Below the pieces are notes generated by a model that made no database searches, was not told the DNA's origin, and was given only the letters and a program-made list of their open reading frames with translations. A stretch of DNA of 61,835 bases from a virus. The stretch is taken from the IMG/VR virus record IMGVR_UViG_3300044638_003544, positions 1 to 61,835 of that record; one strand, 5' to 3'. Shown piece by piece: positions 1 through 61,835 of the stretch. The stretch's first letter is position 1; the number at the start of each line of letters is the position of its first letter. Made by a program: the position numbers and the translations under genes.

Positions 1-104
1 GGAGTTGCCTGTTTTTCTATTTCTACTTCTGTTGCTATCTGTACTCTTTTTCTTGTCTTGGGATCTAGCTTTGCTAGAATCTCCTCCATTGCTGTCTCGC
101 TCAT
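1..104 (-). CDS. RecA-like recombinase, N-terminal fragment
   Basis: Begins at ATG 104 and runs off the left edge; 34 codons are visible. The peptide contains ILAKLDPKTRKRVQIATEVE followed by a Thr-Pro, which resembles the N-terminal stretch of actinophage RecA-like ATPases that load on single-stranded DNA and promote strand exchange. No Walker motif is in the window, so the call rests on this short similarity and on the neighbouring polymerase, primase, helicase and SSB genes. A GGAG lies about ten bases before the ATG. It is overlapped in another frame by the open frame starting at 264. Confidence 0.55.
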   Translation of the reverse strand, partial: MSETAMEEILAKLDPKTRKRVQIATEVEIEKQAT

Positions 105-264
105 TAAAGTGCATCTCCAAAATTTCTGCCAGTTTCTTTATCTCTGGGCTTCTCATACTTTCTATTTTCTTAATTATTGAATACATTGTCTCTTCATCAT
201 AACTTCTAATTACCATTAGTAATTCTCCGTCTACGCCTTCTAAAAAGTAACCGCTGATTGACAT
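1..264 (-). CDS. Unknown small protein, open at left edge
   Basis: ATG at 264 opens a frame of at least 88 codons with no stop before base 1. The first 55 residues (MSISGYFLEGVDGELLMVIR and onward) look like ordinary protein: a short beta-rich start and then a charged helix. The last 35 residues are Ser/Lys/Arg/Asn-rich and coincide with the RecA-like start in another frame, so they may be an out-of-frame shadow. The true end lies outside the window. I do not recognise the family. Confidence 0.45.
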   Translation of the reverse strand, partial: MSISGYFLEGVDGELLMVIRSYDEETMYSIIKKIESMRSPEIKKLAEILEMHFNERDSNGGDSSKARSQDKKKSTDSNRSRNRKTGNS

Positions 265-275
265 GTTATATTATA

Positions 276-620
276 TCACCCTAAAACGCCATGCATTTTT
301 GCTCTATGAGTGTTTATTGACATCTTACGCATTAGTGTTTCATCTAAAGAATCTTTTACGTCACCATGCATTCTTAAACCTTCATACAGGTCTAGCACAC
401 GAATAATAACATCTGCTAATTCTTCTACTACTTCATTTGCACCCTTTTGCTTTCTAAGTGCTTCTAAAACTTCTGTTCCTTCTGAATGAATCATAGCAAT
501 CTGTTTTGCAAAAAAGATAAATGGGTCTGCCTTTGGCTCTACATTCTCATACATGTAGTCCCAGAAACCTTTTTCAGTTGCGTTTTTATGAATTTCTTTA
601 GCTAGTTCATCTATGTTCAT
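276..620 (-). CDS. MazG-like nucleotide pyrophosphohydrolase
   Basis: 114 residues. The motif pattern is that of the all-alpha NTP pyrophosphatase (MazG/HisE) group: E47-x2-E50 in HSEGTEVLEALRK and E67-x2-D70 in EELADVIIRVLD, the acidic residues that bind Mg2+ in this fold. Members hydrolyse (d)NTPs or, in phages, may change alarmone or nucleotide pools during infection; the substrate cannot be read from sequence. The ATG overlaps the polymerase stop by four bases (ATGA), so translation is probably coupled and both serve nucleotide and DNA metabolism. Confidence 0.75.
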   Translation of the reverse strand: MNIDELAKEIHKNATEKGFWDYMYENVEPKADPFIFFAKQIAMIHSEGTEVLEALRKQKGANEVVEELADVIIRVLDLYEGLRMHGDVKDSLDETLMRKMSINTHRAKMHGVLG

Positions 621-3600
621 ACCTTTTCAAACTCCTTAACTGTGGTACTTCCTGATTGTGTTTGTTGTAAAACGGGTTTACATACTTTTCCTGGCTTCAT
701 ATTAATTAAAGAACTAGCATACATGTTTGGAAAGATAACTACTGAGTATAGTTCTTTATCCTTATCTGCCAAAACAGCGTTTGCCATCTTCTGACCAGTT
801 TTTGTTTTGCGTGGCGTAAAGCTAATAGTGTATAGCTCCTTGTCCGCAAGAGTCATTGTCTTTGCTTGAATATACTTAATGAATGGATCATCAGTATTTT
901 TTAAATCTTCTGCTGTTGCATAGGCACCAATTCTATTGTCAGCCACTAGGAAGATATAAATCTTTCCTGGTTCAATAATGGTATCTGCTCTATCAAATAT
1001 GCCAACGCTTCCAGTCTTGTCTACAATCTCAATTCGGCTCCAGCCTTCTCCACGCTTAATGGACTTAACCATTGCAAGGACAAGAAATGAACCTTCTTCT
1101 GAGTAGTCCTCTATGGGCTTTGCATATGCTTCTATCCATCTAGGAATATCACTAGTAAACTCTGGAATGTTTAAGTATTCATAATAGCTTTCTTTTTCAT
1201 ATCCAGTTCTTGGATTATCAATAAAGGCTGCCCCACCAATTTTATTTAAAGCCTCTAAAGCACGACTGTTAATGCCAGACCCTTTTGCAAGAGAATGCTT
1301 TTTAAAAGATTCATAGTCTGCATAAGGTCTTCCAGAAATAATCTTACTTCCAATGTTTTCTGAAATATACTTTACGTTTCCAAGACCAAATCTAATTGCA
1401 TCTCCTTCAAGTGCAAAGTCAATATCAGATTCATTAACGTGTGGCAAACGAATAGTAATGCCAATACGCTTAGCTTCAATTAAGTAGTCTGTGCGTGTTT
1501 CTTTATCTTTTTCATTCTTAAGAAGAGAATACATAAACTCATGTGGGTAGTAACGCTTTAGCCAAGCAGTCCAGTAAGAAAGCATTGAGTAAGCAACAGC
1601 GTGAGACTTATTAAAAGAATATCCAGCGTGTGCTTCAAAGTCGTGCCACAAGGCTTCTGCCTGTTTCTTTTCGATGTGCTTTGATGCTCCAGTAACAAAT
1701 CTTTCCTTGTACTGGTCAAACTCTTTTGCATCCTTTTTCTTACCAATAATTTTGCGAACCTTGTCTGCTTCTGCCATAGACATTCCACCTAGATGAACAC
1801 AGGCTAACATAACTTGTTCCTGATAAAGAATACATCCATAGGTTTCTTTGGTAAAATCTTTAACAATATCGTGAACATATTTTACTGGAGACTTACCCTT
1901 TTTACGCTTAATATATTCTGCACCAATAGTGTTCATTGCACCTGGACGAACCAAAGCATTTGATGCTGCAAGTTCCTCAAAGTTGTATACACCCATCTTT
2001 ACAAGCAGGTTTGTATAAGGAGTTGTTTCTGCTTGAAACACACCTTTAGTGAATCCAGCAGTAAGATCTGCATATACTTCCTTATCGTCCAAAGGTAGAT
2101 TTGTTAGGTCAACAGCCTTGTTTTTTCTCTCTTTGATAATATCTAGAGTATCGTGAATTACTGCTAAAGTTTTTAGACCAAGTGCATCAATTTTAATTAA
2201 ACCAATGTCTGCTGCTTCTTCCATATCTACAGCTACTACTGGAATTCTAGAATCACTTTGTGTGTCCTTGCGAGTTTCCATTGGAGCATACTTCCAAATT
2301 TCATCCTTAGATGCAACAATTCCAGCAGCGTGCATTCCTGTTCCACGAATGCGACCACGAAGTTTTTCTGAATACTTTACAACCTCTGGATATTTTTCAC
2401 GAAACTCTTTTGAAGAAGCACTAGATATAAACTCATCCCATGTTTCAACACCCTTGAGTGCTTTGTTAACTTCTGGAAGTGGAACATGGAATGCTCGTGC
2501 AACATCTCGCACAACACCCTTATCTTTAAATGTTAAAAATGTAGCGATAGATGCAACGTGCTTATATTGCTCAGTAAGATAGTCCTTAACTTCTCCACGC
2601 TTACGATCTTCATAGTCAGTATCAATATCAGGAAAGTCATTTCGCTCTGGATTAATAAAACGAAAGAAAAGCAATCCATACTTAATCGGATCAACTTCGG
2701 TAATTCCTAACGCATAGCAAACCAAAGAACCTGCTGCAGAACCACGACCAGGACCAACCATAATTTCATTATCTTTAGCCCAACCAATCATATTGCCAAC
2801 AACAATAAAGTATGATGAAAAGTTTTTAGACTTAATAATTTCTAGTTCTTCTTGAAGTCTTTCTTCGTACTCTGGGATTCCATTTAGACCACGCTTATCT
2901 AATCCTTCACGAGCAAGTTTTTCTAACTGGCTATCTGGATTGTTGTACTCTGCAGGAAGCAAGTCTAAGTTTTGTTTATACTCATAAGAGCCAATCTTAT
3001 CGGATATCTCTACGGAGTTTTCATATAAATCATCACGATCAATACCTTGGTCTAGCATTAACTGCTTAACGTCTTTGTGTCCCATAAGAAAGATTTCTAA
3101 ATCTTTGAATGACATCATGCGATCACCATATAGGTAATCTAAGCGTTCCATCATATCTTTAATCTTCTTGGACCCCTCAAAGGTTGAGCCCTTTTGAACA
3201 TTTGGATGTGTGCCAAGAATAAGCATGATTTCTTCTGCTACACGATCTTCAGGAGATGCGTAGTGGCAATCTAAGGTTACTGTACTCTTAATGCCCATCT
3301 CATCTGCTAGATTAAGCATTGCCATATTAAGTTCTACTGGATTGTGTGGCTGAAGCTCCATGTAAAAATCATCTTTGAATACTTGCTTAAACCAATCAGT
3401 GTGTTTCCTTGCAAGATCCATATTATTGTTTTGAATTGCCTTAGCAATTATTCCATTCATGCAACCAGAAACAATTACTAGGTCTGAAGAGTGTTGTCCT
3501 AAAACATCAAAGTCAATTCTAGGCTTCATAAAGAATCCATCATTCCAACCAATTTCAGATAGCTTAGAAAGGTTCTGCAATCCCTTTTCGTTTTTTGCTA

Positions 3601-3880
3601 AAACAATTAAGTGGTTATAAATTTGACCGTCTTCTCCACGATCCTTTTTAGCTCTCTTATCTAGACGATCATCTGTGAAGTATGCTTCTAGCCCAAGAAT
3701 AGGTTTTACGTTTGTTTCTTTTGCAGCATTAAGAAAGTCACGGTGTCCACTAAGGGTTCCGTGATCTGTAATTGAAAGAGCTGTCATTCCAACTTCTTCT
3801 GCTCTTTTAAGAAGCTCAGTTGGTGACGAGAATCCGTCCAATAAACTATAGTAAGAATGTGAATGATGATTATGATACAT
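617..3880 (-). CDS. dnaE: DNA polymerase III alpha subunit (DnaE-type)
   Basis: 1087 residues, the replicative polymerase of the phage. Residues 1-70 form a PHP domain start (HNHHSHSYYSLLDG, SITDHGTLSGH), with the His/Asp metal-binding set present. GPGRGSAAGSL precedes the catalytic PDIDTD at about residue 420, and KIDALGL at about 565 supplies the third catalytic Asp, the C-family polymerase triad. Helix-hairpin-helix-type sequence and a C-terminal OB-like region follow. It is close in length to bacterial DnaE1 (about 1160). No clamp, clamp loader or separate epsilon gene was seen, so it probably uses host accessory factors. Its own promoter lies just upstream (3909-3938). Confidence 0.95.
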   Translation of the reverse strand: MYHNHHSHSYYSLLDGFSSPTELLKRAEEVGMTALSITDHGTLSGHRDFLNAAKETNVKPILGLEAYFTDDRLDKRAKKDRGEDGQIYNHLIVLAKNEKGLQNLSKLSEIGWNDGFFMKPRIDFDVLGQHSSDLVIVSGCMNGIIAKAIQNNNMDLARKHTDWFKQVFKDDFYMELQPHNPVELNMAMLNLADEMGIKSTVTLDCHYASPEDRVAEEIMLILGTHPNVQKGSTFEGSKKIKDMMERLDYLYGDRMMSFKDLEIFLMGHKDVKQLMLDQGIDRDDLYENSVEISDKIGSYEYKQNLDLLPAEYNNPDSQLEKLAREGLDKRGLNGIPEYEERLQEELEIIKSKNFSSYFIVVGNMIGWAKDNEIMVGPGRGSAAGSLVCYALGITEVDPIKYGLLFFRFINPERNDFPDIDTDYEDRKRGEVKDYLTEQYKHVASIATFLTFKDKGVVRDVARAFHVPLPEVNKALKGVETWDEFISSASSKEFREKYPEVVKYSEKLRGRIRGTGMHAAGIVASKDEIWKYAPMETRKDTQSDSRIPVVAVDMEEAADIGLIKIDALGLKTLAVIHDTLDIIKERKNKAVDLTNLPLDDKEVYADLTAGFTKGVFQAETTPYTNLLVKMGVYNFEELAASNALVRPGAMNTIGAEYIKRKKGKSPVKYVHDIVKDFTKETYGCILYQEQVMLACVHLGGMSMAEADKVRKIIGKKKDAKEFDQYKERFVTGASKHIEKKQAEALWHDFEAHAGYSFNKSHAVAYSMLSYWTAWLKRYYPHEFMYSLLKNEKDKETRTDYLIEAKRIGITIRLPHVNESDIDFALEGDAIRFGLGNVKYISENIGSKIISGRPYADYESFKKHSLAKGSGINSRALEALNKIGGAAFIDNPRTGYEKESYYEYLNIPEFTSDIPRWIEAYAKPIEDYSEEGSFLVLAMVKSIKRGEGWSRIEIVDKTGSVGIFDRADTIIEPGKIYIFLVADNRIGAYATAEDLKNTDDPFIKYIQAKTMTLADKELYTISFTPRKTKTGQKMANAVLADKDKELYSVVIFPNMYASSLINMKPGKVCKPVLQQTQSGSTTVKEFEKV

Positions 3881-3896
3881 AAAACTCCAATGATAT

Positions 3897-3927
3897 GGGG
3901 GCGATAGTAGTATACACCATCGCCCCC
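3897..3927 (-). terminator. Hairpin between SSB-like gene and dnaE
   Basis: Perfect 9-bp inverted repeat (GGGGGCGAT / ATCGCCCCC) with a 13-base loop, in the 61-bp gap after the SSB-like stop. No T-tract follows on the minus strand, so it may act as an attenuator or RNA-end stabiliser rather than a full terminator. The -10 of the dnaE promoter lies in its loop. Confidence 0.6.
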
Positions 3928-3938
3928 AAGGTTGTCAA
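3909..3938 (-). promoter_or_regulatory. Sigma-70-type promoter for dnaE
   Basis: TTGACA (3933-3938) and TATACT (3909-3914), 18-bp spacer, minus strand. The predicted start falls after one arm of the hairpin, so transcripts begun here lack the complete hairpin. Confidence 0.75.
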
Positions 3939-3941
3939 CTT

Positions 3942-4598
3942 CTACCAGTCTGCTGAGGTAGTTGTTGTTACATCTGTATCAAGACCCATGAAGAATGATT
4001 CTTGATCTGGATAGGTGACGTGACGAGTTGCTGTCTTTTCAAGATCATATAACTCTACGCCATCCCATGAGAATGATGTGTCATCTGTTGCCAGAGGAAA
4101 TAAAGAATAGCTGGTCTGTGTTCCAGTACCAGTACGCTTTAAACGCCACATAACATTTGTAATTGATCCAGCATCACCTGCATATTCGATGATGGTTGTA
4201 GTCGTTGGAGACTTTGGACCAACTCCTTGAGACCAAATAGCAACGTATGGATCTTCTGTGCTGTCGTCAACCATTACGTTTGTGTAATAGCGTAGACGAG
4301 CTTTCCATCCTGCCTTTGGATCACGGCGGTGCATCTCACAACCAAAGCAACGACCCTCTTCTTCAAGAGTACAAGCAGCCTTACGGCGGTAATCCTTTGG
4401 GTTTGTGTGTTCTGCTACAACAATTGCAAGACCATTTTCTGCGTTGTAGCTCTTTGAGTCTGCATCTACTTCGTTAAGAAAACGAATCTTGATGCTCTGT
4501 CCATCATCTAACTTCAACCAACGGGCTTTAGGACCATCATGTCCCTTTGGTTTGTCGATTAGGCTTTTAATGTTAGCCAATCCAGTAATACTTGCCAT
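3942..4598 (-). CDS. Single-stranded DNA binding protein, gp32-like
   Basis: 218 residues. A likely zinc site is H64, C76, C84, C87, almost superimposable on T4 gp32, whose ligands are His64, Cys77, Cys87 and Cys90 (from memory). Basic and aromatic residues surround it (KARWLKLDDGQSIKIRFL, KARLRYYTNVMV), as expected of an OB-type ssDNA-binding surface. The C-terminus is short and Asp/Thr-rich. The position between primase and polymerase supports a replication role: coating ssDNA and interacting with the replisome. An own promoter sits in the end of the primase gene. A divergent SSB family not related to gp32 is the main alternative. Confidence 0.7.
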   Translation of the reverse strand: MASITGLANIKSLIDKPKGHDGPKARWLKLDDGQSIKIRFLNEVDADSKSYNAENGLAIVVAEHTNPKDYRRKAACTLEEEGRCFGCEMHRRDPKAGWKARLRYYTNVMVDDSTEDPYVAIWSQGVGPKSPTTTTIIEYAGDAGSITNVMWRLKRTGTGTQTSYSLFPLATDDTSFSWDGVELYDLEKTATRHVTYPDQESFFMGLDTDVTTTTSADW

Positions 4599-4645
4599 AA
4601 TATATTTCTCCTAATATTCGGTTCTATACAGGAACCTGTTTAACA

Positions 4646-4674
4646 ATTGTATCAGAATGACAAAGCAATGTCAA
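4646..4674 (-). promoter_or_regulatory. Sigma-70-type promoter for SSB-like gene
   Basis: TTGACA (4669-4674), 17-bp spacer, TACAAT (4646-4651), minus strand; the -35 lies inside the last codons of the primase gene. The leader contains a small hairpin (GGTTC/GAACC, 4620-4636) just before the AGGAG of the SSB-like gene. Confidence 0.75.
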
Positions 4675-5605
4675 ATGACGCAACGGACTTAAATGCCTCA
4701 AGGATTTGTTTGTCTGTCATGTCACCAATATCTTTTATTCCGTCTGGAAAACTAATTTTAGTGATGTGCTTTTCCTTAAGACTGTTGTAAAGTTTTCTTT
4801 CTAGTTCCATTCCTGCCTGGTCTTGATCGGATGCAAGGATGATTCCAGTTGAATACTTACGCAACAACTCTATTTGATTCTTCCCAAGAGTAGCACCAAG
4901 AGTTGCTACTGCAGGAATATTTAATTGCCACAACCTAATAACATCAAAGGATGATTCTACAATAGCAATGTTTTTATACTTAACATTATTTAGGTTAAAT
5001 AAAACTTTATTTCTTGGAAGTCCAGTAGAATTTTTAAAAGACTTACCTTCAATAGACCTGCCAACAAAACCAACACAAACATTTGTATGAGAATAAACTG
5101 GGACAGTTACCATCTGTTGCTTTTCTGAATATCCAAGTTTAAAATTCTTAATAGCATCTAATTCTATTTGTCTTGTTTTGTAGTAGTCTAATCCTTCTTG
5201 CGTTTCCAAAAGAGTGTTGTGTAACTTGCGTACAAGTACAGGATCAAATTCTTCAAATTCTTCTTTGGGCTCAATTGATTTTTCTATCCTTTCTGAAAAG
5301 TCTATACTTTTTGCTGCAGAAGAAATTATTCTAGCAGCTTCAAAATATGTTTTATTTGCTGACCTCATTATTAAATCTAACAGTGTTCCGTTTTCTCCAC
5401 AAGAGAAACAGTAAAATAATCCTTTTTCTTTATCTACTTCACAGGCTGGGGTGTTGATGTTATAGTGAAAGGGGCAATAAACTAAAAAATGAGTGTCTAA
5501 CTCTGTTCCAGTTGAGATTCCACAGAGGCTGAGGATTTCTGAGATTTGATCTGAGTCGTAGATATCATGGGTAGGAGCTTGTTTCCTACCACTCCCTTGA
5601 AACAT
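4652..5605 (-). CDS. dnaG: DNA primase (DnaG-type)
   Basis: 317 residues; makes RNA primers for replication. N-terminal CHC2 zinc finger: C44-x2-H47 and C66-x2-C69 (LVYCPFH, YCFSCG). A catalytic core follows with TOPRIM elements IAIVESSFDVI (catalytic Glu) and ILASDQDQAG (Asp-x-Asp). It is much shorter than bacterial DnaG (about 600) and lacks the C-terminal helicase-binding domain, typical of phage primases. The start at 5605 overlaps the upstream gene by 109 bases; there is no later ATG before the zinc finger, so a non-ATG start further in is possible. Confidence 0.9.
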   Translation of the reverse strand: MFQGSGRKQAPTHDIYDSDQISEILSLCGISTGTELDTHFLVYCPFHYNINTPACEVDKEKGLFYCFSCGENGTLLDLIMRSANKTYFEAARIISSAAKSIDFSERIEKSIEPKEEFEEFDPVLVRKLHNTLLETQEGLDYYKTRQIELDAIKNFKLGYSEKQQMVTVPVYSHTNVCVGFVGRSIEGKSFKNSTGLPRNKVLFNLNNVKYKNIAIVESSFDVIRLWQLNIPAVATLGATLGKNQIELLRKYSTGIILASDQDQAGMELERKLYNSLKEKHITKISFPDGIKDIGDMTDKQILEAFKSVASFDIALSF

Positions 5606-5847
5606 TGTGCCTTAGCCTTTCCTATATATACGCCATAAGTTGTTATTTTAAAATCGAATGAATGACCATTATAGCTTACTGAGAAGCAGGTGTCAAGATC
5701 TAAGTGGGGAACATACCCCTTTAACCTCATATAATGGTCCATTATTATAGAATATTCAATTTTTAATCGCATAATGTGGGATTCATCGTAGATTTGACCA
5801 TCTAAACTAAAATCCTTAATTTTCTTATGCGATATTAAGTTGTTCAC
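5497..5847 (-). CDS. Conserved small phage protein of unknown function
   Basis: 116 residues, in the replication operon between helicase and primase. The middle (CFSVSYNGHSFDFKITTYGV and YIGKAKAQCFKGV) looks like a small beta-sheet domain that I associate with small actinophage proteins encoded beside DnaB-type helicases; no function is known to me. The last 36 residues (Ser/Gln/Lys-rich) overlap the primase reading frame, so either the two genes truly overlap or the primase starts later. No catalytic motif is visible. Confidence 0.65.
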   Translation of the reverse strand: MNNLISHKKIKDFSLDGQIYDESHIMRLKIEYSIIMDHYMRLKGYVPHLDLDTCFSVSYNGHSFDFKITTYGVYIGKAKAQCFKGVVGNKLLPMISTTQIKSQKSSASVESQLEQS

Positions 5848-5867
5848 ATAACTATTATATTATGATA

Positions 5868-7097
5868 TTAAGTATCAATTGGGTCAAAAACCTCTTGAAA
5901 CTTGCCTTTATCAAAATCAACCATCATGATAAAGTCACCCAAAAACCCATGCCTATTCTTTCTAAAGGCACATTCTAGGGCATCAGAGTTTTGTTTCCTA
6001 CCCATAGCAAGAACCCAGTCAGCATCGTAGGCAATTTGTCTAGACCATGCTACTTGTCCTAACTGTGGCACAGACTCCAAATCTGAGGAATCTCCAGGCG
6101 TAGCAGAGGCAATAGCAATGACTGGCACCTGTTCTGAGATAGCCAATAATTTAAGCTCTCTAGATAGATTCTTAATTTTAACAGTCTCATTTTGATGAGA
6201 TGCTGCATTGTCTGTCATAAGTTGTAAGTAGTCAATAATAACCATATCTGGCTTGTATTGATCAATCTTGGCTCTAATGACATTTGGATTAACTTCGCTT
6301 CCACCATCGTTAGATATAATCTTAAACGGTTGCTTACCCTCTAGATATTCTTTAGCCCATTCTTTAAACTCTTGATCATTTACACGACCAGCACTCATAT
6401 ATCTATGAGACCATCTGCCATCACCAATAATAGTTAAAATTCTATTTCTAACCTCTTGCTCAGTCATTTCTAGAGAAAGAATCAGAGGTACCTTTCCATG
6501 CTTCCAAGCTTGTACTGCTAGATACAAAGCTAACCAAGACTTACCAATTGCAGGGTAGGCTAATAGGACCCCAAGTTGTCCCTTTGAGATACCCATAGGC
6601 AAACAAACATCAAATGAAGCAATTCCAGTTTTTACACCAACATCACCATTCATAGATTCTTGTCTTGTCTTTTCAAAGTAACTAACTGCATCTTCAACGT
6701 CTGTTACGTCTAGGTCTCTAACCTTTGCCGTAATTCTTGAAAGACTTGCAATATCTTTTGTTAAGGATGTTAATGCTTTTGAAGACTCATTGCCTTGAAG
6801 TAACTGTGCAGCCTTCTTTACTGAACCACGAAGAGTTTCATCTAAGTATGTTTCTTTTAATCTATTTACTGCATATACAGTTGGACTTGTTGTTACAACT
6901 GGGTCAAAGTCTTTAAACCTATCTACAATAATAGATATGTCTGGAACCTGGCGTGTTTCATTGTAGTAGTCTTTTGTAAAGTCCCAAATGTCTCCACAGT
7001 TTAATAGCAGATTTTCTACATTGTTTTCAAATAGGACATGTATATCTTTATTCTTACAAAGTGCAGTAATTACCTCTGCCTCTTCACGCATTCCCAT
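5868..7097 (-). CDS. dnaB: Replicative DNA helicase (DnaB-type)
   Basis: 409 residues; unwinds DNA at the fork. Walker A is AYPAIGKS at residues 180-187 and Walker B is MVIIDYLQL at about 290, with the following LSRELKLLA and QIAYDADWVL elements of DnaB motif H3/H4. A helical N-terminal domain of about 120 residues is present, with a linker to the RecA-fold. It is slightly shorter than bacterial DnaB. It overlaps the upstream 127-residue gene, which sits where a helicase loader would be expected. Confidence 0.93.
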   Translation of the reverse strand: MGMREEAEVITALCKNKDIHVLFENNVENLLLNCGDIWDFTKDYYNETRQVPDISIIVDRFKDFDPVVTTSPTVYAVNRLKETYLDETLRGSVKKAAQLLQGNESSKALTSLTKDIASLSRITAKVRDLDVTDVEDAVSYFEKTRQESMNGDVGVKTGIASFDVCLPMGISKGQLGVLLAYPAIGKSWLALYLAVQAWKHGKVPLILSLEMTEQEVRNRILTIIGDGRWSHRYMSAGRVNDQEFKEWAKEYLEGKQPFKIISNDGGSEVNPNVIRAKIDQYKPDMVIIDYLQLMTDNAASHQNETVKIKNLSRELKLLAISEQVPVIAIASATPGDSSDLESVPQLGQVAWSRQIAYDADWVLAMGRKQNSDALECAFRKNRHGFLGDFIMMVDFDKGKFQEVFDPIDT

Positions 7098-7467
7098 TTA
7101 ACCACTCCTGCCTAATCTTTGCTAATTCTTTTCTGCGTTCTAGTCTAATAGCTTTATCTTTAATGTCTGCATCATATGCTTCTAATATCTCATAAAAGTT
7201 TTTTAGCATCCATTCTATTGGATGTCCAGCTTTTGATGTAGTAAAGTAATACTCAACCACACTTTTTACTTTTTCGTAGTCTTCAAACTCATTAAGAACT
7301 TCTAAAGCAATATATTTATACTTGTGTAAATTTACATTTATTTTTGTGTTATATTTTTCTTCATAACACTTTTTGTAGTGACCAACTAAACCAAAAGCTC
7401 TACCATCATAGGTTCCGTTTCCCGTGTTGGCTTTCTCAACTAGCTCTGGAGTTAATCGCTGAATCAC
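7084..7467 (-). CDS. Unknown, possible helicase-loader position
   Basis: 127 residues, highly charged and mostly helical (repeated Lys/Glu/Tyr). No ATPase or DNA-binding motif is visible. It overlaps dnaB by 14 bases and its own upstream gene by four, so it is translated as part of the replication operon. Only the context suggests an accessory factor for helicase loading or fork assembly. Confidence 0.6.
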   Translation of the reverse strand: MIQRLTPELVEKANTGNGTYDGRAFGLVGHYKKCYEEKYNTKINVNLHKYKYIALEVLNEFEDYEKVKSVVEYYFTTSKAGHPIEWMLKNFYEILEAYDADIKDKAIRLERRKELAKIRQEWLNGNA

Positions 7468-7682
7468 TTCTTAAGATCCTCTTCAATTTCTTTTACTTTT
7501 TCCATTAACTTATTTTCAACATAAGTATACACTCTATCCATAGCGATGTCAACATTAGTTTCTGTATCCCTAACGTAGTCCTCTACTCCAAGTTCAATAT
7601 GGATACTTTCGTAGTTACCTAGATTTCTTACGAACTTTAGGGCGACTCTTACTTTGGTCGTCTCTTTTTCCACCGAGCTCAT
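7464..7682 (-). CDS. Small conserved actinophage protein
   Basis: 72 residues. The pattern VALKFVRNLGNYESIHIELG, then a VEDYVRD loop and a long charged C-terminal helix, is one I recognise as a recurring small protein near RecA and helicase genes in actinophages; its function is unknown. Its first 68 bases overlap the end of the gene before it. The ATG at 7682 directly follows the reading frame switch; the mixed beta and helix pattern argues that it is real. Confidence 0.65.
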   Translation of the reverse strand: MSSVEKETTKVRVALKFVRNLGNYESIHIELGVEDYVRDTETNVDIAMDRVYTYVENKLMEKVKEIEEDLKK

Positions 7683-7935
7683 TTTTTAACACCTCAATTT
7701 CTTCTTCTGTTGCAGGTGCAACAAATCCCATAGTACCATAACCGTCCGACATTTCGTCAGAGAGCAATCTTGATAAAGTCAGCCATCTTTCTGCAATGCC
7801 AACCAACGCATCTACATCTTTATTAAATTCCGCAATCTGCTGTGCAGCAACAAGGTTTAATGCTCCAGCCAATATTGCAGACTCTTCATTTAGTTCGTCT
7901 CCAACTAAATATTTTAATTTTTTGTTTAGTCCCAT
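7615..7935 (-). CDS. Unknown helical protein
   Basis: 106 residues from ATG 7935, which shares one base with the previous stop (TAATG). A TTG 21 bases upstream would lengthen it but has no better ribosome site; GGAG lies before the ATG. The sequence is helical in the middle (two helices with SAILAGALNLVAAQQIAEF) and ends in a basic tail rich in Lys/Arg/Ser. No recognised family; operon position suggests replication or regulation. Confidence 0.6.
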   Translation of the reverse strand: MGLNKKLKYLVGDELNEESAILAGALNLVAAQQIAEFNKDVDALVGIAERWLTLSRLLSDEMSDGYGTMGFVAPATEEEIEVLKNELGGKRDDQSKSRPKVRKKSR

Positions 7936-8465
7936 TAAAACTCTTCTGCTCTCCAAACGGGAATAAACTCTCCGTTTTTATTTTTTATATATAGCATTTC
8001 CTTGTTTCCAAGCAAAGCGTCTAACTCATCTTTTGTAGGAACATTGTGCGAAACAACAATTCCATCTTTTCTTGGTCTACCCCTATGAACGTTTGCAAAA
8101 AACTCTCTTAGCTCATGTATATTTTCTTCAGTAAACCAATAGCTACCAGACTGACCATTTTTAACTAAAAGAGGTTTAGATACTTGATTGGTCCAAATTG
8201 CTCTTCTTATTCTATCTGGGTGCCTATTTAAAAACTTAGAAGCTTTACCTATTCTATAGGCAGACTTTCTAAATTTTTTAAAATCTGAATAAAGAAACTT
8301 TTTTACTTCTTTTGTCTCAAGATCGTAAAGGTGGCATATGTTAGAGGATCTATCTGCTTTAATTACTCGATATAGGTTATCGTTTAAAAAGTAAATCCTA
8401 GTCTTACTGCTAACTACGCCACGCTTGATTTCTTTAGATATGCCTTTTCCATATTCCAAAGCCAT
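7935..8465 (-). CDS. Helix-turn-helix DNA-binding protein (MerR/excisionase-like)
   Basis: 176 residues. An N-terminal beta module (YFLNDNLYRVIKADRSSNIC) is followed by a winged-helix-like segment (AYRIGKASKFLNRHPDRIRR), then HRGRPRKDG and a C-terminal VWRAEEF. This architecture, including the HRGRPRKDG signature, is one I recognise from a widespread actinophage family annotated as DNA-binding. Its role is unknown; it could regulate the replication operon or mark DNA sites. It overlaps its upstream neighbour by 52 bases, with AGAGGTG as ribosome site. Confidence 0.7.
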   Translation of the reverse strand: MALEYGKGISKEIKRGVVSSKTRIYFLNDNLYRVIKADRSSNICHLYDLETKEVKKFLYSDFKKFRKSAYRIGKASKFLNRHPDRIRRAIWTNQVSKPLLVKNGQSGSYWFTEENIHELREFFANVHRGRPRKDGIVVSHNVPTKDELDALLGNKEMLYIKNKNGEFIPVWRAEEF

Positions 8466-8608
8466 ACTGCGAATGCACCTCTATTTTCTGGATGATTATA
8501 AATCCATCTCTTACCACATGAAAAACAAAATAGTTCTACATGGTTTTCCATAAACAAAACTCTATCTGAAAGAACTCTGCCTCCACATTTATCACACACA
8601 AGGTACAT
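8414..8608 (-). CDS. Zinc-ribbon protein
   Basis: 64 residues from ATG 8608, two bases after the metallophosphoesterase stop. Two CxxC knuckles (CDKCGG at 5-10 and CFSCGKRW at about 30) form a likely zinc ribbon, followed by an aromatic helix. Such small ribbons often bind nucleic acid or protein. A TTG start ten codons upstream lies inside the previous gene and is less likely. Confidence 0.65.
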   Translation of the reverse strand: MYLVCDKCGGRVLSDRVLFMENHVELFCFSCGKRWIYNHPENRGAFAVWLWNMEKAYLKKSSVA

Positions 8609-8609
8609 G

Positions 8610-9419
8610 TTATACCTGGAATTTCTTTCCGTCAACAACGCATGTGTAGTCTGGGGAAACGTGCACTAATTGAATATGTGGATAAACACCGTTTTCAATA
8701 TGGGCAATTGCAAAAGCCTTTTGCCAATTATGATTATTTGTGTACATCATTCCAGTGGATTTTTCATCACACATATGACCAATTTCATACCCACGAAGAG
8801 TCTCACCTAGACCCTTATTGCGAAGCTCGTATGTATTAAAATATACACCTGCACGATGTGAGTGACCACGAATAAGAGATACACCAAAGTTGTCAACATC
8901 TTTACGAACTGACTCACCTGCGTTTTGTGAAATGGCATTACCATGATGAACGTGAATATCACCAAAGCGATGTGCAGGTGGTTGATTGTAATAGATGTAG
9001 TCGTATCCTAAACTATCTAGATTCCACAGTGCTTCTGGAGTTGTAGCTTCAATGTAGTCTGGGAGCTTTGCATCCACATAATCAAACACACGAATGTCGT
9101 GGTTTCCAAGAGCAGAAAACAGTTGAGCACTTTTAGCAATCTTTCTAGTCTTAGTATAAAAATCTCTTGCTAGTTTTGCTTCATGCTTCATAAGGGGAAC
9201 GATAGCGTTACCGTTGTCGTCCTTATGCATCTTTAAAAACTCTGCTGAGCGTCCTTCTGTGTACTTGCTATAGCAAGCCTGATCGTCTGTGTCACCTAAG
9301 TAATCAATAACATCTGGCTTAAACCATCTCATAACCTTAAACCATAGTTCAATCATTTTGTCATCTTGGTATGGGAATTGCTGGTCAGAGGATAGCATCC
9401 ACTTTAAATCGTTCGTCAT
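8610..9419 (-). CDS. Metallophosphoesterase
   Basis: 269 residues with the ordered metal-binding motifs of calcineurin-like phosphoesterases: SSDQQFP (Asp12), LGDTDD, LGNHD, a HVHHGN stretch and GHSH. The first motif has Gln in place of the usual His (D-x-Q instead of D-x-H), as in several phage members. It would hydrolyse phosphoester bonds, perhaps in nucleic acids or nucleotides; the substrate is unknown. It is encoded in the replication operon. Confidence 0.85.
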   Translation of the reverse strand: MTNDLKWMLSSDQQFPYQDDKMIELWFKVMRWFKPDVIDYLGDTDDQACYSKYTEGRSAEFLKMHKDDNGNAIVPLMKHEAKLARDFYTKTRKIAKSAQLFSALGNHDIRVFDYVDAKLPDYIEATTPEALWNLDSLGYDYIYYNQPPAHRFGDIHVHHGNAISQNAGESVRKDVDNFGVSLIRGHSHRAGVYFNTYELRNKGLGETLRGYEIGHMCDEKSTGMMYTNNHNWQKAFAIAHIENGVYPHIQLVHVSPDYTCVVDGKKFQV

Positions 9420-9431
9420 TTTAATCCTTTG

Positions 9432-9926
9432 TTATGCTGCGGACTTAGATCTTTGTCTACATAGCTTAGAGCAAAACTTATAATGCTTTTCAGCTTCCAC
9501 AGGTACAGTGTATATATTGTAGCAGTAACCACAAATTTTTTCAAGTACATTCTGTACCCTACACTGCGAGTTACATTTTTTTCTTTTTTTAATTATGCTT
9601 GGTGGTCCGTAAAAGGTTTTATTGCAACCTTCACATTTTTTAGAAATCCAGTTATCTTTTAGTTTATAAAAAGAAACAGTCTTCATTCCATGTGCTTTAT
9701 CATGTTCTGATCTAGTACAGACAAAAAGATTTTCCTCACGATTATCAGTTTTTATTTGATTTATATGGTGAACTGATTCGTGAGGTTTTAATCTTCTATT
9801 TATTTTATTTTCAGAAACAATTATATGTTCCCAGTACCATCCATCTTTCATGGCTTTTGGATGCCTTGGATTTTTTACCAAGACATATCCATTTAGTATT
9901 TTACGATGATCGTTTTCCAATTGCAA
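9432..9926 (-). CDS. HNH homing-type endonuclease
   Basis: 164 residues. The HNH core is HESVHHINQIKTDNREENL near residue 50, preceded by a WYWEHIIV strand, as in the HNH_3-type phage homing enzymes. The C-terminal half has two cysteine knuckle pairs (CEGC, CGYC and CSKLC), a likely zinc-binding DNA-recognition part. No ATG fits; TTG at 9926 or 9920 lies inside the end of the preceding structural gene, so the start is uncertain. It sits exactly at the junction of virion and replication modules, which suggests an inserted mobile gene. Confidence 0.85.
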   Translation of the reverse strand: MQLENDHRKILNGYVLVKNPRHPKAMKDGWYWEHIIVSENKINRRLKPHESVHHINQIKTDNREENLFVCTRSEHDKAHGMKTVSFYKLKDNWISKKCEGCNKTFYGPPSIIKKRKKCNSQCRVQNVLEKICGYCYNIYTVPVEAEKHYKFCSKLCRQRSKSAA

Positions 9927-10377
9927 TATAGTTCACAACCACATTTTTACCTTTGTTAAAAGTTTGATCATCATCAACTAGTGTTACTGTTAATTTGCAG
10001 CCTTTTGAAGTTATTGCTCCAACAGATGCAGATGCCTTAAATGGTCTTCCACCTCTGCCAGAAGTTGTGCTTTCACTTAAAAATGATGGGGTGGCAACAA
10101 CAAGAACATTGTTGTCTGCAAAAGCTGGACTAAAAACAATATCATGTTCGTACTCTCCAGTTCCTGCTGAAGCCTGACCAGTAATTCTTTCTGCTAAGAT
10201 TTGAATTGGTCTTGTTGTAGATTTAAAAAATTGACCCTGAACATCAATTACGTCTGCAACACTTTCAGTGGCTTGATTCCCTGTGACAGAAGCACCAACT
10301 CGTGCTATCTCATCAACTAGGCTATTTAACCATTCTGTAGTTATTGGAAGACCATCCGTTAATCTACTAACGCCCAT
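9901..10377 (-). CDS. Minor virion protein, probably tail fibre tip
   Basis: 158 residues, last gene of the virion block. Short N-terminal segment (LTDGLPITTEWLNSLVDEI), then alternating beta sequence rich in Thr, Ser, Val and Gly. PITTEWLNSLV-type starts occur in phage fibre-associated proteins. No enzymatic motif. It shares a base with the stop of the coiled-coil protein before it (TAATG) and would be assembled with it. Confidence 0.6.
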   Translation of the reverse strand: MGVSRLTDGLPITTEWLNSLVDEIARVGASVTGNQATESVADVIDVQGQFFKSTTRPIQILAERITGQASAGTGEYEHDIVFSPAFADNNVLVVATPSFLSESTTSGRGGRPFKASASVGAITSKGCKLTVTLVDDDQTFNKGKNVVVNYIAIGKRSS

Positions 10378-10547
10378 TACTTAGAGTCCTCTTTTGATGA
10401 CTTTAATTCTGCAAGTTCTGCATCTTTTGCCTGAAGAGCTTCTGTTGCCTGTGCCTTAAGTACAGCCATTTGTGTTTCATACTGGCTTGTAATTTGACCA
10501 ATACGGTTTTGTAGTTCTTGAACTACTAGTTCTAGTGTTGTTGACAT
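10377..10547 (-). CDS. Short coiled-coil protein
   Basis: 56 residues from ATG 10547, chosen because AAAAGGAG lies just upstream; the frame could open 12 codons earlier without a ribosome site. One long heptad-like helix (LELVVQELQNRI, then AVLKAQATEALQAKDAEL) ending in a Lys/Ser/Glu tail. Probably an oligomerising small protein made with the neighbouring fibre gene; function unknown. Its own promoter is at 10575-10603. Confidence 0.7.
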   Translation of the reverse strand: MSTTLELVVQELQNRIGQITSQYETQMAVLKAQATEALQAKDAELAELKSSKEDSK

Positions 10548-10574
10548 TATTTCTCCTTTTTGGTTGTCACCTAT

Positions 10575-10603
10575 ATTATACATTATCTTTTGGGTTTTGT
10601 CTA
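10575..10603 (-). promoter_or_regulatory. Sigma-70-type promoter before small coiled-coil gene
   Basis: TAGACA (10598-10603), 17-bp spacer, TATAAT (10575-10580) on the minus strand, in the gap after the Fn3-type tail protein. It gives a leader of about 20 bases and can also serve the fibre, HNH and replication genes downstream. Confidence 0.65.
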
Positions 10604-10626
10604 GTTTTTAAAACTATATTAATAAA

Positions 10627-12828
10627 TTATACTATTGTTTCAACCCATGGATTGGTAGATGAAGTGTATGTTCCAGTAGTTGCAGCTACGTCTACTCTAT
10701 TTGTTTGAGTATACTCTACAATTAGTCTTGCTGTACTTTGTGTAAAGTTTGAGATACCACCACTTTTATTAATAAAAACCCTAGAATTTGGATCAAGCAA
10801 TTTGGTGTATAACTGATCGTTTGTTCTATTAATGTTTCCAGAATCAGACCACGAATAGTAGTTAATTGCTGCATTACCAACATCCACAGTATAAGTTCCT
10901 GTTCCAGATGATTCTGTCATTCTTAGGTTTGCAGATACCAGTGTTCTATTTGATGCAAGCTTAATTCCAGAAGCAGAGAAATCTCCACGACCAGTATATT
11001 TAAACCTATATCTTTCTTGTACAAGACTTGAAACTTGTGTTATTGAACTATAACTAACACCAGCCTGAATGTTACTTACAGTTCCAGATATTCCGCTTCC
11101 AGAAACTGTAAACCAATCTCCATAATCATCTCCTCTTCGACCCCTTAATCTTCTTTCTGTTACTCTTGTATAAAAACTATCCGAAGAAGTAAGTGCGTTA
11201 TTTGTTTCTGTTCCACTTGAAATTGTTGTAGTTGAACTAGCAGATGTGCCAACAGTATAGTTAATTATATTTGTTGACTCAACTGGGCTTTGGGTCCAGA
11301 CTACTTTTGCACCACTTACTATTTTATTAGTAAGACCATATGCTAACACTTTGATATTATAGGTATTTCCTTGATTATTAACAACATTTGGTGGGGAAAA
11401 TACTCTAGATATTGTGGATCCATTTGTAAAAGACTGAGAATCAATAGTTTCATATAGGCTCCAAGTAGAAGCAGAGCTTGCCTTATAATAAATTCTATAA
11501 AAATCTACATCAGCTGATCTGTTGGTCCATCTAATATTTATTTCTGACCAGAATGCTGTGGTTCCAGCATTAGTGGAAATTGAAGCTGTAAGATTTGGTC
11601 TTGCAAGAGAAAAGAAAGCATTTGGTGAGTAAGCATATTCAACTGTGTTTGATCTTCCACTTCCTTCACCTAAAGTATTAAATGCTTCAATTTGGATTCT
11701 ATAAATAGTATTTGCTCCAGTAGAATAAGTTCTTGTATACTTTCCATCTAAAGATGTAAAAGGAGGGCTTCTGTAATTAATGCTTGGTGGATAAAATCTT
11801 ATATCTCCAGAAACAGCTCCAGTGTTTGTTAAAGATAAAGAGACGTTTCCAGTACTTGTATTTATACCAGTAATTGTTGCACCAGATCTAATTCCAGTTC
11901 CTGCAACTCCCCATCCAACAGAAAATCCAGAAGTTACAAGAGTGCTTTCCTGATTAAATATTCTTATTATGTTGCTACCAGAAGTTCCAGTAACCCCATA
12001 TTGATAAGGAGACCCACCATCATCATAGAACCTATAAGAAGACGTATCATATCTAGGCGTTGGAGTCCATTGTAAAGTTACAGACCCACTTGTTGGACTA
12101 GCTGAAAACTTTGACAAATCAGTTATGGGCTCTGGTGCTGCCGTTTCAGTGGTTAAGGAAATAAAGCTTGACTTATCCCCTACTACTGGAGCACCATCTA
12201 CAGTTTCAATAGGTACTAAATAAAATACATAGTTTCTTTCTCTTATTGTTGAGTAAGTGTAACTATTGTTTTTTTGATAAATCATATTTGTTCCTGGAGT
12301 TGTTATTGAAAATCCAGTCCAAGGTTCTGCTAAGGTTAGCTGAGTATTGCTTTGAATACTAGAAACCATTCCAATTTCAGTTAATACCGTATCTATGACG
12401 CTATAAAGAATATTATTTCTTACCAAGGTTGTTGTAAATGTTGTTCCAACCCCAGTAACAGTTCTTGATCCTTGAGTTAAAAGTAGTTTTTGAGTAGTTG
12501 TTATTATGTTTGCAGATACGTCTATGTCAGCTTGTCTAACAAAAGAAGTTGTCAGGTTTCCCAGAGGCTTTACTGAAACCCAAAATTGATAAGAGCTTAC
12601 ATTTGGTGCTGCGTTCCAAGTAAAAGTAATGTTATCGTTTGTATGAGTTTCTCGAAAATTTATAACGTTTGACCTTAATCTACTATAAAATAATTCCCAA
12701 GATCCATCGACTTTTACATATCCTGTTGAAACTGGTTGCCAATATTTATTAACTTTTACATTGGCTTCTGTTATATTTTGCCAATCACGAGCCCCATTAT
12801 TTTTACTTGCTCTTACTTCAAAAGCCAT
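10627..12828 (-). CDS. Large tail protein with fibronectin-III-like domains
   Basis: 733 residues. At least three Fn3-like repeats can be seen (segments around NFRETHTNDNITFTWNAAPN, PITDLSKFSASPTSGSVTLQ and RPNLTASISTNAGTTAFWSE, each with the W...Y pattern), plus one inserted SRTVTGVGTTF...L-type beta module near residue 120. Such proteins decorate tails and may bind cell-surface sugars. It starts with an AFEVRASKN module and shares one base with the stop of its upstream neighbour. No enzyme motif. Confidence 0.75.
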   Translation of the reverse strand: MAFEVRASKNNGARDWQNITEANVKVNKYWQPVSTGYVKVDGSWELFYSRLRSNVINFRETHTNDNITFTWNAAPNVSSYQFWVSVKPLGNLTTSFVRQADIDVSANIITTTQKLLLTQGSRTVTGVGTTFTTTLVRNNILYSVIDTVLTEIGMVSSIQSNTQLTLAEPWTGFSITTPGTNMIYQKNNSYTYSTIRERNYVFYLVPIETVDGAPVVGDKSSFISLTTETAAPEPITDLSKFSASPTSGSVTLQWTPTPRYDTSSYRFYDDGGSPYQYGVTGTSGSNIIRIFNQESTLVTSGFSVGWGVAGTGIRSGATITGINTSTGNVSLSLTNTGAVSGDIRFYPPSINYRSPPFTSLDGKYTRTYSTGANTIYRIQIEAFNTLGEGSGRSNTVEYAYSPNAFFSLARPNLTASISTNAGTTAFWSEINIRWTNRSADVDFYRIYYKASSASTWSLYETIDSQSFTNGSTISRVFSPPNVVNNQGNTYNIKVLAYGLTNKIVSGAKVVWTQSPVESTNIINYTVGTSASSTTTISSGTETNNALTSSDSFYTRVTERRLRGRRGDDYGDWFTVSGSGISGTVSNIQAGVSYSSITQVSSLVQERYRFKYTGRGDFSASGIKLASNRTLVSANLRMTESSGTGTYTVDVGNAAINYYSWSDSGNINRTNDQLYTKLLDPNSRVFINKSGGISNFTQSTARLIVEYTQTNRVDVAATTGTYTSSTNPWVETIV

Positions 12829-13187
12829 TATAGGAAAGTTAACCAGATATCGCCTTCATCGCCTACTGTATTTTGAGGGGATGACTGCGAAATGGTTATT
12901 CTTCTATAGGCAGATGGAAGAGTTATTGTGGATATATTTAATCTATCAGTTGCAGATGGGGCATCTATTTCTAACCAAGTTGGTTTTTTCCAGATAACTC
13001 CCTCTCCATCGTTGCTTAGGTAATAGGAATCTTTGTTTTCAAAATCCAAACTTGTAAGTGTTCCATCCGAAGAGTTTATTATTACTCCATCTTTGATGAA
13101 ATCTGATACAGAAAGCCCTCTTTTTGAAACCAAATATGAAGCCTTTAATGGTGTATTAAAGTTATGTAAAACTTTATCTGCAGACAC
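12828..13187 (-). CDS. Small tail-associated protein
   Basis: 119 residues; N-terminal SADKVLHNFNTPLKASYLVS and a C-terminal GDEGDIWLTFL. The GDIW motif near the end of short beta domains is common in phage fibre and collar proteins. It lies between two giant tail proteins, nine bases from the upstream one and one-base overlap with the downstream one, so it is probably part of the same tail-tip assembly. Confidence 0.65.
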   Translation of the reverse strand: MSADKVLHNFNTPLKASYLVSKRGLSVSDFIKDGVIINSSDGTLTSLDFENKDSYYLSNDGEGVIWKKPTWLEIDAPSATDRLNISTITLPSAYRRITISQSSPQNTVGDEGDIWLTFL

Positions 13188-13196
13188 TTTATCCTC

Positions 13197-16100
13197 CTAT
13201 GATTGAGCTTCTGACCAAGAAGCAAGTGCAACAACTCTTGAAGTAGTGGTTGAAAGGTTTCTTGCAGTAATTGTCAAAATATCTGGACCATTTGGGAATC
13301 CAGGGGTTTTTGAATTTCCATCGCCACTCAAAATTGAAGTTCCAAGTTCTCTGATGTCAGCTAGATCAAATCTTGTTACAGTGTCAGAGTTTGCTGTTGT
13401 TCCACCTGGGAAATCTGTATAGAATGAAAATATAACATCTCCACCCTGTATTAGTCCAGTAGCAGTAATATTTTCAGTTGAAGAAGTATTGTCAGTTCCA
13501 TCATGGTAGTATACCTGAGACAATGATCCAGAGCCGACTGATGTTTGCTCCCAAAGAGAAACATTAGTAGGGAAAGCAGTTCCACCATGAGTAATTCTGT
13601 CAGGATTTAAAACTCCTTCTATTAAGAAGGGACCAGTTCCAAGAATTTCTATAGATTCTGGCAAAAGTTGCATTGTGTTTACAACATCTCTTTTTCCAAA
13701 ATTTCTACCGATTCCGCTATCTACTGAAGGAGCAATTCTAAGACTAATAAGTGGTCTAGTGGCTCCAGATCCAATTTCAAGCCTTCTTTTCATTCTTGCA
13801 CTAAACTTAACACCACGATCTGAGTCATAGCCACCATCCATTATTACAGATGATCCCCAGTGACTTAAGGATGGAGCACAAGTTTGAGTTATTACTCTAA
13901 CAGAAATTTGCTCTGCATTGTTAAATACTAGCTCAATTCCAGATATTGGGGCTCCAGAAGTATTAAAGTTTTGAGCAGATCCACCAAGCGTAGAGGAAAG
14001 ACTAAAGGTTTTTGCTGTAGAGTCAAAAGATACAACATAGTATGGGATAGATGTGTTTAGTGTAACACCAGAAGGGACTGTTAATATATCTACCCTAGAA
14101 CCAACCGCAATTAAACTGTCCCAACTTGCACCAGAAGGAAAACTAAAAACTGTTGCTGTTGGTGCAGTTTGACTTGCAACTGTTATTCCAGTCTGTTCTT
14201 TATACAGTGCTCCTGGAACAGAAGAGTCTGGGAAAAATGATTGGGCAGATCCTGATCCAGAAGAAAGCCTTGTAACTTGAGTTACCTTAAATTCTTGATT
14301 AAGGTATGGCTGAGGCACATTATTTAAGATAATTTTACTTAGGGGAGGATTTGCTGTTAGTTCTATAGAGGTTCCAGTTACTGTTGCTCCAAAAGCTCCA
14401 AGAATTGTGCCAAGCTTAGTTCCATCTGCTAAATATATAATATCTCCAGCGGTAAAAGATTGGGAAGTGCTAAATGTTAGAAAAGAGCTGCCAGATGCTG
14501 TACTAACTGTACCAACTCCATCGTAACTTCCAGTAACAATTGATTGAGTAGCATTTCTAATAAGAGAAATAGGATACCCTCCAACAGTAGAGTTAAAAGA
14601 TCCAACAGCAGTATATTGCATCATTTCTGATGCTGGATTTGCTCCATTTCTTTCAACTAATAGATAACCAATTGGATCTCCAGAAACTCCCGTTGGGGCA
14701 ACGGTTCTCCATCCAGTAACGTCTTGCACATAAAGAACTTGATCTCCTGCTTCAAGTCTTAGACCAGAAACATCTGATGTTGATGGTATTGTATTTGGAC
14801 TAGTTGTACCAGCAATTAATTTTGTTCTTGGGGCAAAATGACTAATTTCATATCTTGCAGGAAGATTTCCTGAACGCATGTATGATTGTGTGTTTAAGTT
14901 GTTGTTTGGTATTCTGTGAAAATATAAAATATCTCCATTAATCATTCTCATTCCGTAGCGAATAAATCCAGAACCGTACCAAGTGTAATCAATGTAGATC
15001 ATTTGCATTTTTGTAGGGTCAAGTATGTATCCAGAAGGACCAGTTGAATCTAGCTTATCTAGATTAAATTGATCTTGAGGAGTTCTTACTGTTTGAACCT
15101 TGTACGCTTTTGCACCAGTTGCAGCAATTCCACGATATGCTGGTGAAACCTTAAGGTTGGTGTTTGAGTCAATATATAGGACCCTATACACCTGCCCCTT
15201 AATTACAATATTGTCTCCAACTACCAGTTGCTTTAAAAATCTAGTATCTTGTCCAATAACAATATTTGATTTGTTTGTTACAGAAACTGTTCCATAAAGC
15301 GGTTTATTTGAAGATCTTTTACAAGCCCAAAGCTTTTCTCCATCATACTCTACAAAAACACCATTCATTTCATTAAACATTCCAACTCTTGTTGCTGCTC
15401 CTGCCCATTTTTTAACAGTAACAACAGAGTTTTCTCCAGAAGGGTTTATGTTTGTTGAAAAATTAAATCCTGGGGTAATAGTCGTTTTATAAGTAAATGT
15501 GTTTTGATTGATTACATCTTGAACCAAGAATTCTCCATTAAATGGGTTATAGTCTCCACCAACAACCTCTATTCCTTCAATTTTAACGACTGCCCCATAT
15601 TGAAGACCATGATCCTGAACCGTTTCTACAACTATTGTTGCATTTCCAGTTATAACATCTGATTCAATGTTTTGAATATCATAGCTTGGAGTTAATTTTG
15701 TTCCAGTTGAAAACTGTAGACCTTTTCCAGATTGATATCTAAATGTTTTTCTAGTTTGTCTAATTTGCTGTAATCCTACAACGTTGTTTACTGTACTAAT
15801 TTGTACTCCACCATTTGCAGGAGTATGTTGAATAAAAGAATCTGGCTTACACACAATAAGAGATCCAGAGTTTACTGCACCCGTTGACGTAAAACTAGTA
15901 CCAATAGTAATTGGAGATTTTACAACTAAGTCAAATGGGTTTGGAACAGACTCTACTATATAAGATCCATTTACCAAAGAAGCTGAAACACCTGTAGCAC
16001 CAGTAGCTGACCCATTGATTGTTGATACTCCATTAATTAAAATTGGTGTTCCTGGGATTAACCCATGCGGTTGAGAAAAACCAATTGTCATGTTGCCACC

Positions 16101-17135
16101 AGTGAATACAGAGTCTATGTCAAAAGAGTCATATGATCCAAACACGCCTCCAGGAATGTGTGCGTTGTCAAAAGTTCCTCCTCCACTAATAGAGGTTAGC
16201 GTTCCGTCTAAGATTGAACCACTGGGAACTCGTGCTTTTGATTGATAAGAAAACATTTTGGACACATCAAGAACCATTCCCGTTCCTGCTGTAGTAAAGG
16301 CTGCAGCGGATCCTCCAATTGAATCTGTTATAGTTATTACGTTTGTGCTAAAAGTTCTAACGTAATAAAGAGTATCTACTGCAACTGCTGTTGAACCAAT
16401 GGTGCCAACCGCTCCGCCTAAGCTACTAAAGTATATTGGTTGATTAATAACAAGACCATGATTGTTTAAAGTTAGGTTTCCACCAGGTGCAGTTACAGCA
16501 AACGTCATTGCAGATGGCACTGTTATTGCAAAAGTTCCCTCTGCATTGTTATTTGTCGTTTCTTGAACACTAACTATGTCGCTTGTTACAAGACCGTGTG
16601 GAGATTGAGTGGCAACGTTTATTGCAGATTTAGATCTTGGGCTTGTGCTTGCACTGTAAGAAACAATATCTCCTATTGCTAAAGCACTCCCACTACTTCC
16701 CTTTGAAAAGAAAGAAGCATAATTATTTACTAAAGATAAAGCTTCCCATTTGCTTGGTTGGGTTCCATATTCAAAATCGGTATCAATCATTGAAAAAGGA
16801 TGAGCCACTCTCATCTTTCCAACTGAATCCACAACATTATCTGAAGGGGTAAACTTTTCATCATACTCGTCATACATGATCTGAAGTTTATCTGTGGAAG
16901 CCATATTTCCACAGTAATAATTTAAGACTAGGGTTGTTTTTGAGTCAACTGAGGAACCTGCAACTTCATAAGAGACTGCATTTAGGTCTGGATCGGAGAA
17001 ATTATAAATTACCTGATTGGTAGTTACGTTTGTAATAAGAAGAAGATTCTCTCTTTGAATTACCCTTGGAATAACTATAGTGTTTTCTGCTGGCGTAAAA
17101 ACATAGTATGTTTCTAGTAAAACCTTCTTTGCCAT
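13197..17135 (-). CDS. Giant beta-rich tail protein
   Basis: 1312 residues, no recognised enzyme domain. It contains at least four copies of a beta module centred on PHGL/NHGL/DHGL at about residues 180, 226, 357 and 509, each followed by a 'D/P...V.I.G' strand and a 'F.V' strand. Further segments (AVDTLYYVRTFSTNVITITD) are of the type found in large virion proteins. Likely a baseplate or side-fibre component. Ribosome site AGGAG lies eight bases before ATG. Confidence 0.75.
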   Translation of the reverse strand: MAKKVLLETYYVFTPAENTIVIPRVIQRENLLLITNVTTNQVIYNFSDPDLNAVSYEVAGSSVDSKTTLVLNYYCGNMASTDKLQIMYDEYDEKFTPSDNVVDSVGKMRVAHPFSMIDTDFEYGTQPSKWEALSLVNNYASFFSKGSSGSALAIGDIVSYSASTSPRSKSAINVATQSPHGLVTSDIVSVQETTNNNAEGTFAITVPSAMTFAVTAPGGNLTLNNHGLVINQPIYFSSLGGAVGTIGSTAVAVDTLYYVRTFSTNVITITDSIGGSAAAFTTAGTGMVLDVSKMFSYQSKARVPSGSILDGTLTSISGGGTFDNAHIPGGVFGSYDSFDIDSVFTGGNMTIGFSQPHGLIPGTPILINGVSTINGSATGATGVSASLVNGSYIVESVPNPFDLVVKSPITIGTSFTSTGAVNSGSLIVCKPDSFIQHTPANGGVQISTVNNVVGLQQIRQTRKTFRYQSGKGLQFSTGTKLTPSYDIQNIESDVITGNATIVVETVQDHGLQYGAVVKIEGIEVVGGDYNPFNGEFLVQDVINQNTFTYKTTITPGFNFSTNINPSGENSVVTVKKWAGAATRVGMFNEMNGVFVEYDGEKLWACKRSSNKPLYGTVSVTNKSNIVIGQDTRFLKQLVVGDNIVIKGQVYRVLYIDSNTNLKVSPAYRGIAATGAKAYKVQTVRTPQDQFNLDKLDSTGPSGYILDPTKMQMIYIDYTWYGSGFIRYGMRMINGDILYFHRIPNNNLNTQSYMRSGNLPARYEISHFAPRTKLIAGTTSPNTIPSTSDVSGLRLEAGDQVLYVQDVTGWRTVAPTGVSGDPIGYLLVERNGANPASEMMQYTAVGSFNSTVGGYPISLIRNATQSIVTGSYDGVGTVSTASGSSFLTFSTSQSFTAGDIIYLADGTKLGTILGAFGATVTGTSIELTANPPLSKIILNNVPQPYLNQEFKVTQVTRLSSGSGSAQSFFPDSSVPGALYKEQTGITVASQTAPTATVFSFPSGASWDSLIAVGSRVDILTVPSGVTLNTSIPYYVVSFDSTAKTFSLSSTLGGSAQNFNTSGAPISGIELVFNNAEQISVRVITQTCAPSLSHWGSSVIMDGGYDSDRGVKFSARMKRRLEIGSGATRPLISLRIAPSVDSGIGRNFGKRDVVNTMQLLPESIEILGTGPFLIEGVLNPDRITHGGTAFPTNVSLWEQTSVGSGSLSQVYYHDGTDNTSSTENITATGLIQGGDVIFSFYTDFPGGTTANSDTVTRFDLADIRELGTSILSGDGNSKTPGFPNGPDILTITARNLSTTTSRVVALASWSEAQS

Positions 17136-17149
17136 TTATATTTCTCCTT

Positions 17150-20100
17150 TTATCCTAAAGCAACATCTACCGCTTTAAACGGATAGATCCTACTTGTCTT
17201 ATTTTTATTTGGTCCTGGAAGAACTTTAACGTTAATAGTAGATCCAGATGGTGGTGACTCTGAAAACTTTAACTTTCCATCGCCATCAATCGTAAATCCT
17301 TTGTAGGATAGAAAACCTGTCTGCCAAACATATTCCCTATTTTGAATAAATGCTGATTGCATTACTCCATTTAAGGATACGGATAGCCTCATTGGGTTAT
17401 CTAGAACGATTTTTTTCTGATTATATCTAGGCAAAAAGGTATTGTTTCTGCCATCAAAATTACCAGAGAAGTCATCCAGTTCAATTATATCATAATAAAA
17501 TCCAGTTACAGAGCCAGTTACTTCAAGATTTTTAATCTTTACGTTTTCACCAAATTGATCTATTTGGAAGGGAGCATCATCTGGTTTGCTAGATCCAACA
17601 GTAAAACTATAGCTTTTATCGGACTCTTTAGTATTCATGGATGGGGAGGAGGATGCTGTGCTTCCAGATCCAACAGAAGTTGAGATTAGGTTTGTAAGAT
17701 TTTTTCTATACTTTATAGTATTGGTGGAAACTTCTGTAATGATTGCAGAATCTGTAAATGGAAGGTCCCCAGGAATATTAAGATTGTAAGCATTTAAGGA
17801 TCCTTTTACTATTTCTTTTATACCAAACAAGCTAACGCTTACTGTTTGTCCAACATCAAGACGGTGGGCAGATGATGTTTGAAGTGTAACTTCTCCAGAT
17901 TCAATCTTTATACTTGTAACTGAAATAGAAGGAAACTGTACATCATTAGCATCCCCCAAATATCCATCAGTATATACTAAAACATACTTTCCAAAAGTAT
18001 CCTGTCCCACCTTAATTACTGGAAGATAAGATCCGTTTAGTGCAGTTACTTCGTCATAGTATCTTGAAATATTTGAAACAAAAATTACATCTCCTGGAAC
18101 ATACTTATCTGCATCTAAAGCATAAATATAACTATTATAGGCTTCATCTCCATTAGCTAAAATAGTTTTAACAGTTTTAATTCTAGCAACATCTGATTCT
18201 TTTTTATAGCTTGAAACATCTGATATAGAGAGGAATAAAGACTTTGACAAATATTCTTTTGGAGTTTTATCTACATTCCAAACTGGTGGAACGGATTTTG
18301 TAGTAATTATTCTAGAATCACTAGAGTTTACAACAACTGGTATATTTGTTGCATGATAGTCTTTGTTATATTCTTCATCTAGTGGACCCTCAAGGCTTAG
18401 GTTTGCATTTCCAGAGTTATCTACTGGAAGTTTTTCAAAAACTGTAAACTGGGAAGTAATTGTTGTATTTACATAAAAAGCTCCAAAGCGAATATTGTCA
18501 TAAAATTTTGGTGGGCTATTTTTTAGTTTAATTAGATTTGGAGTGACAATTTCTTCTACTATTCCAATAAAATCTCCACGAACCTCAACATTGTTGACCA
18601 ACAGTGTTTCATACAATTGATACCCAACTTTAATTTCTGCAAGACTACTATTGCTTATACTTGCAAAAACGCCTCTTGGGTTTCCAAAAAGATATGCAGA
18701 TCCTGACACTTGGTTAACTTTAATAATTGTCTTTCCGTCAACAACTTCTGTTTCTTGCTCAAAATCTATTACTGGTATGGAATAAAAGCCTGACTTTAGA
18801 TAAGATGTTGACCCATATGTTCCAGAAAATATATCACCAGATCCAATTACCCATCCAAACTCATTGCCACCAAGTTGAGCAGAGTTTGCATAAACATCAG
18901 TACCTCTAATTTGACTTGCAGATATGTCTCCAGTTATATTTAGTAAGCTAATATCTGGATTCCAAGTTACAGTAGAATCAACGCTTCCTATTTTAAAATG
19001 TCCATCGTCATACCAGTAGTTATATGGGTTTATGTAAACTCCGTCATTTCCCTCTTGATTAGAAAGTTTTCCAGTTGTTACAGTAAAAGGACCTGCATCT
19101 GGAGTTACAAAGTCGTGTCCAACCTGATCTGAGTCAACATAGGAAACTATAAATGTTCCATTTAAATTCATATAACCAGTTTCAGTAAACTCAAGATCCG
19201 AAACTGTTATTGTATCTCCAACTGTAAAAATTGAAAGCTCTGACGGTGCACTAGTTTTAAATAAGATTTTGTTGTTTAATATTTCAACTTCAGATATTGT
19301 GTACTCACTATCATTGCTAACAGAAGAACCTATTTTCATTTCTCCATTATTTATAGTTAAGCTTCCACTAAAGTTTCCAGACGTTGCTTCAATTTCTCCA
19401 CGAACAGCAACATTATTAAAAATTGCATTTCCAGCAGCTGTTAAAAGCCATCCATCTGATCCAAGGATTTTATTTTCCCAACCCTCATGAATAACATTTA
19501 ATCTATTTACTGGATATCCCTCAAAAAGAATTGGTTCAATTGTATAGGTTTGCTCAACACCGTCATCATCTAAATATTTAACATAAACATCTGATAGAAA
19601 AGAGGTAACTAGCTCTACATAGACTTCTTCATCAGTTAGGTCTGCTGTTCCTGTCTGCGTTCCAGCTACAGTAAAAGTTGTTGAAGTGGCAGAAATAATT
19701 AATTTTTTTTCAAAACTGTATCCAGCTGGAAGAATACCAGAAACTCTAACCTGTTGGTCAGCTTGGAAAGAATTATTGGCGGTATAGGTTACAGTTGTTC
19801 CGTTTCCAGAAACTGCAGTTATTGTAGATCTTCTCTTTCCTTGGGGAGATAAAGTATCATCAAAAAAATCTAAAGACGGATCTGTAAAAACTCTGGTTAT
19901 TTGATAATTAGAAGCAGAGGTGCTAACATCAATTTCACCTGAGTCCAGTATTACTATATAGTCTCCAGGACCAAAGTTAAAATTTCTATTTGCTCTATCC
20001 CAGATAACAATATTTTTTGGAGCAGAAGGTACGGATCCATTAAAAGACCAAGATGAAAAACTTTTATCGATTACTCTAAAAGAGCTTGCTTCTTGATCTA

Positions 20101-20164
20101 GGTATCCAGATAGATTTGAAAGATTTGTATTTACTCTTACGTCTGTATAGCTTAACTCTGTCAT
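17150..20164 (-). CDS. Giant tail fibre or baseplate protein
   Basis: 1004 residues. The middle has the sequence FNNVAVRGEIEATSGNFSGS, a fibre-shaft motif seen in tail-fibre and host-specificity proteins, followed by MKIGSS. Other parts carry beta modules similar to the HGL modules of the neighbouring giant (AHRL near residue 790). The C-terminal 80 residues (LDDFSGNFDGRNNTFLPRYN) form a compact domain common at fibre ends. Probably contacts the host surface. Function assigned by analogy only. Confidence 0.7.
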   Translation of the reverse strand: MTELSYTDVRVNTNLSNLSGYLDQEASSFRVIDKSFSSWSFNGSVPSAPKNIVIWDRANRNFNFGPGDYIVILDSGEIDVSTSASNYQITRVFTDPSLDFFDDTLSPQGKRRSTITAVSGNGTTVTYTANNSFQADQQVRVSGILPAGYSFEKKLIISATSTTFTVAGTQTGTADLTDEEVYVELVTSFLSDVYVKYLDDDGVEQTYTIEPILFEGYPVNRLNVIHEGWENKILGSDGWLLTAAGNAIFNNVAVRGEIEATSGNFSGSLTINNGEMKIGSSVSNDSEYTISEVEILNNKILFKTSAPSELSIFTVGDTITVSDLEFTETGYMNLNGTFIVSYVDSDQVGHDFVTPDAGPFTVTTGKLSNQEGNDGVYINPYNYWYDDGHFKIGSVDSTVTWNPDISLLNITGDISASQIRGTDVYANSAQLGGNEFGWVIGSGDIFSGTYGSTSYLKSGFYSIPVIDFEQETEVVDGKTIIKVNQVSGSAYLFGNPRGVFASISNSSLAEIKVGYQLYETLLVNNVEVRGDFIGIVEEIVTPNLIKLKNSPPKFYDNIRFGAFYVNTTITSQFTVFEKLPVDNSGNANLSLEGPLDEEYNKDYHATNIPVVVNSSDSRIITTKSVPPVWNVDKTPKEYLSKSLFLSISDVSSYKKESDVARIKTVKTILANGDEAYNSYIYALDADKYVPGDVIFVSNISRYYDEVTALNGSYLPVIKVGQDTFGKYVLVYTDGYLGDANDVQFPSISVTSIKIESGEVTLQTSSAHRLDVGQTVSVSLFGIKEIVKGSLNAYNLNIPGDLPFTDSAIITEVSTNTIKYRKNLTNLISTSVGSGSTASSSPSMNTKESDKSYSFTVGSSKPDDAPFQIDQFGENVKIKNLEVTGSVTGFYYDIIELDDFSGNFDGRNNTFLPRYNQKKIVLDNPMRLSVSLNGVMQSAFIQNREYVWQTGFLSYKGFTIDGDGKLKFSESPPSGSTINVKVLPGPNKNKTSRIYPFKAVDVALG

Positions 20165-20166
20165 AT

Positions 20167-21261
20167 TTACAATACCGCCGATTTAGAATAGATTACTCTT
20201 GACATGCTTGGTCCAACTGAATCGTATGTGTCAGCAACTTGTTGCCACTCACCAACCCAAGAGGATCCACTTTTTGTATAGGTTGCAATTGTAAATCTAT
20301 AGTCTCTAACGTCTGTACCAACATCTAAGTTTGTTTGACTCATTGGTATTGTTGATGGCATTGCTGAAGCTGGTATAGCTCTTGGTGTTGTTCCCATTAC
20401 CGTATTGTCATCTACGTTATAAAACACTCCACCCTTTATATAAAAGAAAACTGGAATATGCTTTATGTTGTCAGAATTTTGTAAAACATTTGGAGCTTGA
20501 AGCTCTTCTGGCACAGATACCGTAATGTTTACCTTTGTTTCTTGCTTATCGTCTGGGATCCAACCATATTGATCTGCCGTTCTACCTGATGATCCAGGAA
20601 TTGTCCAAGAAAGAGTTATTGTTTTGTTTTTTGTTTCAGGGTCAAATCCCTTACCATTGAACTTAGAATTATCCCAGTGATCAGTATTTTTATAAGTTAC
20701 CTTTTTGCCATTTGGTAAAGTAACCGTTTTGGCTGCATTCCATGGAGCTTTTCCCCAACCAACATGAGTCCCAAGACCATTTTTCTTTTTTGTTGGGTTG
20801 GGGCTTCCTTTTGCATTAAGAAGATTTTGACTTTTTTTACCTGCCGTATAATCTAGCCAATCATAATAGAATGGCTCAGTATTAACTTTTGTTGTAATTC
20901 TTTCTGAGGCTCCTAATATTTCAAAAACTTGATCTTTTGGAGGAAATGGTTGACCAGCAACAATTCTAAAAACATAATCAAATGACTCTGCAATTATCAT
21001 TTGATCAGCTATTGAAGTAACATTTTTTGGTTTTATTTCCCAGTTGCTTCCTGTAACAGTAATGCCCCATTTAAATCCAGGAACTGTATAAGTTTTAACA
21101 TCTCTTTTATATTTTGGAGTATATGTAGAAATCAATCTTGGGGAAGAAGGAACAGTAAATTCAATTGAAGGACCAACCACAGATTCAGTTGTTGTTTCAA
21201 CAATCATTCTGTATCTTTTTCCTGGAACAAGACCAGGAACTCGTACTTCTACGTTTGGCAT
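20167..21261 (-). CDS. Tail protein with N-terminal Fn3-like domain
   Basis: 364 residues. Begins with an Fn3-type segment (VRVPGLVPGKRYRMIVETTT), followed by a Lys/Asn/Gly-rich middle and a beta-rich end (YRFTIATYTKSGSSWVGEWQ). It starts one base before the stop of the upstream gene. Position among tail genes makes it a tail or baseplate component; specific role not recognised. Confidence 0.65.
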   Translation of the reverse strand: MPNVEVRVPGLVPGKRYRMIVETTTESVVGPSIEFTVPSSPRLISTYTPKYKRDVKTYTVPGFKWGITVTGSNWEIKPKNVTSIADQMIIAESFDYVFRIVAGQPFPPKDQVFEILGASERITTKVNTEPFYYDWLDYTAGKKSQNLLNAKGSPNPTKKKNGLGTHVGWGKAPWNAAKTVTLPNGKKVTYKNTDHWDNSKFNGKGFDPETKNKTITLSWTIPGSSGRTADQYGWIPDDKQETKVNITVSVPEELQAPNVLQNSDNIKHIPVFFYIKGGVFYNVDDNTVMGTTPRAIPASAMPSTIPMSQTNLDVGTDVRDYRFTIATYTKSGSSWVGEWQQVADTYDSVGPSMSRVIYSKSAVL

Positions 21262-22262
21262 TATGTTACCGTCTTATTAAACGCCATACTTAAATAATAC
21301 TCTATGTCAAGGACGGAGTTTGTTTCTTTTATAATTGGAGTTGAAAGTGCCGCTCTTGATACCATGCCATACACCGTGTCAACAGCATCAACGTTGTTGA
21401 ACCTAACTGCATCTATAACAATATCGGTAGTTGACTTTATGGATATTTCATTTATGTCTGACCATCTTGGATTACCAACTTTTGCGGTTTCCATTTCTGA
21501 AACTGTTCTTTGAACAAAACCATATGTTTGGGCACCAGTTATAGGAATAGATGCTACATAATAGTCAGTTCCTGTTGTCCTAAACTGTACGGTAAGAGTG
21601 GGAGAGTTTCCTGTAAGTTTTGAATAAGCTATTCTTAATGTGTCAATGGTGTTATACAGGGATAGGTTATAAGCTTTAATTTTTGCAGAATCATTTATTC
21701 TTACAGTATCATTTGCCTTAATAAAAAGAGCTGTGTTTCCAACCCTAAAACTATATGAAGCTAATGCAGATGTGACATAGCAAGATGTTGATGGTGTTGT
21801 GCTGCCAGTATTAGGCACTAGAAGAGTTTCCCCTTCTTTCCAAGCATCTGCAGTTGAACCAGAAAACAATGTAGTCTCATTAAGTGATTGTGCATTTTTA
21901 TTTCCATTGCCAGGAAAAAGACCAAGCTCATTAATTACATATCTTTCTCCTTGTGAAGAGCTAGTGCCAAAACTTGCTTTAAATACCATAGCATCAAAGT
22001 TTCCAGAATTATCTAAAAATGACATCTTGACTGGAGCAGATGCAACTCCAAACCCCAAAATATTATTTGGAATCAACCCAGTGTTTGTATCTATTGCTCC
22101 GTTTGCAGTACTATCTAGTCCTACATGAATTTCTCCACCAACTGTTGGCAAGATTCCCATAATTGATTTAAGAATAATCACTCTTCCTGCCCTAGTTATA
22201 GAGTTTTTTTGCTCTCCAATGTATTCGCCATCTAAGTAAAATTTATAGGTTCCAGTTATCAT
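21261..22262 (-). CDS. Tail or collar protein, unknown
   Basis: 333 residues, beta-rich. A C-terminal-like domain (ITGAQTYGFVQRTVSEMETA) and an N-terminal VGLDSTANGAIDTNTG stretch; contains FGTSSSQGERYVINELGLFP, a motif typical of phage fibre-attachment or collar domains (INELGLF). Its stop overlaps the next gene start by one base. Likely attaches peripheral fibres to the tail tip. Confidence 0.6.
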   Translation of the reverse strand: MITGTYKFYLDGEYIGEQKNSITRAGRVIILKSIMGILPTVGGEIHVGLDSTANGAIDTNTGLIPNNILGFGVASAPVKMSFLDNSGNFDAMVFKASFGTSSSQGERYVINELGLFPGNGNKNAQSLNETTLFSGSTADAWKEGETLLVPNTGSTTPSTSCYVTSALASYSFRVGNTALFIKANDTVRINDSAKIKAYNLSLYNTIDTLRIAYSKLTGNSPTLTVQFRTTGTDYYVASIPITGAQTYGFVQRTVSEMETAKVGNPRWSDINEISIKSTTDIVIDAVRFNNVDAVDTVYGMVSRAALSTPIIKETNSVLDIEYYLSMAFNKTVT

Positions 22263-22280
22263 AATCTTAATTATACCATT

Positions 22281-23066
22281 TTAAGAGATTTCATAGCATT
22301 TTATGACGTAATTGTTTTGATCATATACTGAGCTAAACGTAAATCTCATGTCATAGTAGGCTACTCCAGAAGATATCCTGACCTTCTGTGGTAAAAATGT
22401 GTCACCCCTTTGTGTTCCAAAAAAATTAATTTTATCTGTATCTAAGACAGAATCGTTAATTTTATTATTTATTTCATTTACAGAGAAAGAAAACTTATCT
22501 TGTTGTAGTGCTTGTTGGGGACCAAATGGCGGTTCTGGTCTAGCTAAGGTACTTACAACATCTTGTGAAATTGCTTCTCTATCAGCATCAAGGTAAAAGT
22601 CTGAAATAGAATTTATACTGCTAAAGTTATATCTCATCAATAGGTCTTTTGCGTTGTAGACCAGAGACAATACCAGCCTTTTTACTTCTGCAAAGTATTG
22701 TTCTTTATAATTTACATCGTCTACTAAACCAGAAGTATTAGAGAGTGTTCCAGTAGATACTTCTGTAGCATCCTGTACTAGCTTTTTGCCATCACCACCG
22801 CCACTACCGCCACTACCGCCAGTTTTTCCTTTAGGTGGAGTATAAAAATTAGATCCAACACCCTTAAAATTTTTTCCTGGGTCAGTTACATATTTTTTTA
22901 CAGCTTTGGCAGTACTCAATGATCCAGTTTTTTGTATCTTTGCTCCAGGACCACCTCGTGGTGTTGTTTTTGGTTTTGTTATTTTTGCAGTTTCTCTTTG
23001 AGTTTCTCTTATTCGTGCCATTTTTTGAGCATTAGTTTCGCCACCTGGACCACTATTTTCAGACAT
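22281..23066 (-). CDS. Tail protein with Lys/Pro/Gly-rich N-terminus
   Basis: 261 residues. The first 95 residues are basic and low in complexity, ending in a flexible GGSGGSGGGDG linker encoded by a short CCGCCACTA-type repeat. The rest (residues 110-261) is a compact mixed domain. Such a layout fits a tether that bridges the baseplate hub protein encoded just upstream (one-base overlap) and a peripheral component. No family recognised. Confidence 0.6.
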   Translation of the reverse strand: MSENSGPGGETNAQKMARIRETQRETAKITKPKTTPRGGPGAKIQKTGSLSTAKAVKKYVTDPGKNFKGVGSNFYTPPKGKTGGSGGSGGGDGKKLVQDATEVSTGTLSNTSGLVDDVNYKEQYFAEVKRLVLSLVYNAKDLLMRYNFSSINSISDFYLDADREAISQDVVSTLARPEPPFGPQQALQQDKFSFSVNEINNKINDSVLDTDKINFFGTQRGDTFLPQKVRISSGVAYYDMRFTFSSVYDQNNYVIKCYEIS

Positions 23067-26000
23067 TACAGCATCTCCCTTAAGCTAACGCCCATTTCAA
23101 TTCCATCACTATTTGCACTGTAGTTAATTTCAGATAACACATAAGTTTTGTCCCCAATAGAATTATAACAGTAACCTTTTGCTTTATAAAATACTTTAAT
23201 CTTATCTCCAAGCTGAAGAAGTGGATTTGGAAAAATATTTGCTTGAATTTCAATTTTTTCTTGAGATGCAAATCTTGCAATCCATTCTGCAAGAGTTGAT
23301 GCCTCTTCTCGATTATTTAAATATTCTGCAGAAATATTTATAGCCTGATCTCCGTAAAGCCTCCTATTTATTTGAAGCTGATCGTTTGGAAGATCTGAAT
23401 TTATATTCTTTAGATATTCTCCAATATCTACTGTTCCAGAGCTCAATCTTTTTAAGACAATTCCAGAAATAAATACTGGATATGGGGTCATAGCTCCTCC
23501 TATTGGAACCGTGGTGCTAGTAGAGTTGTAAATTGAAAAGGACGCTCCCCAAGATGTTGACTTATAGTCCTTAATAAAGTAATCTGGACTAACTCTGCTA
23601 AGCTCAATTAGGGTAGTTGCAAATGAAGGCTCATTAAACCTTGCTTCTATAAACTTTACCTCTCTTGCAACATTTCCAAAATCAAAATAGGCTACTGGTA
23701 TTGATTTTCCAAGTATGGACTGTATGTGTGGTGAGAATATTCCTCTATTTTTTCCAATTGCTATTGCTGACGAATAAAGTGCAACATTTTCTTTATTTGA
23801 TGTAGGTAGGGTTGGATAAACTCCATCTGGTGTTGCAACCGCATAAAGATAATCATATATTGCTGTAGAATCATCTCTTACCATTAATCCTATTTCATTT
23901 GTAGAGGAAAGTGGGCTAGGATCATGGGCTTCCATAATTTCTCTACCGTTCAAATAAACCTTAAAATCTTTTTTATTTTTTGATATTGCAACCTCTAAAG
24001 AAAAAGTAATTTTTGCTGCTGGATCACCCTTTGCATGTAAACCCTCAGAGAATTGGATTGTTCTTTCAAAGTCTGTTACATTTACATCTGGGAACCAAGC
24101 TGCTCTTAGTAAAGTTGGGACAAGCTTACCACCTGAACTTGATACCTTATAGAACTTAACATTGTCTTGTTTTCCTAAAGTTTGTGGATTATAATTTTCT
24201 GAAATACTTGAAACCTCAATAAAGTATCCAGTGTTTGCAGTATTTGTTGATGATATATTAAATCCAAATCCTCCAATTGCAGAAACTGAACCTGGAGCAT
24301 CTGCTTTCTTGAAAAGATTCATCTTTGTTCCAATTCTTGTTGGATTAAAGCTGAGTGGTGTTCTATAACCAAAAATAAATTGTTGACCAACATCATCTAT
24401 ATTTATTTCACTTGCATCAATCTCGTCTGATAGGTCTGTCTCGGTTCCAGTTTTTCTAGATGGGGCACCCGTCAAAGTTGCGTATCCACCGTAGGCAAAG
24501 GTCGATCTTGAAAGATTACTTAAATCTGGAACCCCAACATCTGTTGCAAGGGTCATCTTTTGTCCATAGTCTTTTACTTGTCCAGATACTGGGCTATACA
24601 TTTTACTAGAAAAACTTGTCCATCCATCCGATTCTACATTTTTGTTTGTTCCTGTATGAGAAGAAATTTCGGTGTCTTTGTAACCTCTTCCATCTTCTTG
24701 ACAATAAAAAACATATCCCTTTGGTGTGGTTGACTTGCCTTCTGAGTTGTAAGGAGGTGCCAGTTCATCTGGAAAAGAATTTACTTCCATTCCAAAATAT
24801 ACTAGCAAAGCATATGGAACAAAGCTAGACCCAGACGGTGCCCTTGACTCATCTGATTTTTTCTCGGCTTCGTTAAAATAAATTTTTCTCTCTGAAACAA
24901 ATCCTGGTCTTGTTATGTAGTAAACAACTCCATAGAACTTAATAAGTTCACTTTCTACAAGAACATAGCCAGAGTATTTTCCAAGGAAAGAAGCAATAAG
25001 ATCATTTTCGGTAATAACAATCTGACAGCTTTCTCTTTCAACATCTGTCATAGATGAGTATGCCAACCTTATTGAATCGTTTCTATTTTTTGCAGTAAAG
25101 GTTTCATTTAATAGTATTGTTTTTGGTCTACTATTTTTAATATCTTTAATTATTACTCCAGCAGACAGGATTGCATTATTATCGTTACCATCATTTCCAT
25201 TTGGACTCCAAACTTGCTGGGGGATATACCCAATGTCTCTTGTAAGACTTATTTCTGAAAACCCAGAATCAATTATTTTTTCTGTTTCTTTTGATAAAGA
25301 AGCATATGGATTTTTATCTAGCGAAGCGTTCAATAAACTCATAGATGCTTTTGGAATACCTAAGTCAGAATATGCCACCTCACCAGCTGTTATTGGTGGA
25401 ATAAAAGAATCTTCAAAACTTTCAATATTTGAAGAGTAAACTCCATTTATATAGGCATATTCTGGATCGGAAATGGTGGCTTCACTAGCGTCACCAACTA
25501 AAGTATAGTTCCAAGAGTTTGTTTTTTGAGTCACCGCTTCTTTTGTTCGTACAGTTAAATATCCAAACTGATCAAAATACATAGAAAGCTGTGCTGATTT
25601 TGCCAACTCATTAAGGGCTTCAGCAACGGACATTTCTTTTTTGCAATAAAAAAAGTCTATTCTTCTGTCCTCTTCAAGATACTGCTCTACGTCAGCTGTT
25701 TTATTAAACGAGTATCTGGTAAAACCTGCATTATCTAATAAAATTTTAATTATAGCTGAAACCTTAATTCCATCTAATGCTCCTAGCAAAATGTCTGGAG
25801 CTGGTTTATCCTGCAAGAATCCCATAAAATCTTCTAACTCTACACTTACTGACCAGTCTGATGACTCGTCCCATGATTTTGCATATAAAACGTTTATTGG
25901 AACGTATTTTGTTGTTGAACTATAAGTTATAGAATTTAAAATAGTAAATTTAACATTTGGCTTTAACATGTATTCTAAAATTGATAGATAGTTTTTGTTA

Positions 26001-27331
26001 CTAATTAAGTTATCCTGATTAAAAAACTTAATATTTCCACCTCCAGAAACTATAGATCCAACAGGAAGACCAAGTGTGCTATCTCCTAAACTTGAATTTG
26101 AAGAAAATGACTCAGTGTAGCTTGTCATATCTACAACCATTCTTGGAGAAATTTCTATGAGGTCCAAGGTGCCATCTTCTTTTGGATTATTTGCTGAATC
26201 AGCAAGTTTCTGTACGGAAAACCTAATTCCTTTTATAGACTGATATCCAGTTGTATCAGATCTTAAAAGACTTGTTATTGTTCCCTCTTCCGATACAGAT
26301 CCAGCTATAACCCATTGCCAAGAACCAGAAACATACTTTCTTGAAAGTCTGAGGATGCCGTCCTTCATTGTTTCATTTCCTGTGTTTTGATAAATAGTAG
26401 TCCAAGTAGAGCTACCTGCAGGAAGAACTTCTACCGTAAAATCTCTTGCATATCCATGAATTGTTTGAGTTTTTACAACAATCTTATTTGCTCTTACTTC
26501 TTCTGAATAATAAACAAATGCGTTGTTGCCCTTCATTCTTCCAATTGAATTAGAGACTCCAATATCTTGAGCAGTTATGCTTCTGGTAGAATTTTTCTTA
26601 CATCTTCTTGCAGATACCCAGTACTTTGAACCAAAGGTTTCACTTAACGGATAAATTCTATCTGGAGATTGTAAAATATTATATGCCCTGGCATTTCTAC
26701 AATCAGAAAGGATGGTTCTAACCTTTGCAGACTTTATTGTAAAAGGAAAAGTAATTCCAGGATCTGGTCTATCTGGACCAATAATCTCTTTCAAACCCGT
26801 TAAACTTTTTCTTGTAACATCTTCTACTTGATAGTTTCCAGAAGAAGATACAACTTCATGATAATGACCACCATTATCCCATCCACCAGTATCTTCAGAA
26901 GAATTAAAAGTTTTTGAATATGTTGGATCTGTGTTAGTTGTTGTTCCAATTCCAGTAGTTAGCGTTTCAGCAGTAGGTGCTGAAGTAACAACAAAAGTAA
27001 AAGTTGTAAGGGTAGGCACAGAAACAATAGTCCAAGTTCCGTTAAGCTTGGTTTGCTGCGTTCCAGATGCACCAGAAATTATAATAGTATCTCCAGAAAT
27101 TAAGCCATGATTTGCTGCAGATGTTCCAGTAACTGTAGTTGTACCGTTTCCAATATAATTTGTCATTGTAATTTGTCTAGAAGCTGCTACAATTGATATT
27201 GGATACGATCCAAGATGGCTAACAAGAGTATAAGCGTTATAGTTCCACTCTGCAATTATTTTGTGGCTAGATGATAATACCTTTGAAGACTTATAAAGAT
27301 TATCAATTTCTGTATCTCCAGTGCTTAACAT
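23066..27331 (-). CDS. Tail-tip/baseplate hub protein
   Basis: 1421 residues, the largest virion protein after the tape measure, encoded directly after a Dit-position protein, where the hub (Tal-like) gene normally lies. It contains an HGL beta module at residues 60-115, hub-type sequence near residues 550-650 (LNELAKSAQLSMYFDQFGYL), a concanavalin-like segment around residue 1050 and a C-terminal part that looks like a second hub domain (REEASTLAEWIARFASQEKI). It probably forms the central tip that contacts the cell envelope. Confidence 0.7.
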   Translation of the reverse strand: MLSTGDTEIDNLYKSSKVLSSSHKIIAEWNYNAYTLVSHLGSYPISIVAASRQITMTNYIGNGTTTVTGTSAANHGLISGDTIIISGASGTQQTKLNGTWTIVSVPTLTTFTFVVTSAPTAETLTTGIGTTTNTDPTYSKTFNSSEDTGGWDNGGHYHEVVSSSGNYQVEDVTRKSLTGLKEIIGPDRPDPGITFPFTIKSAKVRTILSDCRNARAYNILQSPDRIYPLSETFGSKYWVSARRCKKNSTRSITAQDIGVSNSIGRMKGNNAFVYYSEEVRANKIVVKTQTIHGYARDFTVEVLPAGSSTWTTIYQNTGNETMKDGILRLSRKYVSGSWQWVIAGSVSEEGTITSLLRSDTTGYQSIKGIRFSVQKLADSANNPKEDGTLDLIEISPRMVVDMTSYTESFSSNSSLGDSTLGLPVGSIVSGGGNIKFFNQDNLISNKNYLSILEYMLKPNVKFTILNSITYSSTTKYVPINVLYAKSWDESSDWSVSVELEDFMGFLQDKPAPDILLGALDGIKVSAIIKILLDNAGFTRYSFNKTADVEQYLEEDRRIDFFYCKKEMSVAEALNELAKSAQLSMYFDQFGYLTVRTKEAVTQKTNSWNYTLVGDASEATISDPEYAYINGVYSSNIESFEDSFIPPITAGEVAYSDLGIPKASMSLLNASLDKNPYASLSKETEKIIDSGFSEISLTRDIGYIPQQVWSPNGNDGNDNNAILSAGVIIKDIKNSRPKTILLNETFTAKNRNDSIRLAYSSMTDVERESCQIVITENDLIASFLGKYSGYVLVESELIKFYGVVYYITRPGFVSERKIYFNEAEKKSDESRAPSGSSFVPYALLVYFGMEVNSFPDELAPPYNSEGKSTTPKGYVFYCQEDGRGYKDTEISSHTGTNKNVESDGWTSFSSKMYSPVSGQVKDYGQKMTLATDVGVPDLSNLSRSTFAYGGYATLTGAPSRKTGTETDLSDEIDASEINIDDVGQQFIFGYRTPLSFNPTRIGTKMNLFKKADAPGSVSAIGGFGFNISSTNTANTGYFIEVSSISENYNPQTLGKQDNVKFYKVSSSGGKLVPTLLRAAWFPDVNVTDFERTIQFSEGLHAKGDPAAKITFSLEVAISKNKKDFKVYLNGREIMEAHDPSPLSSTNEIGLMVRDDSTAIYDYLYAVATPDGVYPTLPTSNKENVALYSSAIAIGKNRGIFSPHIQSILGKSIPVAYFDFGNVAREVKFIEARFNEPSFATTLIELSRVSPDYFIKDYKSTSWGASFSIYNSTSTTVPIGGAMTPYPVFISGIVLKRLSSGTVDIGEYLKNINSDLPNDQLQINRRLYGDQAINISAEYLNNREEASTLAEWIARFASQEKIEIQANIFPNPLLQLGDKIKVFYKAKGYCYNSIGDKTYVLSEINYSANSDGIEMGVSLREML

Positions 27332-27865
27332 TTACACCTCCACCAAATCAATGGATACGTCCCATAGATCGTTATACTGACCTCTTTTTGTTATAGTAAA
27401 ATCAAAATTGTCAAAAAATACATTATATTTTTCTACATTGGAACCCGATCCAACTGTTAGATCGTCATTGTTATCATATATTAAGAGCATCCAAAAATCA
27501 TCATAGTTTGCTTCATACCAATCTTTAATATCTATTCCAGCACCAAAACCATCTGAAGTTATAGATACAGAGCCATTTAATTTTCTTGAAGGAATGTTTT
27601 CCCAAGATGTTGAAAAATTATATTTATCTGCCACATGAACAGACCTCATTGTTCCGTCAACCATTCTTCTTTTTGACTCTAATCTTTCTACAGAAATTTG
27701 AAGAGGAGATCTATTGTCATCAGTTAAATACAATGTGGAGCCACCTGTTTGAAAATCCCATTTTCCAGTAGGAGTACCCTCAGAAAGTTCTGGTAGTGGC
27801 TCTTTAGTAGAAAACACAATGAGTGATGGTCTTAACCATTTTTCATCTAAATCAACAGCTGTCAT
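27332..27865 (-). CDS. Distal-tail-position protein
   Basis: 177 residues, directly downstream of the tape measure (TAATG overlap). Beta-rich sequence with WDFQTGGSTLYLTDDN and FFDNFDFTITKRGQYND, ending in a VSIDLVEV strand. In long-tailed phages this position holds the distal tail protein that closes the tube and carries the hub. No sequence signature was decisive, so the call is mostly positional. Confidence 0.6.
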   Translation of the reverse strand: MTAVDLDEKWLRPSLIVFSTKEPLPELSEGTPTGKWDFQTGGSTLYLTDDNRSPLQISVERLESKRRMVDGTMRSVHVADKYNFSTSWENIPSRKLNGSVSITSDGFGAGIDIKDWYEANYDDFWMLLIYDNNDDLTVGSGSNVEKYNVFFDNFDFTITKRGQYNDLWDVSIDLVEV

Positions 27866-30800
27866 TATATCTTCCTACTAAAATTTCTTCTATTTTCTTG
27901 TGTGTTAATTGCCTTTACGACTTCTTTTGCAACGGCTCTTGGATCATTTGTTCCAGATGCATCCACATTAATATTATAGACTGAATTGTTTGAGATTGCT
28001 GAAGCGTCAACAAATCCTTGATTATTTTGAGGAACATTATATTTCATTGCTTCAATTCCAGACTTAAGATCTGCTGTAAGTGGGGATGTTAGGACTGCTT
28101 CTCCCTTATGTAAGTTAGCAAGACCATTTGACATTGTAAGACCACCTTCACGCATACCTGGGGGATTAGATCCTGGTTTAAGACCTGACCACTCAAAGTG
28201 TAGGTGAGCCCCTCTTACCTTTCCAGTGTCTCCAGAAAAACCAATTCTTTGACCAGCCCTTACTTGTCCTGGTTCGGCATCATATCCGCTTAGGTGAGCG
28301 TATAAAGACTCTGTTCCATCATTATGTCTTATAGTTGCGTAGTTTCCAAAACCTGTTGCACTGTATCCTCTTGACTTTCTTCCAGATGCCATTGCATAAA
28401 CCGATGTACCTATTCCAACACCATAGTCAATTGCTCTTCCAGGGTACCTTGCACTGTGTGCTTTTCCAGAGCTTGGGTATGTGCCTCTTGCAGTTACCCC
28501 TGGACTTCCAAAAAGAATTTTTGCAACTTGTCCAAGTAATTCATAATTTGCAATTGTTGGTGCGTTTGAGGGACCTTGATCATTTCCTGGCTCTTCTTCT
28601 GACTTAGCTGTTTGTATTACATTTCCAATAGCCTTTGCTATAAGATTTGAATTTACTACTCCAAACCCAAGTGCTGTAGCAGACTGAGAACTACCTGCTT
28701 GGGCAGAAACATATCCACCACTTGCAAATTTTCTTTCATTAATTTGATCAAGCATATCAGTTCCATATTCATCAACAGCTGAGGCACGAACCACATACTC
28801 TCCATCTGAAAGTCTTGCTGTAATAGAGTCTGAATTTTTTGTTCCTGGTCCATGAACAATACCACCAGTTGCTCTATTTGGAATCATTGCATTTCCCTTA
28901 ATTCCAGCTATGCTGTTATTAATAAGGTCTGTTAATTCTTTTCCACTTACATCGTATTCTTCTCCTGCAGATGTTATTGCACCAGAAACTATCTTCTTAA
29001 AGTCTTTGTCAAAACTGGAAGCAAGATCAGTAACTAATTTTTGTGCCTCTGGGGGAAGCTTTGATGCCATATCTGATATAGAGCCAAGATAATTATACAT
29101 GTCTGTTGCTAAGGCTTCGCCTGGCTTAAGGGCTTTTAATTTTTCAGCCTCTGCAATTGCGGCATCAATTGATTGCAGTGTTGATGACTTGTTTCTTTGA
29201 ATTTTTTCATTTTCTCTATCAAGCTGCTCAAGTCTCTTTTCGTGTCTTTCGTCTTCTCCCTCTGCAAGTTCCTTATTCTTATCAATTTGATCTTGAAGTT
29301 TTTCCTCTGCTGCATCTGCCACTTCTTTAATTCTGTCAATTTCTGTAGTTCTTCCAAACTGTGCTGCATTTGAAGCCATGTCTTGTTGTGCTTGAAGGAA
29401 TCCAAAGACATCTCCAGATGCAAGAGACTGTAAGCCACCAAGAGCAGACTGGCGTTGTTGATTTCTAAAGTCATCTGCTTTATTTTCTTTATCTAGTGCA
29501 TCAATATACTCTTCTGCACCTTCTCTAATTGCCTTTATTTGTTTTTCTAGTCCCTTATTCTGTTTGTCAATATTTTTTTGAAAGTTTTTGTGTCTTTTGT
29601 TTTCTGCATCTTTAGCTGATTCATTTTTAGCAATAAGGTTATCGTATCTTGCAGTTTCTGCTGCTTTTACTTCATTAAAACTTGCTATTTGAGCGTCAAG
29701 ACCTAAGTCTAGTTCCATATCAATTTTTGCAAGAGCATCCATTTCAGCAAGTCTCTTGTTAACAATTTGTGCTTCCTTATCTGATAGATCTAAATCTTTA
29801 AGTAATCCATTAAGATTAATTCCTGCTGCATGAGCTTGCATAATCAAAAGCTTTGTATCTGTATCGTCTACACTATCGCCAAGCTTTTCTATTGTGTCAA
29901 ATATTGGACCATCTTCAATTCCCATTTCTTTGAGAGAGCTCTTTATTGATGCATCTAAAGCAGATCCAACGTCTGATTGGTTAACTCCAGCAGCAGCACC
30001 TTCTCTAAACGCAACTGCAACTGAATCCTTTAATAGTTTAGTTCCTTCTCCTAAATCGGCTGAAAGTAGTGCAGATTCAATTACTCCGTTAAATTGTCCT
30101 TCAAGATTGGCTTTTTTGGTTCCTATAATTTCTCCACTATTTAAACCATATTTTGCTGTTTCTTGGAAAGCCATTCCTACCGCAGCAGTTGCTTGTGATT
30201 GATTTTCTATTCCACGGAACTTTCCAGCCATAGAAGCAAGCTGACCACCCGTTCCAGAGGCTTGAGCAAGTACAGATAAAATTTCATTGGCTTGATCTGC
30301 AGTAAATCCTTGCTGTAGCATTTTTCCATACTGACCCAAAAACATTGCTGCTGGATCGTTTGTATTTTTTAGCTGTTCTACAAGTTTTTTGTTTTCTTCC
30401 TGGTCAAGTATTGCTTTCTTTAGTGCAGGGTCAACTCCTAATGCAGAAGTTCCTCCACCAAAACCTAAATTCTTGGCAATATCTGCATTTGTCTTCATTT
30501 GATCATTAACAGATTTTAGAGTAATTCCATAATATTCAGCAGCTGCAGTTTGTGAGGCATACATTGACTCCCCAGCTTCTCTTGCTTCGCTAATAGCTTT
30601 TCTGTATGCTATAACACCTGCAGCTACTGCAGTTACAGCAGCGAGTGCGGCAATTCCAACTGGTCCACCAAGAAGGGCTAAACCTCTTCCAGCCATCATA
30701 AGACCGCTTCCAAGCTTTGATGTTCCGCCAGATGCTATAGACATGCGAGCACCCTTTACAAATGTTGCTGAACCTGCACTTTTAAGTTTTCCACCTGCAG

Positions 30801-33800
30801 CACCTAAGCCTCCAACACCACCTTGTGCTAACTGCATTGCAGTAGTTGCTAAAAATAATCCGTTTGTAAACTTTGTTAAACCTGCGGTAGCTTTAGCAAA
30901 TCCTTCATTCATTGCACCAATTGAGTTCAGTGCAAATGCTGCACCCATTGCTCCACCAGATAATGAAGCTCCACGATTTAAAATTGATTTGCCCATAGAG
31001 GCAGCTCTACCTCTTGCTTTTGACAATCCTGTTATTGAGGCTTTTCCATAGTTTTCTCCAGCTCTTTCTGCACCCTTTGCATTAGCATTAAGTCTATTTT
31101 CAAACGAGTCTGTGTATATTTCTGCTACCTGGTCCGCCTGTCTTTGTACTTCTTTTGCAGGAGACTTTGCTTTAATTGCCTTTTTTACTCCAGTAGTTGC
31201 ACCTGTTGCAGCTGGAACTGCTCCGCTTAAGTTAAGTTGTTCTAGTAATGGTAATTGTCCAGATAGTCTTGCTGAAGATACTGCTCTACCTGCTGCAATC
31301 CAAGGAGGAACTCTACTAGAAACTGATTTTCCTGGAACAGCAGTTTTTCCTTTTTGTGCAACAGAAAGATCTCCAGAAGCAATTCTAGACTCTACATCCA
31401 TTAATGCTGCTTCATAAAGCCTTGTTCCAATTCTATCTATTGGTTGATTTCCCTTAATAATTGATCTTGCACTTGCTTTAAGTTCTTGTTTGCTAAACCC
31501 TTCCTCTACCAACTGAGTTATAGCATTACCCATAGATTTTCTAAATGCTACAACGTTACCCTTTGACCCACCTGGTCCAAGCTTTGTCATCATACTTAGT
31601 GTATTATTTTCTGCTGCACTTGCAGCAACAAGATTTGGTGGACTAAATACTTTTTTACCAGTTACTGGATCAACCTGTGGCGTAATGTGGGTAGCATCAA
31701 ACTGCTTCATTGCGTTAATAATTTTTTGATTTTGAATGTCAAAGGCTGCAACTATTTGATCAATTATGTCTCCAACTATTCCAGTAAAAGGTGCAGACCT
31801 TTCTTGAAGAAGACCTCTAATGATTGGATCATTGTTACTTAGTCTTGTTCCCTTTGCAAAACCCTTTATGTTTCCCTGATTCATTGCATTAAGAATTGGA
31901 CCATATTTTTGTGTTGCTGCCTTATTAACAACAAATTCTCCAGGCATCAGTAATGCTGGAACCGAATCAGTATTTCCAGATCCTGGGACTCCACCACCGT
32001 TTGCTCTTTTAATTGGCTTACCCTTAGCTCCTGGAACAAATTGTCCAGGATTTGCAGCAGCTTGATTTCTAAGAGCAGCAACATATGCACTCATAGTTGA
32101 AGTTAGTCTTGCTAAAGTTTGATCTTGTCTTGCATACGCAGATGTAAGTAAGTCTGTAGTTTTAAGAGCAACTATCTGTTCAGTATTAAGGAGCTCAAAC
32201 TGTTTTGTTGGAATTCCCATAACTGCACGACCAAGATTTACGATACCCATTGCACCCTTAGTTACATAGCCAAGGAAGTTTGCAAGGACACCAGTAATCA
32301 TAACTATTGGACCAGCAATTGCTGTAATTCCTGTTGCCAACTTAATGAAGTTTTTAACAGGTTCTGGAAGATTACTTCCGAATTCAACTAATTTATTAAA
32401 CAAGTCTGCGGCTTTTTCTAAGAAAGGTATAACTGATCTAGTCAGGGCTTCTCCAATTGGCAGGAGAGAGGCTTTAATTGACTCCATTGCCCTTTGGAAT
32501 CTCATTGATGTAGACTCTGTAAGAGTTCTAAGTTCCTGGTTTGCAATATTTGCAAGATCTGTTGAAGTTGCTGACATCAATTTAATTACTTCAACTGTTT
32601 GGGATCCTGCCTGATTCAAGTTATCAAAAAGTGCTGCAATTCTAGCAAACTGATATTTACCAAAAACTTGTTCAATAATTTGTGCTCTAGAGAATTCATC
32701 TAGACCCATCATTGCCTGTTGGAATTCAAGAATTGTAGGCATTAGCTTACCCTTGTTTCTTGTTACAATTCCCTCAAGGTCGATTCCAAATCCTCTTGCA
32801 GTTTCTGCAGCTTGTTTTGTTGGGTTAATTAAAGATGCCATACCAGACTTAATTGCGTTTGCACCTTCAGCAGCGTTAATGCCACCTTCCTTCATTGCAA
32901 CAAGCAAAACAGAAAGGTCTTTAACGTCTCCACCCATTGCTTTAATAACTGGACCAGTCCTTGGAATAGCTTCTGTTAAGTCCTGAATAGAAACTGATGT
33001 TTGGTTTTCAACTGCGTTAAGAAAGTCAATGGATTCTGCAAGTTCTTGTGTACTCATATTAAATGCACTTTGTAGTGCAAGAGTTGCTTTCATAGCCTCT
33101 TGTCTATCTACTTCACCAAGCACTGCAAGACGAGTAGTTTGTTGGATAGAACTTGTTAGCCTTTGCCCTTCAAGACCAGTTGCTGCTAGGTCTGCAGCAA
33201 GGGCTGCAGTTTGACTAACCGCAATACCAAACTTACCTGCAATGTCTTTTGCTAGAAGTTCTACCTGCTTTCTCATTTCTTGAGAAGCGTTTGTAGTTGT
33301 CATGACAAGATCAGATCCATATACCTTTTGGAATCTTGTTAATTCTTTGTCAAAATCTCTAAATGTTTTTGAAAGGCTTGCACCTAAAATTGTAAGGGGA
33401 ATAGTAAGACCAACTGTAAGCTGTCTACCAGCCCATTGAGTATTTTTACCCCAGTTGATAAGTTCTCTTGATCCATCTTGAACCAACTTATTAAATATAT
33501 TAAACTGTTCTCTAGCAATGTTCATGCTAGTTGTCATATTTTTAGTATCAACAGATAGTGGGGTAATGACCATACCTTTATTTCTTCCAGTAGCATCTTT
33601 TCCAAGGCTAACAATCTCTGATTGAGCCTTTCTTACTTGCTCTACTGCAAGCTTTCTTACTCTTGATCCTTCAGTGTAGGCTCTTCTTGCTTCTTTAAAA
33701 TAATCTCTCATATGGAGTTTATTCTTTTGAAGAGCCTCACCGAAGCGATCTACGTCACTTGAAAGATCCACCATTGTGGTCTGGAAAGCTCCAAGTGATT

Positions 33801-33972
33801 TTACATTTGTTCCAAACGAGGTTGCTAATTGTTTTTTAGCAGTTAGTGCAGCTTTGTCTAAAGAATTAAATGAATTATTTAATAGAGATATTTCTCTAGC
33901 AAGACTTCTAACTTGAGCAATGGCAGGACCAAAGTCCGCATCATACTCAAAGTTTGCGTTAATATCCGCCAT
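27865..33972 (-). CDS. Tape measure protein with C-terminal peptidase M23 domain
   Basis: 2035 residues from ATG 33972 (an ATG two codons earlier touches the AGGAG ribosome site and is less suited). Sets tail length, roughly 300 nm if 0.15 nm per residue holds. Long alpha-helical stretches, hydrophobic segments near residues 560 and 1100, and three GG-x-V-type repeats (VPALLMPGEFVVNKA, ITARLSDGEYVVRASA, LANLHKGEAVL). Near the C-terminus lies an M23 domain: HSARYPGRAIDYG, YAHLSG and GAHLHFEW, which would cut peptidoglycan crosslinks during DNA entry. Confidence 0.93.
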   Translation of the reverse strand: MADINANFEYDADFGPAIAQVRSLAREISLLNNSFNSLDKAALTAKKQLATSFGTNVKSLGAFQTTMVDLSSDVDRFGEALQKNKLHMRDYFKEARRAYTEGSRVRKLAVEQVRKAQSEIVSLGKDATGRNKGMVITPLSVDTKNMTTSMNIAREQFNIFNKLVQDGSRELINWGKNTQWAGRQLTVGLTIPLTILGASLSKTFRDFDKELTRFQKVYGSDLVMTTTNASQEMRKQVELLAKDIAGKFGIAVSQTAALAADLAATGLEGQRLTSSIQQTTRLAVLGEVDRQEAMKATLALQSAFNMSTQELAESIDFLNAVENQTSVSIQDLTEAIPRTGPVIKAMGGDVKDLSVLLVAMKEGGINAAEGANAIKSGMASLINPTKQAAETARGFGIDLEGIVTRNKGKLMPTILEFQQAMMGLDEFSRAQIIEQVFGKYQFARIAALFDNLNQAGSQTVEVIKLMSATSTDLANIANQELRTLTESTSMRFQRAMESIKASLLPIGEALTRSVIPFLEKAADLFNKLVEFGSNLPEPVKNFIKLATGITAIAGPIVMITGVLANFLGYVTKGAMGIVNLGRAVMGIPTKQFELLNTEQIVALKTTDLLTSAYARQDQTLARLTSTMSAYVAALRNQAAANPGQFVPGAKGKPIKRANGGGVPGSGNTDSVPALLMPGEFVVNKAATQKYGPILNAMNQGNIKGFAKGTRLSNNDPIIRGLLQERSAPFTGIVGDIIDQIVAAFDIQNQKIINAMKQFDATHITPQVDPVTGKKVFSPPNLVAASAAENNTLSMMTKLGPGGSKGNVVAFRKSMGNAITQLVEEGFSKQELKASARSIIKGNQPIDRIGTRLYEAALMDVESRIASGDLSVAQKGKTAVPGKSVSSRVPPWIAAGRAVSSARLSGQLPLLEQLNLSGAVPAATGATTGVKKAIKAKSPAKEVQRQADQVAEIYTDSFENRLNANAKGAERAGENYGKASITGLSKARGRAASMGKSILNRGASLSGGAMGAAFALNSIGAMNEGFAKATAGLTKFTNGLFLATTAMQLAQGGVGGLGAAGGKLKSAGSATFVKGARMSIASGGTSKLGSGLMMAGRGLALLGGPVGIAALAAVTAVAAGVIAYRKAISEAREAGESMYASQTAAAEYYGITLKSVNDQMKTNADIAKNLGFGGGTSALGVDPALKKAILDQEENKKLVEQLKNTNDPAAMFLGQYGKMLQQGFTADQANEILSVLAQASGTGGQLASMAGKFRGIENQSQATAAVGMAFQETAKYGLNSGEIIGTKKANLEGQFNGVIESALLSADLGEGTKLLKDSVAVAFREGAAAGVNQSDVGSALDASIKSSLKEMGIEDGPIFDTIEKLGDSVDDTDTKLLIMQAHAAGINLNGLLKDLDLSDKEAQIVNKRLAEMDALAKIDMELDLGLDAQIASFNEVKAAETARYDNLIAKNESAKDAENKRHKNFQKNIDKQNKGLEKQIKAIREGAEEYIDALDKENKADDFRNQQRQSALGGLQSLASGDVFGFLQAQQDMASNAAQFGRTTEIDRIKEVADAAEEKLQDQIDKNKELAEGEDERHEKRLEQLDRENEKIQRNKSSTLQSIDAAIAEAEKLKALKPGEALATDMYNYLGSISDMASKLPPEAQKLVTDLASSFDKDFKKIVSGAITSAGEEYDVSGKELTDLINNSIAGIKGNAMIPNRATGGIVHGPGTKNSDSITARLSDGEYVVRASAVDEYGTDMLDQINERKFASGGYVSAQAGSSQSATALGFGVVNSNLIAKAIGNVIQTAKSEEEPGNDQGPSNAPTIANYELLGQVAKILFGSPGVTARGTYPSSGKAHSARYPGRAIDYGVGIGTSVYAMASGRKSRGYSATGFGNYATIRHNDGTESLYAHLSGYDAEPGQVRAGQRIGFSGDTGKVRGAHLHFEWSGLKPGSNPPGMREGGLTMSNGLANLHKGEAVLTSPLTADLKSGIEAMKYNVPQNNQGFVDASAISNNSVYNINVDASGTNDPRAVAKEVVKAINTQENRRNFSRKI

Positions 33973-34644
33973 GAACATCTCCTAACACTTCATAAGCTAA
34001 TCCCATGTCAGATGTTATTCCATACTCAACGGCTTTTGCCTTTGTTGTATCTCCAGTCAATCTTGCCATCGCCCTCGCTTGAATTTCTTGGAATGTTGCA
34101 GGACGACTGTCATCGTCCTGGTTGTCACTACTATTCTCCATGTCTATTCCGTTTACCATTGCTAGGAATTTATTTTTCCTATTTTCAGATTCGTACATCG
34201 CTTTTAGCGTTGCTACGAGCTCTGGCATTGATAAACTAGACTCTAGTTCATCGTAGTCTTTCCAGTGACCAAGAAGAAAAACTTCCGCCTCTAGTGCAGC
34301 GAGGTCTAGATCTGTCCAGCTAGTTCCTTCGCTGCTTCCAGCAGGTTTGGGTCGTTCAGCTTGATATCAGCAGCCACCTCCAAGATTTTGTACATTGTCT
34401 GAAGATCAAGTGCTTCTTCAAGTGCGTCTCTGTCTTCAGCAAGTGCTGGTGAAAACTGCTTAAAGGCAATTGCAGTGCAGGTAATAAGCAAGTCAAGGAA
34501 TTCATCCTCGTTTGTTGACTTTGCTGTACCTTCTGACCACACCTTCATTAGTTCTCTTAGTTTTTTCAAGCTTAGTGGCTTGACTTCCACTTTTGTTCCG
34601 TCTAATAGCTCTAGCTCGATACTTTCGTATACTGTTGTTGCCAA
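33959..34644 (-). CDS. Tape-measure chaperone, frameshifted long form (G-T)
   Basis: Product of a -1 frameshift at CCCAAAC (34345-34351). It has the N-terminal part of the short form, then continues as PAGSSEGTSW, LDLAALEAEVFLLGHWKDYD and on to the stop at 33959. Upstream-frame residues before the in-frame ATG at 34228 (EVFLLGHWKDYDELESS) look like genuine protein, which shows that the second frame is not an independent gene starting there. Long-tailed phages make both forms to hold the tape measure before tube assembly. The end overlaps the tape measure start. Confidence 0.85.
34306..34644 (-). CDS. Tape-measure chaperone, short form (G)
   Basis: 112 residues from a TTG start; AGGAGG lies five bases upstream, and no ATG fits. 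It carries an N-terminal beta hairpin (YESIELELLDGTKVEVKPLS) and then helices, the pattern of tail assembly chaperones encoded between the tail tube and tape measure genes. Normal termination at TAG 34306 gives this form; a fraction of ribosomes slip at 34345-34351 to make the long form. Confidence 0.85.
   Translation of the reverse strand: MATTVYESIELELLDGTKVEVKPLSLKKLRELMKVWSEGTAKSTNEDEFLDLLITCTAIAFKQFSPALAEDRDALEEALDLQTMYKILEVAADIKLNDPNLLEAAKELAGQI
34345..34351 (-). promoter_or_regulatory. Programmed -1 frameshift site CCCAAAC
   Basis: Minus-strand heptamer C-CCA-AAC in the frame of the short form, a textbook X-XXY-YYZ slippery site. It lies 14 codons before the short-form stop and the -1 frame is open from it through 33959. 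Confidence 0.85.
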
Positions 34645-34697
34645 AACTTCCTCCTAATTGTTCTCTTTAATTATATAGTATTCTTGATATAAATGAG

Positions 34698-34725
34698 CAG
34701 GACTAGCCATTTCTGACTAGTCCTG
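34698..34725 (-). terminator. Hairpin between tail tube and chaperone genes
   Basis: CAGGACTAG / CTAGTCCTG, 9-bp stem and 10-base loop, in the gap after the tail tube gene. No T-run follows, so partial attenuation or mRNA protection is likely; it would keep tail tube expression higher than that of the chaperones. Confidence 0.65.
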
Positions 34726-34747
34726 ATCACGTTTATTAAATTATGAA

Positions 34748-35446
34748 CTAAGCTTGGTTGTAAGCTCTGTCGATGATCTTGCCGTAAGAAGCATTTCCAT
34801 CTCCTGCTTCGTTTATAGACGAAGCCAGTAGACGTAGAGTTACTGGGAATACAGTAGCCTCATTTCTTCTAACGCCAACAGTTACAGTCTCCATTGAAAG
34901 AGCTCTGTATCCAACATAAACTCTTTCTACGAAGTTCTTTGTTGCTGCTGTCTTCTTTTCATCTGGTCCTGGACCAACGATAGCGATGGAGCGTTCTACT
35001 GGAGAGTATCCAAGAGCACCACCGTTAAGGTTTACTGATTGAACTGGGGAAGACATTGTTCCTGAAAGGTCCGTTGACTTTCCACCAATTGCTACCAAGA
35101 AGTTTTCAAGTGTGGCTTCTGCAAGTGTTGTATTCAACATTACTCGCTGACCCTGCTTGAAGATTTTTGCAACGTCAAGTAGCTGATCTACCTGTACTTC
35201 ACCATAATCTGGTTCGAACGATAGTTCTGCACCTTCCGATGTGTAACCTACTGAGTCCCACTTTCCTGTTGGAGCTGTTCCTGAGTAGATATCAACATTG
35301 TCTGGATCCTGAAGGGATACAGTACATGCTGCAAGAGTTGACGCTACCTTTGGTAGATCGTCTTCTGTAAGTTCTGTGTCTGTTGTATGTCCGATGTATA
35401 ATGCACCTGCACCTACAACAATATTTTTTGCGTTTCCTAGTGCCAT
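34748..35446 (-). CDS. Major tail tube protein
   Basis: 232 residues with the typical N-terminal start (ALGNAKNIVVGAGALYIGHT) and a beta-rich Ig-like body. It lies between the tail-completion genes and the tape-measure chaperones, the fixed position of the tube protein in long-tailed phages. It polymerises around the tape measure to form the tail tube. A strong AGGAGG ribosome site and a leader hairpin precede it and an attenuator-like hairpin follows, as expected for an abundant protein. Confidence 0.88.
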   Translation of the reverse strand: MALGNAKNIVVGAGALYIGHTTDTELTEDDLPKVASTLAACTVSLQDPDNVDIYSGTAPTGKWDSVGYTSEGAELSFEPDYGEVQVDQLLDVAKIFKQGQRVMLNTTLAEATLENFLVAIGGKSTDLSGTMSSPVQSVNLNGGALGYSPVERSIAIVGPGPDEKKTAATKNFVERVYVGYRALSMETVTVGVRRNEATVFPVTLRLLASSINEAGDGNASYGKIIDRAYNQA

Positions 35447-35460
35447 TTTGCACCTCCTGT

Positions 35461-35480
35461 CAAAGTTTGATTAAACTTTG
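35461..35480 (-). promoter_or_regulatory. Leader hairpin before tail tube gene
   Basis: CAAAGTTT-GATT-AAACTTTG, a perfect 8-bp stem with a four-base loop, ending a few bases before the AGGAGG of the tail tube gene. It could stabilise the processed mRNA or present the ribosome site. Confidence 0.55.
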
Positions 35481-35524
35481 GTTTGGTTGCTTCCTCAGAA
35501 ACAATCATACCATGTAAAATCTTA

Positions 35525-36256
35525 TTATGACTTAGTAAATTCATACGTTAAAATAAGGGAAGTTTGGAATTTTCCTGGCTCAAGGTTATCTACAGACTTC
35601 TCATCTATCATATATCCTGACTGATCACATGCAACATATTTAAAGGATATTTCTAAGTCATTTAAATGAGCATTCATGTCTTGAGCAGATACGTCAAATT
35701 TCTTCAAAATATCATAAATGTAATTTTTCACATAGAATATCTGTGGGGCAGACCCAACAATAGTTATGGTTGCCCTTTCCTTGTTAATTGGATGGAATGT
35801 TCCATTTGGCTGGACGAATAAGTAGTCATAAATTATATAGGGTAGCTTTGATGTGTCAATGCCAAGATTTTCATATACTGGGTAGAATGGAATAAGGCTA
35901 ATTTCTGCTACATTTCCAGTTGTTGATGCAACTGTTGTTCCACCAGCTGGAGCCTGAATTTTAAACTGAGTTGGACTATCTACTTGAGTTACCTTAAAAA
36001 TTTTATTATAAGTTGAATTTACTCCAGTAATGTTGCAAAGTTTATTGGCAGTCATACCATGAGCGGTATCTGTAATAATTGTAGCAACTCCAGCACTTAC
36101 AGTTATAGAAGTAATTTCTGCATTTAATCCAGTTATGCTGTATTGAGTAATATCCCATATGTCTGATCCAATAGCAGATTGACCAGTAACCTGACCAGTT
36201 GCATGATCCCAAATATACCTACATATAAGCCAAATTGGTAGCTTTGTATAATCCAC
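35525..36256 (-). CDS. Tail terminator protein with inserted beta module
   Basis: 243 residues, about 100 longer than usual tail terminators. The ends fit that role by position (after the neck protein, before the tail tube). Residues 47-115 hold an inserted module of the HGL type (ITDTAHGMTANKLCNITGVN) also found in the big tail proteins. It shares one base with the upstream stop. It probably caps the tail tube and joins it to the head. Confidence 0.65.
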   Translation of the reverse strand: MDYTKLPIWLICRYIWDHATGQVTGQSAIGSDIWDITQYSITGLNAEITSITVSAGVATIITDTAHGMTANKLCNITGVNSTYNKIFKVTQVDSPTQFKIQAPAGGTTVASTTGNVAEISLIPFYPVYENLGIDTSKLPYIIYDYLFVQPNGTFHPINKERATITIVGSAPQIFYVKNYIYDILKKFDVSAQDMNAHLNDLEISFKYVACDQSGYMIDEKSVDNLEPGKFQTSLILTYEFTKS

Positions 36257-36975
36257 TATAGACTCCTCACAATTTTACTAGAAGATGCTGCTGCTAAGTT
36301 TGCCATATTTGTTATTTCGCCCTTGCTAATTCTTCTAAGAGCAATTCTTGATTCGTTTTGAATGCCCTTCTCTATTCTACTAAAGAATTCCATATCTTGT
36401 AGGGCTACATTTACCATAGTAGACATAAACTGATTGAAAATTTTTACAAATGATCCCTGTACATAATCTCCTCCAGGATTTTGAACTACTACCTTTTGTG
36501 AAGATACAATATTACCGTCTATTTCAAATACCAATCTTTTAGCATTTTTTGGAGTAATTGTTACTGGAAGCCCTTCCTCCATAATAAAAGCCTTGTTCCT
36601 AAAAACATATCCACTTTTCCCTGGAACCCTAGACTCTTTAAATCTGTATGTTAATACTGGTTTTCCTGAGCTAGAAATGGATGCTTCAAATAGTCTTGCA
36701 GCCTTGTCGCCAGTCCTTCCTGGCTCATAAACGTGATGTAATGAATCAGGTCTTGATCTTGCTGCATTATCTACATAGGCTTCAAAGTAGTTCATTATAT
36801 ACCTGAGACCAGCAACCTGTATTCTTTTCTTATCTTCACCATGAATTCTATTTAATAGTTCTAGTTGAAACTTTGCAGTTGCAGCAATCTTAGAACCAAT
36901 ATCTCCAGTTTTAAAGGTTTTCGTTTTAGATTTTTTTATTGCAACATTAAGAGCTGAGGTATCTACTCTTGACAT
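36256..36975 (-). CDS. Neck / tail-completion protein (HK97 gp10-like position)
   Basis: 239 residues, basic at both ends and rich in helix (SKIAATAKFQLELLNRIHGE) with a central VPGKSGYVFRNKAFIMEEG beta part. The position between head-closure and tail-terminator genes fits a gp10-like neck protein. One-base overlap on both sides suggests tight coupling. No clear motif; call is positional. Confidence 0.6.
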   Translation of the reverse strand: MSRVDTSALNVAIKKSKTKTFKTGDIGSKIAATAKFQLELLNRIHGEDKKRIQVAGLRYIMNYFEAYVDNAARSRPDSLHHVYEPGRTGDKAARLFEASISSSGKPVLTYRFKESRVPGKSGYVFRNKAFIMEEGLPVTITPKNAKRLVFEIDGNIVSSQKVVVQNPGGDYVQGSFVKIFNQFMSTMVNVALQDMEFFSRIEKGIQNESRIALRRISKGEITNMANLAAASSSKIVRSL

Positions 36976-37424
36976 TATTGAATCACCAGAGACTGAATAT
37001 CCTGTCTTTGCAAAATTGTTTCATATTCAATAACATGACCTAAATGATCCATTATTGGTGTGCTTCCACGAGGTTCAAATATTGTTGCCCCATTTGCACC
37101 ACCTGCAGATCCAATTCCAGTTAAACCAGATTCTTTCCAAATAACTTCTGTGTCGTTTTTAATGTTTGTTACTCTTACTGAGCTGTCAATCGGAGTTTTA
37201 CTTCTAAACTTTACAAGTCCAGTGATAACATTTAAATAGTTTTTTACTTCAACTGTATTAGAATTGTCTCCTAAGCCACTACGGACAACACCCTTAGCCA
37301 AACAACTAATAGTTGATGTATTTACCCATGTTTTTTGAACAGCACCTGAGTTTGCGTCCTGTGTCATCGTAGCGGTATATAGATCTGCTGTCATTGTGTA
37401 TGCTGTTCCAACGATACATGTCAT
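36975..37424 (-). CDS. Head-closure (stopper) protein
   Basis: 149 residues, compact beta barrel-like sequence (TADLYTATMTQDANSGAVQK, VITGLVKFRSKTPIDSSVRV) as in head-completion proteins that plug the connector before tail joining. Encoded directly after the adaptor protein. No decisive signature, but gene order and size agree. Confidence 0.65.
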   Translation of the reverse strand: MTCIVGTAYTMTADLYTATMTQDANSGAVQKTWVNTSTISCLAKGVVRSGLGDNSNTVEVKNYLNVITGLVKFRSKTPIDSSVRVTNIKNDTEVIWKESGLTGIGSAGGANGATIFEPRGSTPIMDHLGHVIEYETILQRQDIQSLVIQ

Positions 37425-38351
37425 TTAGATCACCATTAAATCAAATCGTTTGTAATCCTGTAGGAATGAATCTACTAGTAGGTTTCCCGATCCCAATGAT
37501 ATTGAATCCGAATACTGAATATCAAAGGATTCGTTCTTTACAGACTTGAGTCCCTTATTTCTATAATTAAAATCTGCACATCTTAAGTCTTCTACTATAA
37601 GAATGGCTGCTTCTCTAATGTCTTCTGGAACATACTTCCATCCAAATTCTCCACGAACTAGGTATGTGCTGTTCTTTTCAAAAACTCCATACGGATCTAG
37701 AATTCTAAATGGCGTAGATTCTGAAACATTTGTTCCAACATCATATACTTTTAAGTGATACTTGCTTTTTGATACTGATACTGGATAATCTAATAAGTTA
37801 ATTTCTGGATCTGCTGTTACGTCATATACAATTTCGTCATCTTTAACAATCTTGTCATATGTTTCAATTCTTTCACCAATGTAAAGGGTGTCTGCGTTTT
37901 GACCATATGTTAGGATGCTTTTGTATTCAAAATTAAACTTATCATTTGTTATCTTATTAATTAAAAATCTTGCTCGTTTTTCGAGTCTTTCTAGGTCTGA
38001 TCTTTTTATTTGACCAGAGCCAGTTGGGGTGGAGCTAATAGTTAAGCCAAGCTCTGAGGCTAATTCATCAATATTACAGTATGGTCTAACTAGTGATGCA
38101 AAAAGAATATCTTCTGAGTAAGATCCTGCATCCACAATCTGTAAATCAATTTGTAGTTTTCTATCATATGCTGTAATATCTGATGGGATATCAATAGAAA
38201 AATTTACCCCAGAAATTAAAGTTGCCTCATCTGCAAAGAGAACCTCATTAAAATCTAAGTCTGTGATAGTATAAACAACAGAGTCAGTACCTGCTGGGGC
38301 AGTATATGTAATACTTAGTTCTTCCCCATCGGTTCTGAGGTATTCCTTCAT
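37425..38351 (-). CDS. Head-tail adaptor protein with N-terminal beta extension
   Basis: 308 residues. Residues about 95-150 (CNIDELASELGLTISSTPTG, LERLEKRARFLINKITNDKF) are the helical adaptor core seen in gp6-type connectors, and the C-terminal half contains VPEDIREAAILIVEDL. A beta domain of about 90 residues is added at the N-terminus (LSITYTAPAGTDSVVYTITD). It would sit below the portal ring. It is about twice the usual adaptor length. Confidence 0.65.
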   Translation of the reverse strand: MKEYLRTDGEELSITYTAPAGTDSVVYTITDLDFNEVLFADEATLISGVNFSIDIPSDITAYDRKLQIDLQIVDAGSYSEDILFASLVRPYCNIDELASELGLTISSTPTGSGQIKRSDLERLEKRARFLINKITNDKFNFEYKSILTYGQNADTLYIGERIETYDKIVKDDEIVYDVTADPEINLLDYPVSVSKSKYHLKVYDVGTNVSESTPFRILDPYGVFEKNSTYLVRGEFGWKYVPEDIREAAILIVEDLRCADFNYRNKGLKSVKNESFDIQYSDSISLGSGNLLVDSFLQDYKRFDLMVI

Positions 38352-38352
38352 T

Positions 38353-38775
38353 TTATAAATCTACTCCATAAAAGAACGCAAGTTCTTCTGGCGTAGCCTC
38401 CCTTACTTCTTCTTTTGCTCTTCTAATTATATCGTCAGCTTGTGCTTTTGATAACAACTTAAAAGGCTCTTCAAATGTGAATACTATTCCGTTTCCAACA
38501 TTTAAAGCACCTCTTGGGTGAACCATCTTTAACAAAACTTTTTCTTGTTTCTTTTCAGTAGGCTCTTCTTTAGTTAAAACCTCTACCTGAGTCTCTGTTT
38601 TATCTGCTTCTTTATAGTCAAAGGCTTTATCAATGGCATCAAGGATTTCTTGATCAGATAAACCAGTTTCTTTAATGGCATTTAAGAGCTCAATCTTTTT
38701 TGAATTCTTTTGTGTTTCAATTCCTAAAACTTTACAAATAGATTTTAGTTCAAATACTGATTTTTTATCAAACAT
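38353..38775 (-). CDS. SAP/HeH-domain protein next to capsid gene
   Basis: 140 residues. Residues 5-32 (VFELKSICKVLGIETQKNSK) look like a SAP or HeH helix-extended-loop-helix domain, a small nucleic-acid-binding fold common in the gene after the major capsid protein. An acidic linker and a beta-rich C-terminus (HPRGALNVGNGIVFTFEEPF) follow. It may fasten DNA or capsid parts in the head. Confidence 0.65.
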   Translation of the reverse strand: MFDKKSVFELKSICKVLGIETQKNSKKIELLNAIKETGLSDQEILDAIDKAFDYKEADKTETQVEVLTKEEPTEKKQEKVLLKMVHPRGALNVGNGIVFTFEEPFKLLSKAQADDIIRRAKEEVREATPEELAFFYGVDL

Positions 38776-38817
38776 TTATAAATCCTCCTAGACTAATTAT
38801 ACCTCAATAAATGATGA

Positions 38818-38843
38818 AAGGGTCGCAGTTTCCTGCGACCCTT
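38818..38843 (-). terminator. Strong hairpin after major capsid gene
   Basis: AAGGGTCGCAG / CTGCGACCCTT, a perfect 11-bp stem with a TTTC loop, 15 bases past the capsid stop on the minus strand and followed by a T-rich stretch. Likely terminator or attenuator that keeps capsid mRNA levels above those of the connector genes. Confidence 0.8.
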
Positions 38844-38857
38844 CCAACGGTTATAGA

Positions 38858-39910
38858 TTAAGCTGTACGCACTGCATATGCAATAGCGGACTTCTCTTCT
38901 AGAGCTACACCCATACGGACGTATACTGTGTACTCTACGGTATCCTTCTTAGGCTTGAACTCACGGTGAACCGTGACATCACGCTGGAAGCCCCAAATAC
39001 GGTTGCTTGGCAATGTCAAGTCAACGAAGTTATCTGGGTACAAAGGTACTTCAAGTACTGGCAATCCAAAGATCATGTATTGTGCTCCTGCTGGACCACC
39101 GATCTGTGGAAGAACGCCATCAATTACACGGGTTGCAACCTGCTCAGGTACTGAACCAACACTGCGAAGTGCTGAGATCAATTCCTGAAGATGCTTGCTA
39201 TTCATGTAGAACTTTAGGTCCTGACGGCGAGCCTTGAACTTACGAGGTAGTGCATTGTACACTGCTTCGATAGCTTCAAGAGACAGAGTTGCAACAGATC
39301 CATCACCTGAATCTGGAGTTGCCTCCCAGATGCTTGTCATAGTTGCAGCAGCTGCTGCAGCTTCGTGAGCACCTGTGTAAGATGTGTCTAGAGTCTGACG
39401 AATGAAACCTGCCAATGTGTTATTGTAGGTACCATCGCCTGATGTTGCTGGACGACCATTGATAGCAATGTCCTCAAGATCGTTACCGAACTGAGTTGCC
39501 ATCAATCTTACAATGTGATCTTCAAGTTGCTGACCTTCAATGTTGTCCTCAAGGGATTCTGTCGAAAGTTCGTAATCTAGACGGAACTTAGTTGTTGTAA
39601 GTTCGATCTTTGTAAATGCTGGAGCTGCGTTGGATCCTGTCTGCTCTGCCTGAGTTGCCTTAGCAACCAAACGTGAACCTACACGAACCTTGTCTACTTC
39701 CATTGTGTTAGCTCTCATAACTACTCTACGACCATCATTGGCGAGAACCATCTCGTCAAAAATATAGTCGATAAATTGGCGGGATTGTTCTGGATTTAGA
39801 ACACCACCTGCGTCACCTGAGTTACCTTCGGCAGTCATATTGCCTGGGGATTCCAATGGAGATAGAACTGTACCGCTAGCTGCAGCCTTTTCTAAAATAT
39901 TGTCGCTCAT
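38858..39910 (-). CDS. Major capsid protein (HK97 fold)
   Basis: 350 residues. The N-terminal flexible arm is followed by the sequence RQFIDYIFDEMVLANDGRRV and RANTMEVDKVRVGSRLVAKA, characteristic of the capsid family of long-tailed actinophages; the C-terminus has an E-loop-like YTVYVRMGVALEEKSAIAYA. Built from hundreds of copies into the icosahedral shell. It follows the protease-scaffold gene as usual. Ribosome-site AAGGAAA is weak, but expression is supported by the downstream strong hairpin. Confidence 0.9.
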   Translation of the reverse strand: MSDNILEKAAASGTVLSPLESPGNMTAEGNSGDAGGVLNPEQSRQFIDYIFDEMVLANDGRRVVMRANTMEVDKVRVGSRLVAKATQAEQTGSNAAPAFTKIELTTTKFRLDYELSTESLEDNIEGQQLEDHIVRLMATQFGNDLEDIAINGRPATSGDGTYNNTLAGFIRQTLDTSYTGAHEAAAAAATMTSIWEATPDSGDGSVATLSLEAIEAVYNALPRKFKARRQDLKFYMNSKHLQELISALRSVGSVPEQVATRVIDGVLPQIGGPAGAQYMIFGLPVLEVPLYPDNFVDLTLPSNRIWGFQRDVTVHREFKPKKDTVEYTVYVRMGVALEEKSAIAYAVRTA

Positions 39911-39935
39911 ATTATTTTTTCACCCACTTTTCCTT

Positions 39936-41690
39936 TTAAATTATTTCTGCGGTGCCGAGGAAGCGTCCGCCCCAAGTTGATTGGGTTTTAGTGATTGTCT
40001 TATCTGATGATTCACCAAGTTCACCAGACTTCTTTACTGCAGTATCTGCCTCTACAGACTCTACTCTTCCTGAGAGAGTTGAGAGTACTTCTGAGATTCC
40101 TGCAAGAGCTTTATTAACCTCTGCGTATCCGCTTTCAACTTCTGCAATCTTGTCACCAAGAGCCTTTGTTACTTCTGCTACTGTTCCAGCTACTGCTGTT
40201 ACAGACTCAACATTTGTTACTGTGCTCTTTGCAACGATTTCCTCTACAAAAGTCTTAACTTCGTTAAGGGCTTTCTCCAAGTCAGATGCCTCACCATTTT
40301 CGGTGGAAGCGTCTGCCTCTGCTACATCTTCTGATGCAGCTTCTTCGACTGTTTCGATAGCTTCTTCTTCAGTTGTTTCTTCTACTACATCGGACTTTTC
40401 AACTGCTTCTACAGATTCTTCTGCTTCAACTGCTTCAACTTCTTCAATAACTTCATCAACAACTACTTCTTCTACTACATCTGTAGTAGTTTCAATGTTT
40501 TCAGCCACTTCAACACCTCCTTCGTTGTTTTGGTTGGCAACTGACTGAGTATCAGTCTCAATTGCCTTATTTACTACCTCATTGGATAGTAAAACTTTTG
40601 TTGGAATACCGAAAACTTTCTTCACCTTTGTGCTCCATGCTCTCAAGGTATTCATTCTATGTCCCACTCTAATATCTGTTGGTTTCCAAGAACCGTTAGA
40701 CTCCTGATAAACTGTAATTGCTACAGCAGGATTTTCAGGAGTAGCGGTGATTGTTACGCTTGAATTAGGCACAACAACTTTACCACTAGTTACTATTCTT
40801 GTAATTTTACCACGAGCTGTTCCTCCAGATGAACCCCATTGTACAAAATCGCCAACATTAAATTTTCTTTTATTTAGGTCATCCTCATCAGCGTCAGTTT
40901 GAATGTCTGACATCTCTTCATTTTGCTCTGGATACTTGTTTGGAGTATCTTCATTTGTTACAACATTTGCTGCTTTTACCATTGCAAAAACTGCCTTAGC
41001 TGTTGAAGAATCATCTACCTCGTCAACCCAGCCAATGGTGTTTAAATCGCAATTGCAATTTGCACACTTGTGAGTTTCTTCGGATCCAGTATAGGCTAGA
41101 TTATCTGCCTCACACCAAAATACATTTTGGATATTTGACTTATTAAAAATTCCATCAGCAACATTGCCATGATCTGTTTTTTGAATAGAAAAAATATTTG
41201 CTAGTTGATTTGCTGGGGAATCAACTAGTGATAATTCTACTAGATCATAGTCTTTAATTATTCTAACTGTTTTTTGTGATTCTGCATCAAGTACTGGTTC
41301 TGAGTCTTTTACATTTCCGCCAACTGAAAATCCAGTAAGCGTACCATCTAGGACCATTTCCCAAATATTATCTGCACCCTTTGAAATATAAGCATCAACG
41401 TACACACCACTATATTGCTTGTTTGTTTCCATATCAAAAAAGGTTTCTGTTCTAAAGTTTACAACTTTTCCTGCTGGAATTGGCTGGTGCATTAATCGCA
41501 CATTTCCTCTAAAGCTTTCAAATGCTTTACGAGATGCTTCGGATGTAATCCTGTCTCCTTGACGATCAACATTGTCAAGTGTTGCAAACCCAGATACGAT
41601 TCTCTTTTCTACGTCTACCTTTGAGATAGGCATGGTCAATGTGATTTGTTGACCATTGGTAGTAAGAGAAGCTTTTTGTAAATCTACCAT
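39936..41690 (-). CDS. Composite prohead protease / scaffold protein
   Basis: 584 residues in one chain. Residues 1-190 are an HK97 U35-type serine protease (MHQPIPAGKV with catalytic His, LVELSLVDSPAN with Ser). Residues 190-230 form an inserted zinc ribbon-like part (FWCEADN, CANCNCD). Residues 270-370 resemble a Tudor-like DUF2945/Hva1 module (NVGDFVQWGSSGGTARGKIT). The rest is a Glu/Ala/Thr/Val-rich region and a coiled coil, as in capsid scaffolds. It would scaffold the shell, then cleave itself and the arms. Confidence 0.85.
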   Translation of the reverse strand: MVDLQKASLTTNGQQITLTMPISKVDVEKRIVSGFATLDNVDRQGDRITSEASRKAFESFRGNVRLMHQPIPAGKVVNFRTETFFDMETNKQYSGVYVDAYISKGADNIWEMVLDGTLTGFSVGGNVKDSEPVLDAESQKTVRIIKDYDLVELSLVDSPANQLANIFSIQKTDHGNVADGIFNKSNIQNVFWCEADNLAYTGSEETHKCANCNCDLNTIGWVDEVDDSSTAKAVFAMVKAANVVTNEDTPNKYPEQNEEMSDIQTDADEDDLNKRKFNVGDFVQWGSSGGTARGKITRIVTSGKVVVPNSSVTITATPENPAVAITVYQESNGSWKPTDIRVGHRMNTLRAWSTKVKKVFGIPTKVLLSNEVVNKAIETDTQSVANQNNEGGVEVAENIETTTDVVEEVVVDEVIEEVEAVEAEESVEAVEKSDVVEETTEEEAIETVEEAASEDVAEADASTENGEASDLEKALNEVKTFVEEIVAKSTVTNVESVTAVAGTVAEVTKALGDKIAEVESGYAEVNKALAGISEVLSTLSGRVESVEADTAVKKSGELGESSDKTITKTQSTWGGRFLGTAEII

Positions 41691-41704
41691 AGCATTTCAA
41701 TTAT

Positions 41705-41731
41705 ATAACACTTTTCTTATTATAGTGTTAT
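41705..41731 (-). terminator. Hairpin between portal and protease genes
   Basis: ATAACACT / AGTGTTAT, 8-bp stem with an 11-base AT loop, directly after the portal stop. It may separate portal from capsid-operon expression. Confidence 0.5.
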
Positions 41732-43293
41732 TATTGCTGTTGTCTTCCGTCACCCTGAGTAGCTCTTGATCCAGTTCCAGTATCTGCAGCATTTGCATCT
41801 CTTTGTTGATCCCTCAACCTATTTCCAGAAGCCTGTGTTCTTTGTTCTGCTGCTTGTTGTGGCTTAAGAACAACTGGTGTGTCTCCATCAGGAAGTTGCG
41901 ACATTCCAAGTCTAGCTCTTACTTCGTTAGGCATAATAACCTGCATTCTAAGGTATCTTTCATCAATTTTTGACTGAGTGTCTTCGTCTGTAAGGGTAAG
42001 CTCGTTAAACTTTAGCTTAAACATATCTGTTTTTTCTGCAACAAGCCTATTAATGGATTTTCCAAGAGCATCTTGTTCTGGACGACAAACCTGTTCTTTA
42101 AAGGTTTTATCTGCTTCACGAGCGTTAGCAAGAGAAATGTTTTCCATGCTTCCAATCTTTGAAATTGGAACCCTATGAGCCATTAAAATTTCGTGAATAT
42201 TAGACTTTCTATAATTATTAAAGGAAGAGTCTTGAATTCCATTTTCAATTGCCTCCATTTTAACTTCGACTTTATTTCCATTTCCATCATCTGCAGGAAG
42301 GGGAACAACAACTGTTCTATGGTTTTGTCCACGAAGATTATTAGAAAAGAAGTCAAATAGCTTCTGCTCAGCGTCTCTTGAAAGCTTCGCTCCCTTAATC
42401 CAAAAAACATATCTTGGAACAGCTTTATTTTCAAAGTATTCAAGGTTAAACTTGGAAGCAAACTCATTACCAGCCATAGCATTTTTTGCTGCAACAATTG
42501 CAGGAATTCCATAATAAGTGTTTGTTGGAGTATAGGTTTTAAGGTGAATAATTTCATTTGGACGAGGATCGTCACCAATTGGATTAGACTGACTTACGTC
42601 TTGAAAATTTCTAAAAAATACTGCTTTTCCATTTACTATCTGAACAAATCCATCACGAAGACGGCGAACACGAATAGTAGAAGCTGGGATGTGACCAATA
42701 TATCCAATTTCACCAGTTGTGGTTCTACCAATTTCAAGATATCCGTTACCAGTTGATTCCTTATCAATAAGGGCTTTCATTAAAGTTGCAGTAAAAGTAT
42801 CTTCGTCATTTCTTGACTCTAGCCACTCAATTGTAGATTCTCTTGCTCTATCAATTTTTTTTCTTGCACGACTTAATCTTTCTGGATCATTAATGTCTTC
42901 AAGTGCTTGCATTACACTAAGTGATGGGTCTAGAGAATATCCAAGACCAACAACGTTTGAAACTTTTGCATTAATTGCAGCAAAGTTTGCTGCAGAAACT
43001 TCATATATTCTGGAAAGAGAATTCATGTTGTATGGAGCTTCAACGACATCAAAGATTCCGTATCCATACTTATCTGGAACTATTTGCTTTGAAGAAGATC
43101 CATCTCCAGTAAGGCTGTTGTTATCTGCCTTTTCAATCTTTCTTTTGGCAGCTCTTCTAAAATTATGGCTTAATCCAGATAGCTTCATTACCTCATCAGC
43201 AGGTTGGTTAAAATCATCTTTAGAGGTTGTAAAGTCATTTTCTGCTTTTTTTACAGAAAGCATACTGACATCAGAGCCGTTAATTTCTTGCAT
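41731..43293 (-). CDS. Portal protein
   Basis: 520 residues. Portal-family body: FDVVEAPYNMNSLSRIYEVS, YIGHIPASTIRVRRL, then KFNLEYFENKAVPRYVFWIK, QDSSFNNYRKSNIHEILMAH and RPEQDALGKSINRLV. This pattern is that of the PBSX-type portals. Forms the 12-fold ring through which DNA enters and leaves. The C-terminus is Gln/Ala-rich and disordered. Starts inside the end of the upstream small gene with AGAGAGG as ribosome site. No terminase gene adjoins it in the window. Confidence 0.88.
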   Translation of the reverse strand: MQEINGSDVSMLSVKKAENDFTTSKDDFNQPADEVMKLSGLSHNFRRAAKRKIEKADNNSLTGDGSSSKQIVPDKYGYGIFDVVEAPYNMNSLSRIYEVSAANFAAINAKVSNVVGLGYSLDPSLSVMQALEDINDPERLSRARKKIDRARESTIEWLESRNDEDTFTATLMKALIDKESTGNGYLEIGRTTTGEIGYIGHIPASTIRVRRLRDGFVQIVNGKAVFFRNFQDVSQSNPIGDDPRPNEIIHLKTYTPTNTYYGIPAIVAAKNAMAGNEFASKFNLEYFENKAVPRYVFWIKGAKLSRDAEQKLFDFFSNNLRGQNHRTVVVPLPADDGNGNKVEVKMEAIENGIQDSSFNNYRKSNIHEILMAHRVPISKIGSMENISLANAREADKTFKEQVCRPEQDALGKSINRLVAEKTDMFKLKFNELTLTDEDTQSKIDERYLRMQVIMPNEVRARLGMSQLPDGDTPVVLKPQQAAEQRTQASGNRLRDQQRDANAADTGTGSRATQGDGRQQQ

Positions 43294-43612
43294 TTTGAAT
43301 TACCTCTCTCCAGTTTTCTGTATCTCCATAAGGAGTCAAACCTTCAGCCATTCTTTCGTGATCTTCTCTTGACTGATCATCGGATACTCTTCCAACTCCA
43401 GGCATAAACTTTGCTTCACCTTCTGGTTTGCCCCAATAAGCAGCTGCGTCAGCTAGGGATTTCATTTTTGAAATATCATATTTTCTAGAAGGAACGTTTA
43501 GTGTATTACCACTATCATCCATAAATGGTTCGCCATTTGGCAATATCCAGACATAGATTCCATATTCTGCTTTGCTTTCTACAGCATTTACTTTATTTTT
43601 TGTATTTGACAT
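43280..43612 (-). CDS. Small protein before portal, unknown
   Basis: 110 residues, charged and mostly loop (YGIYVWILPNGEPFMDDSGN, SLADAAAYWGKPEGEAKFMP). Overlaps the portal start by 14 bases. Similar short proteins are found between terminase and portal in some actinophages; no function known to me. Confidence 0.6.
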   Translation of the reverse strand: MSNTKNKVNAVESKAEYGIYVWILPNGEPFMDDSGNTLNVPSRKYDISKMKSLADAAAYWGKPEGEAKFMPGVGRVSDDQSREDHERMAEGLTPYGDTENWREVIQNARN

Positions 43613-43652
43613 ACCACCATGATACCATTTTTATAATAATTAAGCAAAGTAT

Positions 43653-46600
43653 CTAATAGTATCTAACTCTTGCTTCAATGTTTGCAGTATCTGAGTTATA
43701 TGCAACATATTTTTTCTGTGTAATAATCTGACCAAATGATTGATTTGAAGAAACGGTAGATTTTAAATAATAAGTGCTTCTGTTTTGCCAACCTTCTTTT
43801 ACAAAAACTACGGTTCCATCAGAAAGTGCAGTTTGCTTGGTAAGAACAAAATGTAGTTGGCTTGGGGCACCAGAATATACTACACTTGACACTTGATATA
43901 TTCCATTTTGACTAGGGGTAGTTTGATTTTTTAAAAGAATATAGTCGTTTAAAACCATCTCTACCTGATCTAATTTCAATAAGTCTCTGTTGCCAAAATA
44001 GTTAAGTCTCCAGTTATTTCCTGAAACATATGTAATTGCGACATTTGTGGTTGAAGACAATCTTGGACAAAGAGATCTAGATAAGAAAGATGTTTGATTT
44101 CCAAGTTTTTGATAAATGTGCGTTCCGTCAGATGTCTCTGTGTCATTTAAAACAAAATTCATATAAGATGAACTTTGACCAACTGGAACTCTTTCTGCAA
44201 TAGTTCCAAAGTAGGACTCATAAAAATAATTTATTCTTGAAGGAGCAAGGTCAGTGAGAATTACTGATATGTTATCTGCAACCCAAGACGCACCAGCATA
44301 CCCCATAAACAAGTTGCTATTATATGCAATTCCAGCTGTAAATTTTATACAGAAATGATTCCAGTTGCTAAAGTTATAGGTTGCACTGCTACTATATCTT
44401 TCTCCATTTATATATAGCTGAACGCCAGTTGGCTCTGGAGTGCCTAATGTTATGGTGTGTGAAGGTGAGGTTTCGGCTGTTCTCAAAAGCTCTACCTGAC
44501 TTGCTGTTCCAGAAACATGTCTTGCAGTAAACATTACTTCATAAATTTTAGGAGTTAGGTCAGTTACGGTTAATACATCACATGGTATTTTTATGTAAGG
44601 ATTTACAGAAGATACTGTAGATCCGTTTGGCAAAACAAAGCTTGCATTACTCCAAGCACCACCAACGGGAACTCCAGTAAAAAAAGACCTATGCAAGTCT
44701 GTTGTTTGTTCTACTTCTGGGAGAAGTAAAAATGGATGATTCACGCTATTACTATATCCAGAAAAATATTTAATATTTGATCCAGGAGAACTATCATTTA
44801 CTTCTACATAGTTTTTTGAAGACTCTACTCCAACTGGATATGTATAAATTCTAAAATGATCAATATGACCAGGTGTATTATTTGCATCAGTTGAATAAAG
44901 AGTTCCAGAAACTAAGTACTGAAGTTCTTGTGCTTTTACTGTACTCGTTATACCATATGGAATTCTTAATAAATTAATATCCTTGTTAGTCTCAATGGCT
45001 GTTACTACATTATCTACTATTTTATTTAACGTATAGGTAATTTCTGAACAGTTAGATCCAATATCAACCTTCGGAGCAAGTTTTATGTCTCCAACAGTTT
45101 TATCAAACGCCTCCATTCCAACTAATTCAAGTAGGCTTAGTGTTAGGTTAAATGTTCCTTTTGTAGCAATAGAAATTTTTCTAGTTTCTGGGTTAACATA
45201 AAGTTGATACAAGTTAGGTACTTTTTTAGTTGGATATGAAGCCCAGTTTGCTGTAACAGAAGTTGAGTCATATATATCAACTTGTTCTAAACCGCCATCA
45301 AATCTTCCAGTTTGCTCTTTTTCTATATTTGTTGGTGAAGTTTTTCCAAAAAATATTGGATATGTGCCAAATCTTATGTATGAGTTTTGAATTGGAAAAA
45401 TATTACAATCTGTAATTGTTCCAGTAGAACCGTTTCCAAGAGAATCGTTAACCCTAATGGAAACATCTTTTCCATTTTTAGCAAGAGAAACAAAAAAGTC
45501 ACTGGAAGAAGATCCTATTTCTTGCGTAAGCAAAGTGGTCTCTGATCCATTTTCTTCTTTATATTTTACGGTTACAGTTTTATTTACAATTAAGACGCTA
45601 ATGTATTTTGTATTTAAAGATTTTGATCCTATATACATAAGTTGCTGTTCTTCTGTTGTAGAGTGACCAGAAAGCAATTTAAACTTAGCTTCAATTTTTT
45701 TTGTTTCACCTAAAGTTATTGATTCATGGTCTGCTACTTCTAAATAAGTGTATCCATTACTAGGAAAAACCACATATCCAGAAGAAGATATCATATTTTC
45801 TTCTTGTAGTTGTGAATCATCTGACGAAAGAACTAAAGATTGATTATTAAAATTAAGTGTAGATAGCCCATCATTGTTTGACAACAAGTTGTTTAATGAT
45901 ATTGAGTTTGACCAAGTATTATAGTCTAAATAGTTTATTTGTTTTATTGGTGCTGTAAGTTGAAGATTTGTTTCATAGCTTACACCACCAGCACTCTTTA
46001 TTAAATATTTTGGTACATCATATCCCAAACCATAGACGTAGTGTCTTTTTGCTACTGAGGAGCCTAATGCCTGTGCATAAATAGCAACAGTGTCGTAAGA
46101 TATATTATCAAAATACGGTGAGGAGCTATTCATTCTATCTGGAAAAAGGAAATCTATTGTTCTTGTTTGTGCTGCTCCAAATATTTCTTCAGTTATTGTT
46201 GTTTTTGATCCAGCAACACCATTAACAAACAATTGAATTGAACCAGCATCATAAACAACTAAAACATGAAGGGGAGTATTCCATTCTCTGACGTGGACAG
46301 AAGACTCAAAAACTTTAAATCCAGAATCCCCTATCTTGAAAACTAAATAGTCTAAATCTCTAACATAAAGACCAGACAAGGAGTTTCCAGAAACCCCAAC
46401 AATTTTAGACTCACCTAATCTTGATGTTGGTCCAGAAGAAAGAGATTTTGTAGGAATTGAAAGATTCATCCAAAACTCTAAAGAATAAAAGTTTCCTCTA
46501 GTTGATGAAGAAAATTTTCCCAAAGATGGTATACTAAAAATTTTATTATTTGATGAATAATTTTCAGTATAAGATCCATTATTTTGAATACAAGCTATTC

Positions 46601-46763
46601 CACCATATGTAATTGGTACGGCTGATCTTGAAAAAGTAAAAGCTGTTCCATTGTACGCAGAATCACTTACAAATGGATCTGACTTTACAGTAGTTCCTGT
46701 GTTCATGTTTAGATCCCAGAACACCTCTGGGGAATCTTTTAATATAAGAGCAGAATATGACAT
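43653..46763 (-). CDS. Giant LamG/concanavalin-like protein
   Basis: 1036 residues. At least three laminin-G-like sandwich segments are visible: residues 1-240 (YSALILKDSPEVFWDLN, LHVLVVYDAGSIQLFVNGV), 330-500 (LEVADHESITLGETKKIEAK) and 760-870 (EVMFTARHVSGTASQVELLR). The LFVNG-type strand is the LamG hallmark. Such domains bind glycans and occur in tail fibres and surface decorations. It sits beside the reductase, where packaging genes would be expected in many phages. The repeated 'VFVKEG' C-terminal segment looks like a fibre tip. Confidence 0.75.
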   Translation of the reverse strand: MSYSALILKDSPEVFWDLNMNTGTTVKSDPFVSDSAYNGTAFTFSRSAVPITYGGIACIQNNGSYTENYSSNNKIFSIPSLGKFSSSTRGNFYSLEFWMNLSIPTKSLSSGPTSRLGESKIVGVSGNSLSGLYVRDLDYLVFKIGDSGFKVFESSVHVREWNTPLHVLVVYDAGSIQLFVNGVAGSKTTITEEIFGAAQTRTIDFLFPDRMNSSSPYFDNISYDTVAIYAQALGSSVAKRHYVYGLGYDVPKYLIKSAGGVSYETNLQLTAPIKQINYLDYNTWSNSISLNNLLSNNDGLSTLNFNNQSLVLSSDDSQLQEENMISSSGYVVFPSNGYTYLEVADHESITLGETKKIEAKFKLLSGHSTTEEQQLMYIGSKSLNTKYISVLIVNKTVTVKYKEENGSETTLLTQEIGSSSSDFFVSLAKNGKDVSIRVNDSLGNGSTGTITDCNIFPIQNSYIRFGTYPIFFGKTSPTNIEKEQTGRFDGGLEQVDIYDSTSVTANWASYPTKKVPNLYQLYVNPETRKISIATKGTFNLTLSLLELVGMEAFDKTVGDIKLAPKVDIGSNCSEITYTLNKIVDNVVTAIETNKDINLLRIPYGITSTVKAQELQYLVSGTLYSTDANNTPGHIDHFRIYTYPVGVESSKNYVEVNDSSPGSNIKYFSGYSNSVNHPFLLLPEVEQTTDLHRSFFTGVPVGGAWSNASFVLPNGSTVSSVNPYIKIPCDVLTVTDLTPKIYEVMFTARHVSGTASQVELLRTAETSPSHTITLGTPEPTGVQLYINGERYSSSATYNFSNWNHFCIKFTAGIAYNSNLFMGYAGASWVADNISVILTDLAPSRINYFYESYFGTIAERVPVGQSSSYMNFVLNDTETSDGTHIYQKLGNQTSFLSRSLCPRLSSTTNVAITYVSGNNWRLNYFGNRDLLKLDQVEMVLNDYILLKNQTTPSQNGIYQVSSVVYSGAPSQLHFVLTKQTALSDGTVVFVKEGWQNRSTYYLKSTVSSNQSFGQIITQKKYVAYNSDTANIEARVRYY

Positions 46764-46779
46764 AAGAACCTCTTATACA

Positions 46780-48723
46780 TTATACAGGTTTAGCGGTACC
46801 AAAATCACTTATATCACAAGCACCTGCAACACAAGCAAGATCCTGAACACTTGTAGTTCCATCAAATGTTTCATAAATCTCTAGCCATTTCCAATCAAGA
46901 TCTGATGGGGTTTCTGAAACAAGAACATTATATTCTTCTTTTGATATTTCTTGATATGGAGCTTGTTGATAGGTATGCTCTGAATAAGGCAAGAATGAAA
47001 CTCCTGACATCTCATCAATATGATCGTAGACCCAAGCACCAACTGCCATCCATTCATTTTCCTTTACAGAAATAGTAATAGAAGGCTTATGCTCTGCCCA
47101 GTGACGCTGATAAGCTAACCAAATATCTAAATGTTCAATTGCGGTTAGATTCTCACGAAGCGTTGCACCTTCTGGTGCAGCAATTGGAAAAGTGAAAACC
47201 ATTGTATCGTTTGGCTTCATTACATCTGGTTCATGCTTAATACCCATGTCAACAAGAAATGCTGTAATTGGATCTTTCATGTCTCCACGAATAGTACGAG
47301 CATATTGCTGTGAGTGCCAAGGATGCATACCAGACGAAGAATTAACTAACTGAGAAACGGTTCCTGAAGGCTTGACACAAGTAATTGCTGCTGCTTGATT
47401 AATTCCAATTTCCTTTGCCCATTTTTCATTTACCTTTACCGAATGCTCACGCAAAGCATCTAGCCACTCTGCTAATTTGTCCATACCTTCAGAACCGTTA
47501 AGAACTCTATGAGAAAGCTGACCAGTTAAAGAAACACCAAGTAATCTTTCTTCTTCAGAATTCTTTTGCCAAATTTTACGAAGGTACTTAAATCTAGTAA
47601 ATGTTGATTGTACTGTTCCAAGAATAGTTGCAATTTCAACTTTTGCTTTTAGATCTTCCAAGGTATCTGTATCACGAACGACTACTTCTGTTAGGTTACA
47701 AAATTGATATGGACGCAAAATAATTTCTGAACATGGATTGGTTCCAAAATCTACTGTAGAGTCTCTACGACCATTTTTTGCTGCAACTCTTTGTGCTGCT
47801 TCACGACTAAAGATTCCACGCTCTCCAGACTTTGAGTCATATAGGGCTTTCCATTCATCCATAAACACTTCCATTGTTGGACGAGTGCTATATACCGCTG
47901 AGTTGTTTGCAAGAGCTCTTTGACCTGAGTACTCCCACCAAGAGCCAGACTTTGCTGCTGCCATATTTCTATCTTCAAGATCTGATAGTGAGATCATTGC
48001 TGAACGGCGGACACCACCAACAACTACAACTTCTGCAATCTTACACATGATGTCGTGTGCTTCTAGTGGAGTTAACTTTCTACCTGCTGCACTCTTAATA
48101 AGAGCAACAGAAAACTTAAATAATCTATCTAGTGGATCTGGACCAGAAGCACGACCACCAAATGTTTTTAGACGAGCACCTGCAGGACGAACCTGTGACA
48201 TATCCCATGTTGGAACTTGACCTTGCCAAAGTAATGCAAGAAGTTCTTTTAAGGATCTAGCCCAACCAGCCTTAGAGTCTTCTACAACGATTACAGAACT
48301 GGTGGTCTCAAAGTGTTCTGAAACTTCTGGAAGCTGATTTACATATCTTGACTCAACAGAATAACCAACACCAGTTCCACACATAAGGATATACATTGCT
48401 TCATCAAAAGATCGTAGACTATCTACTGGCATGTAAGCACAATTGTAGATGCAGGTATTATCACGTTCTAAGGCAGGTCCTGCCGTCATAAAGGCTCTCA
48501 TTGATGGCATAACATCAGTTTTTAAAATAGCCTCTGAGATTTGATTCTTTATCTTATCAGACATCTTATAATTACTGTGTCTATCTAGAGCATCAAAGAT
48601 ATAGTCTGAATAGCGAGCAACTGTTTCGTCCCAGTTTTCTCTTCTATTTTCTTGTTCCATCCACCTCGCATAACGTGTTTTATGAATTACTTGCTGATAT
48701 GCGGTAGGCAATGAAACTGACAT
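46780..48723 (-). CDS. nrdJ: Adenosylcobalamin-dependent ribonucleotide reductase (class II)
   Basis: 647 residues, single-chain triphosphate reductase type. Visible: N-terminal CIYNCAYMPVDS, MCGTGVGYSVE, the NPCSEI active-site loop with the radical-bearing Cys, and a C-terminal redox pair C-x4-C (CVAGAC). It makes dNTPs for phage replication and needs host B12, so it works without oxygen. Shorter than Lactobacillus RTPR (about 740), with the same motif order. Own promoter at 48775-48803. Confidence 0.92.
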   Translation of the reverse strand: MSVSLPTAYQQVIHKTRYARWMEQENRRENWDETVARYSDYIFDALDRHSNYKMSDKIKNQISEAILKTDVMPSMRAFMTAGPALERDNTCIYNCAYMPVDSLRSFDEAMYILMCGTGVGYSVESRYVNQLPEVSEHFETTSSVIVVEDSKAGWARSLKELLALLWQGQVPTWDMSQVRPAGARLKTFGGRASGPDPLDRLFKFSVALIKSAAGRKLTPLEAHDIMCKIAEVVVVGGVRRSAMISLSDLEDRNMAAAKSGSWWEYSGQRALANNSAVYSTRPTMEVFMDEWKALYDSKSGERGIFSREAAQRVAAKNGRRDSTVDFGTNPCSEIILRPYQFCNLTEVVVRDTDTLEDLKAKVEIATILGTVQSTFTRFKYLRKIWQKNSEEERLLGVSLTGQLSHRVLNGSEGMDKLAEWLDALREHSVKVNEKWAKEIGINQAAAITCVKPSGTVSQLVNSSSGMHPWHSQQYARTIRGDMKDPITAFLVDMGIKHEPDVMKPNDTMVFTFPIAAPEGATLRENLTAIEHLDIWLAYQRHWAEHKPSITISVKENEWMAVGAWVYDHIDEMSGVSFLPYSEHTYQQAPYQEISKEEYNVLVSETPSDLDWKWLEIYETFDGTTSVQDLACVAGACDISDFGTAKPV

Positions 48724-48774
48724 TTTTACTCCAAAATTTTATAAGATTATCCTCCTGAATGGGAGGTAGATACT

Positions 48775-48803
48775 ATTGTACCTGACGTATCGTTAATGGT
48801 CAA
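48775..48803 (-). promoter_or_regulatory. Sigma-70-type promoter for reductase
   Basis: TTGACC (48798-48803), 17-bp spacer, TACAAT (48775-48780), minus strand; divergent with the plus-strand promoter of the next gene. The leader holds a small hairpin (CTCC/GGAG) just before the coding region; it is too short to be a B12 riboswitch. Confidence 0.75.
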
Positions 48804-48810
48804 CTCAGGG

Positions 48811-48816
48811 TAGAAT
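48811..48816 (+). promoter_or_regulatory. -10 element for a leaderless gene
   Basis: TAGAAT lies six bases before ATG 48823, so the transcript probably starts at the A of the start codon. No ribosome site precedes the ATG. A convincing -35 was not found. Confidence 0.5.
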
Positions 48817-48822
48817 TGTTAG

Positions 48823-49050
48823 ATGATAACAATACAAGAAGCTCATAAATATTTACAACTAGCAAATTTAGGAATGGCTAAGCAAATACTTTGCCCATTA
48901 GATAACGAACACTTACCAATGGTGTCTTGGATGAATGAAGAAGATGAAGTTTACTTTTTATGTATAGCTTGTAACACTAAACTTACTCCTGGAGACTTTT
49001 TAGAAAAGAAAATAAAACTTGTAATTCAAAACTTTACACAATCGTTATAA
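48823..49050 (+). CDS. Small zinc-finger protein
   Basis: 75 residues, plus strand, isolated between two leftward blocks. Likely zinc ligands: CPLDNEH near residue 24 and CIAC near 47. Helical N-terminus (QEAHKYLQLANLGMAKQ) and C-terminus. Probably leaderless (see 48811). A small DNA- or RNA-binding regulator is plausible given its divergent position with the reductase gene. Not recognised. Confidence 0.65.
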   Translation: MITIQEAHKYLQLANLGMAKQILCPLDNEHLPMVSWMNEEDEVYFLCIACNTKLTPGDFLEKKIKLVIQNFTQSL

Positions 49051-49082
49051 TTGTGTTTTTCAATAAATACGGTGTTTTGATT

Positions 49083-49110
49083 TTGCATAGAGAAAAAGTT
49101 TTGATATAAT
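49083..49110 (+). promoter_or_regulatory. Plus-strand promoter facing leftward genes
   Basis: TTGCAT (49083-49088), 16-bp spacer, TATAAT (49105-49110). It reads into the convergent tail-protein gene, so it could make an antisense or non-coding RNA. A G-rich run (GGGGGGTAGGGGGG, 49118-49131) lies just downstream of the predicted start. Confidence 0.45.
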
Positions 49111-49168
49111 TCTTACTGGGGGGTAGGGGGGAGAGGTTAGCAAATATCCTAAATATAAAAAATATAGG

Positions 49169-49501
49169 TTAAGCGGTAACATCTCCAGTAACTAATATAG
49201 GTCCCTGCAGAATAGTAGATATAACATTAGAGTTAGTCATTTCAATATCATAAACATACTTTTTACCTGCAACTAAATTAACAGACTGTGTAGCAGGAAG
49301 AGTAACTAATACTACTCCTTGGGAAGCATTTTCTATAGTAAAAGTAAACGATGCAACTACATCAGATTTTCCACGCTCTTTAATTTCTCCAGCAAAGTTA
49401 TGACTAGTAACATTGTATCTGACTAATCCGTCTGCTAGAGTCATTCTAAAAGCAAATGTATCTCCACGATATACTTTGAACGATTTAAATCCTGGTAACA
49501 T
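49169..49501 (-). CDS. Small fibre-associated beta protein
   Basis: 110 residues, beta-rich (FKVYRGDTFAFRMTLADGLV, IKERGKSDVVASFTFTIENA). The 'YRGDTF' start and overall length resemble N-terminal domains of phage baseplate BppU-type proteins that attach receptor-binding parts. It shares one base with the upstream fibre gene. Function inferred from context. Confidence 0.6.
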   Translation of the reverse strand: MLPGFKSFKVYRGDTFAFRMTLADGLVRYNVTSHNFAGEIKERGKSDVVASFTFTIENASQGVVLVTLPATQSVNLVAGKKYVYDIEMTNSNVISTILQGPILVTGDVTA

Positions 49502-51003
49502 TAACCTGTCACCACTACTCGATAATCCCCTGATGTTGGTGCAGTATTGAAGTATACGGTTACTGTATCTACTGTGGCATACTCAACAGCAGTTTCAACC
49601 TGAGCATAAGGTGAAGCAGTTTCATAAACTTGAACGGTGACATCTCTTGTATTTAAGTTGTGTGTAATTGTGTATGAAGTAGCTGATCCACTTATAGCAG
49701 TAGCATACTTTCTGGCAATTGAATGCTCTACTGCTGCATCTGCAGTATCTTTAGGACTTGATACAGTCCAAAGATTTGATGTTTCATTCCACAAAATTGA
49801 AGCATTTGTGTACGATCCACGCTCAACTTCAAGACCTGCATTCAAAGAAGGAGTTCCAGTTACAGTTGAATTAAGTAAGAACAAGTTATCTTCAACATTA
49901 ATTGTTGAAGTTGAAACTGAATTAATTGAACCAGTAACGTCAAGGTCTCCAGTTATTGTAAGGGTTCCGCCAATTGTTACATCATTTGGAAGACCAATCG
50001 TTACGGATCCAGAGTATGGACCTACTCCAGTAGCGTTTAATTCAATTTCGTTGGCTGTTCCAGTAATGCTTGTTACGCCAGAGTTGGTAAAAGTGATTGT
50101 GTCTGTAGTTGCATCTGTTGTTACGGCTATTCCACTACCAACAACTGTTAAAGTATCAGCATTGGTATCTGCAGCTATGCTTGTTTGACCAGAAACTGCA
50201 ATTGTCTTAAATATATTTTGTGAAGAACCTTTATCCGTGTTTGTAAAGGCTAGAGTTCCAGCCCCAGTTGAGTTATCTGTATATGCTACAGAAATTCCAT
50301 CGTGAGTAGCTGCAGTAATCATTGTAGAAGCGGTGTCTTCCACATACTCTTGAATTCCAGTTAGCGTTGAAGTTGTGTGATTATGTGAATCATCTGCTAC
50401 TGCCGTTGTAATTTCTACGTTACCAAGATTTGTTACGGTATTAGTACCTGAAACATCACCAGAAAGGGTAATTGAAAAATCTGCTACGTCAAAGTCAAGT
50501 GTATTATCGTCATCTTGGTAAGTTACAGAAATTCCATTTTCAGTGTTTGATGTTACCATTGCACCAATAGTGTCTGCTACCGCTTCGCTAAAATCTGAAA
50601 TTTTTCCAGATGTAATATCTGGAATGTCTGTTGCTACAAGTGATCTAAATGTTGGAATAGCTGCTGTTGAACCAGTTCCTGGACCAGCAAGAACAGTGTT
50701 AACTGCTGCCGTATTCCATTCAAAGGCTAGAGTTCCAGTTGCACTCGCAGGAGAACCTGATACTGTAAATAAGTCTGGGGCATCAAGGGAAATAGAAACG
50801 GTTGGGGCATCATCTGTATAAGCAAGTGTCTTCCAAGCAGTACCGTTGTATACCTTTAGGTGGTTAGCTGAGGAATCACCAGCTGTCCAGTAGATTACTC
50901 TACCTGTTGTTCCTGTTGGATTAGTTGAAAAATCTTCAAAGATAAATCTTCTTGCCTTGTTAAGTCCAAGGTCTAAATCGACTGTAAATAGTCTAGATGC
51001 CAT
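49501..51003 (-). CDS. Tail fibre-like protein
   Basis: 500 residues from ATG 51003 (a TTG three codons earlier is possible). Beta/Thr/Val/Asp-rich shaft with repeated 'SGDVSGTN', '[10 protein letters not shown]' and '[10 protein letters not shown]' elements and a fibre-like [14 protein letters not shown]. The C-terminal 55 residues ([20 protein letters not shown] to a V-V-V end) form a compact domain shared with the next upstream gene product. Probably a side fibre or receptor-binding component. Confidence 0.75.
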
Positions 51004-51033
51004 GTTGTTCAATTCCCTATTTTAAATTTACAA

Positions 51034-51522
51034 CTAGGTTAGGTATGCAGTACCGCTCATAGATGTATTCATAATAATTCTAACAGAACTTGTGTTCAAA
51101 TATCGAATATCTGCCTCAATAATTCTGGGTGGAGTGTCATTATCTAATATTGTCACATTTGGGAAAAACCCAAGGTTGTGATTAATAGTCCAGTCATTTG
51201 ATACCTCAGTTTGAGTATGAACATATCTAACATGATTTACTGGATTAGCGTTAATATCTGGATAATCTATGGTTACATGTCCAGTTTTACCATTTACTGA
51301 CTGAACCATAGCAGTAGTTTCAACGTTTGAAACTTGTACGGCTAAGTCTGGTGCATTATCTGTAAGGGTAACTGAAGTAATAGAATCGGTGGTATCAATA
51401 GTTACCACATCTACATCTTGGACAGTATTAACGGATACAGAATTAATTTCTTCTACTGGAGAAACTGTTATGGTATCAAGTATTTCAACTTCTGTAATTG
51501 TAATAGTATCTGGAATAGCCAT
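51034..51522 (-). CDS. Short fibre-like protein
   Basis: 162 residues. N-terminal half is Val/Thr/Asp-rich with a TITEVEILDTITVSPVEEIN start, then VNGKTGHVTIDYPDINA, a classic fibre element, and a C-terminal domain (WTINHNLGFFPNVTILDNDT) homologous by eye to that of the neighbouring fibre. Likely forms a trimeric tip or adaptor. Confidence 0.7.
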   Translation of the reverse strand: MAIPDTITITEVEILDTITVSPVEEINSVSVNTVQDVDVVTIDTTDSITSVTLTDNAPDLAVQVSNVETTAMVQSVNGKTGHVTIDYPDINANPVNHVRYVHTQTEVSNDWTINHNLGFFPNVTILDNDTPPRIIEADIRYLNTSSVRIIMNTSMSGTAYLT

Positions 51523-51529
51523 ACTTTGA

Positions 51530-52477
51530 TTATAGCATTAATCGTGACTCAACATTATCAAAATGTTCAGTAACTACACGATTCCAATCATATTTTTCAT
51601 GTACTTTTGGAGCTAGTTCAAACTGTTTGGTTGCCAGGCTTTCATAATTAGATACAACATATTCAATCATTCCTACAAAGTCCCAATACAGTGGCTTATA
51701 CATTTTTCCAGGATGCCATTTTTGCCATGGGCTTTTAACTAAGTCCGATCCAATGCCAAGACCAAGATTAAATTCTTTATAATCACACCATTCCTCTGTA
51801 CTTATTACTGGCATACCAGTAGCCATTGCTTGAAGTGGAATTAGTCCAAATCCTTCTCCCCAAGATGGGTAAAGAAGAATGTGATGCTCATGCATTAATG
51901 TGATTAGATTAGAATACGTCATGTCTCTGGCTATTACAGTTATGTTGGGCTCTCCTGGATCAAAATCTGCACCCTCATATGTTTTAACTGTTAGGTGATA
52001 ATCCATATTGCCCTTGTAAAGCTCTAGGAACGCCTTAGTGACATCTGGCAGGTTTTTTCGTAGTGCAGGGTAGCCAATGTGCAGAAACTTTACAGGACCC
52101 TCTAGTGACCTTTTCTTAGGAACAAACCTTTCGTCTACTCCATGTGGAAATACAAATATTTCTCTGTCAAAGTAGTTTTCAAAAACATCTTTTGTAAATT
52201 TGTTTGGAACCCATAACTCATCACATTTTGAGTTGATTATGTCTTTCCATCCTTCTTGCAATTCTGTAGATTCCCATGCAACGTATCCAACTTTTACGGA
52301 GTTGGTATCTTCTGAAAATTTGTAAAAATTTGGATGGGTAAAATTAAACTCTAAGTCAGCACCTCTATCGATATAGATCTTGTGCTTTGTTTCATTTATG
52401 GTCTTTAATAAACGCATAGTAACGTAACCATGCCCAGTCTGTGGAGCACCACAGCCATTGCTAAAGCTAATTCTCAT
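51530..52477 (-). CDS. GT-B glycosyltransferase
   Basis: 315 residues; transfers a sugar from a nucleotide donor. Signatures of the GT4/GT1-like fold: N-terminal SFSNGCGAPQTGHGYV, VFPHGVDERFVPKK, KFLHIGYPALRKN, and the donor-binding WGEGFGLIPLQAMATG. In this E-x7-E-type motif the second Glu is Gln. Located next to fibre genes, it may glycosylate virion proteins or the host envelope; the target cannot be read. Confidence 0.85.
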   Translation of the reverse strand: MRISFSNGCGAPQTGHGYVTMRLLKTINETKHKIYIDRGADLEFNFTHPNFYKFSEDTNSVKVGYVAWESTELQEGWKDIINSKCDELWVPNKFTKDVFENYFDREIFVFPHGVDERFVPKKRSLEGPVKFLHIGYPALRKNLPDVTKAFLELYKGNMDYHLTVKTYEGADFDPGEPNITVIARDMTYSNLITLMHEHHILLYPSWGEGFGLIPLQAMATGMPVISTEEWCDYKEFNLGLGIGSDLVKSPWQKWHPGKMYKPLYWDFVGMIEYVVSNYESLATKQFELAPKVHEKYDWNRVVTEHFDNVESRLML

Positions 52478-52481
52478 TTTT

Positions 52482-52781
52482 CTACTTTTGTTCTAGTTTG
52501 TCTAAACGCTGTTCAATACGGGCAACTGCATCTTTAATAGATGTTCCGTGGTTTGGTCTCATTTCAAAGGATATGCAAGCAATTTCTTCTTCCATAAACC
52601 TTAATCTTTCTTGTAGTCCAGGACGACCTTCAAATCCTGGTCTTTCTTCTTCGCCAAAGTAATCGTCTAGGAAGTGTATAAATCTTTTTGTTAGCTTTGA
52701 GGCTTTGTAAACCCCAACACCAATAACTCCAATTGCTGTAACTGTAGCAGCTAACATCATTAGGAATTCATTGGCACTCAT
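52482..52781 (-). CDS. Membrane protein with coiled coil (DUF2746-like), holin candidate
   Basis: 99 residues. One N-terminal membrane segment (FLMMLAATVTAIGVIGVGVY), then a charged region and a helix near the C-terminus (KDAVARIEQRLDKLEQK). This layout is familiar from actinophage DUF2746 proteins encoded near lysis genes. Could assist lysis or anchor in the membrane. Confidence 0.65.
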   Translation of the reverse strand: MSANEFLMMLAATVTAIGVIGVGVYKASKLTKRFIHFLDDYFGEEERPGFEGRPGLQERLRFMEEEIACISFEMRPNHGTSIKDAVARIEQRLDKLEQK

Positions 52782-52806
52782 ATTTAGTTATACACTCCCA
52801 CAAGAA

Positions 52807-53106
52807 CTACTTTGAAGTAGTCTTCTTTGCTGTGGATTTCTTGGCAGGTACCTTTTTGGTAGCCTTCTTCACTGCTGCAACAACTTCTGCTGCAACCTGA
52901 TCAGGGGAAGATTTGCCACTGATTTTACCAAATGCAATATCATTCTTATTAAAGTAGCGAATAGCAACTGGTGCTACTGCTGCAATAAGTGCATTTAGAT
53001 ATAGATACGGATCTGTTACACCTGCAAGATACAGGGCTACAGCAGCTCCGAGGAAAGAACGAGCATATGATTGCAAAATTGCAATGTTAGCTGGCGTTAG
53101 TTTCAT
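52807..53106 (-). CDS. Holin-like membrane protein
   Basis: 99 residues. Two hydrophobic segments (FLGAAVALYLAGVTDPYLYL, NALIAAVAPVAIRYF) and a Lys-rich tail of alternating KK/AKK (VKKATKKVPAKKSTAKK), the classic layout of phage holins. Would form membrane lesions for lysis. No endolysin lies beside it in the window. Promoter at 53156-53185. Confidence 0.65.
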   Translation of the reverse strand: MKLTPANIAILQSYARSFLGAAVALYLAGVTDPYLYLNALIAAVAPVAIRYFNKNDIAFGKISGKSSPDQVAAEVVAAVKKATKKVPAKKSTAKKTTSK

Positions 53107-53155
53107 TTTTTCTCCAATTATTTTCGGCGTTATCGTGTGATAAACGGTAATTTAT

Positions 53156-53185
53156 ATTATACACTATTTCGGTTCGAAAAATCAA
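53156..53185 (-). promoter_or_regulatory. Sigma-70-type promoter for holin/fibre operon
   Basis: TTGATT (53180-53185), 18-bp spacer, TATAAT (53156-53161), minus strand. The leader includes an imperfect hairpin (GTTATC-GTGT-GATAAAC). Confidence 0.6.
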
Positions 53186-53276
53186 AATTTAAAAATTGAA
53201 AATTCGGCGGACGAGAACAACCCCATACCCATAATGCTAAAATATACTAATATAACATGCAAGCATAGTATAAAAG

Positions 53277-53306
53277 TAGACAAAGCATATCCCCGTATGA
53301 TATACT
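53277..53306 (+). promoter_or_regulatory. Promoter for the 78-residue gene
   Basis: TAGACA (53277-53282), 18-bp spacer, TATACT (53301-53306), plus strand, followed by AAAGGA before ATG 53331. Confidence 0.55.
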
Positions 53307-53330
53307 TTTATATTCGGACAAAGGAACAAT

Positions 53331-53567
53331 ATGAGTGAAATTGAAGATGCATTAGAGGATCAAGAAATTAAGTCAATGAATGATAACTTAGGAACTATCC
53401 TATATATCATGTTAGGTCGTATTTACGATCAATTGACATTAATTGCTGATGCTCAAGGCAAAGGTGAAGATATGATGAAGCTTATGGAACTTCATCGTCA
53501 AGGACATTTAATGTCTCCAATTCCCACCCTCGCTTTACCAGATACTGAAAATTCTGAAGAAGAATAA
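53331..53567 (+). CDS. Small acidic protein, unknown
   Basis: 78 residues with an acidic start (SEIEDALEDQEIKSMNDNLG) and end, and a central helix (LYIMLGRIYDQLTLIADAQG). A single-gene transcription unit flanked by its own promoter and a bidirectional terminator. It is the first rightward gene after the long leftward block. No recognised family. Confidence 0.65.
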   Translation: MSEIEDALEDQEIKSMNDNLGTILYIMLGRIYDQLTLIADAQGKGEDMMKLMELHRQGHLMSPIPTLALPDTENSEEE

Positions 53568-53574
53568 AAAAAGA

Positions 53575-53596
53575 AGCCCTAGATTTCTCTAGGGCT
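53575..53596. terminator. Bidirectional Rho-independent terminator
   Basis: AGCCCTAG / CTAGGGCT, 8-bp stem, 6-base loop; T-rich tracts on both sides (CTTTCTTT to the right, CTTTTTTT on the minus strand). Ends both the 78-residue gene and the Hsp20 gene. Confidence 0.85.
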
Positions 53597-53610
53597 CTTT
53601 CTTTGTGACA

Positions 53611-54045
53611 TTACTTTCGTTTTCTACCTTCTTCGAAATTTGTAATTTCAATTGTTTTAGGCTTTTTGTGTTCGGGAATGTTTTTCACGACACAAACATA
53701 TAGAATACCATCTGTAATATCAGCACATTCTACTTCCATGTGCTCAGCTAGGGAGAATGTTCTTGTGAACTTACGCCCTGCAATTCCTTTGTGGATGTAT
53801 TCATCATTTGTCTCTGGAAGTTCTCCAGTTACTGTCAAACAGCAATCCTCTTCAGTAAGAGTTAGATTTGACTTGTTATATCCAGCTACTGCCAATTCAA
53901 TGACAAATTTATCATCACCGATTTTTCTAACGTTGTATGGAGGAAAGCTAGTTGCATTTGTTTTTGCTAGAGTTTCTAGCTTTGGAAAAAAGCTTTCCCA
54001 TCCGATCATATATGGGTCAGTAGCCCACGTTGTTGTATATTTCAT
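53611..54045 (-). CDS. Hsp20 / alpha-crystallin small heat shock protein
   Basis: 144 residues, ATP-independent holdase. Alpha-crystallin domain with FVIELAVAGYNKSNLTLTEE, YIHKGIAGRKFTRTFSL and the C-terminal I-x-I motif (KTIEIT). The extra N-terminal region begins TTWATDPYMIGWESFFPKL, an IbpA-like start. Phage Hsp20s, known from cyanophages, may protect proteins during infection or virion assembly. Own promoter at 54102-54131. Confidence 0.9.
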   Translation of the reverse strand: MKYTTTWATDPYMIGWESFFPKLETLAKTNATSFPPYNVRKIGDDKFVIELAVAGYNKSNLTLTEEDCCLTVTGELPETNDEYIHKGIAGRKFTRTFSLAEHMEVECADITDGILYVCVVKNIPEHKKPKTIEITNFEEGRKRK

Positions 54046-54101
54046 GTTTTGCTCCTTTTAAGCGAGTTAAATTCACATCCCATAAGGCAATGTGTATAGA
54101 T

Positions 54102-54131
54102 ATTATACCAAATGAATAGTTGAATATTCAA
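54102..54131 (-). promoter_or_regulatory. Sigma-70-type promoter of hsp20, with palindrome
   Basis: TTGAAT (54126-54131), 18-bp spacer, TATAAT (54102-54107), minus strand. A perfect 16-bp palindrome, AGTTGAATATTCAACT (54118-54133), covers the -35, a likely operator for a dimeric repressor. Confidence 0.7.
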
Positions 54132-54133
54132 CT

Positions 54134-54365
54134 GTTATTATACTGTTATCTAAATGTTACCAAATTGTTATATATATACCCATAAATGTGAATATAATTT
54201 TAAATTTGATCAAAATCCTTATTGCAAAGCTTTTGCAGGTCTAATTTCACAAAAATGTGAATGTGATTTTAATATGTATGATGCATAAATTACAGAAAGC
54301 TTTTGATTTTATGTAGTGAGCCCATAGCATAATGCGGTTATTTGAAACAAGCATAATGCGGTTCT
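54134..54365. repeat. AT-rich non-coding region with repeats
   Basis: No gene seen in about 250 bases. It holds two related blocks, AAATGTGAATATAATTTTAA and AAATGTGAATGTGATTTTAA (near 54184 and 54254), and two exact copies of AGCATAATGCGGTT (54326-54339, 54350-54363) at 24-bp spacing; each copy contains the near-palindrome GCATAATGC. Possibly operator or origin sequence. Confidence 0.6.
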
Positions 54366-54388
54366 AGAAATAAAAAAGAAAGAGATGC

Positions 54389-54408
54389 CCTACCCTAAAG
54401 AGGATAGG
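54389..54408 (-). terminator. Terminator of the tiny leftward operon
   Basis: CCTATCC / GGGTAGG (minus strand) with a 6-base loop, overlapping the end of the 21-residue peptide gene, followed by TCTTTCTTTTTTATTT. Confidence 0.7.
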
Positions 54409-54455
54409 ACACCTGCAAGAAATAATCCAATGATGATGAATAAAACTATTTCCAT
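54390..54455 (-). CDS. 21-residue hydrophobic peptide
   Basis: MEIVLFIIIGLFLAGVLSSL then Gly: one membrane helix. The ATG follows the TAA of the gene before it directly, with GAGGGG ribosome site inside that stop region, so it is translationally coupled. The terminator hairpin overlaps its end. Could be a membrane-associated micropeptide; unknown role. Confidence 0.5.
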   Translation of the reverse strand: MEIVLFIIIGLFLAGVLSSLG

Positions 54456-54644
54456 TTACCCCTCAATCATTTCGATAACTACTGCACCAGTAGCACACAC
54501 TGCACCAATAAAGGCAGTGGCAATCATAACATTGCCAGTCATACCATTTAAACCAATGACTAGTAGTTGTAGTTCAAGTAGTAGTGCAGGTAATGAAAAT
54601 ACCGCAATGCCTAGCAATACATCACGCAAGTGAAATAGAAACAT
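54456..54644 (-). CDS. Small two-helix membrane protein
   Basis: 62 residues from ATG 54644, preferred over an upstream TTG because GAGG lies nine bases before it. Two hydrophobic helices (VLLGIAVFSLPALLLELQLL and MIATAFIGAVCATGAVVIEM). Encoded between a zinc protein and a membrane peptide. Role unknown; a superinfection or inhibitor protein is possible. Confidence 0.6.
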   Translation of the reverse strand: MFLFHLRDVLLGIAVFSLPALLLELQLLVIGLNGMTGNVMIATAFIGAVCATGAVVIEMIEG

Positions 54645-54648
54645 AGTC

Positions 54649-54759
54649 TTAGTCCTCACACATAATGCAGATAGCGGATTCAATTTCAAACGGTGCTAAC
54701 TTGTCACCGCACACTAGGCAAGATGCCTTGGTGATTTGCTCTAATGCTAATTCATTCAT
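54649..54759 (-). CDS. 36-residue zinc-ribbon protein
   Basis: Two CxxC pairs, CLVCGDKL at residues 14-21 and CIMCED at the C-terminus, spaced 14 residues apart: a minimal zinc ribbon. AAAGG precedes the ATG. Overlooked by its size, but the spacing of the Cys pairs and the coupling to the membrane gene four bases downstream argue it is real. Confidence 0.6.
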   Translation of the reverse strand: MNELALEQITKASCLVCGDKLAPFEIESAICIMCED

Positions 54760-54864
54760 TTGATTTAGCCTTTCTTGTTGTTATCTAATACTATGATTCA
54801 ATCACACACCACTGACAATTTCAAGCCAGAAACACCTAATTTAGGTAAACATTTGGTAAACTTT

Positions 54865-54896
54865 TTATCCACACCTGTGGACAATCCTGTGGATAA
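54865..54896. promoter_or_regulatory. DnaA-box cluster 1
   Basis: TTATCCACA (+, 54865-54873), TTGTCCACA (-, 54876-54884) and TTATCCACA (-, 54888-54896) in 32 bp. TTGTCCACA is the preferred actinobacterial DnaA box and TTATCCACA the E. coli-type perfect box. Confidence 0.75.
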
Positions 54897-54919
54897 CCTC
54901 CCGCCCCAAATTTTTGGGT

Positions 54920-54952
54920 TTGTCAAGTTAAGATCGTGTGATTAAGGTCACA
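54920..54952 (+). promoter_or_regulatory. Canonical promoter with CRP-type box, copy 1
   Basis: TTGTCA (54920-54925), 17-bp spacer, TAAGGT (54943-54948). A perfect TGTGA-N6-TCACA box (54937-54952) covers the -10. It lies 60 bp upstream of damage-type promoter 1. Confidence 0.65.
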
Positions 54953-54979
54953 GAAAATGCTCACCAAAAATGACCAAAA

Positions 54980-55002
54980 TTGTCAGACCCCTATGCTAGG
55001 CT
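54980..55002 (+). promoter_or_regulatory. PafBC/RecA-NDp-like promoter 1
   Basis: TTGTCAGACC then TAGGCT (54997-55002). Distance from the first T to the -10 is 17 bases, the RecA-NDp geometry. Leads to the gene at 55032. Confidence 0.8.
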
Positions 55003-55031
55003 GTAAGCATAGATAAAGAAAGGGGTTCAAA

Positions 55032-55163
55032 ATGAACTTACTAAATGAAACAGAATTCATCTGTTGCTTTTGTGAAAGCGAAATGGATTCAGAGCAGGTG
55101 TTCTGCTGTGATACCTATAAAGGTAAAATGACCGTTCAAGAGTTTAACGAATTCTACGGATAA
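55032..55163 (+). CDS. Small Cys-rich protein
   Basis: 43 residues, ribosome site AAAGGGG. Cysteines: CCFC at 11-14 and CC at 25-26, a compact zinc-binding arrangement in a small acidic protein (MTVQEFNEFYG end). First gene of the early region. Function unknown. Confidence 0.65.
   Translation: MNLLNETEFICCFCESEMDSEQVFCCDTYKGKMTVQEFNEFYG
55068..55089 (+). promoter_or_regulatory. PafBC/RecA-NDp-like promoter 2
   Basis: Located inside the previous gene's last codons region is not the case: the motif copy for the next gene is at 55168-55189 (TGTCAGACC at 55168-55176, TAGTAT at 55184-55189). This entry marks no separate site; see the entry at 55168. Confidence 0.05.
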
Positions 55164-55167
55164 AAAC

Positions 55168-55189
55168 TGTCAGACCTCTCTGATAGTAT
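55168..55189 (+). promoter_or_regulatory. PafBC/RecA-NDp-like promoter 2
   Basis: TGTCAGACC (55168-55176) and TAGTAT (55184-55189), five bases after the previous stop. Leads to the genes at 55223 and 55409. Confidence 0.8.
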
Positions 55190-55222
55190 CAACTTAACAA
55201 ACAAAAGAAAGGTAGTCACCAA

Positions 55223-55408
55223 ATGACTTACACTGTAACAAATAAGAGAGATAACATCTCCAATGAATACATCTCTATTCATTCCGCCTTGCAAATGGTT
55301 GCAAGTTGCTATGACGGTGCAGGAATTACCTGCGAGGTTGTCAATAACGAAACAGGCGAACAGGTAGAACTGTATCGCAATCCCCTAACAGGTTGGAGAG
55401 TGGCTTAA
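55223..55408 (+). CDS. Small early protein, unknown
   Basis: 61 residues, ribosome site AAAGG. MTYTVTNKRDNISNEYISIH, a helix with VASCYDG, and LYRNPLTGWRVA end. Beta-alpha-beta look. Followed without gap (TAA then ATG) by the next gene. Not recognised. Confidence 0.65.
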   Translation: MTYTVTNKRDNISNEYISIHSALQMVASCYDGAGITCEVVNNETGEQVELYRNPLTGWRVA

Positions 55409-55558
55409 ATGGCTTACACTAAAATAAAGAATGCACGACTCTTACTAGATGCCGTCAATGGCTTAGAGTTGATGCTAAAGCACGACCCAGAAAATCAGAG
55501 AATGATTAACTACTACAATACCCAAATCCAAATCTTGACTAGGCGTGTCTACAAATAA
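55409..55558 (+). CDS. Small early helical protein
   Basis: 49 residues, immediately after the previous stop. A long helix (ARLLLDAVNGLELMLKHD) and a second one ending NTQIQILTRRVYK. Coupled translation; not recognised. Confidence 0.6.
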   Translation: MAYTKIKNARLLLDAVNGLELMLKHDPENQRMINYYNTQIQILTRRVYK

Positions 55559-55560
55559 AA

Positions 55561-55583
55561 TTGTCAGACCCCTATGATAAAGT
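55561..55583 (+). promoter_or_regulatory. PafBC/RecA-NDp-like promoter 3
   Basis: TTGTCAGACC (55561-55570) and TAAAGT (55578-55583). Leads to the five-gene string 55615-56230. Confidence 0.8.
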
Positions 55584-55614
55584 GAAACTAACAAACAAAC
55601 GAAAGGTTGCCACA

Positions 55615-55830
55615 ATGACAACACTAAACACTAAAGATTACATCAAAGCCCACGATGCATTGGGTTGGATTCAATACCCAAACTCCTATGACAATCGCCT
55701 AGCGTATCTATCACTAGCAACGATTTTAGAAATCTGCATCAACAAGAAAATGGGTATCAACCAAATTCAAGAAATGCTAGATGAAATGACCAAAGGCGAA
55801 CAAGCCGTACTAGAAAGTTTGATGAAATAA
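55615..55830 (+). CDS. Small early protein, unknown
   Basis: 71 residues from ATG 55615 with GAAAGG upstream. A longer frame from 55561 would start inside the promoter and is rejected. Helical protein (DYIKAHDALGWIQYP, LATILEICINKKMGINQIQE). First of five tightly packed genes. Function unknown. Confidence 0.7.
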   Translation: MTTLNTKDYIKAHDALGWIQYPNSYDNRLAYLSLATILEICINKKMGINQIQEMLDEMTKGEQAVLESLMK

Positions 55831-55832
55831 TG

Positions 55833-55997
55833 ATGACAAGAAAAGACTATGTAGCCGTTGCAGAAATTCTAAACGCTTACCACCTAGACATTGAAACACA
55901 AACGTTTGAGGATTTGCTTTCAGACTTTCAAACATTTTTCAAAAGAGATAATTCAAACTTCGACCTAACACGATTCAGAGATGCGGTAATCAAATAA
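55833..55997 (+). CDS. Small conserved phage protein
   Basis: 54 residues. TRKDYVAVAEILNAY, then DLLSDFQTFFKRDNSNFD and a LTRFRDAVIK end: a three-helix pattern that I recognise from many actinophages (RKxYv...a..L, F...NxnFD...F..a). Its function is unknown. Spaced two bases from the previous stop and sharing one with the next start. Confidence 0.7.
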   Translation: MTRKDYVAVAEILNAYHLDIETQTFEDLLSDFQTFFKRDNSNFDLTRFRDAVIK

Positions 55998-56149
55998 TGA
56001 AATTCGTACACAATAAAATTGACGGAACTTTCGTAATTGGAATTAGTTTCTCAAATTACTACAGTAAAAAACTAGGTAGAAAAAATACCTCGTTAATTTT
56101 TGATCTTGGTTCTCATTCGTTTGCATTTGTGTTGAGAGGTGAATACTAA
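55997..56149 (+). CDS. Small early protein, unknown
   Basis: 50 residues, TAATG overlap with the previous gene. Beta-rich: KFVHNKIDGTFVIGISFS, then SLIFDLGSHSFAFVLRGEY. Probably a single small sheet. Not recognised. Confidence 0.6.
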   Translation: MKFVHNKIDGTFVIGISFSNYYSKKLGRKNTSLIFDLGSHSFAFVLRGEY

Positions 56150-56230
56150 ATGAATAGTTTTTATTCTTGGGTTTTAATTTTATCCCTTGCAGGTTTAGTT
56201 TATTTGCTTGTAGATAAATTTACAGACTAA
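56150..56230 (+). CDS. 26-residue membrane peptide
   Basis: A single hydrophobic helix (WVLILSLAGLVYLLV) and a charged tail (DKFTD). ATG directly follows the previous TAA. Last gene before a hairpin terminator. Membrane-targeted micropeptide of unknown role. Confidence 0.5.
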   Translation: MNSFYSWVLILSLAGLVYLLVDKFTD

Positions 56231-56243
56231 AAAAAACAAAAGC

Positions 56244-56279
56244 TTCTGGGCGTGTCGTTTGACATTCCCAGAAATTTTT
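56244..56279 (+). terminator. Rho-independent terminator
   Basis: TTCTGGG / CCCAGAA outer stem with an inner near-complementary GTGTC/GACAT, then ATTTTTG. Ends the transcript of promoter 3. Confidence 0.75.
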
Positions 56280-56289
56280 GCCCGCCCCG

Positions 56290-56352
56290 TTTTCCACAGG
56301 TTATCCACAGCTGTTAAGAACTTGTGTATAAGTCACTGAAATCTGTGGATTA
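56290..56352. promoter_or_regulatory. DnaA-box cluster 2
   Basis: TTTTCCACA (+, 56290-56298), TTATCCACA (+, 56301-56309), TTATACACA (-, 56323-56331) and TAATCCACA (-, 56344-56352): three agree with TTWTNCACA and one has a mismatch. CCCGCCCC precedes them. Confidence 0.75.
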
Positions 56353-56398
56353 TTGTTTACCTATTGTTCATCTTAGACACGCCTCTAGATACCAAAAA

Positions 56399-56420
56399 TG
56401 TCAGACCCCTATGCTAAAGT
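56399..56420 (+). promoter_or_regulatory. PafBC/RecA-NDp-like promoter 4
   Basis: TGTCAGACC (56399-56407) and TAAAGT (56415-56420). It is separated from its gene (56518) by a structured leader of about 90 bases. Confidence 0.8.
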
Positions 56421-56437
56421 GAAACTATAAATAAATA

Positions 56438-56497
56438 GTTAAGTATGAGCCTAGCAAATAATCCTACCTACGGTGAGCCTAGCAAATAAGACTTAAC
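56438..56497 (+). repeat. Structured leader with direct repeats and a short upstream frame
   Basis: Direct repeats TGAGCCTAGCAAATA at 56446-56460 and 56474-56488, enclosed by GTTAAGT (56438) and ACTTAAC (56491), which are inverted copies. An ATG at 56445 opens a 14-codon frame (MSLANNPTYGEPSK) that spans both repeats and stops at 56489. Confidence 0.6.
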
Positions 56498-56517
56498 ACT
56501 AACGAAAGGAATACAAA

Positions 56518-56703
56518 ATGTATTCACTAGAAGTAGCAAGTCTTCTGATTGGTCAGAAGTACCGTTCAAGCCGTGGATTCTGCGGTGAAATAGTCATGGC
56601 TGAAAAGCGTGAAGACATGATGAGCGATAACGCTTATCTAATCTATGTCCGTCAAGACGGATTCCCTTACTACTGGTATTCAACTGTTGAGGTGGTTGCA
56701 TAA
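56518..56703 (+). CDS. Small early protein, unknown
   Basis: 61 residues, ribosome site AAAGGA. Mixed sequence with MYSLEVASLLIGQKYRSSRG and a C-terminal FPYYWYSTVEVVA. Its stop overlaps the IF-2-like gene (TAATG), so the two are co-translated. Small beta protein, unknown function. Confidence 0.65.
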   Translation: MYSLEVASLLIGQKYRSSRGFCGEIVMAEKREDMMSDNAYLIYVRQDGFPYYWYSTVEVVA

Positions 56704-56894
56704 TGAGAGTCTATGAAATTGCTAAAGAATTAAACATTCCGTCAAAAGATGTCAGAATGTATTTAGAATACATTGGGCAACCCGTCAAGAGTGCATCGTC
56801 AAGCGTTGAAGATGTATTTGGTGAAATTGTTATCAAAAGGATAAACAAGACCTACGAGGAATTTGTGCCTTGTTGGTCATTCCCACCATTCTAA
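56703..56894 (+). CDS. Free-standing IF-2 N-terminal-domain protein
   Basis: 63 residues. Almost the whole protein aligns by eye with the small N-terminal domain (IF2_N) of translation initiation factor IF-2: RVYEIAKELNIPSKDVRMYL, GQPVKSASSSVED. The VKSASS(S/T)VE element is specifically like actinobacterial IF-2. The GTPase and other domains are absent. In IF-2 this domain helps bind the ribosome. The free copy may compete with, mimic, or modulate host initiation; that is inference. It ends in an aromatic tail (CWSFPPF). Confidence 0.8.
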   Translation: MRVYEIAKELNIPSKDVRMYLEYIGQPVKSASSSVEDVFGEIVIKRINKTYEEFVPCWSFPPF

Positions 56895-56898
56895 GCGG

Positions 56899-56930
56899 TT
56901 ATCCACAGGTTATCCCAAGCCTGTGGACGA
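56899..56930. promoter_or_regulatory. DnaA-box cluster 3
   Basis: TTATCCACA (+, 56899-56907), a degenerate TTATCCCAA (56910-56918) and TCGTCCACA (-, 56922-56930), just after the IF-2-like gene. Confidence 0.6.
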
Positions 56931-56953
56931 CACGCCGCCCCTTTTTCCTAGCT

Positions 56954-56961
56954 TTGTCAAG
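56954..56961 (+). repeat. TTGTCAAG cassette element
   Basis: Copy 2 of five TTTGTCAAG elements, 49 bp before promoter 5. No -10 at usual distance. Confidence 0.5.
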
Positions 56962-57002
56962 TTACGACACTATTAAAAACAACACCAAAAAATTCACTAA
57001 AA

Positions 57003-57025
57003 TTGTCAGACCCCTATGCTATGCT
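57003..57025 (+). promoter_or_regulatory. PafBC/RecA-NDp-like promoter 5
   Basis: TTGTCAGACC (57003-57012) and TATGCT (57020-57025). Leads to the genes at 57056 and 57295. Confidence 0.8.
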
Positions 57026-57055
57026 GAAGGCATACCTACTACGAAAGGAACATTC

Positions 57056-57295
57056 ATGTTCACTTTGCATAACCCAATGAAAGTTATGAACGAACGCTAT
57101 GTCGTTACATCACACCCCTGCCCTACTTGCAGTGAAGAAAAAACAGTATCTATTTCTTCTGACCAATTATTTGCATACCGCCAAGGTGGATTAGCCCAAA
57201 CAGTATTGTCTGACTATGATGCAGATGTTCGTGAGCGTTTCATTACAGGTATCTGTGGTGTTTGTTGGGATTCAATGTTTGGAGATGATGTGTAA
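57056..57295 (+). CDS. Small zinc-ribbon early protein
   Basis: 79 residues from ATG 57056 after AAAGGAA; an upstream frame from 56870 covers the promoter and is rejected. CPTCSEE at about residue 22 and CGVCWD near residue 68 form a zinc ribbon. Translated with the following gene (TAATG). Unknown role. Confidence 0.7.
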   Translation: MFTLHNPMKVMNERYVVTSHPCPTCSEEKTVSISSDQLFAYRQGGLAQTVLSDYDADVRERFITGICGVCWDSMFGDDV

Positions 57296-58017
57296 TGACT
57301 AAGTTAAAGCGTTCAAAAGATCGTAAGGTTGCTAACCTTGTTACGCCTAATGGCAAACAAGCCTCTATTGCTAACACGTTTGGATTACCTGCAGGTAAAG
57401 CATTCTCTTGCCCTGGTGCTACATCGGTATGCGAGAAGATATGCTATGCAGGTAAACTTGAAAAAGTATTCAAGGGTACTCGTGAGAACTTATTGCACAA
57501 TTGGAATTTGCTTAAGGATGCATCGCAAGATGAGATGTATCTATTAGTTTCAGAAATGATTGCAGAATTCAATGCTGATTGCGAAAGACGTGATGCAGAA
57601 AAGTTGTTCCGTATCCATTGGGACGGTGACTTCTTTAATGAAGATTACACACTAGCATGGAAACGTGTAATTGCTGACTACCCCGAAATTAAATTCTGGG
57701 CTTATACTCGTGTGTCAGAGTCTGCATTAATTCTAAAAGACATTGAAAACCTATCTCTATACTTCTCAACCGATTCAGAGAATGTAGAAACTGGTAAGAC
57801 GTTAGCAAAAGATGAAGGCATAAAGTTAGCGTACCTATCTCAGACATTTGCAATTGGTAAAGCAGAACTAAAAGAAATTATTGGTAAGTCTGGTGTGCCA
57901 TGCCCTGAGAATAATAAAAAGATACCGCTAATTTCTACTAACGGCAGTGCTTGTGTATCGTGTGGGCAATGCGTATTTGCCAGGAATAACATTGTATTCA
58001 GTGCAAGTAAGTCATAA
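57295..58017 (+). CDS. GP88-like phage protein with cysteine clusters
   Basis: 240 residues. Actinophage family resembling 'gene product 88': CPGATSVCEKICYAGK (C39, C46, C50), FRIHWDGDFFNEDY, FWAYTRV. The C-terminal half has CPENN (C203) and CVSCGQC (C220, C223, C226). Two Cys clusters could bind metal or an iron-sulfur cluster. The function is not established; the WDGDFF and YTRV elements look like a catalytic core. Confidence 0.8.
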   Translation: MTKLKRSKDRKVANLVTPNGKQASIANTFGLPAGKAFSCPGATSVCEKICYAGKLEKVFKGTRENLLHNWNLLKDASQDEMYLLVSEMIAEFNADCERRDAEKLFRIHWDGDFFNEDYTLAWKRVIADYPEIKFWAYTRVSESALILKDIENLSLYFSTDSENVETGKTLAKDEGIKLAYLSQTFAIGKAELKEIIGKSGVPCPENNKKIPLISTNGSACVSCGQCVFARNNIVFSASKS

Positions 58018-58029
58018 AGCTTGACAAAG

Positions 58030-58055
58030 CCACCGAAAGGTGGTCGGGCACTTTT
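58030..58055 (+). terminator. Hairpin after GP88-like gene
   Basis: CCACC-GAAA-GGTGG, a GNRA-type tetraloop hairpin, then GGGCACTTTTT a few bases on. Likely weak terminator. Confidence 0.6.
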
Positions 58056-58063
58056 TCCTGTGT

Positions 58064-58071
58064 TTGTCAAG
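58064..58071 (+). repeat. TTGTCAAG cassette element
   Basis: Copy 3, 46 bp before promoter 6. Confidence 0.5.
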
Positions 58072-58109
58072 TTAAGAAAATTAAGAGAAAGTCACTGAAA
58101 ACACTGAAA

Positions 58110-58132
58110 TTGTCAGACCCTTGTGGTAGGTT
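58110..58132 (+). promoter_or_regulatory. PafBC/RecA-NDp-like promoter 6
   Basis: TTGTCAGACC (58110-58119) and TAGGTT (58127-58132). The downstream ATG at 58139 lies at the predicted start of transcription, so the mRNA is probably leaderless. Confidence 0.8.
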
Positions 58133-58138
58133 ATACCT

Positions 58139-58273
58139 ATGATGAAATTTACTACAACCCCAGAACAACTTCGAGCAAGGCTTGAGTTGCGTAGGAGTAA
58201 TGCAGCAGTAAAGCATCGTAACAAAAAGAAATACACACGAAAGACAAAACACAAAAACCTACAGGGAGAATAA
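58139..58273 (+). CDS. Small basic protein, leaderless
   Basis: 44 residues, very basic (KHRNKKKYTRKTKHKN) with an N-terminal helix (TPEQLRARLELRRSNAAV). The ATG lies seven bases after the -10, with no ribosome site, which indicates a leaderless message; leaderless genes are common in actinobacteria. Probably binds nucleic acid. A second ATG follows directly. Confidence 0.6.
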   Translation: MMKFTTTPEQLRARLELRRSNAAVKHRNKKKYTRKTKHKNLQGE

Positions 58274-58274
58274 A

Positions 58275-58559
58275 ATGGGACTTAACTTTGCAACAGAGTT
58301 ATCCACTATGGATACTATGCCAATTGAAGCACAGATCAACACACACTTACAATACAATTTCTATCCACCTGTACCATCCTCAATGGTACAGCCTTGCGTT
58401 GAAGCAATTGATGCTTATCTAGAAGAAGACTTTGATCGCCAAATTGAAATGCCACAAGGAGTATCTTATCGTGGCAGTGACTATGCACCTGCACACGCTA
58501 TTGTTGAGCAACATCGCTTGGGACCTTGGTGTGAGCCAATTGATTGGGATGAGGAATAA
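58275..58559 (+). CDS. Small early protein, unknown
   Basis: 94 residues; ribosome site GGGAG lies in the end of the previous gene. Proline-rich middle (YPPVPSSMVQPC), two Cys, acidic end (CEPIDWDEE). Not recognised. Confidence 0.65.
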   Translation: MGLNFATELSTMDTMPIEAQINTHLQYNFYPPVPSSMVQPCVEAIDAYLEEDFDRQIEMPQGVSYRGSDYAPAHAIVEQHRLGPWCEPIDWDEE

Positions 58560-58561
58560 AA

Positions 58562-58583
58562 TGTCAGACCCTTGTGCTAAGAT
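58562..58583 (+). promoter_or_regulatory. PafBC/RecA-NDp-like promoter 7
   Basis: TGTCAGACC (58562-58570) and TAAGAT (58578-58583), starting two bases after the previous stop. Confidence 0.8.
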
Positions 58584-58608
58584 AAATCTAACCTACTAAG
58601 GAGAACGA

Positions 58609-58725
58609 ATGAGTGAACTACTAATAAACCTATTTGAGGGTGTAATAGATGAAAAGGCGATTGAGAAATTGTCTACCGAAGAATTAGAAGCAATTAACAA
58701 AATGCTAACGGAAGCAGGTTACTAA
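58609..58725 (+). CDS. 38-residue helical protein
   Basis: AAGGAG ribosome site. Two helices (SELLINLFEGVIDEKAIEKL, EELEAINKMLTEAGY). The end (EELEAINKML) resembles small early proteins of actinophages. Function unknown. Confidence 0.6.
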   Translation: MSELLINLFEGVIDEKAIEKLSTEELEAINKMLTEAGY

Positions 58726-58726
58726 A

Positions 58727-59065
58727 ATGGGTGCAAGAATTAATTTTGTATTTGATGATGGTACAGATAGTCTAGTTAATCTTTATTCCCATTGGGGTGA
58801 GTCTGATTGGGAAAATGATTTAATAGGTGCATTAGTACACGCACAGAAACGCAAGGGTGACTATTCATACTTTACCCGTATGGTTATCTCACACTTAATT
58901 AAAGACTATGTATTAGATGAAACTGGTTTTGGTATCTATGCAATTAGCCGTTCAGAAATTGGTAACAATTTTGATAAGACAGTTGTATTAGATTTAGTAA
59001 ATAACACATTGACAGATTTAGATAATGATAGTACAGTTGAATTGTATGGAAAGGTATTTGCATAA
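58727..59065 (+). CDS. Small early protein, unknown
   Basis: 112 residues: GARINFVFDDGTDSLVNLYS, HWGESDWENDLIGALVHAQK, IYAISRSEIGNNFDKTVVLD. The combination of an F-x-F-D-D-G start and HWG motif recurs in small phage proteins of unknown role. TAATG overlap with the next gene. Confidence 0.65.
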   Translation: MGARINFVFDDGTDSLVNLYSHWGESDWENDLIGALVHAQKRKGDYSYFTRMVISHLIKDYVLDETGFGIYAISRSEIGNNFDKTVVLDLVNNTLTDLDNDSTVELYGKVFA

Positions 59066-59214
59066 TGAGTCAAATGAAAGATTTATACGGTATTTTAACA
59101 GAGTGGTATCCAGATGGAAACTACACAGAAGAACAATTGTGGGAAGCAATTGCAGAATCACAAGGTATGGACTATGCAGAAATTGCAGACGGAGATTTAG
59201 CAGAATGGCTCTAG
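59065..59214 (+). CDS. Small acidic protein
   Basis: 49 residues. SQMKDLYGILTEWYPDGNYT, then EEQLWEAIAESQGMDYAEIA: acidic and helical. Shares bases with both neighbours. Unknown function. Confidence 0.6.
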   Translation: MSQMKDLYGILTEWYPDGNYTEEQLWEAIAESQGMDYAEIADGDLAEWL

Positions 59215-59312
59215 CACTAGCATTTACCGCAGGAATATTTGCAGGTATCATAATCGTAGGAATTGTTCTAAACCTAACCATACTAAAACAAGATGATTGG
59301 TACAAGAGATGA
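59205..59312 (+). CDS. Small membrane protein
   Basis: 35 residues, overlapping the previous gene by 10 bases. One hydrophobic helix (LAFTAGIFAGIIIVGIVLNL) with a charged end (KQDDWYKR). Unknown. Confidence 0.5.
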   Translation: MALALAFTAGIFAGIIIVGIVLNLTILKQDDWYKR

Positions 59313-59431
59313 AACTATTTAATCGTAAGCAAGAAATGTCAGACCCATACGCTATACTAGACAAGTTGATGTCAGAAATGGCATCAAATAAAACATACAT
59401 TGAATACCTGCGCCTAAGAGAAAGTGTATAG
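59309..59431 (+). CDS. Small protein whose frame contains a promoter motif
   Basis: 40 residues. Residues 10-17 (MSDPYAIL) are encoded by promoter 8 itself. The rest is helical (LMSEMASNKTYIEYLRLRES). Overlaps the previous stop by four bases (ATGA). Unknown. Confidence 0.55.
   Translation: MKLFNRKQEMSDPYAILDKLMSEMASNKTYIEYLRLRESV
59337..59358 (+). promoter_or_regulatory. PafBC/RecA-NDp-like promoter 8, intragenic
   Basis: TGTCAGACC (59338-59346) and TATACT (59353-59358), inside the gene at 59309. Could drive the TTG gene at 59432 and the one at 59547. Confidence 0.6.
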
Positions 59432-59563
59432 TTGGAAATCTTTTTATTTATTGTAATTGTGTTATTCTTATTTGGAGTCTTATCTGCCAATGGTATTGGT
59501 GAGGGAGACCCAAAACATACTCACGAAGACAAGGGAGAAAATTTTGATGATTACAGACTATAA
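59432..59563 (+). CDS. Small membrane protein with TTG start
   Basis: 43 residues starting at TTG directly after the previous TAG. A hydrophobic helix (EIFLFIVIVLFLFGVLSA) and an acidic His/Asp-rich tail. Only a weak purine-rich ribosome site. Moderately supported. Confidence 0.45.
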   Translation: MEIFLFIVIVLFLFGVLSANGIGEGDPKHTHEDKGENFDDYRL

Positions 59564-59762
59564 AGAAATAGATAGACTGGTTGGAATGACAATTGAGCCT
59601 GGCGATATGGTAAAGCTTCCCAACAATGATATTGTTACCATTACTCGCACAGAGCCAACGCAAGATGGATATGATTTATTCTTCTTAGATTTATTTGAAG
59701 ATGATGAGTTGTGCTATTCTCTATCCGATGATGATTGTGTATCACTTCTTCAGTTTGACTGA
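59547..59762 (+). CDS. Small early protein, unknown
   Basis: 71 residues from ATG 59547 with AAGGGAG upstream, overlapping the previous gene. Beta-barrel-like start (IEPGDMVKLPNNDIVTITRT) and acidic end (LFEDDELCYSLSDDDCVSLL). Small SH3-like or OB-like domain possible. Not recognised. Confidence 0.65.
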   Translation: MITDYKEIDRLVGMTIEPGDMVKLPNNDIVTITRTEPTQDGYDLFFLDLFEDDELCYSLSDDDCVSLLQFD

Positions 59763-59789
59763 GGAAGTGCCCGCCCCAATTTTAAAGCT

Positions 59790-59822
59790 TTGTCAAGTCT
59801 TACGAATGTGATTAGGATCACA
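59790..59822 (+). promoter_or_regulatory. Canonical promoter with CRP-type box, copy 2
   Basis: TTGTCA (59790-59795), 17-bp spacer, TAGGAT (59813-59818), and TGTGA-N6-TCACA (59807-59822) over the -10. Sixty bp upstream of promoter 9, the same layout as copy 1. Confidence 0.65.
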
Positions 59823-59849
59823 CTGAAATTATCACGGAAACCTAATAAA

Positions 59850-59872
59850 TTGTCAGACCCGTATGCTAAGAT
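59850..59872 (+). promoter_or_regulatory. PafBC/RecA-NDp-like promoter 9
   Basis: TTGTCAGACC (59850-59859) and TAAGAT (59867-59872). Leads to the gene at 59907. Confidence 0.8.
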
Positions 59873-59906
59873 GTTACCATAACAACAACAAAGAAAAGAG
59901 AAGCAA

Positions 59907-60062
59907 ATGGATAAAATCCAAACACCAACTGTTGGCTCACAGTTCACAACTGCTAAGTCAGGCGTAACTGGCACAGTTCAGGAAATCATCAAGAATCAGA
60001 ATGGTACTTTGCGTATCAAACTTGATGTAAACGGTCAAGACCGTTGGACTACTGTTAAGTAG
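59907..60062 (+). CDS. Small conserved phage protein
   Basis: 51 residues. SQFTTAKSGVTGTVQEIIKN then RIKLDVNGQDRWTTVK, a single small beta barrel that I recognise as widespread in actinophages. Its role is unknown. Followed by a strong hairpin. Single-gene transcript. Confidence 0.7.
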   Translation: MDKIQTPTVGSQFTTAKSGVTGTVQEIIKNQNGTLRIKLDVNGQDRWTTVK

Positions 60063-60074
60063 TTAAATAAGTTT

Positions 60075-60107
60075 AGGTGGGGTGTTCCTTACCCTTGCAC
60101 CCCACCT
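60075..60107 (+). terminator. Strong GC-rich hairpin
   Basis: AGGTGGGGTG / CACCCCACCT, perfect 10-bp stem and 13-base loop, between the previous gene and promoter 10. No long T-run, but very stable; transcription barrier or RNA-end hairpin. Confidence 0.7.
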
Positions 60108-60113
60108 TAAAAC

Positions 60114-60135
60114 TGTCAGACCTCTCTGCTAAGAT
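60114..60135 (+). promoter_or_regulatory. PafBC/RecA-NDp-like promoter 10
   Basis: TGTCAGACC (60114-60122) and TAAGAT (60130-60135). Leads to 60166 and perhaps the tRNA. Confidence 0.8.
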
Positions 60136-60165
60136 AAACTTACCTACAAAAGAAAGAAGAAAACT

Positions 60166-60642
60166 ATGGGACTAGATATGTACCTTCGTGCAAGCGAATA
60201 CGTTTACCGTCACAACTTTAATCGTCAAACTGATGAAGACACGATTAACCCAATCTTTAATGAGATTGTTAAGAATCTTGAATTAGAAGATGTAATTGAC
60301 AGTTCTGGCTTTGCTGGAATTACTGTTGATGTACCAATGGGCTACTGGCGTAAGTCAAATATGATTCATCATTGGTTTGTAAATAACTTAGCAGATGGTG
60401 TTGATGAATGTCAGCCAATCATTGTTCGTAGAGAAGATTTAGAGCAGTTGAAAGAAACCTGCATTGAAGTAATTGCTAATCCAGAATCAGCAGAAGAATT
60501 ATTACCAACAGGTAGTGGATTCTTCTTTGGCTCTACTGACTATGATGAATATTACTTTGGAGATTTGAATGATACTTTAGGCATTATCACTAGATGCCTT
60601 GAAAGTAAATTCGACTATTTTGAGTATCAAGCCTCTTGGTAG
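60166..60642 (+). CDS. Conserved phage protein of the MGLDMYL family
   Basis: 158 residues. Starts GLDMYLRASEYVYRHN, a hallmark of a family found in many phages and plasmids, with unknown function; also VPMGYWRKSNMIHHWFVNNL. The middle has a Trp/His-rich helix. Single gene before the tRNA. No enzymatic motif known. Confidence 0.75.
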   Translation: MGLDMYLRASEYVYRHNFNRQTDEDTINPIFNEIVKNLELEDVIDSSGFAGITVDVPMGYWRKSNMIHHWFVNNLADGVDECQPIIVRREDLEQLKETCIEVIANPESAEELLPTGSGFFFGSTDYDEYYFGDLNDTLGIITRCLESKFDYFEYQASW

Positions 60643-60737
60643 TAGGTTACATCCGAAACCAAAACCTGCCACAGCCACGCAGGTAAAATAAAGGGGACAG
60701 TCCTAAGCACCATACTCAGACTATAAACTGCTTACCT

Positions 60738-60811
60738 GGTCTGTTAGCTCAATTGGTTAGAGCACTACCCTGTCACGGTAGAGGTTGTGGGTTCAAGTCC
60801 CATACAGATCG
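60738..60811 (+). tRNA. tRNA-Asp (anticodon GUC)
   Basis: All stems pair: acceptor GGTCTGT/ACAGATC (one G-T), D-stem GCTC/GAGC, anticodon stem CTACC/GGTAG with loop CTGTCAC (anticodon GTC, Asp), T-stem GTGGG/CCCAT. Discriminator G, no encoded CCA. The 95 bases before it hold no gene but contain a CCTGC/GCAGG hairpin (near 60674) and no clear tRNA promoter. Confidence 0.92.
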
Positions 60812-60840
60812 CAAAAAGGTGCCCGCCCAATTTTCAAGAT

Positions 60841-60848
60841 TTGTCAAG
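60841..60848 (+). repeat. TTGTCAAG cassette element
   Basis: Copy 5, 48 bp before promoter 11; preceded by GTGCCCGCCC at the tRNA 3' side. Confidence 0.5.
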
Positions 60849-60889
60849 CTTTAAGACATTACTACAAGGTCACGGGAATCACTGAAAAA

Positions 60890-60911
60890 TGTCACACCTC
60901 TGTGGTATGAT
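60890..60911 (+). promoter_or_regulatory. PafBC/RecA-NDp-like promoter 11
   Basis: TGTCACACC (60890-60898), a one-base variant, and TATGAT (60906-60911). Leads to 60942. Confidence 0.7.
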
Positions 60912-60941
60912 TTCATCATAACCTACTAGAAAGAAGTTAAA

Positions 60942-61709
60942 ATGCCAAACTGGGTATTCAATTCACTTGTTGTATCAGGTGAGCAATCAGAATTAGATAA
61001 GATGGTTGAGCAATTAAATCAACCGTTCACTATGCACCATCCTGTTCATAAATTTGTTGATGGCAAATACACACAGGTTGCTGACTTTGAAGAATACAAT
61101 AATCCTGTCTTTGCTTTTTGGAACATTGTAAAACCAACAGACCTTAAATCATACTATGAAAAAGAAGTCTTTACTAAGAAGCAACTTGATGGTGAAGAAT
61201 TTATGGCAGAGTTTGTTCGCTCTATGAGAGAAGACCAAGACTGGTATCACTGGAACTGCCGTAACTGGGGAACTAAGTGGGACGTAGCAGTGTCTAATGA
61301 CAATGAGTATCCTAACACTATTAAAACAGTTAATGATGATGGTTCTATCTTGTACCAGTTTGAAACCGCTTGGTCTCCTGTTGGTGAGGCTCTACTAAAA
61401 CTATCAGAACAGTACCCAACTCTTGAGTTTGACTATGAGTATGAGGAAGAGCAAGGATGGGGTGGTAGTTGCACATTCTTGGGTGGAGAAGAGACTCGCT
61501 CTGATGAGTATGACATTCCAATGTCTCACGCTGACTACAAGGATAGAGATAAAGAATGTATCTGTGAGTACGGAGACCCTGAAAACGGGTATGAAGATTG
61601 CCCTGTGGATACCACTAAATTCAAGTGGGATTCAGAACTAGAGGAATGGGTAGAATTGTCAGACCTCTCTGATACACTAGTTTCAACAAACAACCTACAA
61701 GGAGAATAA
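60942..61709 (+). CDS. YubB/DUF1281-like ferredoxin-fold protein
   Basis: 255 residues. PNWVFNSLVVSGEQSELDKM at the start, NWGTKWDVAVSND in the middle, FETAWSPVGEALLKLSEQYP later: the signature order of the API92/YubB family. The function is unknown; in plasmids it lies near establishment genes. The last 20 residues (LSDLSDTLVSTNNLQ) are coded by promoter 12 sequence, so the C-terminus is dispensable in sequence terms. Confidence 0.8.
   Translation: MPNWVFNSLVVSGEQSELDKMVEQLNQPFTMHHPVHKFVDGKYTQVADFEEYNNPVFAFWNIVKPTDLKSYYEKEVFTKKQLDGEEFMAEFVRSMREDQDWYHWNCRNWGTKWDVAVSNDNEYPNTIKTVNDDGSILYQFETAWSPVGEALLKLSEQYPTLEFDYEYEEEQGWGGSCTFLGGEETRSDEYDIPMSHADYKDRDKECICEYGDPENGYEDCPVDTTKFKWDSELEEWVELSDLSDTLVSTNNLQGE
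61657..61678 (+). promoter_or_regulatory. PafBC/RecA-NDp-like promoter 12, intragenic
   Basis: TGTCAGACC (61657-61665) and TACACT (61673-61678), within the last codons of the preceding gene. Drives the gene at 61712. Confidence 0.75.
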
Positions 61710-61711
61710 AC

Positions 61712-61835
61712 GTGGAATTCACAACAAGTGAGCCAACATTCGGAATACCAGCAACTATAACACCAATGACAGACCAAGTGGCAGTAACACCAGCGTATGA
61801 CCCAAAGGCAACTATCTTAGTACGCAAGGGCTACT
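61712..61835 (+). CDS. GTG-started gene, cut at right edge
   Basis: AAGGAG lies seven bases before GTG 61712. Open to the window end, 41 codons: EFTTSEPTFGIPATITPMTD, then DPKATILVRKGY. Family not recognised; probably another early protein. Partial. Confidence 0.65.
   Translation, partial: MEFTTSEPTFGIPATITPMTDQVAVTPAYDPKATILVRKGY

What the first reader, a model, noticed from the sequence alone, without database searches (positions are those of the whole stretch)
54980..61678. Twelve early promoters share the geometry of actinobacterial PafBC/RecA-NDp damage promoters
All twelve carry TGTCA(G/C)ACC and, exactly 17 bases from the first T, a TAnnnT -10. The known mycobacterial DNA-damage promoter is tTGTCRGTG-N8-TAnnnT (from memory), where PafBC replaces the -35 with a -26 element. 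Here the copy is TTGTCAGAC-N8-TAnnnT. The match in first half and spacing suggests that the phage uses host PafBC, or a WYL relative, to link early transcription to DNA damage. The GAC vs GTG difference could be a phage-specific or host-specific variant.
Basis: partly seen in the sequence, partly recalled or inferred. Interest (0 to 1): 0.88.

Follow-up and report, generated by a model that had tools for sequence, protein, structure and literature searches.

The report
Phage promoters borrow host damage switch
A virus that probably infects water-dwelling actinobacteria carries a row of twelve promoters built like those that such bacteria use to switch on DNA-repair genes, so the virus probably lets the host's own DNA-damage activator turn on its genes.

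Summary
Twelve TGTC(AG/AC)-N10-TAnnnT promoters lie on the + strand at 54981-61678; shuffles predict 0.01. All twelve fit the three forms printed for the M. tuberculosis PafBC motif. No -35 is recognisable; 11 of 12 have an extended -10 TG. IMG/VR holds at least 120 stretches with the motif, against 2 when one spacer base is added. In related phages the last bases of the box vary (ACC, TGG, TCC, TGC) at fixed spacing, and promoters with similar flanks swap these forms. Ten small, rhodopsin-bearing, low-GC actinobacterial genomes (inferred: Ca. Nanopelagicales) all hold a tandem WYL pair, matched to PafB and PafC in the one tested. The box precedes recA in four; at nine dnaE2-like cassettes (eight of the ten and one more genome) it ends in TCC, CCC, TAG, TGG or ACC, each before an SOS-type palindrome. 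No WYL match passed the cut-off in 22 phage records. Best reading: host PafBC, activated by ssDNA, drives these promoters by sigma adaptation. Host identity is inferred; PafBC dependence and 'early' timing are untested.

The parts
54981..55002 (+). PafBC-class promoter 1: box TGTCAGACC (about -28 to -20) and extended -10 TAGGCT
   Evidence: TG-extended -10, no -35
55168..55189 (+). PafBC-class promoter 2, before the 61-aa ORF at 55223
55562..55583 (+). PafBC-class promoter 3, before the 71-aa ORF at 55615
56399..56420 (+). PafBC-class promoter 4, before the 61-aa ORF at 56518 (long leader)
57004..57025 (+). PafBC-class promoter 5, before the 79-aa ORF at 57056 and the Gp88-family ORF at 57295
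58111..58132 (+). PafBC-class promoter 6; the ATG at 58139 lies at the expected start site, so possibly a leaderless message
58562..58583 (+). PafBC-class promoter 7, before the 38-codon ORF at 58609
59337..59358 (+). PafBC-class promoter 8, the weakest: CG instead of TG before the -10, no pyrimidine-A start
59851..59872 (+). PafBC-class promoter 9, before the 51-codon ORF at 59907
60114..60135 (+). PafBC-class promoter 10, before the 158-aa ORF at 60166
60890..60911 (+). PafBC-class promoter 11 with the TGTCAC core, before the 255-aa ORF at 60942
61657..61678 (+). PafBC-class promoter 12, inside the 3' end of the preceding ORF, before the ORF at 61712 that runs off the window
54981..61835 (+). 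the module of small genes behind the array; the window ends inside it, and records G859 and G860, which have the same series of sites, show two further boxes beyond
57295..58017 (+). Gp88-family gene (PF17338), a family also found in many Mycobacterium phages (cluster A: label recalled) and in large Streptomyces phages

Best explanation
The twelve sites are RecA-independent (PafBC-class) promoters. After infection the host's PafB-PafC pair, once bound by single-stranded DNA, would sit on the TGTCRG box at about -26 and hold domain 4 of the housekeeping sigma factor, replacing the missing -35, so that host RNA polymerase fires the phage gene module. Phage DNA entry, replication or host-DNA breakdown would supply the ssDNA. 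Shown here: the promoter anatomy, the fixed spacing, the interchange of box variants in phages and at a host damage promoter, a WYL pair in ten host-like genomes (PafB/PafC in the one tested), and no phage WYL match over the cut-off in the records searched. Inferred: the host, the binding, the ssDNA trigger, and early timing.
For: All 12 sites fit TGTCGG/TGTCAG/TGTCAC-N10-TA-N3-T, the PafBC motif given in a passage of PMC8151990; a passage of PMC5656591 gives tTGTCRgtg-8nt-TannnT. Over 880 sites in 121 sequences (window, L001-L120) positions -40 to -33 carry at most 0.11 bit, while the box, the extended -10 (G 84%) and +1 A (74%) are conserved. In 201 viral sequences the exact spacing holds for 446 of 464 TGTCAGACC, 106 of 110 TGTCAGTGG, 63 of 66 TGTCAGTCC, 54 of 54 TGTCAGTGC and 38 of 48 TGTCGGTGG; six scrambled words give 0 (120 of the 201 were chosen for the ACC pattern). 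One added base leaves 2 stretches against at least 120. Similar-flank pairs with different boxes: 266 ACC/TGG, 155 ACC/TCC (pairs, not independent events). Host side: two high-GC actinobacteria have 144 and 80 loose matches against 34 and 27 in the control; of 20 canonical regions picked from the listings, ten readable proteins were scanned and 9 are UvrB, PolA, PolIV, RecG, a DEDD/UvrC-type exonuclease, Mfd, DnaX, RadA and a GyrB/ParE-type subunit. Host-like small genomes: recA in 4 (one checked by Pfam), DUF6504-dnaE2-like cassette in 9 of 9 fetched, ending in TCC x4, CCC x2, TAG, ACC, TGG. A tandem WYL pair in 10 of 10; the pair of G600 matches PafB (2e-33) and PafC (1e-26) of solved PafBC and HTH_PafC at 5e-28. 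WYL over the cut-off in 0 of 22 phage records.
Against: No expression or binding data. The host link is weak: 1 of 251 genomes of the inferred order holds a portal relative (57% identity, on a 4.9-kb contig). Of 22 portal relatives only 11 show an array (6 or more sites); three long ones without (G013 93 kb, G626 86 kb, G627 61 kb) have 1-2 matches. The loose pattern is not enriched in ten host-like genomes (104 against 116 control matches); of 30 TGTCRGTG sites fetched there 4 precede recA and 1 the dnaE2-like cassette, most others genes of unknown or other function. The ACC form is only mildly enriched in 121 genomes (24 against 11), and 10 of the 24 lie in one repeated element without a clear gene. 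In a high-GC genome 20 ACC regions did not sit mainly before repair genes. No known repair gene follows the window's promoters. An extended -10 could work without an activator.
Confidence: 0.77

Rival explanations
1. A phage-encoded activator, working like T4 MotA (sigma appropriation, recalled), recognises the box; its likeness to the PafBC box is convergence or mimicry.
For: Many phages bring their own factors; most small genes of the module have no known family; one small protein (56703-56894) has an IF2_N domain with a weak Sigma70_r3 hit.
Against: No WYL match over the cut-off in 22 records of 48-115 kb (the window's record was not among them, but 39 of its ORFs scanned with Pfam show no WYL, WhiB or sigma factor over a cut-off). 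The range of box variants in phages matches the range at a host damage promoter, which a separate phage factor would not need to copy.
Confidence: 0.1
2. The boxes are operators of a phage repressor that overlap the promoters, as the stoperators of cluster A mycobacteriophages (recalled: a 13-base asymmetric site containing TGTCAAG).
For: Asymmetric, repeated TGTCA-type sites; the Gp88 gene is shared with many Mycobacterium phages; a TTTGTCAAG repeat is also present.
Against: 446 of 464 copies of TGTCAGACC carry a -10 at one fixed distance, whereas stoperators are scattered and many lie away from promoters (recalled). No -35 is present, so the promoter seems to need help rather than blocking.
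Confidence: 0.05
3. The promoters are extended -10 promoters used by the housekeeping polymerase alone; the -26 box only raises basal activity through sigma or polymerase contacts.
For: TG before the -10 in 11 of 12 and in most of 880 sites.
Against: In host-like chromosomes such sites are few and include recA and a dnaE2-like cassette. The Streptomyces relative Samisti12 has -10 words TAGACT in 12 of 20 upstream stretches with -35-like words (read by eye), not this box.
Confidence: 0.08

Closest known systems
PafBC regulon promoters (RecA-NDp) of mycobacteria
   Same: TGTCRG/TGTCAC core, N10, TA-N3-T, no -35; in host-like genomes the same box stands before recA and a dnaE2-like cassette, followed by an SOS-type palindrome
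   Different: here they form an array in a phage and drive small unknown genes; the box ends in ACC in the window, and the -10 is extended
Phages that use the host's LexA (recalled: CTX-phi, coliphage 186, GIL01)
   Same: a host DNA-damage regulator controls phage genes
   Different: LexA represses; PafBC would activate, and many promoters of one module would share the control
T4 middle promoters with MotA/AsiA (recalled)
   Same: the -35 contact is replaced by a factor bound near -30 that captures sigma domain 4
   Different: the factor would belong to the host, not the phage
Streptomyces phage Samisti12 (Stanwilliamsviridae), distant relative
   Same: related head protease; small genes near its right end, many with their own promoter-like stretch; large Streptomyces phages also carry Gp88-family genes
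   Different: -10 TAGACT with -35-like words, and only 2 loose box matches in the 49.9 kb scanned of 133.7 kb

Membership tests
PafBC-dependent (RecA-NDp) promoters | core TGTCGG, TGTCAG or TGTCAC | tested here: met
   12 of 12 (11 TGTCAG, 1 TGTCAC):
PafBC-dependent (RecA-NDp) promoters | 10 bases then TA-N3-T | tested here: met
   12 of 12; spacing +1 gives 2 stretches in IMG/VR against at least 120
PafBC-dependent (RecA-NDp) promoters | GTG after TGTCR in the older consensus tTGTCRgtg | tested here: not met
   0 of 12 in the window; present in relatives and interchangeable there; not part of the three forms in PMC8151990
PafBC-dependent (RecA-NDp) promoters | no -35 hexamer | tested here: met
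   at most 4 of 6 TTGACA letters at spacers 15-19; no information there in 880 sites
PafBC-dependent (RecA-NDp) promoters | the cell that reads the promoter has PafB and PafC | tested here: inconclusive
   tandem WYL pair in 10 of 10 host-like genomes, one pair matched to PafB and PafC; that these are the hosts is inferred
PafBC-dependent (RecA-NDp) promoters | PafBC binding and damage-inducible, pafBC-dependent transcription | not testable with these tools
   needs wet work
PafBC-dependent (RecA-NDp) promoters | downstream genes act in DNA repair (typical of the regulon) | tested here: not met
   Pfam and PHROGs scans of the module's ORFs found none
Phage-encoded WYL activator | a WYL gene in the phage | tested here: not met
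   0 of 22 records over the cut-off, one sub-threshold frame with stops; none in 39 window ORFs; records may be incomplete and not all window ORFs were scanned
Stoperator-type repressor sites | copies away from promoters | tested here: not met
   only 18 of 464 TGTCAGACC copies lack the -10

The most novel reading that the evidence does not exclude
A widespread group of phages, probably of abundant freshwater actinobacteria, has placed a whole gene module, a dozen or more promoters, under the host's ssDNA-sensing activator PafBC, so that the cell's damage alarm, set off by the phage's own DNA, becomes the switch that starts the infection programme; infection would then depend on the host's damage response instead of suffering from it.
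Probability: 0.45. Interest if true: 0.92.

Novelty: new variant of a known kind. Interest (0 to 1): 0.82.

Why it matters
If true, an activator known to me only for bacterial DNA repair is also a main transcription factor of viruses. Timing of these phages could be set by ssDNA, host genotoxic stress would be coupled to viral gene expression in lakes, and loss of pafBC could be a route to phage resistance. The group also gives hundreds of natural promoter variants that show which letters of the box matter (TGTCRG fixed by the search pattern, last three bases tolerant at orthologous places), and it could make motif searches in other actinobacteria more sensitive: PMC9380542 reports that an initial search did not find the M. 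smegmatis motif in Streptomyces venezuelae (passage). No paper on phage promoters with this box showed in the listings for 'PafBC' + 'phage' (24 papers, 20 listed), 'mycobacteriophage' + 'PafBC' (4), 'RecA-NDp' (6) and four broader searches; most of those papers were not opened and the library lacks most subscription journals.

Tried and rejected
Spacing as first typed (N8 after TGTCASACC) gave 0 matches because the offset was miscounted; N7 is right.

Finding host-like genomes by a low-GC motif in the phylum failed (84 of 396 genomes match, mostly with one or two hits). Rhodopsin as a marker in the phylum hit 45 of 396 genomes, and the 30 loci held had G+C 0.49-0.76; in the class it hit 34 of 246, among them the small genomes used. 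Ten of those were taken.

Reading the ACC sites of a high-GC genome as a damage regulon was not supported: of 20 regions, one RecB-like nuclease, one HNH-like gene and one WYL regulator could be read by eye, the rest were other genes or unclear, and the longest-ORF rule often picked wrong frames.

Secondary spacing peaks (gaps 5, 15, 16) are probably shadows: spacer letters such as CCTATGC contain TATGCT, and second -10-like words follow downstream; not tested apart.

The swap counts are pairs of sites, not independent events, and L001-L120 were chosen for having the ACC pattern. A count not chosen by the motif is that of 22 portal relatives, which were the longer contigs among 80. The 80 portal-gene loci L121-L200 themselves hold no ACC promoter. 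Each capped scan returned 120 stretches, of which 80 were listed. The nine cassettes were fetched because a box match lay there; G600 and G583 were not examined for the cassette, nor six of the ten genomes for recA. The ten proteins were the readable ones of 20 regions.

In the phage record without an array (G013) a word count before TGnTAnnnT gave no clear alternative.

No structure was predicted: the PafBC complex is solved and the question was about DNA.
Full report
What is there. The window is a 61,835-base virus record of IMG/VR, G+C 36.9%, with head, tail and replication genes on the - strand and a run of small genes on the + strand from about 55 kb to its end. Its head protease is closest, among the annotated phages, to large Streptomyces phages (45% identity over 65%). 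Twelve TGTCASACC words lie in the + run and each has TAnnnT exactly seven bases later; shuffles predict 0.01. In the other 54.9 kb there is a single loose match. Eleven of twelve have an extended -10 (TG), none has a recognisable -35, and eleven have a pyrimidine-A pair at the expected start. An open frame starts downstream of each, mostly about 30 bases behind the -10; the ATG behind site 58111 lies at the expected start itself.

A passage of PMC8151990 gives the M. tuberculosis PafBC motif as TGTCGG, TGTCAG or TGTCAC followed by ten bases and TA-N3-T. All twelve sites fit: eleven TGTCAG and one TGTCAC. A passage of PMC5656591 gives tTGTCRgtg-8nt-TannnT. Passages of PMC11804915 describe how PafB holds the -26 motif while PafC holds sigma domain 4, and its abstract says that ssDNA activates PafBC.

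The array is a property of a large phage group. In 201 viral sequences (window, L001-L200) TGTCAGACC has the -10 at the exact spacing in 446 of 464 cases, TGTCAGTGG in 106 of 110, TGTCAGTCC in 63 of 66, TGTCAGTGC in 54 of 54 and TGTCGGTGG in 38 of 48; six scrambled words had none. L001-L120 were selected for the ACC pattern, so the ACC count is inflated; the other forms were not selected for. Sites with similar flanks but different boxes are common (266 ACC/TGG and 155 ACC/TCC pairs, not independent). One relative, G004, carries ACC, TGG, TCC and CCC boxes. A logo of 880 sites shows no information at -35, a conserved box, an extended -10 and a start-site A. Among 22 records chosen by the portal protein and length, not by the motif, 11 have six or more sites and the rest 0 to 2; most of the rest are fragments of 22-43 kb, but three are 61-93 kb long. 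Two records with the same series of sites, G859 and G860, show two more boxes beyond the window's end.

The ACC ending is not a separate element. In host-like chromosomes the promoter of a DUF6504 gene followed by a PHP-domain, DnaE2-like polymerase gene has the box ending in TCC (G495, G566, G618, G432), CCC (G609, G486), TAG (G511), ACC (G462) or TGG (G532), with the -10 at the same place and an SOS-type palindrome (TCGAAC-N4-GTTCGA; the name is recalled) right behind it: 9 of 9 fetched, all fetched because of a box match (families of the two proteins of G462). The name dnaE2 is my reading from the PHP domain and the neighbour. In four genomes TGTCAGTGG or TGTCAGTGC precedes recA, with a near-copy of that palindrome (one recA checked by Pfam). 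As a positive control, ten readable proteins behind 20 canonical boxes picked from the listings of two high-GC actinobacteria were scanned: UvrB, PolA, PolIV, RecG, a DEDD/UvrC-type exonuclease, Mfd, DnaX, RadA, a GyrB/ParE-type subunit and one SNF2-type helicase.

Which factor. Ten small rhodopsin-bearing genomes with G+C 0.41-0.48 around the rhodopsin gene were taken as Ca. Nanopelagicales; no names are shown, so this is inference. All ten have a tandem WYL pair and one further, weak WYL match in a frame of about 735 residues. The pair of G600 matches PafB and PafC of solved PafBC (2e-33, 1e-26), the second protein matches HTH_PafC, and the RMFERDK-ELR-LGI stretch of PafB is nearly identical; the other nine pairs were not typed. 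Apart from the weak third match, PafBC is thus the only WYL candidate in these genomes. None of 22 phage records has a WYL match over the cut-off. The window's record was not in that search, but 39 of its ORFs were scanned with Pfam and gave no WYL, WhiB or sigma factor over a cut-off.

What is weak. The host of the window is not shown: one of 251 genomes of the inferred order carries a portal relative on a short contig. The loose motif is not enriched over control in ten host-like genomes (104 against 116), so the host regulon is small or blurred and rests on gene identity, not on counts: of 30 TGTCRGTG sites fetched, 4 precede recA and 1 the dnaE2-like cassette, three a gene that I read as the LysM-type neighbour of lexA (by eye; no Pfam match for one piece), and most others genes of unknown or other function. 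The ACC form is only mildly enriched in 121 genomes of the order (24 against 11); 10 of the 24 lie in one repeated element, and four more share its upstream stretch. In a high-GC genome ACC sites did not look like a repair regulon. None of the window's driven genes is a known repair gene. The Streptomyces relative Samisti12 shows -10 words TAGACT and -35-like words before small genes near its right end, and only two loose box matches in 49.9 of 133.7 kb; as far as one genome tells, the box is not shared by the wider group.

How it would work. Phage DNA enters; ssDNA arises from entry, replication or host-DNA breakdown; PafBC binds it, docks on the -26 box and bridges sigma A to an extended -10; the module is transcribed gene by gene. 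Each step after the promoter anatomy is inferred from the mycobacterial system. The module may be early or, if ssDNA comes from phage replication, middle.

Verdict.

Noticed in passing
window 54919, 56953, 58063, 59789, 60840 (+) and 58020-58028 (-): TTTGTCAAG occurs six times (1.34 expected); the five + copies each lie 48-62 bases before one of the box promoters (54981, 57004, 58111, 59851, 60890). By eye, two of them could be -35 words with a TAnnnT 17 bases on. Function unknown.
   Followed up: partly
window 56703-56894: 63-aa protein with an IF2_N domain (Pfam 4e-9) and a weak Sigma70_r3 hit, in the box-driven module.
   Followed up: no
L033 (from a 48-kb contig, G+C 0.51): 27 box promoters in 13.3 kb, many about 190 bases apart; the first 14, which were printed, each precede an ORF of 35-52 codons, several probably leaderless.
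   Followed up: partly
loci L536, L541, L545, L547-L549, L553, L555, and a diverged copy in L546: A repeated element TGTCAGACC(C/A)(C/A)ATCCCTA(A/C)TAT followed by a conserved stretch, without a clear gene, recurs in several host-like genomes; perhaps a small RNA or a mobile element.
   Followed up: no
G013:64752, G626:58033, G627:58952, G860:52757: A single near-identical site TGTCAGGGG(C/T)TTCTGCTATA(A/C)T recurs in four phage records, also in those without an array.
   Followed up: no
G858:11301 and G861:19284: Identical box TGTCGGTGGGGTGTGTTAGGTT on the strand opposite to the array, just beyond its first promoter, suggesting a conserved divergent gene.
   Followed up: no
window 53611-54045 (-): Small heat-shock protein (HSP20) gene in a phage.
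   Followed up: no
L381, L382, L385, L392, L409 and L273: A family of proteins of 57-72 residues, starting M(I/V/K)(I/V)(N/D)C, follows a TGTCAGTG box in five host-like genomes and one high-GC actinobacterium; no Pfam match for the two members scanned; an uncharacterised candidate damage gene.
   Followed up: partly
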